From Planctomycetota bacterium (GTDB lineage: Bacteria > Planctomycetota > PLA2 > JAEUHO01), in assembly GCA_030066775.1 (NCBI GenBank), contig JASJAY010000054.1, forward strand, positions 1 to 36,736: a stretch of DNA of 36,736 nucleotides, read 5' to 3'. Positions 1 to 36,736 of the stretch are shown here, one piece after another. A model generated the notes under the pieces. The model was not told the origin of the DNA, searched no databases, and saw only the letters and a list, made by a program, of their open reading frames with translations. Position 1 is the stretch's first letter. The number at the start of each line of letters is the position of its first letter. The translations under genes and the position numbers were made by a program.

Positions 1-1
1 C

Positions 2-190
2 GAGGATCCCGTCACCGGCTCCGCGCACTGCACCTCGGCGCCCTACTGGGCCGAGCGCCTCGTCAAGAACCCCCTGCGCGCCCGCCAGATCTCCGAGCGC
101 GGCGGCGACATCCTCTGCACCGTCAAGGGCGACCGCGTCGAGCTCGCCGGCGACGCCGTCCTCTTCGCCAAGGGCCAGATCCACATCTGA
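2..190 (+). CDS. PhzF-family isomerase, 3' end only
   Basis: This is the C-terminal 62 residues of a gene that begins before the window; frame 2 is open to a TGA at 188-190. The fragment opens with EDPVTGSAHC, the hallmark C-terminal motif of the PhzF / diaminopimelate-epimerase fold, followed by a TSAPYWAERL helix and a short beta-rich ending. PhzF proteins are cytosolic isomerases with two similar barrel halves; the founding member acts in phenazine synthesis, but most homologues in other phyla have unknown substrates. Family membership is well supported by the motif. Substrate and pathway cannot be judged from the fragment. Confidence 0.85.
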   Translation, partial: EDPVTGSAHCTSAPYWAERLVKNPLRARQISERGGDILCTVKGDRVELAGDAVLFAKGQIHI

Positions 191-200
191 CCGACAAAAC

Positions 201-288
201 GGTGTCAGGACACTTTTCGCGCACGTAGGAACGCCACGCCGTCTGCTGCGCACCGCTGGATCACGTGCGCGAAAAGTGTCCTGACACC
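201..288. repeat. Palindromic REPIN-like repeat, copy A
   Basis: A 26-nt arm at 201-226 (beginning GGTGTCAGGACACTTTTCGC) is the exact reverse complement of 263-288, with a 36-nt spacer. The symmetry continues outward as CCGACA (191-196) against TGTCGG (293-298). Each arm also holds its own small inverted repeat, GTGTC-AG-GACAC. Two inverted hairpin modules in this arrangement resemble REP doublets (REPINs), which RAYT transposases mobilise in other bacteria. No transposase is visible here. The element lies between the phzF-like gene and the HEAT-repeat gene, so it could also act as a terminator for the former. Confidence 0.85.
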
Positions 289-368
289 TATCTGTCGGTT
301 GTCTAACGACGTTCTAGCAGCCGGCGGTCGTCGGAGAGGCACACTCGAAGCCTCGAAGGAGACCCGCC

Positions 369-2957
369 ATGCGCGCCATTCGTTCGTTCACCCTGGTCCT
401 GTTGCTCGCGACGCTCGCCGTCCCGGCCGTTGCCGAAGAGCCGAACGGCGAAGACAGCGCCGCGGCGCGCCTGTTCCGCGAGGGCTGGTGGCTCGAGACC
501 GGCGCCGGCGCGCTCGACAAGGCCTCCGCGAAGTACCAGGCCGCGCTCGCGGCGGAAGGCAGCACGAAGATCCGCGCGCGCGCGCTGTATCGACTGGGCG
601 TCGTCCTGCAGCGCATGGGCAAGACAGAAGAGGGCATCAAGGCCCTCGAGCGCCTGACGAAGGAGTTTGCCTCCGAGTCGCAGCTTCTCGCCGAGGCGCA
701 GAAGCGGCTCGAGGAGTGGACGGGGCAGGACCTCAAGGAGTCCTTCGGCGAGTGGTACCTCCGATATCAGTACAGCCCCGAGTTCCAGGCCAAGGTGATC
801 GACCTCGTCCTCAAGCTCGGCGCGGGTCACAGCGAGTTCAAGGTGCGCAACGCCGCCGAGCAGGAACTGCTCACCATCGGCGAGCCGGCCGTTGCCGCGC
901 TGCGCGCGCACGCGGCCTCGACGAACCGCACGCTCGCGACCGCCGCCAGTCGACTGATCTTCCGCCTCGGGCACGTGCCTCCGCCCGAGGCCTTGATCGT
1001 CGCGACGGGCTGGTCCGACAACGCGGGTCAGGTGAGTCGGGTGTTGGAGGGTGACGCGTCGACACGGCTCGCGATCCGTCAGACCCTTCGCGGCGACGAG
1101 CGACTCGGTGCGCGCATGCTCACCGCCGCCGCGACGAGCCGCCTAGACCTCGTGCGCGAGTTCCTCGACCAGGACAAGACCACGGAGCCGGCCCTCGCGG
1201 ACCTCGTGCGCTGGGGGATGGACACCGACGTGCCGGCCGAGCTCCTCGGTCGCTTGAAAGCGCTCGTGGATGACGCGGACGCGCAGTTCCTTCGGCGCAC
1301 GCACGCCGTTGCCGCGCTGCACCCCAAGCGCGGCCAGGTCACCACGGAGGAGATGCAGCGCTGGATCCTCAGTGACAACCGGCACGTTCGCGACGAGGCG
1401 CTGGCGCGGGCGGGCCAGGAGGGACTGGACCGGACGCAGCTCTGGCGGCTCTACGCCGAGCTGATCGGCAAGAGCCAGAACAACGTGAGCGAGCTCCAGC
1501 GGTGGACCAGCTCGTTGCTTCACGCGCTTCGCCACGCTTCGGAGGGCACCGATATCAACCCGGCCCGGGACGCCGTCGCCGGACGCCTGGACTGGTCGTA
1601 CGTGATGCGGGCGCTGCAGCAGAACGTGTCGTACACGTACAAGGACAACCCGGCGGCGGTTGATCTCCTGCGCGCCGTGATCGGTAGCGCGACAAGCGGA
1701 AGCGGCGCCAACCTGCTAAAGACGTTCACCGAGGTGACGCCGGAGCCGCAGCGCGCGCACATCGAGCTCTTGGGCTGGGCCACGGAGGCAAAGGTCGAGC
1801 GCGTCCGTGCGCGCGCCATGCGTGAAGCGGCTCGCCGCTGGACGGGCGCGGCCGAGACGCTGCTCGCACCCTTGGCCGAGGCCGACGCGCGACAGGAACT
1901 CGTCGAGCCGTTGTTCCAGGGTCTGCAGCAGCACCCCGGCATCGCCGACCTCGTGTGGAGTCGTGCCGCGATGACGAAGATGATGGCGTACGCGAGGGCG
2001 ACGGAGGTACGTAGCACCTCGCGGGGCGGGCGCATCACGACACGACTGGGCAACGACGCGACCCCGGTCTTCTACCGGATCTTCGCGGCGTCCAGCACGC
2101 GCCGCCTCTTCTTCGAGGTCGTCCGGACGACGCCCGAAGCCGTGCCCGAGTCGATCGCCAAGATCCTCCCCCAGAAGTTCGCCCGTACGGCAGCCGGCGT
2201 CCCCGTCGGCGTCGCGATCCTCCAGGACAGCTGGTCGTCGTGGACCACGGACGATCAGCGCAGTGCGGGGTTCGGGCTGTGTCTCTTGCCTACGTTCCTC
2301 CAGGGAGGCCGCGATGCGGTGGCGAACTTCGCGCTCAAGGAACTCGAGCGCGGGCGGGACGCGTACAGCATCGTCATTCGCAACATGCTCATGGAGGCCA
2401 CGGCGGCCGAGCGGCGCACGCTGAAGGCGGTCCAGGCCGCCTTCGACCTCGAGGACAAGGACCAGTTCACGACGGCGACGCAATACCAGCTCCGCTACCT
2501 GCCCGCGGACGCAGCGACCTACGACGCCTTCGTGCGCGCGCTCGACAAGGACCTGCCGGGACCGGTTGCGCGCTCCTTCGACGCGCACTTCAACCGCGAC
2601 CTGGCGCCGGGCGAGCCCCTGGCCGATCGCCAGAAGGCGCACATCGAGCGCTGTCTCGTGCGCGGCGACACGACGGGGGCGCAGATTGCGATCAACCACC
2701 TGAACCAGCGCTCGTCGACGGACGACATGCCGCTTTGGCATCGCTTGCTGCGGCATCAGGACAGCAGCATCCGCAGCAAGGTGGCGCGGGCCATGGGCAC
2801 GCTCTACACGAAAGACACGATCGCCGAGCTCGCACGCCTCGTCGACGACCCGCACCCCGGTGTGCGCGACGCCGCCCTCAAGTCCCTGGAGCGGATCAAG
2901 AAGATCGAGGAGCAGAAGGACTACTGGCGCAAGTTCGCCAAAGACAAGGGCAAGTAG
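369..2957 (+). CDS. Secreted HEAT-repeat protein, 862 aa
   Basis: The start is ATG 369, with a GGAG ribosome-binding site about 8 nt upstream (CTCGAAGGAGACCCGCC). Residues 1-22 form a signal peptide (hydrophobic LVLLLATLAVPAVA, then AEE), so the protein is exported. The N-terminal part (about 25-125) is TPR-like, with a typical RLGVVLQRMGKTEEGIKALE stretch. Most of the rest is alpha-helical, with HEAT-like segments at about 155-200 and a clear HEAT unit near the C-terminus (LARLVDDPHPGVRDAALKSL). The protein ends in a lysine-rich helix. No enzymatic motif was seen. It is probably a periplasmic or surface scaffold for protein interactions, but the partner is unknown. The gene stands alone between two copies of the same palindromic repeat. 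Confidence 0.8.
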   Translation: MRAIRSFTLVLLLATLAVPAVAEEPNGEDSAAARLFREGWWLETGAGALDKASAKYQAALAAEGSTKIRARALYRLGVVLQRMGKTEEGIKALERLTKEFASESQLLAEAQKRLEEWTGQDLKESFGEWYLRYQYSPEFQAKVIDLVLKLGAGHSEFKVRNAAEQELLTIGEPAVAALRAHAASTNRTLATAASRLIFRLGHVPPPEALIVATGWSDNAGQVSRVLEGDASTRLAIRQTLRGDERLGARMLTAAATSRLDLVREFLDQDKTTEPALADLVRWGMDTDVPAELLGRLKALVDDADAQFLRRTHAVAALHPKRGQVTTEEMQRWILSDNRHVRDEALARAGQEGLDRTQLWRLYAELIGKSQNNVSELQRWTSSLLHALRHASEGTDINPARDAVAGRLDWSYVMRALQQNVSYTYKDNPAAVDLLRAVIGSATSGSGANLLKTFTEVTPEPQRAHIELLGWATEAKVERVRARAMREAARRWTGAAETLLAPLAEADARQELVEPLFQGLQQHPGIADLVWSRAAMTKMMAYARATEVRSTSRGGRITTRLGNDATPVFYRIFAASSTRRLFFEVVRTTPEAVPESIAKILPQKFARTAAGVPVGVAILQDSWSSWTTDDQRSAGFGLCLLPTFLQGGRDAVANFALKELERGRDAYSIVIRNMLMEATAAERRTLKAVQAAFDLEDKDQFTTATQYQLRYLPADAATYDAFVRALDKDLPGPVARSFDAHFNRDLAPGEPLADRQKAHIERCLVRGDTTGAQIAINHLNQRSSTDDMPLWHRLLRHQDSSIRSKVARAMGTLYTKDTIAELARLVDDPHPGVRDAALKSLERIKKIEEQKDYWRKFAKDKGK

Positions 2958-2965
2958 CCAAGAAC

Positions 2966-3021
2966 GTGTCAGGACACTCTTCGCGCACTTGGACCCAAGT
3001 GCGCGAAAAGTGTCCTGACAC
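2966..3021. repeat. Palindromic REPIN-like repeat, copy B; probable bidirectional terminator
   Basis: A 27-nt arm at 2966-2992 pairs with 2995-3021 across a 2-nt loop with one mismatch (CTCTTC against GAAAAG). The arm carries the same GTGTCAGGACAC...TCGCGCAC core as copy A at 201-288. It fills the 72-nt gap between two convergent genes (HEAT-repeat gene ending at 2957, tex ending at 3030). A 27-bp stem there would be expected to stop transcription from both sides, although there is no long T-tract. The terminator role is inferred; the repeat identity with copy A is visible in the sequence. Confidence 0.85.
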
Positions 3022-3029
3022 CGAGTTGT

Positions 3030-6000
3030 CTACTTGCCTTCGAGCTTGCGGCGCATCTCGTCGAGCTTCTTCTGCATGAGCTCTTCGGGGGTGAGGTTCT
3101 TCTCGTCGACGACCTCGGCCTCGGGCGCGTCCTTGGGATCGTCCGGCTTGAGGCTGATCGTGCGCGGCCCGCCCTTGCGGCGGTCGTCGCGACCCCCTCG
3201 TCGGTCGAAGATCGAGAACCCCTTGCCGTCGTAGCGACCCGCCTTGCGCGCGCCGCCCTTCTGGGGGCGGCCCTTGCGCCGAGGCCCGCCGCCACCGCCG
3301 GGCCGGTCGCCCTGGCCACGACCTCGCGGTCCGCCGCCGGCACCTGCGCCCGCGCGCTCGCCACGCCCACGGCCCTGACCACGCCCCTGCCCGCGCGGTC
3401 CGCCGCCCCGGTCGGGACGGCCCTCGCCACGGCGCGGTCCGCGTCCCCGCTGAGGACCGCGGCCCCGCGGGCCGCCGCCCCGGGGACCGGCGTCGCGACG
3501 CATGCTGAGCGTGAGCTTCTTCTTGCCCGGCTCGACGTCCAGCACTTGCGCGTTGACCACGGCACCGACCGGAGCCACCTGGGCTTGCTCCAGTCCCGGT
3601 CGATCGCCGATGTGGCCGGTGGGGATGAGGGCATCGCAGCCGAGCCCGACGTCGATGAAGACGCCGAAGGGCGCGGTGCGGATGACGCGGCCCTGCAGCA
3701 CCAGACCCGGCTGCAGGGTCTTCAGCGTGATCTCGGGCGGCGGCGGAATGGGATGATCGAACTCCGGTCGCGGATCCTCGTCGCCGGCCGTTGCTTGGTA
3801 GAGCACGTAGCGCAGCGTGTGAATGTCCGTGTCGGCGTCCGTGAGCGCGTCGAGCTTCACCTGGCTGCGCGCGCGCGGATCGGAGAAGAGTGTCGCGATG
3901 TCCGCGTCGACGCTGGCGGCGATCGACTCGGCCAGCCCGTACTGCGACGGATGCAGCTGGGTGCGGTCGCGCGGGTCGGCGGCACGCGGGATGCGCAGGA
4001 AGCCGACGGCCTGCTCGGCGATCTCGGGGCCGACGCCGTCGACCGCCGCGACCTGGGCCTTCTCCTCGAGCCGCCCGCCCGCATCACGCCATGCGACGAG
4101 CCCCTGTGCGGCCTTCCGCGTGAACCCGGGCACATGGGCCAGTACGTCGGCGTTCGCGGTGTTCGCATCGGGGCCGGCGAACGCGACACACGAGGCGAGC
4201 ACGTCGTCGAGCATCGTGCGCAGACGGCCCTGGTGCACGTCGTGCATGTGGGGGCCGAGCCCGAGCGCCTTTGCGTCGATCGAGACGAGCTCGGAGAGCG
4301 GGTCCTGGAACCGGCGCGCGAGCGACATGGCGCCGCGGCACTCGGCCGCGACTTCCGGCCGGTCGTCGTACTCGAGCTTGCCCATCGCCTCGAGCACGCG
4401 CGTTCCGCCGTCGGCGACCTCGACGACCTCGAAGCCGTCGCCGAAGCCCTGCGACGCTTCCTGCGCAAGCGACATCGCCTCGGCGCGCCCGCCCGTGCGC
4501 CCGACCGCGACGGCCGAGCACTCGTAGGTCTTGAGCTTGTCCACGAGCTCCGCCAGGCACGCCTCGCGGCCGGCGGTCGGCTCATGCGGCAGCTGGCCGG
4601 AGCCGACGGGCAGCCCCTCGGCATCCACGGCGCACCAGCGGTGCCCGCCGGTCACGTCGGGCCGGATGCCCATGACGCGGCGCGGGCCGGCGTAGGGGCC
4701 GAGCAGGAGGTTGCGGAAGTTGCGCTCGAAGGTCTCGATCGCCTGTTCGTCGGCCTTGCGCTTGAGGTCGAGGCGAAGCTCGTTCTGCAGGATCGGCTTC
4801 AGGATGCGGCGGTAGCCGTCCTCGGCCGCGGCGCGCAGGAAGCCCGCGTGGGCGTGGCCGTCCGGAGCGGCGTGCGTGTGGACGATGGCGAGCGCCTTCT
4901 CCTCGGGCGGCTCGATCGTGCTCACGAGCACGCGGTCCTTCTCGCCGCGCCGGATCGAGAGCAGCTTCATCGGCGGCACCTTGGAAGCCAGCTGCTCGAA
5001 GCCGACGAGCGAGGCGTGGCGCCCGGCGTCGCCCTTGCGCTCCGAGCGCAGCGCGACCTTGAGGCGCCCCTCCTTGCGGTACAGCGAGCGCAGCTCGGCG
5101 CGGACCGACGGCACGAGGCAGAGCTCTTCCGCCACGATGTCGCGCGCGGCGGCCAGCGCCTGGTCGATGACCGGACCCTCGGCGTCCGCGGGCAGGAACG
5201 GCTTGGCGACCTCGCTCAGCGGGCCCTCGTCCGTCGTCGTGCGGACGGCGTCGGCCAGCGGCTGCAGGCCCTGACCGCGCGCAACCGTGGCGCGCGAGGC
5301 GACGACCGGCAGGTAGGGCGCGGCGAGGTCTTCCATCTCGCCGACGGTCTTCGCGCGCCCGAGCGACGTGGCCGCCTCGTCCGTCAGCGCACCGCGCTCG
5401 TCGAGGATCCGGCGGATGGCAACGCGGCGTTCCTCGAGGACGAGGACGTCGTGGTAGGCGTCGCGCAGGTTGCGGAGGCGTCGCTCGTCGAGCCCCGACG
5501 TGGCGTGCCTGCGGAATCGCGCGACGTAGGGAATCGACAGCCCTTCGGCCAGCATGTCGAGCGCAGCGTTCGTCGCGTCGGCGCGACCCTTGCCCGCCTT
5601 GACGATCTTTGCGCGGGCCGCGGCGGCGGCTTCCGCCTTGAGCTCGGGCGGAAGCGGCGGCTCCGGCGCGCGCGGCGGCGGACGACGCTTCTTCTTCGGC
5701 TTCTTCTTCGCCGCGGGCTTGGGGGCCGGCGTCGGCGCTCCCGCGTCAGCGGATGCGGCACCTTCTTCGCCCGACGCCTGCGCGCCTTCCGGCGCGTCGC
5801 CGTCGGTTGCCTCGCCTGCCGGGGCCTCGGCCGCAGGGGTCTCTGCGTCCGTCCCTTCGCTCTCCGCCGGCGCGGCCGCTTCGACGGGCGGCGTCTCATC
5901 GCTCGGCGGCACATCCGCCGCGTCCGCCGCGTCCGCTACCGGTGCGTCGGCCGCGGGCGTCGACTCGACCTCGGGTTCGCTCCCCTCCGCCGGTGCAGCG

Positions 6001-6119
6001 TGCGCCTCGGCGGGCGGCGTCTCGGGCGCCGCGGCCTCGGGGCTCGTCACCTCCTCCGGAGTCGCCTCGGTGGGCTTGAGGGGATCGGCGTGCTCGTTGG
6101 CCTCGGGGTTTGTATCCAT
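3030..6119 (-). CDS. tex: Tex-family RNA-binding protein with long charged tails
   Basis: This is a 1029-aa Tex (transcription accessory) homologue; typical Tex proteins have about 720-780 aa. Start ATG 6119 is the only Met that suits the family; the frame runs further upstream to 6371 but would overlap the divergent gene. Residues 1-130 are Pro/Ala/Glu-rich and acidic, 137-150 are Lys/Arg-rich, and the Tex core begins near 158 (helical domain with IPYVARFRRHATSGLDERRL). An RNase H-like YqgF domain lies near 480, followed by helix-hairpin-helix motifs and an S1 domain at about 797-870 (FGVFIDVGLGCDALIPTGHI). The tail from about 877 is dense in RG/RGG and ends in a charged helix. The usual DPGxRTG of the YqgF domain reads RPDVTGG, and the usual SVYSASE region is not recognisable. 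Tex proteins bind nucleic acid and affect transcription and RNA metabolism in the cytosol. No strong ribosome-binding site is visible. Confidence 0.88.
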   Translation of the reverse strand: MDTNPEANEHADPLKPTEATPEEVTSPEAAAPETPPAEAHAAPAEGSEPEVESTPAADAPVADAADAADVPPSDETPPVEAAAPAESEGTDAETPAAEAPAGEATDGDAPEGAQASGEEGAASADAGAPTPAPKPAAKKKPKKKRRPPPRAPEPPLPPELKAEAAAAARAKIVKAGKGRADATNAALDMLAEGLSIPYVARFRRHATSGLDERRLRNLRDAYHDVLVLEERRVAIRRILDERGALTDEAATSLGRAKTVGEMEDLAAPYLPVVASRATVARGQGLQPLADAVRTTTDEGPLSEVAKPFLPADAEGPVIDQALAAARDIVAEELCLVPSVRAELRSLYRKEGRLKVALRSERKGDAGRHASLVGFEQLASKVPPMKLLSIRRGEKDRVLVSTIEPPEEKALAIVHTHAAPDGHAHAGFLRAAAEDGYRRILKPILQNELRLDLKRKADEQAIETFERNFRNLLLGPYAGPRRVMGIRPDVTGGHRWCAVDAEGLPVGSGQLPHEPTAGREACLAELVDKLKTYECSAVAVGRTGGRAEAMSLAQEASQGFGDGFEVVEVADGGTRVLEAMGKLEYDDRPEVAAECRGAMSLARRFQDPLSELVSIDAKALGLGPHMHDVHQGRLRTMLDDVLASCVAFAGPDANTANADVLAHVPGFTRKAAQGLVAWRDAGGRLEEKAQVAAVDGVGPEIAEQAVGFLRIPRAADPRDRTQLHPSQYGLAESIAASVDADIATLFSDPRARSQVKLDALTDADTDIHTLRYVLYQATAGDEDPRPEFDHPIPPPPEITLKTLQPGLVLQGRVIRTAPFGVFIDVGLGCDALIPTGHIGDRPGLEQAQVAPVGAVVNAQVLDVEPGKKKLTLSMRRDAGPRGGGPRGRGPQRGRGPRRGEGRPDRGGGPRGQGRGQGRGRGERAGAGAGGGPRGRGQGDRPGGGGGPRRKGRPQKGGARKAGRYDGKGFSIFDRRGGRDDRRKGGPRTISLKPDDPKDAPEAEVVDEKNLTPEELMQKKLDEMRRKLEGK

Positions 6120-6364
6120 GGCGAGGGGTCTCAGCGGGGTGGGGGTGAGGGGGTCGCGATTCGCGCCCCGGATCGGACGGCCCGTGCGAACGGGTGGCGG
6201 GTGTGTTCTGGAACGCAGGATTTCACCACGGGGCCTCTCGGGGCGCAACGCAGGGGGGTATTCGCGAGGGCGTGTGTCCCGCCTACGCGGCCCACGGCAG
6301 GCGCCGCGTGCCGTGATACAACCTTGCCCCTGTTCGGCGCGCCCCGCGTCCAGGAGGGCTTCCC

Positions 6365-7039
6365 ATGGCACGTTCCCGCTACAGCTCCCGCAGTGGTTCC
6401 AGTTCCCGCGGCGGCTCCCGCAGCGGCGGCTCCCGCGGCGGCGGTTCGCGCAGCGGCGGCTCGCGCAGCGGTGGATCCCGCAGCAGCAGCTCGCGCGGCG
6501 GCGGCGGCTACGGTCGCGCGCCGGCGCCGGCCGGCAACGGGCCGGCCATGGCGATCGCCATCGTCCTCGTCGTCGGCGCCGTGGTCGCGTTCATCGCGCT
6601 CAGCGGCAAGAAGGAGAAGACCGACAAGCCGAGCGGTCTCAACACGCCGGTCGTGCAGCCCGAGACCCCGACGCCCAAGGCGGACGAGGGCCCGAAGGAG
6701 ATGCCGGCGCCGCGGATCGACAACGAGCTGTTCTCGAAGGGGCGCGAGATCGTCAAGAAGATGAAGCCCATCTACGAGAAGGCGGCCGGGCTCTACGACG
6801 ACGCGCTGCAGGTCAAGGAGAGCGACCCCGACATGTGGCAGCAGCTCATGCGCGAGGCCAACGACCTGCTCGCCCAGCTCAACGACTACTGGGGCGAGAT
6901 CGAAGTGATGATGCCGGAGAACCAGGACTGGCCGCAGGACCGCGTCGCCAGCCACTACTTCAGCCGCGAGGGCCGGGGGCTGATCGGCAAGGTCGACAAG
7001 CTGCGTAGCGTCCTGCGGAAGGACATCCGCTCCAAGTAG
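6365..7039 (+). CDS. Single-pass membrane protein with Arg/Ser/Gly-rich N-terminus
   Basis: Start ATG 6365 has an excellent ribosome-binding site, AGGAGG at 6352-6357. Residues 1-50 are almost only Ser, Arg and Gly in short repeated units (SRSGGSRGGGSRSGGS), encoded by tandem GGCGGCTCCCGCAGC-type DNA. One hydrophobic helix follows at about 61-80 (MAIAIVLVVGAVVAFIAL). A Pro/Lys linker leads to an alpha-helical domain at about 115-224 with conserved-looking Trp residues (MWQQLMREANDLLAQLNDYW). The basic N-terminus would be cytoplasmic and the helical domain outside. I do not recognise the family. The gene is divergent from tex and its stop overlaps the ribosome-binding site of the next gene. 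Confidence 0.75.
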   Translation: MARSRYSSRSGSSSRGGSRSGGSRGGGSRSGGSRSGGSRSSSSRGGGGYGRAPAPAGNGPAMAIAIVLVVGAVVAFIALSGKKEKTDKPSGLNTPVVQPETPTPKADEGPKEMPAPRIDNELFSKGREIVKKMKPIYEKAAGLYDDALQVKESDPDMWQQLMREANDLLAQLNDYWGEIEVMMPENQDWPQDRVASHYFSREGRGLIGKVDKLRSVLRKDIRSK

Positions 7040-7052
7040 GAGTCCTCCCGGC

Positions 7053-7883
7053 GTGGCGGGCCTCTACTACAACTCGAACGGCTTCGCCTTCCACCGCATC
7101 GAGGACGCCGTGCGCATCCTCGCGGAGCTTGGCTACGACGGGCTCGCGCTCACGCCCGACGTTCACCACCTCGACCCCTTTCGCGTCGACGACGCGGCGC
7201 TTGCTTCGTTCCGCGGGCTGCTCGAAGAGCACGGGCTCGGCATCGTGCTCGAGACGGGCGCGCGATTCGTGCTCGACCCCGCACGGAAGCACCGGCCGAC
7301 GCTGCTGGACCCGCCGCAGGAAGCGCATCGTCGCGTCGAGCTCTTGTGCCGCGCGATCGACATGGCGGAGGCGCTCGGCGCGCCCGTCGTGAGCCTCTGG
7401 GCCGGGACGCCGCCGGAGGGTCTCTCCTTCGCCGACGCCCACGCGCGGCTGGTCGAGGGCTTGCGTACCGTTTGCGCGTACGCGGCACAGGTCGGCGTGC
7501 GGATCGGCTTCGAGCCCGAGCCCGGCATGCTCATCGAGCGCGCCGCAGAGTGGCCGGCGCTTCGCGACGCGGTGGCGCACGACGCGCTCGGCTTGACGTT
7601 GGACGTGGGACACACCCTCGCCACACGGGCGGGCGATCCCGCCGACGTGATCCGGACCCACGCCGACGACCTCTTCGTGCTCCAGCTCGACGACCACCGC
7701 GCCGGGGTGCACGACCACCTGATGTTCGGCGAGGGCGAGGTCGACTGGCCCCGCGTGGCCGCGGCGGTCGCGGACATCGGCTTCGAGGGCCCGCTCGAGG
7801 TCGAGCTCTCGCGCCACTCCGCGACGGCGCCCTCCACGGCCGCCGCGTCCCTCGCCTTCCTGCGACCGCTCTTCGGGCGCTGA
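7053..7883 (+). CDS. Xylose isomerase-like TIM-barrel protein
   Basis: The start is GTG 7053, with TAGGAG overlapping the previous stop as ribosome-binding site. The 276-aa protein has the layout of the sugar phosphate isomerase/epimerase (AP endonuclease 2-type) TIM barrel: an N-terminal strand with aromatic start (LYYNSNGFAF), a GYDGLALT strand, and likely metal ligands in GFEPEPG, LDVGH, LDDH and VELSRH. Members isomerise or epimerise keto-sugars or sugar acids with a divalent metal, and the substrate cannot be read from the sequence. There is no signal peptide, so it is cytosolic. Tight spacing suggests co-transcription with the upstream membrane-protein gene and possibly rsmB, but no pathway link is evident. 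Confidence 0.85.
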   Translation: MAGLYYNSNGFAFHRIEDAVRILAELGYDGLALTPDVHHLDPFRVDDAALASFRGLLEEHGLGIVLETGARFVLDPARKHRPTLLDPPQEAHRRVELLCRAIDMAEALGAPVVSLWAGTPPEGLSFADAHARLVEGLRTVCAYAAQVGVRIGFEPEPGMLIERAAEWPALRDAVAHDALGLTLDVGHTLATRAGDPADVIRTHADDLFVLQLDDHRAGVHDHLMFGEGEVDWPRVAAAVADIGFEGPLEVELSRHSATAPSTAAASLAFLRPLFGR

Positions 7884-7942
7884 CCCCGCCGGCCTTCGGC
7901 CCCGGGGCGCCAACCCCCGCCCGCGGCGGTACAAGCCACGAG

Positions 7943-9292
7943 ATGCCGAGCGCCCGCGACCACGCCGCCGACCTCCTGCTCGAGTGGGACAAGACCCGCG
8001 CGTTCGTGCGCGAGCCGCTGGCCCAGCGTCGCGCCGCGCTCTCCGATCCGCGTGAACGCGGCCTCCTGACGGAGCTCGTCTACGGGCCCATCCGTCAGCT
8101 TGGCACTCTGGACAAGATCCTCGAGCGCTTCGCGTCGCGCCCCCTGCGCGCCTTGAACGCCGGCGTGCGCACAGCGGTGCGCCTCGGGCTCTACCAGGTG
8201 CTCTACCTCGACCGCGTGCCTGCGCACGCGGCCGTCGATCACGCCGTCGGCTGGGCGCGCGGCCGCTCGGGGCCGAAGCGCGCCGGCTTCGTCAACGGCG
8301 TCCTGCGCGGCACGCTGCGCGCCGTCGAGGGCAAGGCCACCGGGGAGGAACAGCTGCGCCGCGACGTGCCCCGTCCCGACGGCACGTGCGTGCGCTTCAA
8401 GCGCGACGTGTTCGCCGACCCCGCCAAGGACGAGGCCGCGAACCTCGCGCAGCGTTGGTCGATGCCACGCTGGTTGGTCGAGCGCTGGGTCCAGACGTTC
8501 GGCACACTTCCCGCGATCGACCTGCTGCGCACCGGCATCCAGCGCCCCGCGCTCGGCGTGCGCGCGCGCGACGACGCGGCCGCGCTCTTGGCGCGACTCG
8601 CCGCCGCCGGCGCCGACGTCCGCGCCGGGCCCGTGGACGGCAGCCTCGTCGTCCCGTCCGGCGAGGCGCATGTACTCGCGGAGGTCGAGGCCGGACACGC
8701 GGCGATCCAGGACCCGACCAGCCAACGGGTCGCGCCGTTGTGCGCCGCCGGACCGGGCGCGCGGGTGCTCGATCTGTGCGCCGCCCCCGGCGGCAAGACG
8801 CTGCACCTGGCCGACTTGATGCAGTCCGGCAGCGTCGTGGCCGCCGACGTCGACGCCGCGAAGGTCGAGGCGCTCAAGGACCTCGCGCCGCGGATGGGGG
8901 CGGTCACGCTCGAGACGCACCACCTCGCGCCCGCCGGCGCGCTGCCGTTCGAGTCCGGCACGTTCGACGCGGTACTCGTGGACGCGCCGTGCACGAACAC
9001 CGGCGTGCTGCGCCGACGGGTCGAGGCGCGATGGCGGCTCACGGCGAAGGACATCGGCGCCCTGGCCACGATCCAGCGCGGCTTGCTGGAAGCCGCGCTG
9101 CCGCTGCTCGTCCCGGGCGGCCGCCTCGTCTACAGCACGTGCTCGCTGGAGCCCGAGGAGAACGAGGTCGTCACGCGCGCCATGGCCGCCGCGCATCCCG
9201 AGCTCGCGATGCAGGAGGCGTACCGGGTCGTGCCCGGCGCGGATCACGATGGCGGCTTCGCTGTCGTGTTCACGGTACCGACCAGCGCTTAG
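7943..9292 (+). CDS. rsmB: 16S rRNA (cytosine-967-C5)-methyltransferase RsmB
   Basis: This is a 449-aa protein with the RsmB layout: an N-terminal NusB-like helical domain (about 1-140, including LTELVYGPIRQLGTLDKIL) and a C-terminal SAM-dependent m5C methyltransferase. Motif I is LDLCAAPGGKT (about 274-284). The first catalytic-loop Cys is in DAPCTNTG (C350), and the nucleophile Cys is in YSTCSLEPEEN (C400). The enzyme methylates C967 of 16S rRNA in the small subunit. ATG 7943 is chosen because it starts just before the NusB domain; the frame is open far upstream but that part overlaps the TIM-barrel gene. No strong ribosome-binding site. The last 4 nt overlap the convergent HEAT-VWA gene. 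Confidence 0.92.
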   Translation: MPSARDHAADLLLEWDKTRAFVREPLAQRRAALSDPRERGLLTELVYGPIRQLGTLDKILERFASRPLRALNAGVRTAVRLGLYQVLYLDRVPAHAAVDHAVGWARGRSGPKRAGFVNGVLRGTLRAVEGKATGEEQLRRDVPRPDGTCVRFKRDVFADPAKDEAANLAQRWSMPRWLVERWVQTFGTLPAIDLLRTGIQRPALGVRARDDAAALLARLAAAGADVRAGPVDGSLVVPSGEAHVLAEVEAGHAAIQDPTSQRVAPLCAAGPGARVLDLCAAPGGKTLHLADLMQSGSVVAADVDAAKVEALKDLAPRMGAVTLETHHLAPAGALPFESGTFDAVLVDAPCTNTGVLRRRVEARWRLTAKDIGALATIQRGLLEAALPLLVPGGRLVYSTCSLEPEENEVVTRAMAAAHPELAMQEAYRVVPGADHDGGFAVVFTVPTSA

Positions 9293-10905
9293 CGAATCTC
9301 GCGGAAGCGGCCGTCGTTTTCCTCAGCCAAGCGCTTCATGAAGGCGGAGGCCGTGCGCGGGTCTTCCTTGCCGGCGAACGCCGGCGGCGGCTCGCCGCGC
9401 ATGAGCGCGATCGTGTGCAGGCGGACGTGGCGGTGCCGGTTCCAGGAACGCACGGCCGCGAGGATGAGATCCGGATCGATCAGCTCACCCGTCGTCGGAT
9501 GTCCGTCGGTGAGGAAGAAGATCGTGTCGACATCCTGGTCGCGGAACGCGGCGGCGAGCGCCGCGTAGCTGTTCGTGCCGTTGTCCGGACGTTGGCGTCC
9601 GATGTACATCGACGCCGTCCGGAGGTTCGAGGGCTTCGCGTCCGAGAGCCGCGCGCGCCAGGCGCGCACCTCGTCGCTGTAGGTGAGGATGTTGAAGCGC
9701 GTCGAGCGGGGCAGCTTCGAGATCGTGCGCTTGAGCTCGTCCTTGGCCGTGTCGAGGCGCTCGTTCCAGCCCATGCTGCGGCTCACGTCCAGCACGAAGA
9801 CGACCTTGCTCGAGCGCACGGGGAAGCCGTAGTAGCGAACGCCCGCGGCGGTGCCGCCACCGCCCTCCTGCTCCACGCGCTCGAAGGGCTGGTCCTTCAT
9901 CACGGTCCACCAGCTCTTCCACAGGTCGACGTCGATGCCGAGTGGCTTGCCGGAGATGCGGTGGAGCGCGCTGCCGAACGCGTCGGCGAGGCGCAGGTTC
10001 GATTCGACATACTTCTCGAGGCCGGCAATCAGCGCCTCGACCGCGCCCGGCAGCCCCAGCATGCCGAGCGCTTGCGCGTGCATCTCGATGACGCGCTCGT
10101 GCGGCTCCTTCTCCAGGGTGCGCAAGAGGATCGCCAGCGCACGCCGGGCCGTGTCGGGCTTGACCTGTTGACCGATCATGCCGACGGCGCGGACCACGGC
10201 GCGGCGCACGCGCCAGTCGGCTTCGGCCGCCGGGTTCGCGAACGGGGCCAGGAGCCCGAGCGAGCTCGCGTCGCCGAGCAGCCCGAGCGCGCCGATCGCC
10301 TCGATACGCACCTCGAGATGGTCGGACTTGAGGTGGGGGATGATCGCCAGCGACGTGTCCTTGCGGCCGATCATGCCGAGTGCCGGCAGGATCTGCGCCC
10401 GGACCAGCGGCGTCGCCCGCTTGAGGGCCTTGCCCATCAAGTGCTTCTGCGCGCTCTCGCGCTGGGTCGCCGCCAGGACCTCGGCCAGCGATGCCACGAG
10501 CAGCGGATCGTGCGCGCGCTCCACGTAGCGGATCACCTCGTCGAGGTCCTCGGGATGGCCCCGGCGCGCCACGGCGCGCAGCAGGTTGAGCGTGCGGATG
10601 CGGTCGCCGGTGCTGCCGTGGGTCGACAGCAGGTCGCGCAGGGCAAGCTGCGCGGCAGGGGAGTCGAGGTCGGCGATCTCGCTCAGGATCCGACGCTGCT
10701 CCGCGTAGGCGCGGGCATCGTGTCGGGCGAGCGCCGAGGCGAAGTCGCGCTCGAGCCGCGCGAGACGCGCGCCCGGGGACTCGGGGGCGGGATCCTCGTC
10801 GGCCCAGGCCGCCGGCGGGAGCGGCAGCACGAGCAGCGACGCCAAGAGCGCCAGCAGGCACAGGCGGACCGGGATCCTCGCGGCGGGGACGCGCTGCATG
10901 CTCAT
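9289..10905 (-). CDS. Secreted HEAT-repeat / von Willebrand factor A protein
   Basis: This 538-aa protein has an N-terminal signal peptide (CLLALLASLLVLPLPPAAWA, cut near residue 35). Residues about 80-290 form HEAT repeats (for example HLEVRIEAIGALGLLG and RRAVVRAVGMIG). A short Trp-rich linker (LWKSWWTVMKDQPF) precedes a VWA domain from about residue 367. The metal-ion-dependent adhesion site is complete: DVSRS (D373), a Thr in NGTNSYAA, and Asp in LTDGHPT. VWA domains bind protein partners through Mg2+. It probably works in the periplasm or at the cell surface in protein-protein contacts. It follows the CBM9-cyclophilin gene on the same strand after 49 nt, so the two likely form an operon. 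Start 10905 or the second Met at 10899 are both possible. Confidence 0.85.
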   Translation of the reverse strand: MSMQRVPAARIPVRLCLLALLASLLVLPLPPAAWADEDPAPESPGARLARLERDFASALARHDARAYAEQRRILSEIADLDSPAAQLALRDLLSTHGSTGDRIRTLNLLRAVARRGHPEDLDEVIRYVERAHDPLLVASLAEVLAATQRESAQKHLMGKALKRATPLVRAQILPALGMIGRKDTSLAIIPHLKSDHLEVRIEAIGALGLLGDASSLGLLAPFANPAAEADWRVRRAVVRAVGMIGQQVKPDTARRALAILLRTLEKEPHERVIEMHAQALGMLGLPGAVEALIAGLEKYVESNLRLADAFGSALHRISGKPLGIDVDLWKSWWTVMKDQPFERVEQEGGGGTAAGVRYYGFPVRSSKVVFVLDVSRSMGWNERLDTAKDELKRTISKLPRSTRFNILTYSDEVRAWRARLSDAKPSNLRTASMYIGRQRPDNGTNSYAALAAAFRDQDVDTIFFLTDGHPTTGELIDPDLILAAVRSWNRHRHVRLHTIALMRGEPPPAFAGKEDPRTASAFMKRLAEENDGRFREIR

Positions 10906-10954
10906 GGGAACGTCGGGGGGCCTCCGTCTGCCGCCATGGACCGGGAATCCGCGG

Positions 10955-12664
10955 CTATTTGTCCTCGGGCGTCTCGTCCTGGCCGTCCTCGGCCCGCTTC
11001 GCCTTCGCGGGCGGCTCGTACAGCACGCGCGCGCGCACCAGGGTGTCGCACCACTCGAGCCGGTCGACGACGTCCATGCCGGAGACGACCCAGCCGAACA
11101 GGGTGAAGGGCACGCCGGAGTCGTCGACGAGATCCGGACGCGGTCCCGTCATGACGAAGACGTGGCTGCCGTTGGAGTACAGCCCGGGCTTGCGGGCGAA
11201 GCAGAGGGCGCCGCGCCAGGGCTTGCGCCGCTCGTTCTGCTCGACGTCCACCTTGCGGTCGCCCTCGACCTTGCCGGCCAGCGAGCAGTCGCCGTCCTTC
11301 GTCGTCGGGTCGCCGACCTGGACGATGTAACCCGCGAGGGCGCGGTGCCAGCGCAGGCCGTCGTAGAAGCCCTCCTTCACCATCGACAGGAAGTGGGCGG
11401 CGGCCTTGGGCGTGTCGTCGGGGAAGAGCTGGACCAGGAAGCGGCCGCGGTTGGTCGTGACCTCCACCAGCGGCGTGTCCGTGCGCGCCGCGTCGTGTGC
11501 GCGCGCCTCGGCTTCGGCGTTCCACGCCTCGAGCAGGGAGCGGGCCTGCTTCGCCTGCAGCTCGTACTGCCGGCGCGTCATCGCCATGCCGGCGCTACGC
11601 GCAAGCTGCTCCCACGTGGCCGCCTCGTCGGTGAACCGTTCCATGTCGCGATACGTGAGCGCCCGCTCGTAGAGCGCGCGGTTCGTCGTCGCCTTGCGAC
11701 GCGCGCCGGCCAACGCATCGAGCACGGCCAACGCTTCGTCGTAGCGGTTGACCATGCGGTGCGCCTTCGCCATCAGCAGCCGGTCCACATCGGCGAGCGG
11801 CTCGCGCTCCGCGATCCACGCGAGGTTGCCGAAGATCTGCTCGTCGACGAGCGTGTTCTGCTTCCGGAAGCTCATGCGCTCTTCGACCATCTCGCGCATC
11901 AGCACGTGCGCCTCGCGGCCGCGCCGCGTGATCTCGTCTTGCTCCACCAGCAAGGCCTTCCACGCGGTCTTCGAGATCGCGCCCGGTCCGCCGGCCTGCG
12001 TCAGCCCGAGCAGGCGGCCCCAGCGTACGCTCTGCTTCATGTCCGGCGGATGCGTGCCGGGTCGGGCGCCGACGTCCAAGCCCGCCGGCCATGTCGCGAT
12101 CGTCGGCCCCGCGCCCGGCCGCACGCGGATCACCTGGAAGCGCACGGGGCGTTCCTTCCCGGCTTCGAGACCGAGGAAGGCCAGCGGCAGCGCCAGCTCG
12201 ACGCTGCACGCGTAGGTCGGGAACCGGCCGCGCGCGACGACCTGGTCGTCGTAGGGCACGACGGCCATCGCCTCGCTGCGGTTGACGATCAGGTGCGCAC
12301 GATCGTGCTTGAGCGGCTCGTAGCGGATCGAGACCGCGCCCTTCGACCACGCGCCCAGGTCCTCCGGGGCGCCGTCCGCGAGGAACGTCAGCAGCAGCTC
12401 GTCGCCTTCGATCCAGGCGTCCTGCGTCTCGAAGGCGAGGAGCAAGGTGCCGCGGAACTGCGCGACCTTCAGCGTCGCGCCGCCCTCGCCGACCTCGAGC
12501 GTCGTCGCCTTCGCCCACTCCGTGGCGGTGACGTTGCCGTCGACCTGGATCGGAATGCCCTTCGGCACGGTGACGGTAGGCGGCGTGGCGTCGGCGCGCG
12601 CGGGCGCGCACGGGACGAGCGCGAGGAGCAGGACCATCAGCGTGAGGGGCAGGCGGCGCGTCAT
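10955..12664 (-). CDS. Exported CBM9-like domain fused to a cyclophilin-type peptidyl-prolyl isomerase
   Basis: The 569-aa protein starts at ATG 12664 with a signal peptide (PLTLMVLLLALVPCAPARA). Residues about 30-190 look like a family 9 carbohydrate-binding (CBM9/DOMON-like) beta-sandwich: IPIQVDGNVTATEW opening, then ALPLAFLGLEAGKERPVRFQV. The middle (about 215-390) is alpha-helical and TPR-like. From about 396 there is a cyclophilin domain: EVTTNRGRFLVQLFPDDTPK, a WHRALAGYIVQVGDP block matching the usual FHRVIPGFMIQGGDP, then GALCFARKPG and GSHVFVMTGPRP. Cyclophilins catalyse cis-trans isomerisation at proline. The usual Phe before the catalytic HR is Trp and the Gly-Gly is altered, so activity is not certain. 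It likely acts on exported proteins, perhaps bound to glycan. Confidence 0.8.
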   Translation of the reverse strand: MTRRLPLTLMVLLLALVPCAPARADATPPTVTVPKGIPIQVDGNVTATEWAKATTLEVGEGGATLKVAQFRGTLLLAFETQDAWIEGDELLLTFLADGAPEDLGAWSKGAVSIRYEPLKHDRAHLIVNRSEAMAVVPYDDQVVARGRFPTYACSVELALPLAFLGLEAGKERPVRFQVIRVRPGAGPTIATWPAGLDVGARPGTHPPDMKQSVRWGRLLGLTQAGGPGAISKTAWKALLVEQDEITRRGREAHVLMREMVEERMSFRKQNTLVDEQIFGNLAWIAEREPLADVDRLLMAKAHRMVNRYDEALAVLDALAGARRKATTNRALYERALTYRDMERFTDEAATWEQLARSAGMAMTRRQYELQAKQARSLLEAWNAEAEARAHDAARTDTPLVEVTTNRGRFLVQLFPDDTPKAAAHFLSMVKEGFYDGLRWHRALAGYIVQVGDPTTKDGDCSLAGKVEGDRKVDVEQNERRKPWRGALCFARKPGLYSNGSHVFVMTGPRPDLVDDSGVPFTLFGWVVSGMDVVDRLEWCDTLVRARVLYEPPAKAKRAEDGQDETPEDK

Positions 12665-12804
12665 GGGGCCCCAGAATACGGCGGCGCCGGCCGCGGGCCC
12701 GCGCGGGGCCCTGCCGCGGGGACGGATCGGCAGTCGTGTACACGCGACGGGGGCGCCCAGGCGAGGATCGCGCCCTCGGCCGGGCGGCCTTCTAATGGCG
12801 CCCC

Positions 12805-14130
12805 ATGGCCTTCGACGCGACCCGACTCGCCGCCATCCGCTCCGACTTTCCGGCCCTCGAGCGCCGCCGGAACGGCAAGCCCCCGATCTACCTCAACAAC
12901 ACGTGCATGACGCTCCGGCCGCGGCCCGTCATCGAGGCACTGCTCAGCTACTACGAGCGCTTCCCGACCTGCGGCGGGGGCCGCTCGCTCGGGACCCATG
13001 ACCTCCACAACTGGTTCCAGGAGGAGCTGCGCGAGCGCGAGGAGGCGGCGCGTGAGGCGGTGCGCGCCCTGCTCGGCGCCGAGCGCGCGGACGAGATCGT
13101 CTGGACCCGCAACACCTCGGAGGCGCTCAACATCGTCGCGCACGGCTATCGCCTGGAACCGGGCGACGAAGTGCTGGGCTCCGAGCGCGAGCACAACAGC
13201 AACCTGGTGCCCTGGCTCGAGGCCGAGGCCCGGCTGCGCAAGGAGACGGGCGACCCGTCGCTCACCGTCCGTCGGTTCTTCGACCTCAACGAAGACGGTT
13301 CGTTCAACGTCGACAACGCGCTGGCGGCGATCACCCCGCGCACGAAGGTCGTGGCGCTCGGCCACGCCAGCAACCTCGACGGCACGACCATCGCCGACGC
13401 GGAGCTCGTGGCGATCGCGGACCGGATCCACGCGCAGGGTGGCATCCTCGTGCTGGACGCGGCCCAGAGCGTGCCGCATCGGCCCGTCGACGCGCGCGCG
13501 CTCGGGGTCGACTTCCTCGCGTGCTCGTTCCACAAGATGTGCGGCCCCACGATGGGCGCGCTCTACGGACGCTACGAGCTGCTTGACGCGCTCGATCCCT
13601 TCGTCGTCGGCGGCGACACGGTGGCCGACACGTGGCTCGATCGCGTGGAGTACAAGCACGCGCCGGGGCGCTTCGAGGCGGGCCTGCAGGACTACGCCGG
13701 CATGGTCGCCACGTGCGCAGCCATCGAGTACGTGACCCAGGAGATCGGCCTCGCGGAGATCCGCGCGCACGAGAAGGTGCTGAACGCGCGCCTGACGGAG
13801 CGCCTGCTGCCGCTCGAGTGCGACCACTTCTGGGTGCTCGGTCCGCGCGATTCCGACAAGCGCGGCGGCGTGTGCACCATGGCGTCCGGCGTCGGCGCGA
13901 TCGTGAACGCAATCGAGCGGCTCGGCGACGAGCGGCACAACATCATGGTCCGCAAGGGCATGTTCTGCGTGAACAGCTACCTGCACCGGCGCTTCGACCA
14001 GCTCGGCAGCAGCAAGAACAACCTGCGCGCGTCGGTGTACTTCTACAACACGCTGGACGAGATCGACGCGCTGTGCGAGGTCGTCGAGGAGGTCGTGCAA
14101 AACCCGCTCGATCACCTCGACGACGCGTAG
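12805..14130 (+). CDS. SufS-like cysteine desulfurase (class V aminotransferase)
   Basis: This 441-aa PLP enzyme has the class V layout: an N-terminal IYLNNTCMTLRP block in place of the usual YLDNAATS, a WTRNTSEALNIVA cofactor-phosphate block, an SEREHNSNLVPW His, and LDAAQSVPHRPVD. The PLP lysine is in SFHKMCGPTMGALY (K244). A Cys at 388 in VRKGMFCVNSY sits where SufS has its active Cys (RxGHHC). Cysteine desulfurases take sulfur from L-cysteine to a Cys persulfide, giving alanine. The NifU/IscU-like gene begins 9 nt downstream, which supports a role in Fe-S cluster building. The divergence at the N-terminal block means another sulfur-transfer or lyase role remains possible. No clear ribosome-binding site. 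Confidence 0.85.
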   Translation: MAFDATRLAAIRSDFPALERRRNGKPPIYLNNTCMTLRPRPVIEALLSYYERFPTCGGGRSLGTHDLHNWFQEELREREEAAREAVRALLGAERADEIVWTRNTSEALNIVAHGYRLEPGDEVLGSEREHNSNLVPWLEAEARLRKETGDPSLTVRRFFDLNEDGSFNVDNALAAITPRTKVVALGHASNLDGTTIADAELVAIADRIHAQGGILVLDAAQSVPHRPVDARALGVDFLACSFHKMCGPTMGALYGRYELLDALDPFVVGGDTVADTWLDRVEYKHAPGRFEAGLQDYAGMVATCAAIEYVTQEIGLAEIRAHEKVLNARLTERLLPLECDHFWVLGPRDSDKRGGVCTMASGVGAIVNAIERLGDERHNIMVRKGMFCVNSYLHRRFDQLGSSKNNLRASVYFYNTLDEIDALCEVVEEVVQNPLDHLDDA

Positions 14131-14139
14131 GAGACCGGC

Positions 14140-14661
14140 ATGGCCGTCTCCACCGCCGTCCGTCGCTACTACGCGACCGAGATCTTCGCGAAGACCGGGC
14201 GTGATCGCGCCCCGCCGAACTTCGTGCCGCTCGACGATCCCCCGACGGGGACCGCCCACGTCGAGGGCTGTCGCGGCGGGGGCAAGAACATCCTCGAGGT
14301 GGCGATCGTGGCGTCGGGCAGCGGCGATGTCGCGCGAATCGAGGACATCCGGGTGTCCTGCGGGCTCTGCAACCCGGCTATGTATGCCGCCGCCGACATC
14401 CTCTGCACCTGGTCCCGCGGGCGCACCGCGGCCGAGGTGCTGGCCGTCGACGGTGGCGACGTCGACCAGCTCGCCCCGTTCTACGCCCTCCTGGGCGGCC
14501 CGGGGCGGCCGGATGACGCGCGCGAAAAGTTCCAATACGTATTGGCGGCCGTGCAGAATGCCGTGCGCGATCACCGGGGGGAGGCACCCGTCGCCCTGCC
14601 GGAGATCGCCGAGCCCACCGAACGCGATCACGACGATCCGGACGCGTGGGACGAGCCGTAG
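14140..14661 (+). CDS. NifU/IscU-like Fe-S scaffold with altered cysteine pattern
   Basis: This 173-aa protein starts at ATG 14140; TAGGAGA overlapping the previous stop is the ribosome-binding site. It matches the NifU N-terminal/IscU fold: a YYATEIFAKTG start, Cys44 in VEGCRGGGKN where IscU has the CGD Cys, a strand DIRVSCGLCNPAMYAAADIL corresponding to the IscU GCGSAIASS region, and SRGRTAAEV matching the GKSLDEA helix. Cys residues are at 44, 74, 77 and 89. The third scaffold Cys (IscU C106, HCS) is absent: the aligned stretch reads KFQYVLAAVQNAV. The C-terminal 30 residues are acidic. By position it should accept sulfur from the adjacent desulfurase. Fold assignment is good; a true scaffold role is less certain. 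Confidence 0.72.
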   Translation: MAVSTAVRRYYATEIFAKTGRDRAPPNFVPLDDPPTGTAHVEGCRGGGKNILEVAIVASGSGDVARIEDIRVSCGLCNPAMYAAADILCTWSRGRTAAEVLAVDGGDVDQLAPFYALLGGPGRPDDAREKFQYVLAAVQNAVRDHRGEAPVALPEIAEPTERDHDDPDAWDEP

Positions 14662-14705
14662 ACACCTGACCGCGACCCTCGAACCCCAAGACCCGATGCA
14701 GGGCC

Positions 14706-16235
14706 ATGGAGAGCCGACATGAACAGGACGAGCACGCCATGCCCCCGTCCCACACCAACCCGCTGAGCGTTTCCGCGTCCAAGGACACGCTCGAGGTCTA
14801 CAACACGCTCACGCGGCGGCTCGAGCGCTTCGCGCCGGCCCATCCGCCCAAGGTCACGATCTACGCCTGCGGGCCGACGGTCTACAACCACGTCCACATC
14901 GGCAACTGGTTTGCGTTCATCTTCAATGACGTGGTTGTGCGCTGGATGCGTGAGCTCGGCTACGACGTCGAGTTCGTGATGAACGTCACCGACGTGGATG
15001 ACAAGATCATCCGCGACTCGCAGGCGCTCGGCGAAGACCGCGCGGCGTTCACGGAGCGCTGGGCCAAGGTGTTCTTCGACGGGCTGAAGGCGCTCGGCGC
15101 CGCGCCGGCGAACCACTACCCGCGCGCGACGGATCACGTATTCGGGCACGACGGTGCCGACGGCATGGTCGAGATGATCCAGGCCCTGCTCGACCGCGGC
15201 CACGCCTACCTGGCGGGCGACGGCTCGATCTACTACCGCGTGTCCTCCTTCGATACGTACGGCCAGCTGGCCGGCCTCGACATGGAGCAGCTCCAGGCCG
15301 GCGCCAGCGGGCGCGTCTCGGCCGACGAGTACGACAAGGACACGGTCGCGGACTTCGCGCTGTGGAAGAGCTACGTGCCCGAGGACGGCGACGTCGCGTG
15401 GGACGCGACGTTCACCATCGACGGCGAGGCCCGGCTCGTGAAGGGTCGCCCTGGCTGGCATATCGAGTGCTCGGTCATGTCGTCAGCGCTCCTGGGCCAG
15501 GAGATCGACCTCCACATGGGAGGCGAGGACCTCATCTTCCCGCACCACCAGAACGAGATCGCGCAGAGCGAGGCCGCCACGGGCCACCGCCCGTTCGTCC
15601 GGTACTGGATGCACAACCGCCACCTGCTCGTCGACGGCCAGAAGATGTCGAAGAGCAAGGGCAACTTCTACACGTTGAACGACGTGGTCGAGCACGCCGG
15701 CCCCGAGGGCGCGCGTGCGTTCCGCTACCTGGCGGTGCAGTCGCACTACCGCAGCCAGATGGACTTCAGCTGGCGCGGCATCGACGCGGCCAAGAAGACG
15801 CTCGCGAACCTCGACGAGGCCTACGCGCGCATGCAGGCCCACGCCGCCGGCGCGGCGCCCTCCACGTGGACCGACGAGGCCACGGGGGCCTTCGCCGCGG
15901 CGATGAACGCGGACTTCAACACCAGCGGGGCGCTGGCCGTCGTCCAGACGGTCGTGGGCGACGCGGGGAGCGCGATCGCCAAGGGCACCCTCACGCCGGA
16001 GGACGCGGCGGCGGGCGCGACCTTCCTCGAGATGGTGGACCGCGCCCTCGGCCTGCACCTCGGCCAGTCGCAGCAGGTCGCGCTCACGCCCGAGCAGCAG
16101 GCGCTGCTCGACGCCCGCGACGCCGCGCGCGCCGCCAAGGACTGGGCCGAGTCCGACCGCCTGCGCGACGCGCTCGCCGCGGAGGGCATCGCCGTGAAGG
16201 ACGGCAAGGACGGACAGACCGTCTCCTACCTCTGA
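14706..16235 (+). CDS. cysS: Cysteinyl-tRNA synthetase
   Basis: This is a class I aminoacyl-tRNA synthetase of 509 aa that charges tRNA-Cys in the cytosol. The HIGH signature is present in VYNHVHIGNW and the KMSKS signature in GQKMSKSKGNFY. Zn ligands expected for CysRS are in YACGPTVY, HIECSVMSS and FPHHQNEIAQSE. The C-terminal anticodon-binding helices end at AEGIAVKDGKDGQTVSYL, typical of full-length CysS. The first ATG is 14706; ATG 14739 (MPPSH) is an equally plausible start, with AGGA upstream. It follows the Fe-S scaffold gene by 44 nt, so three cysteine-using genes are consecutive on one strand. Confidence 0.95.
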   Translation: MESRHEQDEHAMPPSHTNPLSVSASKDTLEVYNTLTRRLERFAPAHPPKVTIYACGPTVYNHVHIGNWFAFIFNDVVVRWMRELGYDVEFVMNVTDVDDKIIRDSQALGEDRAAFTERWAKVFFDGLKALGAAPANHYPRATDHVFGHDGADGMVEMIQALLDRGHAYLAGDGSIYYRVSSFDTYGQLAGLDMEQLQAGASGRVSADEYDKDTVADFALWKSYVPEDGDVAWDATFTIDGEARLVKGRPGWHIECSVMSSALLGQEIDLHMGGEDLIFPHHQNEIAQSEAATGHRPFVRYWMHNRHLLVDGQKMSKSKGNFYTLNDVVEHAGPEGARAFRYLAVQSHYRSQMDFSWRGIDAAKKTLANLDEAYARMQAHAAGAAPSTWTDEATGAFAAAMNADFNTSGALAVVQTVVGDAGSAIAKGTLTPEDAAAGATFLEMVDRALGLHLGQSQQVALTPEQQALLDARDAARAAKDWAESDRLRDALAAEGIAVKDGKDGQTVSYL

Positions 16236-16267
16236 TCGCGAGGCGCGAATCGGGTAGGGTTCCGGAT

Positions 16268-17887
16268 ATGCGCTTGGCTGCCGTCTCGACCGTACTCCTG
16301 CTGCTCTTCGTTGCCGTGCCCACGGCCCGGGCCGAGGATCCGCCGGATCCGGTCCAGGCAGACGTCCAGGCGTGGTTCGATGCGAAGACGTCGGACGCGC
16401 GCGCAGCCGTCGCGATGCGGCTCGCGTTCCGCGGGGTCACGCCGAAGGCCGTGCACGCCGTCCTCCCGAAGATCCAGCGCTACGCGCACCCGGACACCGA
16501 CCAGGGCGCCGCGGGCAAGGTCGTCGAGTGGACACGCACGACGGGCAAGGACCGCACGCACACGATCTACGCGCGCGTGCCCGAGAGCTACGACGCGGCC
16601 AAGCCCACGCCCGTGCTGATCTGGCTGCACGGCGGCGTGCGTCGCGACAGCGACGGGGGCGGCGCGTTCGGCGCGAACGCCCTCGGTGAGCGCGCGGACG
16701 CCCACGGCTTCATCGTGCTCTCGCCGTCGGCCTACGCCGGCGTCGCCTGGTGGACGCCCGAGGGCGTCGGCCTCGTGCGCGGCGCGCTCGACGACGCCAA
16801 GGCGCGCTGGCACGTCGACGCGAACCGCGTGTACGTGTCGGGCTTCTCCGACGGCGGCAGCGGCTGCTACCACCTCTTGGCCCACGACCCGGACCCGTAC
16901 GCGGCGTTCCTGCCGATGATGGGCCACCCGGCGTTCACGCGCATGCTCGGGGGGCCCACGTACGCCTCGAACGTGCAGAGCCGTCCCGTGTTCGCCGTCA
17001 ACGGCGGCAAGGACCAGCTGTACCCGAGCGCGACGTTGAAGCCGCTCATCGACGGCCTCGAGCAAGCCGGCTGCGACATCACCTGGAAGGACCTGCCCGA
17101 GGCCGGGCACAGCCTGAACCACGTCACCGAGGTGTGGAACGAGCTCTGGGCGTTCGCCCAGGCGCATCCGCGAGACGCCGCCTCGGCCGAGCTGCGTTTC
17201 GCGTGCTGGGATCCGAAGCGGAACGGGCGGCTCGACTGGATCGAGGTGCTGCGCGTCGACCCGAAGGCCACCGGGGACACGAAGCTCGAAGCGAAGGAGC
17301 TCGCCCTGCCGCGCCGGGTCGTGCTCGGCGTGCGCCTCGACATGGCCTTCCAGGGCCCCGGCCTGCGCATCGCGAGCGTCGAGCCCGACTCCGCGGCGGA
17401 GGCTGCCGGCGTGCTCGAGGGAGACGTGCTGGTGAAGGTGGGGGACACCGCGCTCGGCGCGCCGGCCGAGGCGGTCGCGGCGCTGCGCAAGGCGCTCACG
17501 CTCACCGACGGCGGCGGCGAGCGCACGCTCTCCGTCACCGTCGAGCGCGAGGGCAAGACCGTCGCGCTCGAGATCGCGGCCCGCGTCCCCGACGGGGCGG
17601 CGGGCACCCGGCCGGCGGCGCTCGGGTACGACGTGCCCGTCGGCGTCGTGGTCGCCAAGCGCACGTCGCGCACGCGCATCGACCTGCGCACGCGGCACGT
17701 CGGTGCGCTCCGGCTGCACCTGTCGCGCGCGCTGGTGGATCTCGAGCAGCCGATCGAGATCTACGTGAACGGGAAACGCCGCTTCCGCGGCGTCGTGAAG
17801 CCCGACGTCGCGTACGCACTCGGGGAGATCCGACGCAGCGGAAGTGCGACACCGCACTACGAGGCGCCGCTCGTCCTGCGCCCCTGA
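16268..17887 (+). CDS. Secreted alpha/beta hydrolase with PDZ domain
   Basis: The start is ATG 16268, the first residue of a signal peptide (LAAVSTVLLLLFVAVPTARA); the frame is open upstream but overlaps cysS. The 539-aa product has an esterase-type alpha/beta-hydrolase domain (about 85-310): IWLHGGVRR oxyanion region, nucleophile S194 in VSGFSDGGSG, acid D249 in NGGKDQLYP and H281 in EAGHSLNH. A PDZ domain follows at about 360-440 (LRIASVEPDSAAEAAGVLEGDVLVKV). The last 80 residues form a beta-rich module (IEIYVNGKRRFRGVVKPDV) resembling the C-terminus of the hydrolase at 20201. It is probably a periplasmic or surface esterase or peptidase; the substrate is unknown. A terminator follows at 17958. 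Confidence 0.85.
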   Translation: MRLAAVSTVLLLLFVAVPTARAEDPPDPVQADVQAWFDAKTSDARAAVAMRLAFRGVTPKAVHAVLPKIQRYAHPDTDQGAAGKVVEWTRTTGKDRTHTIYARVPESYDAAKPTPVLIWLHGGVRRDSDGGGAFGANALGERADAHGFIVLSPSAYAGVAWWTPEGVGLVRGALDDAKARWHVDANRVYVSGFSDGGSGCYHLLAHDPDPYAAFLPMMGHPAFTRMLGGPTYASNVQSRPVFAVNGGKDQLYPSATLKPLIDGLEQAGCDITWKDLPEAGHSLNHVTEVWNELWAFAQAHPRDAASAELRFACWDPKRNGRLDWIEVLRVDPKATGDTKLEAKELALPRRVVLGVRLDMAFQGPGLRIASVEPDSAAEAAGVLEGDVLVKVGDTALGAPAEAVAALRKALTLTDGGGERTLSVTVEREGKTVALEIAARVPDGAAGTRPAALGYDVPVGVVVAKRTSRTRIDLRTRHVGALRLHLSRALVDLEQPIEIYVNGKRRFRGVVKPDVAYALGEIRRSGSATPHYEAPLVLRP

Positions 17888-17957
17888 CGCACGCCGTCGA
17901 GCGCTCGTGAACGAACGAGCACCGGCGCACGCGTTCGGCGCCGCACGACGGGGGCGT

Positions 17958-17983
17958 GCCGGACCCCCGTTTCCGGTTTTTTT
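17958..17983 (+). terminator. Rho-independent terminator after the hydrolase gene
   Basis: The stem CCGGA (17959-17963) pairs with TCCGG (17972-17976) around an 8-nt loop, with one flanking G-T wobble. It is followed at once by seven T (17977-17983). The T-run is striking in this GC-rich DNA. The element lies 71 nt after the hydrolase stop and would separate it from the sigma-54-driven lipoprotein gene. Confidence 0.65.
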
Positions 17984-18102
17984 CGAGGGCTTCGTGCGCT
18001 GGCGCACGGCTCCCGGAGGCCAGAAACAGGGCTTTCGGGCCCTCGGGTGTCGCAGAACCGCTCGGCGGGCGTGAGCTCCGGGCGACGCGCCGTTCGCGGC
18101 TG

Positions 18103-18117
18103 TGGCACGACCCTTGC
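18103..18117 (+). promoter_or_regulatory. Sigma-54 (-24/-12) promoter
   Basis: TGGCACGACCCTTGC matches the RpoN consensus TGGCAC-N5-TTGC at every fixed position with exact spacing. Transcription would start near 18129, giving a leader of about 85 nt before the lipoprotein start at 18214. RpoN promoters need an enhancer-binding activator; no activator gene is in the window. The match is visible in the sequence; function is inferred. Confidence 0.7.
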
Positions 18118-18213
18118 CATTCCTCCAGCGCCCGGATCGGGCTTCTCTCCCGCGACCCGCGGGGGAGTGATCCGGGGCCTTACGACGGAAAGACGATCTG
18201 GAGGAAGTCCGCG

Positions 18214-19068
18214 ATGGCAACGTCGATGGGATCGCGCTGCGTCCGCAGCGCGCCTGCGTGCACCGGCCGCATTCTGGGGACCGCGCTGCTCCTTGCGTGG
18301 CTCTCGGGCTGCAGCTCGCACACCGCCCCCGAGGCGTCGCAGGATCCCGTTGCGGCCGCCCGCGCCCTCCAGTCCAGAAACAGCATCGCTGCCGTGGCAC
18401 CGGCACCGGGTGAGCTCGTCTTGCGTGCACTGCTGGTCACGCCGGGCGCAACTGACGCGAACGGCGACGGGGAGGTGGACCCCGTCACCGACGAGAGCGT
18501 CACGCTCGCGAGCCGCCTGGCCGCTCCTCTCGATCTCGCAGGCGTCGCTCTCCATGACGCAACGGGCCCCCGGTACGTGTTCCCTGCCGGGGCCTACCTC
18601 CCGCCCGGAGGCGAGATCGTGGTGTCCGGCAGCGATGCACCTCTCTCGCTCGACGATGCAGGCGACCACATACGGCTCGTCTCCGCGTCGGGCGCCACGC
18701 TTCACGAAGTCGCATACACAAGCGCCGACGTAGTCAACGGGTACGCCTTCCCGGATCTCTCACCTGAAGGCCACTCCCCATCTCCCGCATTGACTACGTC
18801 GGCATCTCTTGGGCACGGCCGGGTACTCGGTGCTTTCGATTCGAACTCCCCCGGCACCTCGGTGGATGACTTGCCGCGTCGGCAGGTCGGAAGCCGTGCC
18901 TGGTCGTGCCCTCTTTCTTCCCCTCCCCCCACGTCCGATCTCGGACACGGTCGGGTATTCGGTGCATTCGAATCGAACTCCCCCGGCACCACGGCCCTGG
19001 GCGCGCTGCGTTGGTGTGCTCGAAGTCGTGCCCGGCCGTGTCCCGTTTCCATGGCCCACGCCGGGTAG
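18214..19068 (+). CDS. Lamin-tail-domain lipoprotein with repeat-derived C-terminus
   Basis: Start ATG 18214 has a strong GGAGG ribosome-binding site. The 284-aa frame begins with a lipoprotein signal (ILGTALLLAWLSGCSS; lipobox LSGC), so the mature protein is lipid-anchored. Residues about 65-180 match the lamin-tail (LTD) fold: ATDANGDGEVDPVTDESVTL, PLDLAGVALHDATG, FPAGAYLPPGGEIVVSG, DDAGDHIRLVSASG. LTDs are common in surface and extracellular proteins. After about residue 195 the frame is made of two repeat units, giving two copies of LGHGRVxGAFxSNSPGT 44 residues apart, and ends at TAG 19066-19068. That tail is probably repeat DNA read through rather than an evolved domain. A sigma-54 promoter precedes the gene. 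Confidence 0.65.
   Translation: MATSMGSRCVRSAPACTGRILGTALLLAWLSGCSSHTAPEASQDPVAAARALQSRNSIAAVAPAPGELVLRALLVTPGATDANGDGEVDPVTDESVTLASRLAAPLDLAGVALHDATGPRYVFPAGAYLPPGGEIVVSGSDAPLSLDDAGDHIRLVSASGATLHEVAYTSADVVNGYAFPDLSPEGHSPSPALTTSASLGHGRVLGAFDSNSPGTSVDDLPRRQVGSRAWSCPLSSPPPTSDLGHGRVFGAFESNSPGTTALGALRWCARSRARPCPVSMAHAG
18724..18803. repeat. 14-bp perfect inverted repeat inside the lipoprotein frame
   Basis: GCCGACGTAGTCAA at 18724-18737 is the exact reverse complement of 18790-18803, separated by 52 nt. It lies at the junction between the lamin-tail domain and the repeat-derived tail, directly before the first 101-nt unit. It could form a stem-loop in the mRNA or mark the edge of an insertion. 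Confidence 0.65.
18811..19043. repeat. Two 101-nt direct repeats with inverted ends
   Basis: Units at 18811-18911 and 18943-19043 align at a constant 132-nt offset without gaps. They share GAACTCCCCCGGCACC and ends resembling GGGCACGGCCGGG (left) and CCTGGTCGTGCCC or CCCGGCCGTGTCC (right). Within each unit the two ends are imperfect inverted repeats, so each can fold into a hairpin. The 31 nt between units are pyrimidine-rich. The look is that of a dispersed palindromic intergenic element duplicated in tandem. The 132-nt period is a multiple of three, so the lipoprotein frame stays open through both. Confidence 0.8.
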
Positions 19069-19079
19069 AGTGCGCCCCC

Positions 19080-20195
19080 GTGCGGGTGGCGCATCTCAAT
19101 ACGGCGAAGAGCTGGCGCGGCGGTGAGCAGCAGCTGCTGCTGCTGATGCGCGGACTCGCGGCGCAGGCGGAGGTCGGCGTCGAGCAGGTGCTGTACGCGC
19201 AGCCCGACAGCCCGCTCGCGTCGCGCGCCGAGGCAGCGGGGTTCCCGGTCGTCCCGCTGGCCGTGCGCAGCTCCGGCGACGTTCTCGCGTCGCGTCGTCT
19301 GCGCAAGGCGCTCGCGGCGGACCCCGTCGACGTGCTGCACCTGCACACGGCCCACGCGCACTCCGTCGGGGTGCGCGGCGCGCGGTTCCTCGGTGCGAGT
19401 CGCCCCGCCGTCGTGGTGACGCGCCACGTGAGCTACTCGATCTACCGCCACTTCCCGTGGCACCTCACGTGGTTCAAGTACACGAAGGGCATCGCGAAGA
19501 TCATCTGCGTGGCGGAGGCCGTACGCGACGCGCTGCGCAAGAACCGCCTGCCCGACGACCTGCTCGCCGTGGTGCACAACGGCGTCGACCCCGACGCGTG
19601 GCAGGCCGACGCGTCGGCGCGGGCGCGCATCCGGGACCGGCTCGAGGTGCCCGGCCCGGCGCCACTCGTCGGCACGGTCGGAGCGCTCACGCGCGAGAAG
19701 GACCAGCAGGCGCTGCTGGAGGCCTTCGCGCTCCTGGAGCCGGCGCGCAGCGGAGCGCGTCTCGCGATCGTCGGCGAGGGGCCGCTCAAGGGCGAGCTCG
19801 TGCACGCGGCAGCGAAGCTCGGCATCGCCGGCTACACCCACATCGTGGGCTTCCAGGAAGACGTCGCCGATTGGCTCGCGGCCTTCGATCTCTTCGTCTT
19901 CCCGAGCCGGAAGGAAGGCTTGCCGATGATCGTGCTCGAGGCGATGGCGGCGGGCCGCCCGGTCCTCGCCACGACAGCGGGCGGCATTCCCGAGCTCGTA
20001 CGCGACGGACAGGACGGCGTCCTGGTGCCGCCCGGTGACGGCGCCGCCTTGGCCGCGGCCCTGGCCGACCTGCTAGACGACGCGCCGCGCCGGCGCGCGC
20101 TGAGCGAGAGCGCGCGCGCCCGTGCGTGCGAGGCCTTCGACTACCACACGACCGCGGCGCGCGTGCTGGCCGTCTATCGCGAGGCGGTATCCTGA
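19080..20195 (+). CDS. Glycosyltransferase family 4
   Basis: The likely start is GTG 19080 (VRVAHLNTAKSWRGGEQQLL), giving 371 aa; the frame is open upstream only through repeat DNA. The protein has two Rossmann domains of the GT-B fold. The N-terminal half has the acceptor-side GGEQ and a LHLHTAHAHSVG block. The C-terminal half has VGTVGALTREKDQQALLEAF and the retaining GT4 EX7E motif in PSRKEGLPMIVLEAMAAGRP. GT4 enzymes transfer sugars from nucleotide donors in the synthesis of lipopolysaccharide, exopolysaccharide or glycolipids, on the inner face of the membrane. The hydrolase start follows 5 nt after its stop, so the two are co-transcribed. Sugar and acceptor are unknown. Confidence 0.9.
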   Translation: MRVAHLNTAKSWRGGEQQLLLLMRGLAAQAEVGVEQVLYAQPDSPLASRAEAAGFPVVPLAVRSSGDVLASRRLRKALAADPVDVLHLHTAHAHSVGVRGARFLGASRPAVVVTRHVSYSIYRHFPWHLTWFKYTKGIAKIICVAEAVRDALRKNRLPDDLLAVVHNGVDPDAWQADASARARIRDRLEVPGPAPLVGTVGALTREKDQQALLEAFALLEPARSGARLAIVGEGPLKGELVHAAAKLGIAGYTHIVGFQEDVADWLAAFDLFVFPSRKEGLPMIVLEAMAAGRPVLATTAGGIPELVRDGQDGVLVPPGDGAALAAALADLLDDAPRRRALSESARARACEAFDYHTTAARVLAVYREAVS

Positions 20196-20200
20196 CGCGG

Positions 20201-21547
20201 ATGCGAAGCCTGCTCCTCCTCGTTGCGCTCCTGCTCGCGCTCGTGCCCGCCGCGCCGCTCGAGGCGGCGGACGACCTCGACCGCAAGCAGAAGAAGGCAA
20301 TCGCAGACCTCGCTATGCGCTGGTTCGAGGCGCGCCCCAAGACCAAGTTCGAGAAGTGGGATCGCGCGAAGCGCCAGGCGCTCGTCAAGGAGGCGAAGGC
20401 GTTCGGCGCGATCCCCGAAAGCAGCCTCGGGGACGTGGTCGAGCTCATCTGGAAGGCGGTCAAGAAGAACGCGCTCAAGCCCAAGAACAACACGTTCCCC
20501 ACGCCGTACGGCAAGCCGGCCGAGTGGCGCCAGAGCGGTCGCGGCGGGGCGAAGAGCGGCCTCGTCATCGGCATGCACGGCGGCGGGGTGGGCGCCGGCA
20601 GCATGGACGAGGCCGCCGGCAAGTGGAAGCTGCCCAAGTGCCTGCACATGTTCCCGCAGGGCATCCGCCTGATCCACGACACGTGGAATTCGGTGCACGG
20701 CGAGCGCTTCTTGCTCACGCTGATCGAGCTCGCCAAGACGCGCTACGAGATCGACCCGGACCGGGTCTACGCCATGGGCTTCAGCATGGGCGGCACGGGC
20801 TCGTGGTTCCTCGCGGGCCGGCATCCGGACCTGCTCGCCGGCGCGATCCCCGCCCACGGCGTGTTGATGGCCGAGAAGGTCAAGCAGAAGGACCCCGACA
20901 AGATCGGTGGGTTCCAGCACGGCTTCGTGCCGAACGCGCGCAACCTGGCGGTCTACTTCTACACGGGCAGCGAGGACAAGAACTGCGAGCCAGGCACGTT
21001 CATCCACGGCTGGCGCGTGATCGAGGCGCTGAAGAAGGATGATCCCGACGGCTACAAGGACATCCGCTTCCAGCTGCACGAGGGCATCGCGCACAGCTTC
21101 CCGCCCGGTGAGCCGACCAAGGGCTTCAAGTACATCCAACAGTTCAAGCGCAACACGTTCCCCAAGACGCTGTTCTGGGAGTACGCCGAGGACTGGTGGC
21201 CGCAGGCCGACAACGAAGACAAGGTCGACCGGCTGTGGAAGCAGTGGTTCTACTGGCTCTACTGCCACTACCCGCGGGACCGCATGCAGGTCCGCGCCAC
21301 CCTGCGAAAGACCGAAGACGCGAACGAGATCGATCTCGACGCGACGATCGTCGACGCGATCGACTTCACGATCTACCTCAACCCCGAGATGATCGACGTG
21401 AACCGGCCCGTGATCGTGCGCTTCGGCGGCAAGGAGGTCTGGCGCGGCACGCCCAAGCCCGACCTCGTGACCGTCTTCGAGTCGCTCGATGCACGCGTCG
21501 ACCGGCGCATGGTGTTCGATCGCCGGATCGTGCTGGACGACGAGTAG
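20201..21547 (+). CDS. Secreted alpha/beta hydrolase (esterase/depolymerase-like)
   Basis: ATG 20201 starts a clear signal peptide (SLLLLVALLLALVPAAPLEA). The 448-aa product has an alpha/beta-hydrolase domain of the feruloyl-esterase / PHB-depolymerase type: IGMHGGGVG oxyanion region, nucleophile S195 in AMGFSMGGTGSW, acid D259 in GSEDKN, and H298 in GIAHSFPP. The C-terminal 80 residues form a beta-rich module (VIVRFGGKEVWRGTPKPDLV) like that of the hydrolase at 16268, but there is no PDZ domain here. It probably acts in the periplasm or outside the cell on an ester substrate. The gene lies 5 nt after the glycosyltransferase gene. Confidence 0.85.
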   Translation: MRSLLLLVALLLALVPAAPLEAADDLDRKQKKAIADLAMRWFEARPKTKFEKWDRAKRQALVKEAKAFGAIPESSLGDVVELIWKAVKKNALKPKNNTFPTPYGKPAEWRQSGRGGAKSGLVIGMHGGGVGAGSMDEAAGKWKLPKCLHMFPQGIRLIHDTWNSVHGERFLLTLIELAKTRYEIDPDRVYAMGFSMGGTGSWFLAGRHPDLLAGAIPAHGVLMAEKVKQKDPDKIGGFQHGFVPNARNLAVYFYTGSEDKNCEPGTFIHGWRVIEALKKDDPDGYKDIRFQLHEGIAHSFPPGEPTKGFKYIQQFKRNTFPKTLFWEYAEDWWPQADNEDKVDRLWKQWFYWLYCHYPRDRMQVRATLRKTEDANEIDLDATIVDAIDFTIYLNPEMIDVNRPVIVRFGGKEVWRGTPKPDLVTVFESLDARVDRRMVFDRRIVLDDE

Positions 21548-21553
21548 CGCGCG

Positions 21554-22216
21554 TCAGGCGCGCAACGACCGCACGAGCGCCAGGCACCGCGTGAGGATCG
21601 CACCGGCGAGCGTGCGCTTCGACGCGGTCGGCAGCCGCTCGCGCTTGCCGCCTTCGTCGATCCACGACGCCGCGCCGCCGCCCTTGCCGAAGTTGGCCGG
21701 GCTGTTGAGCACGATGGCGTCGAGGTGCTTGCGTTCGAGCTTGCGGCGTGCGCGCGCCGGGCCGCCCGTGACCTCGAGCGCGAAGCCCACGTGCACGCGA
21801 CGCCCCTTGCGCGCGCCCAGCGTCGCGGCGACGTCGGGCGTGGGCTCGAGGCGGAGCGTGAGCGCGCCACCTTCCCGCGCCGGCTTGCCCCGGCGACGCC
21901 GGCCCGGTCGATAGTCGGACGGGGCGGCGGCGAAGAGCACGAGATCGGCCCCCTTCACCGCGGCGCGCGTGGCGCGCAGCAGGTCGTCGGTCGATACCAC
22001 GGGCACGACCTCGACACCGGCCGGCGCCGTCAAGGTGGTCGGGCCGAGCACGAGCGTCACGCGTGCGCCGCGCGCCCGCGCGACCCGCGCCAGCTCGATG
22101 CCCATGCGTCCCGTAGAGGCGTTCGACAGGAAGCGCACGTCGTCGAGGTGTTCGCGCGTCGGGCCGGCCGTCACGACCACGGACAGATCCGACCAGGTGG
22201 GGGATGCCGGCGCCAT
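21554..22216 (-). CDS. coaB: Phosphopantothenate-cysteine ligase domain protein (CoaB)
   Basis: This 220-aa protein corresponds to the CoaB half of the usual bifunctional CoaBC. The signature near the N-terminus, VTAGPTREHLDDVRFLSNASTGRMG, matches the CoaB nucleotide-binding block TREPIDPVRFISNxSSGKMG; further family blocks are LFAAAPSDYRP and VGFALEV. CoaB joins 4'-phosphopantothenate to L-cysteine in coenzyme A synthesis. The CoaC decarboxylase half is absent here and must be elsewhere. ATG 22216 is chosen because the ligase domain starts just after it; the frame extends far upstream as a shadow of the divergent kinase gene. It is convergent with the hydrolase gene, 6 nt apart. Confidence 0.85.
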   Translation of the reverse strand: MAPASPTWSDLSVVVTAGPTREHLDDVRFLSNASTGRMGIELARVARARGARVTLVLGPTTLTAPAGVEVVPVVSTDDLLRATRAAVKGADLVLFAAAPSDYRPGRRRRGKPAREGGALTLRLEPTPDVAATLGARKGRRVHVGFALEVTGGPARARRKLERKHLDAIVLNSPANFGKGGGAASWIDEGGKRERLPTASKRTLAGAILTRCLALVRSLRA

Positions 22217-22285
22217 GGCGGCACCGTAGCGCGGGCGTACGGATCGGCCTACGGAACCCGGCACGGCCGCTCCTATCATCCGCCC

Positions 22286-23938
22286 ATGGCCACCTTCGCC
22301 GACGACACGCTGCTCGAGGTGCGGATCCCGCTCGAGGATCTCATCGCGGGTCTCTCGCGGCCGGAGGCGTTCGGCCTGGACGCGGGTGTGGTCGAGGTCG
22401 CCCAGACGCACATCAGCGTGGTCTTCCTCGCGGGCGACCGGGCTTACAAGGTCAAGAAGCCCACGCGGCTGTGGGGCCTCGTCGACTACGGCACGGTCGA
22501 TCTGCGACGTCACTGGTGCGAGGAGGAGGTGCGCTTGAACCGGCGGCTCGCGCCGGACGTGTACCTCGGCGTCGAGCCGATCGTGCGTCGCGACGGCGCG
22601 CTCTTCGTCGGCGGCGAGGGCGAGGTCCTCGAGCACGCCGTCGTGATGCGCCGGATCGACGAGCGCCAGACGCTCGCCGCGCGCTTGGCCCGGGGCGAGG
22701 CCGGCGAAGCCGACGTGCAGGCGGTCGCGCGCCTGCTCGCCCGCTTCCACGCGGCCAACCGGTTGCCCGCGCCCGAGGCGGGGGCCCCGTCGCTCGTCGA
22801 TCGCGTCGTACGCGCATTCGTGCGCGTCTGCTGGCAGAACTTCCAGGGCACGCCGATCGAGGGCAACCCGCTCTTCCCCGAGACGGCGCACGCGCGGCTG
22901 CGCGTGGACTTCGGCAAGCGGCTCGGCGCCGCGTACGACAAGATCATCGATCGCGTCGCGCGCGGCCTCGCCGTGGACGGCCACGGCGACATCCGCCTCG
23001 ACCACGTGCTCTGGACGGAGCGCGGCTGGATCATCATGGACTGCTGCGAGTTCGCCGAGGTCCTGCGCCACGTCGACCCGCTCTCCGACATGGCCTTCCT
23101 CTCCATGGACCTGCGCGCGAAGGGGCATGCGGGGTTGGCGCGGACGTTCGAAGCGGCCTACATGGAAGCAGCGGACGAGCGCGATGTCGACGCGCGGCTG
23201 ACCCTCCTGCCGCTCTATCGCGCCTACCGCGCCTTCGTCCGCGCGACCGTCGCGTACCACACGACGCGCCGGCCCGAGCTCGCGCCCGAGATCCGCACGC
23301 TGAAGACGGCGCGCGCGCGTGGCTACTTCACGCTCTGCTGGACGGAGGTGCGAAGGCCCGATCCGCTGCCGCTGCTCGTAATGCGTGGCACGTCGGGCAC
23401 GGGCAAGAGCCACGTCGCGGGCACGATCGCACCGTATCTCGACGCCGAGATCGTGCGCAGCGACGTGGTGCGCAAGGAGCTGCTGGGCCTCGCACCCACG
23501 GATCGCCCCGACGACGAGGCCAAGGGCACCGTCTACAGCAGCGCCGTGTCGGCGCAGACGTACGCGGAGCTGCTCGTCCGCGCGCGCGCCGCCATCGACG
23601 CGGGCCGCAGTGCGATCCTCGACGCGACCTACCTGCGGCACGACAGCCGCGCCGAGGCCGTGCGCGTGGCCCGGGAGCTGGGTGCACCTGTCGCCGTCAT
23701 CGAGGTCTGGTGTCCGCCCGACGTCGTGCGCGAACGACTGGCGGCCCGCGCGGCGAAGGGCGACGACGCCAGCGACGCGGACTGGGCGGTGTACGAGATG
23801 CAGGTGGCGTCCGACGAGCCGCTCACGGACGCCGAGCGTTCGCTTGCCGTGCGGCACGACACGCGCGACGACCCGCACGAGCTGCTCGTGAGCCTGCTTG
23901 CCGCACTCGATCGCCAGCTCGCCGAGGTCGAGGCATGA
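22286..23938 (+). CDS. Bifunctional APH-like kinase / P-loop kinase fusion
   Basis: This 550-aa cytosolic protein has two kinase-like parts. The N-terminal half (about 1-340) resembles aminoglycoside phosphotransferase-type kinases: VFLAGDRAYKVKKP holds the ATP lysine, GHGDIRLDHVLW the catalytic loop, and MDCCEF the metal Asp. The C-terminal half (about 365-550) is a small P-loop kinase with Walker A GTSGTGKSH, IVRSDVVRKELLG and AILDATYLRHDSR. The same two-part arrangement is known in many bacteria as an AAA/APH fusion of unknown substrate. Aminoglycoside resistance is not implied. The stop overlaps the start of the IMPase-family gene (ATGA), so a kinase and a phosphatase are translationally coupled. 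Confidence 0.85.
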   Translation: MATFADDTLLEVRIPLEDLIAGLSRPEAFGLDAGVVEVAQTHISVVFLAGDRAYKVKKPTRLWGLVDYGTVDLRRHWCEEEVRLNRRLAPDVYLGVEPIVRRDGALFVGGEGEVLEHAVVMRRIDERQTLAARLARGEAGEADVQAVARLLARFHAANRLPAPEAGAPSLVDRVVRAFVRVCWQNFQGTPIEGNPLFPETAHARLRVDFGKRLGAAYDKIIDRVARGLAVDGHGDIRLDHVLWTERGWIIMDCCEFAEVLRHVDPLSDMAFLSMDLRAKGHAGLARTFEAAYMEAADERDVDARLTLLPLYRAYRAFVRATVAYHTTRRPELAPEIRTLKTARARGYFTLCWTEVRRPDPLPLLVMRGTSGTGKSHVAGTIAPYLDAEIVRSDVVRKELLGLAPTDRPDDEAKGTVYSSAVSAQTYAELLVRARAAIDAGRSAILDATYLRHDSRAEAVRVARELGAPVAVIEVWCPPDVVRERLAARAAKGDDASDADWAVYEMQVASDEPLTDAERSLAVRHDTRDDPHELLVSLLAALDRQLAEVEA

Positions 23939-24714
23939 ACGTGCCCGCCTACGCCGCCGACATCGAGCACGCGCTGCGCGCGACGCGGCCCGTCGTGGAG
24001 GCGGCCTTCGCCGCGCCGGCGTCCAGTCGACGCAAGGCGGACGGCAGCGTCGTGACGGACCTCGACCTTGCGCTCGAAGAGGTGCTGGCCAACACGCTCC
24101 TCGAGCTCGATTCCGGTTGGGGCATCGTCGGCGAGGAGAGCGGGGAGATCCGCGCCGGCACGCCGACCTGGCATCTCGATCCCGTCGACGGCACGTCGAA
24201 CTTCGCGCGGCGCAGCCCGCTGTTCGGCTGCCAGGTCGCGCTCCTGGACGGGACGACGCCGCTCTTCAGTGCGGTGTACGAGCCCTTGCGCGACGACTAC
24301 ACGTGGGCGGCCGCCGGCTGCGGCGCATGGCGCGAGGGGGAGCGCCTGCGCCTGCTCGATCCCGAGCCGGCGCGCGCCATGGTGTACGTCGACGTGAGCA
24401 AGACCGGCCCGTTCGTGGAGCGGCCGGCGATCCTGCCGGCGATGCGCCGGGCCTTCTTCAAGCTGCGCTTGCTCGGCTCGATTGCGCTGCATCTGCGGGA
24501 CGTGGCCGCCGGGGTGGCCGACGCGTACGTGTCGTCGCGCGGGTTCGTGACGGCGTATCACGACCTCGCGCCCGGTCTGCTGCTGTGCCGGGAAGCCGGC
24601 GCGGTCGACAGCGACGGCGCGGCGGGCGACCCCCTGGATACCCGGGAGACGCTCGTGGTGGGCACGCGCCGCGTCCACGACGCGATCTGCGCGATTCTGC
24701 GCGACGGGGCCTGA
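23935..24714 (+). CDS. Inositol monophosphatase-family protein
   Basis: This 259-aa protein has the Mg2+-dependent sugar-phosphatase motifs: VTDLDLALEE, GEESG, DPVDGTSNF (the metal-binding DPxDGT), and YHDLAPG in place of the common WDxAAG. The family removes phosphate from inositol phosphates, 3'-phosphoadenosine phosphates or fructose bisphosphate. Which substrate applies cannot be told; the altered final motif may affect specificity. Start ATG 23935 overlaps the kinase stop by 4 nt, which indicates coupled translation. Confidence 0.88.
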   Translation: MNVPAYAADIEHALRATRPVVEAAFAAPASSRRKADGSVVTDLDLALEEVLANTLLELDSGWGIVGEESGEIRAGTPTWHLDPVDGTSNFARRSPLFGCQVALLDGTTPLFSAVYEPLRDDYTWAAAGCGAWREGERLRLLDPEPARAMVYVDVSKTGPFVERPAILPAMRRAFFKLRLLGSIALHLRDVAAGVADAYVSSRGFVTAYHDLAPGLLLCREAGAVDSDGAAGDPLDTRETLVVGTRRVHDAICAILRDGA

Positions 24715-24793
24715 GCCCTCGCGCGCGAACCGTTTCTTCATCGTTTCGGGCCGGGGCTCCCTTCGAGGGCCGCGTCCGGATACGATCCGCGCC

Positions 24794-25147
24794 ATGAGTG
24801 ACGTGGTCGTGATCACATTCGACGGGGGCATCGAAGACTTCCCGGCGCTGATCCAGTCGGTCGACAACCAGATCGCCGACGGGACGCGCCGGATGGCGGT
24901 CGACCTGCATGCGCTGCCGTTCATCAACTCCGCGGCGCTCGGGTACCTGATCAAGGCCTACAAGTCGATGGAGGAGCAGGGCGGCGAGCTGGCCCTGTGC
25001 CGCCTGCAGCCGGCGATCACCCAGATCCTCGAGATGACCAACCTGGACTCCGTGTTCCCGGCCTTCCAGACGGTGGACGAAGCCGTCAGCTACCTCGGCG
25101 GCGATCCGACCGCCGAAGGCGGCATGCGCCGCGCCGACTGGCGCTAG
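24794..25147 (+). CDS. STAS-domain anti-anti-sigma-like protein
   Basis: This 117-aa protein is a single STAS domain of the SpoIIAA/RsbV type. The strand-loop-helix DLHALPFINSAALGYLIKAY carries a Ser (S46) at the position phosphorylated in such antagonists. They are switched by a partner serine kinase and by PP2C phosphatases to free a sigma factor or control another output. No kinase, phosphatase or sigma gene lies nearby, so the partner is unknown. An 80-nt gap separates it from the IMPase gene and 58 nt from the protease gene. No strong ribosome-binding site. Confidence 0.85.
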   Translation: MSDVVVITFDGGIEDFPALIQSVDNQIADGTRRMAVDLHALPFINSAALGYLIKAYKSMEEQGGELALCRLQPAITQILEMTNLDSVFPAFQTVDEAVSYLGGDPTAEGGMRRADWR

Positions 25148-25205
25148 CTCGCCCCCGCTGGAACCCGCCAACCGTCTCGGGCGTCGATCCGTAGAGATCA
25201 ACGCC

Positions 25206-26387
25206 ATGGACACTCTCGAATCCCAGACGCCCGCTCCCATAGTGCAGAGCGGCTACCGCAGGGGCCCCGACCGCTGGACCGTCGTGCTCTTCGCGATGCT
25301 GCTCGGCGTGCTGCTGGTGGTCGTGTTTCGACCCACCGGCCGCGCCCCCGGCCCGCTCCACGACATGGAGGCCACGCCGCGTCCCGTGACCGCTCGCGGT
25401 GAGCTCGCCGGTACGGAGCGATCCACGATCGAGCTCTTCGAGACCGTCGCGCCCTCCGTCGTCTACATCCAAGTGGTGCAGGAAGGCCGCACCCGCTCGC
25501 TCTCGCTCGATCCGGCGGACATCGTGCAGGGCACGGGCTCCGGCTTCATCTGGAACCGCGAAGGCTACGTCGTCACCAACCACCACGTCGTCGCCGGCGG
25601 CGAGAAGTGGAAGGTCATCCTCGCCGATCAGACGGAGTGGGATGCGCGCCTCGTCGGCGCCTACCGCGACGAAGACCTGGCCGTGCTGAAGATCGAGGCG
25701 CCCGCCGAGCGTCTGCCGCCGATCCAGATCGGAACGTCGGACGACCTGCGCGTCGGCCAGAGCGTCTTCGCCATTGGCAACCCGTTCGGTCTGGACCACA
25801 CGCTCACGACGGGCGTGATCAGCGGGCTCGACCGGCAACTGCGCACCGACGGCGACGTGGTCATCGACGGCGTGATCCAGACGGATGCGGCCATCAACCC
25901 GGGCAACAGCGGCGGGCCGCTGCTGGACAGCGCCGGCCGCCTCATCGGCGTCAACACCGCCATCGTCAACCCGCAGCGCTCCGCCGGTGGGATCGGATTC
26001 GCCGTGCCGGTGGACGTGGTCAACCGGCGCGTGCCGCGCCTCATCCGCGGCGAAGACGACTCCACCCGGCCCGGTCTGGGCGTGACGCTCGCCCCCGAGC
26101 GCATCGCGGCGCAGTGGGAGATCGAGGGCGTCCTGATCTGGGAGATCCTGCGCGGCAGCACCGCGGCCCGCGCCGGACTCCGGCCCACGCGACGGTCCTG
26201 GAACGGGGGCTACCTCCTCGGCGACGTGATCGTCGGGGTGGACGGGACCGCGATCAAGGGTCGCGAGGATCTCTTCGAGGCGCTCGGCGCGCGCAACGTG
26301 GGGGAGGCGATCACGCTCCGCGTGCAGCGCGGCGAGTCCGCGCTCGACGTGCAGGTCCGCCTGCAGGACATCTCCCGCTCGCGCTGA
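25206..26387 (+). CDS. HtrA/DegP-type serine protease
   Basis: This 393-aa protein has one N-terminal membrane anchor (about 24-41, WTVVLFAMLLGVLLVVVF) and a trypsin-like domain facing the periplasm. The catalytic triad is complete: H127 in VTNHHVV, D157 in RDEDLAVLKI and S235 in NPGNSGGPL. A single PDZ domain (about 285-385; GVLIWEILRGSTAARAGL and GDVIVGVDGTAI) completes a DegS-like layout. Such proteases act in envelope stress signalling or protein quality control. Start ATG 25206 has no obvious ribosome-binding site. The gene converges on aguA with 27 nt between. Confidence 0.92.
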   Translation: MDTLESQTPAPIVQSGYRRGPDRWTVVLFAMLLGVLLVVVFRPTGRAPGPLHDMEATPRPVTARGELAGTERSTIELFETVAPSVVYIQVVQEGRTRSLSLDPADIVQGTGSGFIWNREGYVVTNHHVVAGGEKWKVILADQTEWDARLVGAYRDEDLAVLKIEAPAERLPPIQIGTSDDLRVGQSVFAIGNPFGLDHTLTTGVISGLDRQLRTDGDVVIDGVIQTDAAINPGNSGGPLLDSAGRLIGVNTAIVNPQRSAGGIGFAVPVDVVNRRVPRLIRGEDDSTRPGLGVTLAPERIAAQWEIEGVLIWEILRGSTAARAGLRPTRRSWNGGYLLGDVIVGVDGTAIKGREDLFEALGARNVGEAITLRVQRGESALDVQVRLQDISRSR

Positions 26388-26403
26388 GCGCGCACTGAGG
26401 CAC

Positions 26404-26424
26404 GCCGGCGCTCGTCAGGCCGGC
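26404..26424. terminator. Small hairpin between convergent htrA-like and aguA genes
   Basis: GCCGGC at 26404-26409 can pair with GCCGGC at 26419-26424 around a 9-nt loop that contains the aguA stop codon. There is no T-tract, so a terminator role is only suggested by its place at a convergent junction. Confidence 0.3.
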
Positions 26425-27479
26425 AGCTGCTGCGACAGGCAGTGCAGCGTTCCCATGCCCTCGACGAGGTGCTCGCAACGGATGCCCACGACCTTGCGCT
26501 TCGGGAACAGCCGTCGGAGCACCGCCAGGGCGCGGCGGTCGTTGGGATCGCCGAACGTCGGCACGCACACGACGCGGTTCGCGATGTAGAAGTTGAGATA
26601 CGAAGCCGGCAGCCGATGGCCCCGGCGCGACTCGATCGCGGCCGGCATCGGCAGCGGGACGACGGTGAGCGGGGTGCCGTCCTGGTCCGCCATCGCGCGC
26701 AGGCGCCGGAGGTTGTCGCGCAACGCCCCGTAGTTGGCGTCACGTCGGTTCTCTTCGACCGCGGCGACGACCGTCGTCGGGTCGACGAACCGCGCGATGT
26801 CGTCGATGTGGCCGTCGGTGTCGTCGCCCTCGATGCCGTCGCCGAGCCAGAGGATGTGCCGCACGCCGAGGAGCTCGCGCAGGTGCAGCTCGACCTCCTC
26901 GCGGGTGAGGCTCGGGTTGCGGTTCGGGTTGAGCAGACACTGCTCGGTGGTGAGGAGCGTGCCGCGGCCGTTGACGTCGATCGAGCCGCCCTCGAGGACG
27001 AGGCGCGTCGACTCGGTGGGCAGGCCGTGTATGCGTTTGAGCCGCTTGGGGACGTCGGTGTCCTTCTCGAGCGAGCGGTACTTGCGGCCCCAGGCGTTGA
27101 ACCGGAAGTCCAGCGCGATGCGCTCGCGCCGCGCGCCCTTCCCGCGCGCGACCACGAGCGGGCCGTAGTCGCGGATCCACGCGTCCTGGGTCTGGATCCG
27201 GTGCAGCACCACGCGCCGCGCCCCGTTGGCGTTGAGGCACCACGCGGCGCGCTCGGCGCAGTCCTTGTCGGCGACCAGGAGGTGCACCGTCTCCCCGCGC
27301 GCGACCACGGTGGCGAACTCGCAGATGGCCTCCTCGGCCTTCTCGAGCACGCCCGGCCACGTGTCCGGATCGCGCGGCCAGACGAGCCAGGTGGCCTCGT
27401 GCCGCTCCCACTCCGCGGGCATGCGGAAGCCGCGCGCGCGCGGGCTCGGGTTGCGGAAGAGGCGTGCCTTGGCGGCCAT
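26415..27479 (-). CDS. aguA: Agmatine deiminase
   Basis: This 354-aa enzyme of the guanidino-modifying (PAD-like) superfamily converts agmatine to N-carbamoylputrescine and ammonia in the cytosol. Family motifs are present in order: MPAEWERHEATWLVWP, DAWIRDYGP, LEGGSIDVNGRGTLLTT, EGDDTDGHIDDIARF, and the nucleophile C347 in GMGTLHCLSQQLPA. Start ATG 27479 fits the family length; the frame continues to 27563 inside aguB. It lies 4 nt after aguB, so both are in one transcript and catalyse successive steps to putrescine. Confidence 0.93.
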   Translation of the reverse strand: MAAKARLFRNPSPRARGFRMPAEWERHEATWLVWPRDPDTWPGVLEKAEEAICEFATVVARGETVHLLVADKDCAERAAWCLNANGARRVVLHRIQTQDAWIRDYGPLVVARGKGARRERIALDFRFNAWGRKYRSLEKDTDVPKRLKRIHGLPTESTRLVLEGGSIDVNGRGTLLTTEQCLLNPNRNPSLTREEVELHLRELLGVRHILWLGDGIEGDDTDGHIDDIARFVDPTTVVAAVEENRRDANYGALRDNLRRLRAMADQDGTPLTVVPLPMPAAIESRRGHRLPASYLNFYIANRVVCVPTFGDPNDRRALAVLRRLFPKRKVVGIRCEHLVEGMGTLHCLSQQLPA

Positions 27480-27483
27480 CAGC

Positions 27484-28350
<867 letters not shown>

Positions 28351-28375
28351 GGGCGGGGGCGCGGGGTCGAAAGCG

Positions 28376-28912
28376 TCAGGAGAGGATCGGGGGCAGCACG
28401 TCGGCGAGCACGCTCGGATCGACGATGCGGATCACGAGGATGATCACCAGCGCGCCGGTGGCAAGGATCAACACGGCGTCCACGGCAAAGAGGATCTGGA
28501 CCAGGAACCAGAGCAGCCAGATCACGAGCTCCACAGGGAAGAGCAGGACGCGCACGGCGGTGGGTTTCGCGCGGATGCGCGCCATCACCCCGCGCAGCGC
28601 GCCCGAGGAGGCGTGGAAGGCGGGCAGCGCGATGCGCGCGAGGGCCACCAGCACGACGAGGCAGATGCCCGCCTTCGCCGCGCGGCCGCCGGCGCCGTCG
28701 CCGAAGAGGCCGATCAGCTTCTGCTGCGTCTCGGGCGTCTGCAGGAGGTACCAGACCACCCCGGCCGCGGGCACCGCGCTGACGAGCAGGAAGACGATCA
28801 GCCCGCCCTTGCCCCGCTTGCGCTCGCCGCGGCGTCCGCGCGCGGTGCGCGGACCGCGTCCGCTGCTGCGCGGCGACGGGGCGGGAGCCGGGGAGGCCTC
28901 GGGCTCGGTCAT
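28376..28912 (-). CDS. Small four-helix membrane protein
   Basis: This 178-aa protein has a Pro/Ser start and a strongly basic stretch (about 14-36, GRGPRTARGRRGERKRGKGG). Hydrophobic segments follow at about 37-57, 82-101, 121-141 and 145-164. The family is not recognised. The basic region should remain in the cytosol. It begins 4 nt after the DUF1573-like gene ends and lies 25 nt before aguB, so it belongs to the same transcription unit. No catalytic motif was seen. Confidence 0.75.
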   Translation of the reverse strand: MTEPEASPAPAPSPRSSGRGPRTARGRRGERKRGKGGLIVFLLVSAVPAAGVVWYLLQTPETQQKLIGLFGDGAGGRAAKAGICLVVLVALARIALPAFHASSGALRGVMARIRAKPTAVRVLLFPVELVIWLLWFLVQILFAVDAVLILATGALVIILVIRIVDPSVLADVLPPILS

Positions 28913-28916
28913 GGGC

Positions 28917-30032
28917 CTAACCCCGGCGGGCCCGGACGCGACCGCGCACGCGGACGAGGATCACCTCCTCGCCCGGCACGCCCGTGTGCAGCTCGATCAC
29001 CTCGTCGTCGAGGCGGCCTTCGGCGGCGTCGGCCGGCACCGTGGCCTCGAGCACCCACAGGCGCTTCTCCTTGTGCAGCGGATCGGGGCCGACCTGCACC
29101 TCGAGCTTGCCGCCGCGCGCGGTGGCGCGCACGTCGGCGAACTCCGTCGTGGCGTCGTTCGGCCTGAACTTGAGGCGCGCCGTGCGGCGGGTGCCCTTCT
29201 CGACGACCCCGAAGTGCATCACCCGCGACTGGATCCACACGCGGCCCACCACGTTCGCCGACAGCGGCAGCTCCATGCGCGCGAACTCGGGATGGTTGGT
29301 GCGCACGAGCAGGTGCGCGGAGTACATGCCGAGCGGCGGCGCCTTCTTGAAGCGCACGTCCACGACGTAGCCGCGCCAGCGGTCGTCCTCCGCTTCCGGC
29401 ACGTACGGCGTGACCTTGGCCTCGAGGGCCTCTTCGTGTCCGGGGATCTCGATCTTGGTGACCTCGAACGGCTTGCCCTTGCCGTCGAACCACTTCACGC
29501 CGAACTGCGCCGTCGGCAGCGAGCCGAAGACCACGTCGCCGAAGCGGACCGCGCCGGGATCGAGGATCAGGCCGCTGACGATCGAGATCCCGAGGCGGAT
29601 CGTGATCTCGCCGCGCGAGCGCTCCTTGGTGACGAGGCGGACGCGCTTCTGGAGCTTGCCGCTGAGCACGCCCGTCTGGAACGAGACCGTGAGCGTGCCG
29701 CTCTCGCCGGGCCCGAGCTCGTCATGGGACAGCTCGACGCGATTGCACCCGCAGTCCGCCTGCGCCCGGATGCCCGCCACGGCCTTCTCGCCCGCGTTCG
29801 TGTACGTGATCGTCGTCTCGAGCTCTTTGTTCTGCCCGACGACGCCGAAGTCGTGCTCGAGGCGGTCCACGGCGAGATCGAGGTGGTGGCCCCGGACCCG
29901 GCCCGGGCGCTTCGCCTCGTCCGCGGGCTTCTCGCCGGACGGCGCCGGCGCCGCGGGATCCTCCTCGGCGCCCACGGGGGCGGCCCCTGCGAGCAGCATC
30001 AGCAGGAGCAGGGCCGGGACCGCGAGACGCAT
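28917..30032 (-). CDS. Exported DUF1573-like protein, paralogue 1
   Basis: This 371-aa protein has a signal peptide (LAVPALLLLMLLAGAAPVGA) followed by a DUF1573-type Ig-like domain: LEHDFGVVGQNKELETTITY, the Cys-Gly-Cys in QADCGCNRVEL, and LGPGESGTLTVSF. Further beta-sandwich repeats fill the rest (YSAHLLVRTNHPEFARMELP, SANVVGRVWI). DUF1573 proteins are exported beta-sandwich proteins with no defined reaction. It is head-to-head with a clear paralogue at 30127 and first in a row with the membrane protein, aguB and aguA. Confidence 0.82.
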   Translation of the reverse strand: MRLAVPALLLLMLLAGAAPVGAEEDPAAPAPSGEKPADEAKRPGRVRGHHLDLAVDRLEHDFGVVGQNKELETTITYTNAGEKAVAGIRAQADCGCNRVELSHDELGPGESGTLTVSFQTGVLSGKLQKRVRLVTKERSRGEITIRLGISIVSGLILDPGAVRFGDVVFGSLPTAQFGVKWFDGKGKPFEVTKIEIPGHEEALEAKVTPYVPEAEDDRWRGYVVDVRFKKAPPLGMYSAHLLVRTNHPEFARMELPLSANVVGRVWIQSRVMHFGVVEKGTRRTARLKFRPNDATTEFADVRATARGGKLEVQVGPDPLHKEKRLWVLEATVPADAAEGRLDDEVIELHTGVPGEEVILVRVRGRVRARRG

Positions 30033-30126
30033 GGCGAGATGGTACGTCGGATGGGGCCGTGCGTGACACGCCCGATCCCGACACCTGGGTGATCGCGGTT
30101 GCCGCCGGGGGCGATAGGATCACGCC

Positions 30127-31182
30127 ATGCGCGGCGCGCGAATCGCCATCCTCCAGCTCCTCCTCGTGCTCGGCCTGCCGCTGCTCGGTGGCGCCCCGGC
30201 GTCTGCCGAGGATCCGGCCCCCGCGGGCCAGGGCGACCTCGCCTGGGACCGTGTGGAGTACGACTTCGGCAGCGTCGGCCAGAACCAGGAGCTCGAGGCG
30301 GTCTTCACCTACACCAACCGGGGCGAAACCACCGTCTCCGACATCCGCGCCCAGCCCGACTGCGGCTGCTACGGCCTCATGCTCTCGGACACCATCCTGG
30401 GACCCGGCGAGTCGGGGACCCTGAAGGTGCGCTTCCGGACGCTGACGTTCATCGGCAAGGTCCTGAAGCACGCCCGCGTGCAGTACGAGGACAAGGCGCC
30501 GCGCCGCGTGAAGCTGGGCTTGCAGATGACCGTGGACGCCGGCGTCTTGTTGGAGCCCAGCCGCGTCTACTTCGGCGAGGTCGTGGTCGGCACCAAGCCG
30601 CGCGGCGAGATCCACCTGCAGCACCGCGACGGGCGCGGCAAACCGTTCCGCATCACCAAGGTGCACCTGCCGGACGAGGACTTCGAGCCGATCACGCCCG
30701 CGCCGTACACGGATCCGCGCGATCCCAAGTGGAAGGGCTGGACCTTGACGTTCCAGTTCGCGCGCGTGCCGCCCCAGGGCGTGTACTCGAAGCACGCGGT
30801 CGTCGAGACGGACCATCCCGACTTCCCCCGCGTGCGTGTCTCGCTCACCGCCAACGTGGTCGGCAAGGTCTGGATCCAGAAGCCGCGGCTCTTCTTCGGC
30901 CTGATCGCGCGCGGCGAGACGCGCACCCTGAAGACGCTCGTGCGGCCGGCGCTCGGGTCCGGCGTGCGGCTCGGCAAGGTCAGCGCGCGTTCGCGCAAGG
31001 GCGTCTTGAAGACGGAGCTCGTGCCGGTGCCGGGTCGGCCAGAGCACTACACCCTCGCGATCACGCTGCCCGGCAACGCCAAGGCCGGCCTGCTGGACGA
31101 CGTCATCGAGTTGCGCACCCAGGTCGATGGCGAGGCCGTCACGACCGTCGACGTGCGCGGCCGCGTCTTCGAGCGCCGCTAG
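30127..31182 (+). CDS. Exported DUF1573-like protein, paralogue 2
   Basis: This 351-aa protein is a full-length paralogue of the divergent neighbour: signal peptide (AILQLLLVLGLPLLGGAPASA), VEYDFGSVGQNQELEAVFTY, Cys-Gly-Cys in QPDCGCYGLML, LGPGESGTLKVRF, then the same later blocks (YSKHAVVETDHPDFPRVRVS, TANVVGKVWIQ, LLDDVIELRT). The 94-nt space between the two starts must hold both promoters. It is probably periplasmic or surface-exposed. No enzymatic motif was found. Confidence 0.82.
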   Translation: MRGARIAILQLLLVLGLPLLGGAPASAEDPAPAGQGDLAWDRVEYDFGSVGQNQELEAVFTYTNRGETTVSDIRAQPDCGCYGLMLSDTILGPGESGTLKVRFRTLTFIGKVLKHARVQYEDKAPRRVKLGLQMTVDAGVLLEPSRVYFGEVVVGTKPRGEIHLQHRDGRGKPFRITKVHLPDEDFEPITPAPYTDPRDPKWKGWTLTFQFARVPPQGVYSKHAVVETDHPDFPRVRVSLTANVVGKVWIQKPRLFFGLIARGETRTLKTLVRPALGSGVRLGKVSARSRKGVLKTELVPVPGRPEHYTLAITLPGNAKAGLLDDVIELRTQVDGEAVTTVDVRGRVFERR

Positions 31183-31271
31183 TCCCCGCCGCCGCCCCCG
31201 CGAGGCGGGAATCCGCGGACCGGCGCCGGCGTCCATGACGTATGCACGCCCTTCCCGTAGGCTCTCGACCC

Positions 31272-32234
31272 ATGCGCGTCCTCGTCACCGGCGGCGCCGG
31301 GTTCATCGGCGGCCATCTCATCCGGCACCTCCTGGATGCCGGCCACGAGGTCCTGGCGCTCGACGACCTCTCCACCGGGCACCGCGAGGCGGTGCCCTCC
31401 GGCGCGCTGCTCGTGGAGGGCGACGTCCGCGACCGCGCCCGCGTGGCGCACTTGGTAGGGGAGGTCGAGGTCGTCTTCCATCTCGCGGCGGCCGTCGGGC
31501 CGGCGCTCGTCGCGCGCGACCCCGCCGGCACGTGGTCGCGCAACGTGCGGGGGACCGCCGCCGTGCTCGACGCATGCCTCGAGCGCGGCGCGCGCGTTCT
31601 GGTCCTGTCCTCGAGCGAGGTGTACGGCGACGAGCGGCGCCGCGCCGTGCCCGCCGGCCAGCCGATGCGCGAAGACGAGCTGGTGGCGATCGACCCCGGC
31701 GCCCGCCGCGACGTCTATGCGCTGTCGAAGCTCGCCGCCGAGTCCTACGCGCTCGCGCTGTATCGCAGCGCGCTCCTGCCCGTCACCGTGGTGCGCCCGT
31801 TCAACGTCATCGGGCCGGGGCAGTCCGCGCGCTACGGCATGGTCGTCGCGCGCTTCGCCGAGGCCGCCGTCGCAGGCCGTCCGCTGCCCGTCTACGGCGA
31901 CGGCAGCCAGGAGCGCTGCTTCCTGCACGTGGATGACGCCGTCACCGCGTTGCTCGCGCTGGCGGCGTCGCCGGCCGCGGAAGGTCGCATCGTGAACGTC
32001 GGCGGTTCGGAGAGCATCGCGATCCGCGATCTCGCTGCACGCATGCTCGCCCTCGCGGGCAGCCGCGCCGGCATCGAGCATGTGCCGTTCGAGCGCGTCT
32101 ACGGCGAGGGCTTCGCGGATCACCGGTCGCGCACGCCGGACACGTCGCTCTTGCGCGAGCTCACGAGCTGGACGCCGAAGCGCACGCTCGATGATGCGCT
32201 CTACGACGCGCTCGTCGTGGCGCGTCACGCCTGA
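31272..32234 (+). CDS. NAD-dependent nucleotide-sugar epimerase/dehydratase
   Basis: This 320-aa protein is an extended short-chain dehydrogenase. It has the NAD-binding GGAGFIGGHL at the N-terminus, VLALDDLSTGH, FHLAAAVGP, LSSSEVYGD, the catalytic YALSK (Tyr and Lys), and the substrate-side RPFNVIGPGQ. These match UDP-glucose 4-epimerase-like and dTDP-glucose dehydratase-like enzymes that make activated sugars in the cytosol. ATG 31272 is chosen because the Rossmann motif must start within a few residues; ATG 31242 is upstream in frame. It may feed the glycosyltransferases of this genome. Its end is 6 nt from the convergent GAF-protein gene. Confidence 0.9.
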   Translation: MRVLVTGGAGFIGGHLIRHLLDAGHEVLALDDLSTGHREAVPSGALLVEGDVRDRARVAHLVGEVEVVFHLAAAVGPALVARDPAGTWSRNVRGTAAVLDACLERGARVLVLSSSEVYGDERRRAVPAGQPMREDELVAIDPGARRDVYALSKLAAESYALALYRSALLPVTVVRPFNVIGPGQSARYGMVVARFAEAAVAGRPLPVYGDGSQERCFLHVDDAVTALLALAASPAAEGRIVNVGGSESIAIRDLAARMLALAGSRAGIEHVPFERVYGEGFADHRSRTPDTSLLRELTSWTPKRTLDDALYDALVVARHA

Positions 32235-32240
32235 GCGCGG

Positions 32241-32708
32241 CTAGAGGGGCTGGACGTCGATGAGGCCGCCGAAGCCGTCGGCGATCGCGCGCACCACGCA
32301 GAGGTCGTCGTCGTCGAAGGCGCCGACCGCGTTCGCGTCCAGGTCGATCTGTCCGACGACCATCCCGCGCGACTGGATCAAGACGACCATCTCGCTGCGC
32401 ACGTCGGCCGCGCACGCGAGGTAGTTCTCGACCTCACGCACGTCGTCGACCAGCTGGTCTTCTCCCGTCGCGATCGCTGTGCCGCACACGCCGGTGCCGA
32501 CGGGGATGCGCGTGTGCTCGGTCTCCGGCCCACGGAAGGGGCCGAGCACGAGCTCTTGGCCGCGCAGCCAATAGATGCCGATCCACGAGGCCTGCGGGAG
32601 CTCCTCCGTCAGAGCCTCCACGAGGGTCGTCCCGAGCACGTCGGGTTCCTGCGTCTCCATGGCCTTGGCCTGGAGCGTGCTGAGCACGGATGACGCGTCA
32701 CAGCTCAT
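32241..32708 (-). CDS. msrC: Free methionine-(R)-sulfoxide reductase-like GAF protein
   Basis: This 155-aa single GAF domain has the motifs of free methionine-R-sulfoxide reductase: SWIGIYWLRGQELVLGPF, RIPVGTGVCGTAIATGEDQL, and VENYLACAADVRSEMVV. C75 and C99 are spaced 24 residues apart, like C94 and C118 of the E. coli enzyme. The position of E. coli C84 is His65 here, so the disulfide relay would use only two cysteines. The enzyme repairs oxidised free methionine in the cytosol with thioredoxin. A generic ligand-sensing GAF protein is a less likely alternative. It lies downstream of the histone-like gene on the same strand. Confidence 0.78.
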   Translation of the reverse strand: MSCDASSVLSTLQAKAMETQEPDVLGTTLVEALTEELPQASWIGIYWLRGQELVLGPFRGPETEHTRIPVGTGVCGTAIATGEDQLVDDVREVENYLACAADVRSEMVVLIQSRGMVVGQIDLDANAVGAFDDDDLCVVRAIADGFGGLIDVQPL

Positions 32709-32738
32709 ACAACGATGGTATCCGAAGCAATTGAAACA

Positions 32739-32761
32739 GGCGCCGTGCGGTGCACGGCGCC
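32739..32761 (-). terminator. Hairpin terminator after the histone-like gene
   Basis: GGCGCCGTGC at 32739-32748 and GCACGGCGCC at 32752-32761 form a perfect 10-bp stem with a 3-nt loop. Read on the minus strand it comes 28 nt after the histone-like stop and is followed by TGTTTCAATTGC, a weak T-rich stretch. It would end the histone transcript before the GAF-protein start at 32708. Confidence 0.6.
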
Positions 32762-32789
32762 CGTTCGAAGCAAGTCCAGTGGACCGGGC

Positions 32790-33008
32790 TTACAGGTCCT
32801 GCGGACGGACCGTACCGCGGTTGTTGGCGCCGCAGCGCTCCACGGCCTTCGCGATGAGGTCGTGCACGCAGGCGTTGACGGCGTCGACGAGGTCGCCCGA
32901 GCAACGGTAGCCGGAAGCCTTGACCGCCTCCTTGACCTTGGAACCGACGACGAGGTTGGCGGCGGGCGCCTTCCGGCTGCGCGCCTTCTTCTTCTTCCGG
33001 GCTGCCAT
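32790..33008 (-). CDS. Bacterial histone-fold protein with basic N-terminal tail
   Basis: This 72-aa protein starts at ATG 33008 with an AGGAG ribosome-binding site 6 nt upstream (33015-33019 on the plus strand). Residues 1-17 form a Lys/Arg/Ala-rich tail (MAARKKKKARSRKAPAA). The rest fits a minimal histone fold: alpha-1 about 23-32 (SKVKEAVKAS), loop 1, a long alpha-2 about 39-60 (DLVDAVNACVHDLIAKAVER), and loop 2 with RGTVRPQDL, comparable to RKTVKAEDI of archaeal histones. It stops where alpha-3 would begin. Short bacterial histones of this kind, such as Bdellovibrio Bd0055, bind DNA. It is likely a nucleoid protein. An A/T-rich stretch upstream and a terminator downstream indicate its own transcript. 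Family call by motif, not by search. Confidence 0.7.
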   Translation of the reverse strand: MAARKKKKARSRKAPAANLVVGSKVKEAVKASGYRCSGDLVDAVNACVHDLIAKAVERCGANNRGTVRPQDL

Positions 33009-33290
33009 GAAACTCTCCTGCTTCCCACGCGCGTTCGGTGGCGAAGGTGGACCTGGGTCATGGGTCCGGCGCGCACCTGTGCGTCGCCATCCATGGCCCC
33101 AAAAATGTGAAAGGAACCGCGCCTAGGGGCGATTCCGGCGTGAATCTACCAACGGGTATCCGGGGGTCGAAAAGAGAAAACGCGCGCCAATTCGCGTGAT
33201 TCTTCAAAATTCGGCACTCTGCGCCCCACTTGACAGCGGGCCGCGGCGGTGCGAACGGCTGGCGCAGGGCGGCGTAACGACGTGGTGTGG

Positions 33291-33869
33291 CTAGCGGGCG
33301 ACGCCCTCGTGCGCGGGCGGGAGCACCTTGGGCAGCGTGAGGCCCGACTGGTTCTGGTACTTGCCCTTGCGGTCCGCGTAGCTCGTCTCGCACACCTCGT
33401 TGCCGAGGAAGAAGAGGATCTGCGCGATGCCCTCGCCGGCGTAGATCTTGGCCGGCAGCGGCGTCGTGTTGCTGATCTCGATCGTGATCACGCCTTCCCA
33501 CTCCGGCTCGAGCGGCGTGACGTTCACGATGATGCCGCAGCGCGCGTAGGTGGACTTGCCGAGGCACACGCACAGCACGTTGCGCGGGATGCGGAAGGTC
33601 TCGACCGTCTCCGCGAGCACGAAGGAGTTCGGCGGGATCAGGCAGTCGCCGTAGTGGTCGATGAAGGAGCGCTCGTCGAACGCCTTCGGGTCGACCATCG
33701 TGCTGTTCAGGTTGTGGAAGATCTTGAAGTGGTCGCCCACGCGCACGTCGTAGCCGTACGACGAGAGGCCGTAGGAGACCTGGCCCTTGGCCACGAGGTT
33801 CTCGTTGAAGGGTTCGATCATGCCCTGCTCCAGGGCCATCTTCCGGATCCACTTGTCGCTCGCGATCAT
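33291..33869 (-). CDS. dcd: dCTP deaminase
   Basis: This 192-aa protein of the dUTPase/Dcd trimer superfamily converts dCTP to dUTP, a precursor of dTTP. The start [12 protein letters not shown] and ATG 33869 with GAGGAG upstream are typical. Motifs include [37 protein letters not shown] (S106, R110), and the catalytic Glu131 in [16 protein letters not shown]. The C-terminal segment [17 protein letters not shown] closes the active site. The length suits the family. It is divergent from nrdJ across a 570-nt region, so two enzymes of deoxynucleotide supply share one control region. Confidence 0.95.
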
Positions 33870-34439
33870 GCGGGAACGCTCCTCTCGTGCGGCGCGGAGG
33901 ATAGGGGGCGGCACCCCCACGTCGGGACCGCCCTGCCTCGCGCGGCATCTCGCGCCGCGCCCCATCCTCGCGCAGCGGTCCCCCGCTCGCGTGCGCACGG
34001 GCGCGCCCCCTCTTCACGGTGGTTCAGGTCGTGAACAATCAGAGGTGGTGTCGTGAGGAACCCGCGAACTTCTGGGCTCGGCGCGCTGTCCCTCGGACTC
34101 CCTAACCTCCTTCCCCCAAGACGGGGAGTGTCTTGGGGCCGCGGTGGCGCGTGTCCGTCAACTTGTTTCGTGCGAGTGGGATGGGCCCGTGATACGACAT
34201 GTCGTGGGGCCGATCCCAAGTACCACAAGGTGTAGGGGGTCGGGGCCAGGTGGTCGGTTCACGGCGGTGGGCCGTTTCAGCGGGCGGGCGCGCCCGCGGC
34301 GACGCCTCCACTCACCGTGTGCCGGGTTCTCCGGCGGGCGAGGGAGGCCGCCGTGGGACGACCCGGAAACATGACTTTGAATGCTTGCGGGGGCGTGCTG
34401 CCGCCTCCGTGAATCGAACGGAACGTCAGGGAGGGACGC
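33870..34439. other. 570-nt control region between divergent dcd and nrdJ
   Basis: No gene was recognised. Visible structure includes an inverted repeat GTTCA-N5-TGAAC (34022-34036), a 9-bp hairpin (34114-34138), a 12-bp palindrome ACGACATGTCGT (34194-34205), a GCCGG/CCGGC hairpin near 34322-34336, and GGGAGG near 34429 as ribosome-binding site of nrdJ. The GC-rich second half (about 34250-34400) could fold strongly. A cobalamin riboswitch was sought because nrdJ needs B12, but no B12 box was found. Confidence 0.5.
34114..34138 (+). other. 9-bp hairpin in the dcd-nrdJ region
   Basis: CCCCAAGAC (34114-34122) pairs exactly with GTCTTGGGG (34130-34138) around a 7-nt loop. No T-tract follows. 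It could be part of an nrdJ leader RNA or an attenuator-like element; nothing in the sequence decides this. Confidence 0.5.
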
Positions 34440-36736
34440 ATGCAGGTAGCGCGTCGGTTCACCAAGGCCGGTGAAGGGCCGTACGAGGGGATCACTTGGG
34501 AGTCGCGGGTCTCGGAGATCCGCAATCCCGATGGAACGGTGGTCTTCCGCCTCGATGACGTGAAGGTGCCCTCCACGTGGTCCTCGGTGTCCACCGACGT
34601 GCTGGCGCAGAAGTACTTCCGCCGCGCGGGCGTCCCGCAGGTCGACGCCGACGGCAACCCCGTCCTCGACGACGACGGCAACCCGGTGCTCGGCGGCGAG
34701 AACGACGCGCGCCAGGTCTTCCACCGGCTCGCCGGCTGCTGGACGTACTGGGGTGAGCAGCACGGCTACTTCGACACCGAAGAAGACGCGCAGGCCTACT
34801 ACGACGAGATGTGCCGCATGCTCGCCGACCAGCGCGCGGCCCCCAACAGCCCGCAGTGGTTCAACACCGGCCTGCACTTCGCCTACGGCATCGACGGCCC
34901 GCCGCAGGGGCACTCCTTCGTCGATCCGAAGACCGGCCGCCTGAAGAAGAGCCGGTCCGCCTACGAGCGTCCGCAGCCCCACGCCTGCTTCATCCAGGCC
35001 GTGGAGGACGACCTCGTCGGCGAGAACGGCATCATGGACCTCTGGACGCGCGAGGCGCGTCTCTTCAAGTACGGCTCCGGGACGGGCACCAACTTCAGTT
35101 CGCTCCGCGGCGAGGGCGAGCCGCTCTCGGGCGGCGGCCGCTCGAGCGGCCTGATGTCCTTCCTCAAGATCGGCGACCGCGCCGCGGGCGCGATCAAGTC
35201 GGGCGGCACCACGCGCCGGGCCGCCAAGATGGTCTGCCTCGACGTCGACCACCCGGACATCCAGGAATTCGTCAACTGGAAGGTCCAGGAAGAGCAGAAG
35301 GTGGCGGCGCTCGTCGCCGGCTCGCAGCTGCTCGAGCGCAGCCTGAACGCCGTCATGAAGGCCTGTCACGACTGGCCGGACCAGGAGACGCGCTTCGAGC
35401 TGAAGAAGAACAAGGCGCTGCGCGAGGCGCTCCTGCTCTGCAAGCAGAGCCTGATCCCGATGAGCTACGCCATGCGCGCCGTCGCGCTCGCGCAGCAGGG
35501 CTTCACGGCGCTCCAGGTGCCGACCTACACGACGGACTGGGACAGCGAGTCCTACGTCACCGTCTCGGGCCAGAACTCGAACAACTCCGTGCGCCTCACG
35601 AACGACTTCCTCGAGTCGGTCGAGGCCGACGGCGAGTGGCGTCTCATCCGCCGCACCGACGGCGAGGTCGCCAAGGTCATCTCGGCGCGCTCGCTCTGGG
35701 ACGAGATCGCGTATAGCGCCTGGGCCTGCGCCGATCCCGGCGTGCAGCTCGACACCACGATCAACGAGTGGCACACCTGCCCGAACGACGGCCGCATCAA
35801 CGCGTCGAACCCGTGCTCCGAGTACATGTTCCTCGACGACACGGCGTGCAACCTGGCGAGCCTCAACCTCGTCACGTTCTACGACGCCGAGACGCGCACG
35901 TTCGACGTCGAGTCGTACCGCCACGCGATCCGCCTCTGGACGATCACGCTCGAGATCTCCGTCTTGATGGCGCAGTTCCCCAGCCGCGAGATCGCCCGCC
36001 GCTCGTACGACTACCGCACGCTCGGCCTCGGCTACGCGAACATCGGCTCGCTGCTGATGCGCCTCGGCCTGCCCTATGACTCCGACGAGGGCCGCGCCTA
36101 CACGGCCGCGCTCACCGCGATCCTGACCGGCGACGCGTACAAGACCTCGGCCGAGATGGCCAAGGAGCTCGGCCCCTTCGCCCGCTACGACAAGAACAAG
36201 GACGAGATGCTGCGCGTCATGCGCAACCACCGTCGGGCGGCGTACGACGCACCGAAGAACGAGTACGAGGGCCTTTCGATCACCCCGGTCGGGATCGACG
36301 CGGACATCTGCCCGCCCTACCTGCGCGACGCGGCCCGCGACGCGTGGGACGGCGCGCTCGAGCTGGGTGAGAAGCACGGCTACCGCAACGCCCAGTCGAC
36401 CGTGCTCGCGCCCACCGGCACGATCGGCCTCGTCATGGACTGCGACACGACGGGCATCGAGCCCGACTTCGCGCTCGTGAAGTTCAAGAAGCTGGCCGGC
36501 GGCGGCTACTTCCGCATCATCAACGGCGCGGTCCCCGCGGCGCTCAAGAACCTCGGCTACGGAGACGCCCAGATCGAGGAGATCGTCCAGTACGTGACGG
36601 GCTCGGGCACGCTGCGCGGCGCCCCGCACATCAACGACGTGACCCTTCACACCAAGGGCTTCACCGCCGAGGCGATGGCGAAGGTCGAGGCGCAGCTGCC
36701 CTCGGCGTTCGACATCCGCTTCGTGCTGAACCGCTG
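34440..36736 (+). CDS. nrdJ: Class II (B12-dependent) ribonucleotide reductase, 3' truncated by window
   Basis: The start is ATG 34440 with GGGAGG 6 nt upstream; the frame is open to the window end (765 complete codons), so the C-terminus is missing. The opening PDGTVVFRLDDVKVPSTWS and TDVLAQKYFRRAGVP are typical of vitamin B12-dependent NrdJ. A likely redox Cys is C183 in PHACFIQAV. The catalytic NPCSE (about 457-461, N, C, E) is followed by TACNLASLNL. AQSTVLAPTGTIGL marks the substrate-phosphate site. The enzyme makes deoxyribonucleotides from ribonucleotides using adenosylcobalamin, with or without oxygen. No intein interrupts the visible part. The adjacent dcd gene agrees with a nucleotide-supply locus. 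Confidence 0.95.
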   Translation, partial: MQVARRFTKAGEGPYEGITWESRVSEIRNPDGTVVFRLDDVKVPSTWSSVSTDVLAQKYFRRAGVPQVDADGNPVLDDDGNPVLGGENDARQVFHRLAGCWTYWGEQHGYFDTEEDAQAYYDEMCRMLADQRAAPNSPQWFNTGLHFAYGIDGPPQGHSFVDPKTGRLKKSRSAYERPQPHACFIQAVEDDLVGENGIMDLWTREARLFKYGSGTGTNFSSLRGEGEPLSGGGRSSGLMSFLKIGDRAAGAIKSGGTTRRAAKMVCLDVDHPDIQEFVNWKVQEEQKVAALVAGSQLLERSLNAVMKACHDWPDQETRFELKKNKALREALLLCKQSLIPMSYAMRAVALAQQGFTALQVPTYTTDWDSESYVTVSGQNSNNSVRLTNDFLESVEADGEWRLIRRTDGEVAKVISARSLWDEIAYSAWACADPGVQLDTTINEWHTCPNDGRINASNPCSEYMFLDDTACNLASLNLVTFYDAETRTFDVESYRHAIRLWTITLEISVLMAQFPSREIARRSYDYRTLGLGYANIGSLLMRLGLPYDSDEGRAYTAALTAILTGDAYKTSAEMAKELGPFARYDKNKDEMLRVMRNHRRAAYDAPKNEYEGLSITPVGIDADICPPYLRDAARDAWDGALELGEKHGYRNAQSTVLAPTGTIGLVMDCDTTGIEPDFALVKFKKLAGGGYFRIINGAVPAALKNLGYGDAQIEEIVQYVTGSGTLRGAPHINDVTLHTKGFTAEAMAKVEAQLPSAFDIRFVLNR

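Follow-up and report, generated by a model that had tools for sequence, protein, structure and literature searches.

Histones of the α3 superfamily are defined by a missing helix 3 (PMC11390915). In bacteria, the face-to-face (FtF) class of these proteins has so far been characterised experimentally chiefly through HLp of Leptospira perolatii, an FtF α3 histone whose tetramers wrap ~60 bp of DNA (PMC12701072). The HLp tetramer is held by R49, N53, and R55, and the R55-D62 pair forms the RD clamp (PMC12701072). The residues that make up the FtF signature have been published (PMC11390915, PMC12701072), and the R/N tetramer pair is absent from the bacterial dimer histone group (Schwab et al.). 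The planctomycete histone described here belongs to this already described FtF class. It confirms the published surveys and does not extend the kind, and it adds a well-conserved, tailed FtF lineage in Planctomycetota that is fixed in a whole class as sampled.

The histone is encoded on the minus strand of the window, the whole 36,736-nt stretch of DNA that was analysed. The ORF at 33008..32790, stop included, specifies 72 aa with the C-terminus RPQDL-stop (MAARKKKKARSRKAPAANLVVGSKVKEAVKASGYRCSGDLVDAVNACVHDLIAKAVERCGANNRGTVRPQDL), and its product is a bacterial histone. The first-pass annotation had described this ORF with its RPQDL end, cysteines at residues 36, 47, and 59, and a Lys/Arg tail, all of which are present as claimed. 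A zinc site formed by the cysteines was considered and rejected, as few homologues keep C47 and no two of the three residues are spaced as a CxxC pair.

An AlphaFold monomer model built from 29 homologues contains helices at residues 22-31 and 40-61 and a one-turn helix at 69-71, with core pLDDT values of ~90 or above. Helix α1 (codons 22-31, 32916..32945, minus strand) carries K24, K26, and K30, which are predicted to contact DNA on the basis of the model, their conservation, and the corresponding contacts of HLp. Helix α2 (codons 40-61, 32826..32891, minus strand) is followed immediately by N62; this residue and R58 match FtF tetramer contacts. The truncated helix α3 (PQDL; codons 69-72, 32793..32804, minus strand) includes the RD-clamp residue D71. 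An α3 of 3-4 residues with a shortened α2 characterises α3-truncated histones, and the modelled helices have this form. The truncation flagged at first pass as unusual is real, with only residues 69-71 helical, but it is the defining trait of α3 histones (PMC11390915, PMC12701072). Homologues end strictly in RPxDL, apart from two (L023 and L024) that have extra residues past the usual C-terminal D-L (HDVLSGM and HDFYAG).

The top Foldseek match is HLp, with an rmsd of 0.6 Å over 55 residues, a TMt of 0.93-0.95, and 45% identity. HLp (PDB 9QT0/9QT1/9QT2; PMC12701072) shares the histone fold, the short α2, and the one-turn α3, and the two proteins align without gaps at 45% structural identity, such that position n here is HLp n-9. 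The HLp residues R49/N53/R55/D62 correspond to R58/N62/R64/D71, and the DNA-contacting K15/K17/K21 to K24/K26/K30. The planctomycete histone differs in having a longer K/R tail, R35 in place of HLp M26, Cys36 in place of the DNA-contacting T27, and L72 in place of F63; the polar tetramer or DNA contacts S52, T56, and T61 of HLp are replaced by A61, G65, and Q70. The hosts also differ, as HU is encoded in the planctomycete and not in Leptospira. HTkC of Thermococcus kodakarensis (PDB 9F2C; PMC11390915) shares the FtF class and the fold (rmsd 1.2 Å), but is archaeal, tail-less, and more distant in sequence. Bd0055/HBb of Bdellovibrio (PDB 8CMP, 8FVX; PMC10627809, PMC11317129) has the α3-truncated fold, the RD clamp, and a similar end point, but lacks the R58/N62 tetramer contacts and the long K/R tail, and has lower sequence and fold scores.

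A short ORF in high-GC DNA, which is rich in spurious ORFs, might be a chance reading frame. For 33008..32790 the probability of this is vanishingly small, and the explanation is already refuted by the homologues, their substitution pattern, the conserved Shine-Dalgarno sequence, and an E 5e-10 match to a crystallised histone. Homologues occur in 48 of the 99 genomes sampled around the source genome and, because dN is well below dS among congeners, this is a real gene. It is under purifying selection: comparisons inside one genus mostly give pN values of 0.04-0.18 alongside pS values of 0.2-0.5, and by the same measure the core is under stronger constraint than the tail. The subclass is decided by scores and signature residues. 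Comparison with Bd0055-type histones had been proposed at first pass, and the superfamily is indeed the same: the fold is shared, α3 is truncated, and Bd0055 is a significant match. If the protein were a bacterial dimer histone of the Bd0055/HBb type, it would bind or bend DNA as a dimer or coat DNA edge-on. The Bd0055 score, however, lies far under that of HLp. When the 72-aa query was compared with the PDB by phmmer, HLp (9qt0) gave an E of 5.2e-10, against 3.4e-4 for Bd0055 (8cmp) and 1.1e-3 for HTkC (9f2c). With the family profile, the scores are 88.1 bits for HLp (E 3.7e-24), 48.3 for HTkC (9.9e-12), and 44.9 for Bd0055 (1.1e-10), making the sequence nearer to an FtF than to a dimer histone (HLp 88 vs Bd0055 45 bits).

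The FtF signature R48, N52, R54, T56, and D61 (HMM numbering) corresponds to R58, N62, R64, T66, and D71 here, and the α1 lysine K16 to K24 (HLp K15). K24, R58, N62, R64, and D71 are invariant in 29/29 aligned planctomycete homologues and T66 is kept in 28/29; these rows were picked because they resemble the query or its locus, a choice that biases them towards conservation, and the signature is retained even in the most distant of them, at 38-43% identity. In the family-profile alignment, Bd0055 has S and D where R58 and N62 are invariant here, and the loss of R48 and N52 (HMM numbering) that is typical of dimer histones is not seen. Since the R58/N62 pair is present here and absent from the bacterial dimer group, the histone is placed with the FtF group; a Bd0055-type dimer is very unlikely and was rejected on signature residues and scores, which together with the PDB and Foldseek matches favour the subclass of HLp and HTkC. 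A doubled DUF1931 pseudodimer was rejected as well, as the protein is a single 72-aa fold with a sub-threshold score. The Pfam models PF00808 and PF09123 score under their gathering cut-offs (14.7 vs 21.4 and 14.3 vs 21.8 bits, respectively).

Sequence, model, and analogy with HLp suggest, with a probability of about 0.88, that the 72-aa protein is an FtF α3 histone of an uncultured planctomycete that forms a tetramer wrapping DNA. If assembly follows that of HLp, it would involve: pairing of two monomers into a handshake dimer; joining of two dimers at both ends via R58, N62, R64, and C-terminal residues into a torus-shaped homotetramer; and sequence-non-specific wrapping of ~60 bp of DNA round the homotetramer. 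DNA contacts are predicted at K24, K26, K30, loop 1, and T66, and the disordered Lys/Arg tail may add electrostatic, non-specific contacts to DNA or between tetramers. The protein is thus most likely a homotetrameric, non-specific DNA-wrapping nucleoid protein with a Lys/Arg tail that adds electrostatic DNA contacts, and by the HLp analogy would organise the nucleoid beside HU. We infer that the histone is expressed and binds DNA; its tail function, promoter, terminator, and abundance are likewise predictions. The source genome contains two HU-family genes, and the presence of HU means that a dominant architectural role of the histone is not implied. These HU genes, and the observation that certain histone-fold proteins of eukaryotes lack DNA binding (PMC10627809), would fit a protein that serves mainly in roles other than genome packaging, such as a locus-specific regulator or a low-abundance protein-protein adaptor. 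Such a role appears unlikely given the K/R tail, the conserved DNA-contact lysines, the conservation through the whole class, and the fact that no specific partner gene is linked to the histone throughout the order.

The N-terminal tail (codons 1-17, 32958..33008, minus strand) contains 8 K/R and 0 D/E and has no helix in the model, where residues 1-20 have pLDDT values of 55-66. With homologue start codons set by ATG and Shine-Dalgarno sequence, most homologues have tails of 9-31 residues with 3-16 K/R. Variation is greater in the tail than in the core, so tail composition rather than sequence is apparently retained. Four homologues (L018, L021, L022, and L026) have very short, 5-residue acidic N-termini (MADNE, MSEKE, MSDKE) and no basic tail; the tail is therefore inessential to the family. 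The tail noted at first pass is real and disordered, yet it is not the oddity it was taken for, as positively charged tails of non-conserved sequence are common in bacterial FtF histones (PMC11390915, PMC12701072). Basic-tailed and short acidic members in one family offer a natural comparison for the function of prokaryotic histone tails.

The gene is likely transcribed as a separate unit, presumably from its own promoter. This part of the first-pass annotation is supported as probable by the conserved Shine-Dalgarno sequence, the AT-rich upstream DNA, a -10-like element, and a downstream hairpin. The Shine-Dalgarno AGGAG (33015..33019, minus strand) is a good ribosome-binding site, as had been claimed; written as 'GGCAGGAGAG', it is nearly unchanged across family members. 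The AT-rich intergenic stretch at 33100..33220 (minus strand) does stand apart from its surroundings, at 52.9% GC against 70.8% for the whole window and within the lowest 0.03% of 121-nt windows, although it is still 53% GC. Here, an extended -10-like element, TTGGTAGATT (33143..33152, minus strand), is a candidate promoter with no clear -35 and a predicted start near 33136; it aligns with CTGGTACAGT, CTGCTACATT, and similar sequences in relatives. Upstream of the gene, TGNTANNNT occurs in 12 of 31 homologues; shuffled sequences gave 1.6 on average and at most 5. As the homologous sequences are related and not independent, the enrichment is suggestive of a promoter. A promoter scan found no standard sigma-70 promoter. 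The leader (fold z -2.3) has no Rfam match to a structured RNA and, among relatives, no conserved sequence besides the Shine-Dalgarno and -10-like elements.

The downstream hairpin (32735..32765, minus strand) is a candidate terminator with a 14-bp stem, 93% complementary, and a 3-nt loop. Folding of 32725-32795 gives an MFE of -38 kcal/mol (z = -5.7), a value reached by no shuffle, and similar hairpins follow the gene in most relatives examined. The hairpin had been called a perfect terminator; it is strong, but contains a single G-U pair, and the T run after it (TGTTTCAATT) is poor, so that it was passed over by the terminator scan. The same scan marked a weak terminator-like hairpin with a T run at 33180..33197 (minus strand), possibly the terminator of dcd; this hairpin does not exceed the chance level (shuffle mean 0.9; fold z -0.15).

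By profile search, the histone is present in 17/17 sampled genomes of the class and in 98 of 195 near-complete Planctomycetota genomes; all named records among the relatives are Planctomycetota MAGs. The upstream neighbour, dcd (dCTP deaminase, TIGR02274), lies near the histone in just one other genome, differently arranged. Downstream, a GAF-domain protein (32241-32708, minus strand) resembles free methionine-R-sulfoxide reductases (YebR 1vhm, E 1.5e-21) and keeps the GVCG and LAC cysteines. Two divergent paralogous proteins at 28917-30032 (minus strand) and 30127-31182 (plus strand), ~42% identical to each other and presumably DUF1573-like, also lie close to the histone gene in other family members. 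Several genomes of this family share the histone-GAF-DUF1573 order, which is absent from the order and phylum loci read; a conserved functional partner gene was accordingly rejected.

Cys36 lies in loop 1, at the DNA-contacting position of HLp T27, and is found in 18/29 planctomycete homologues. This position, together with the GAF neighbour resembling free methionine sulfoxide reductases in part of the family, raises the distant prospect of a redox-tunable DNA grip, a regulated form of bacterial chromatin. No second histone was found in the source genome. Elsewhere, two or three divergent histone genes occur in some genomes (G011, with C418:2834-3052, L066; G072, G021, G087, G186, G206, G218, and G028).
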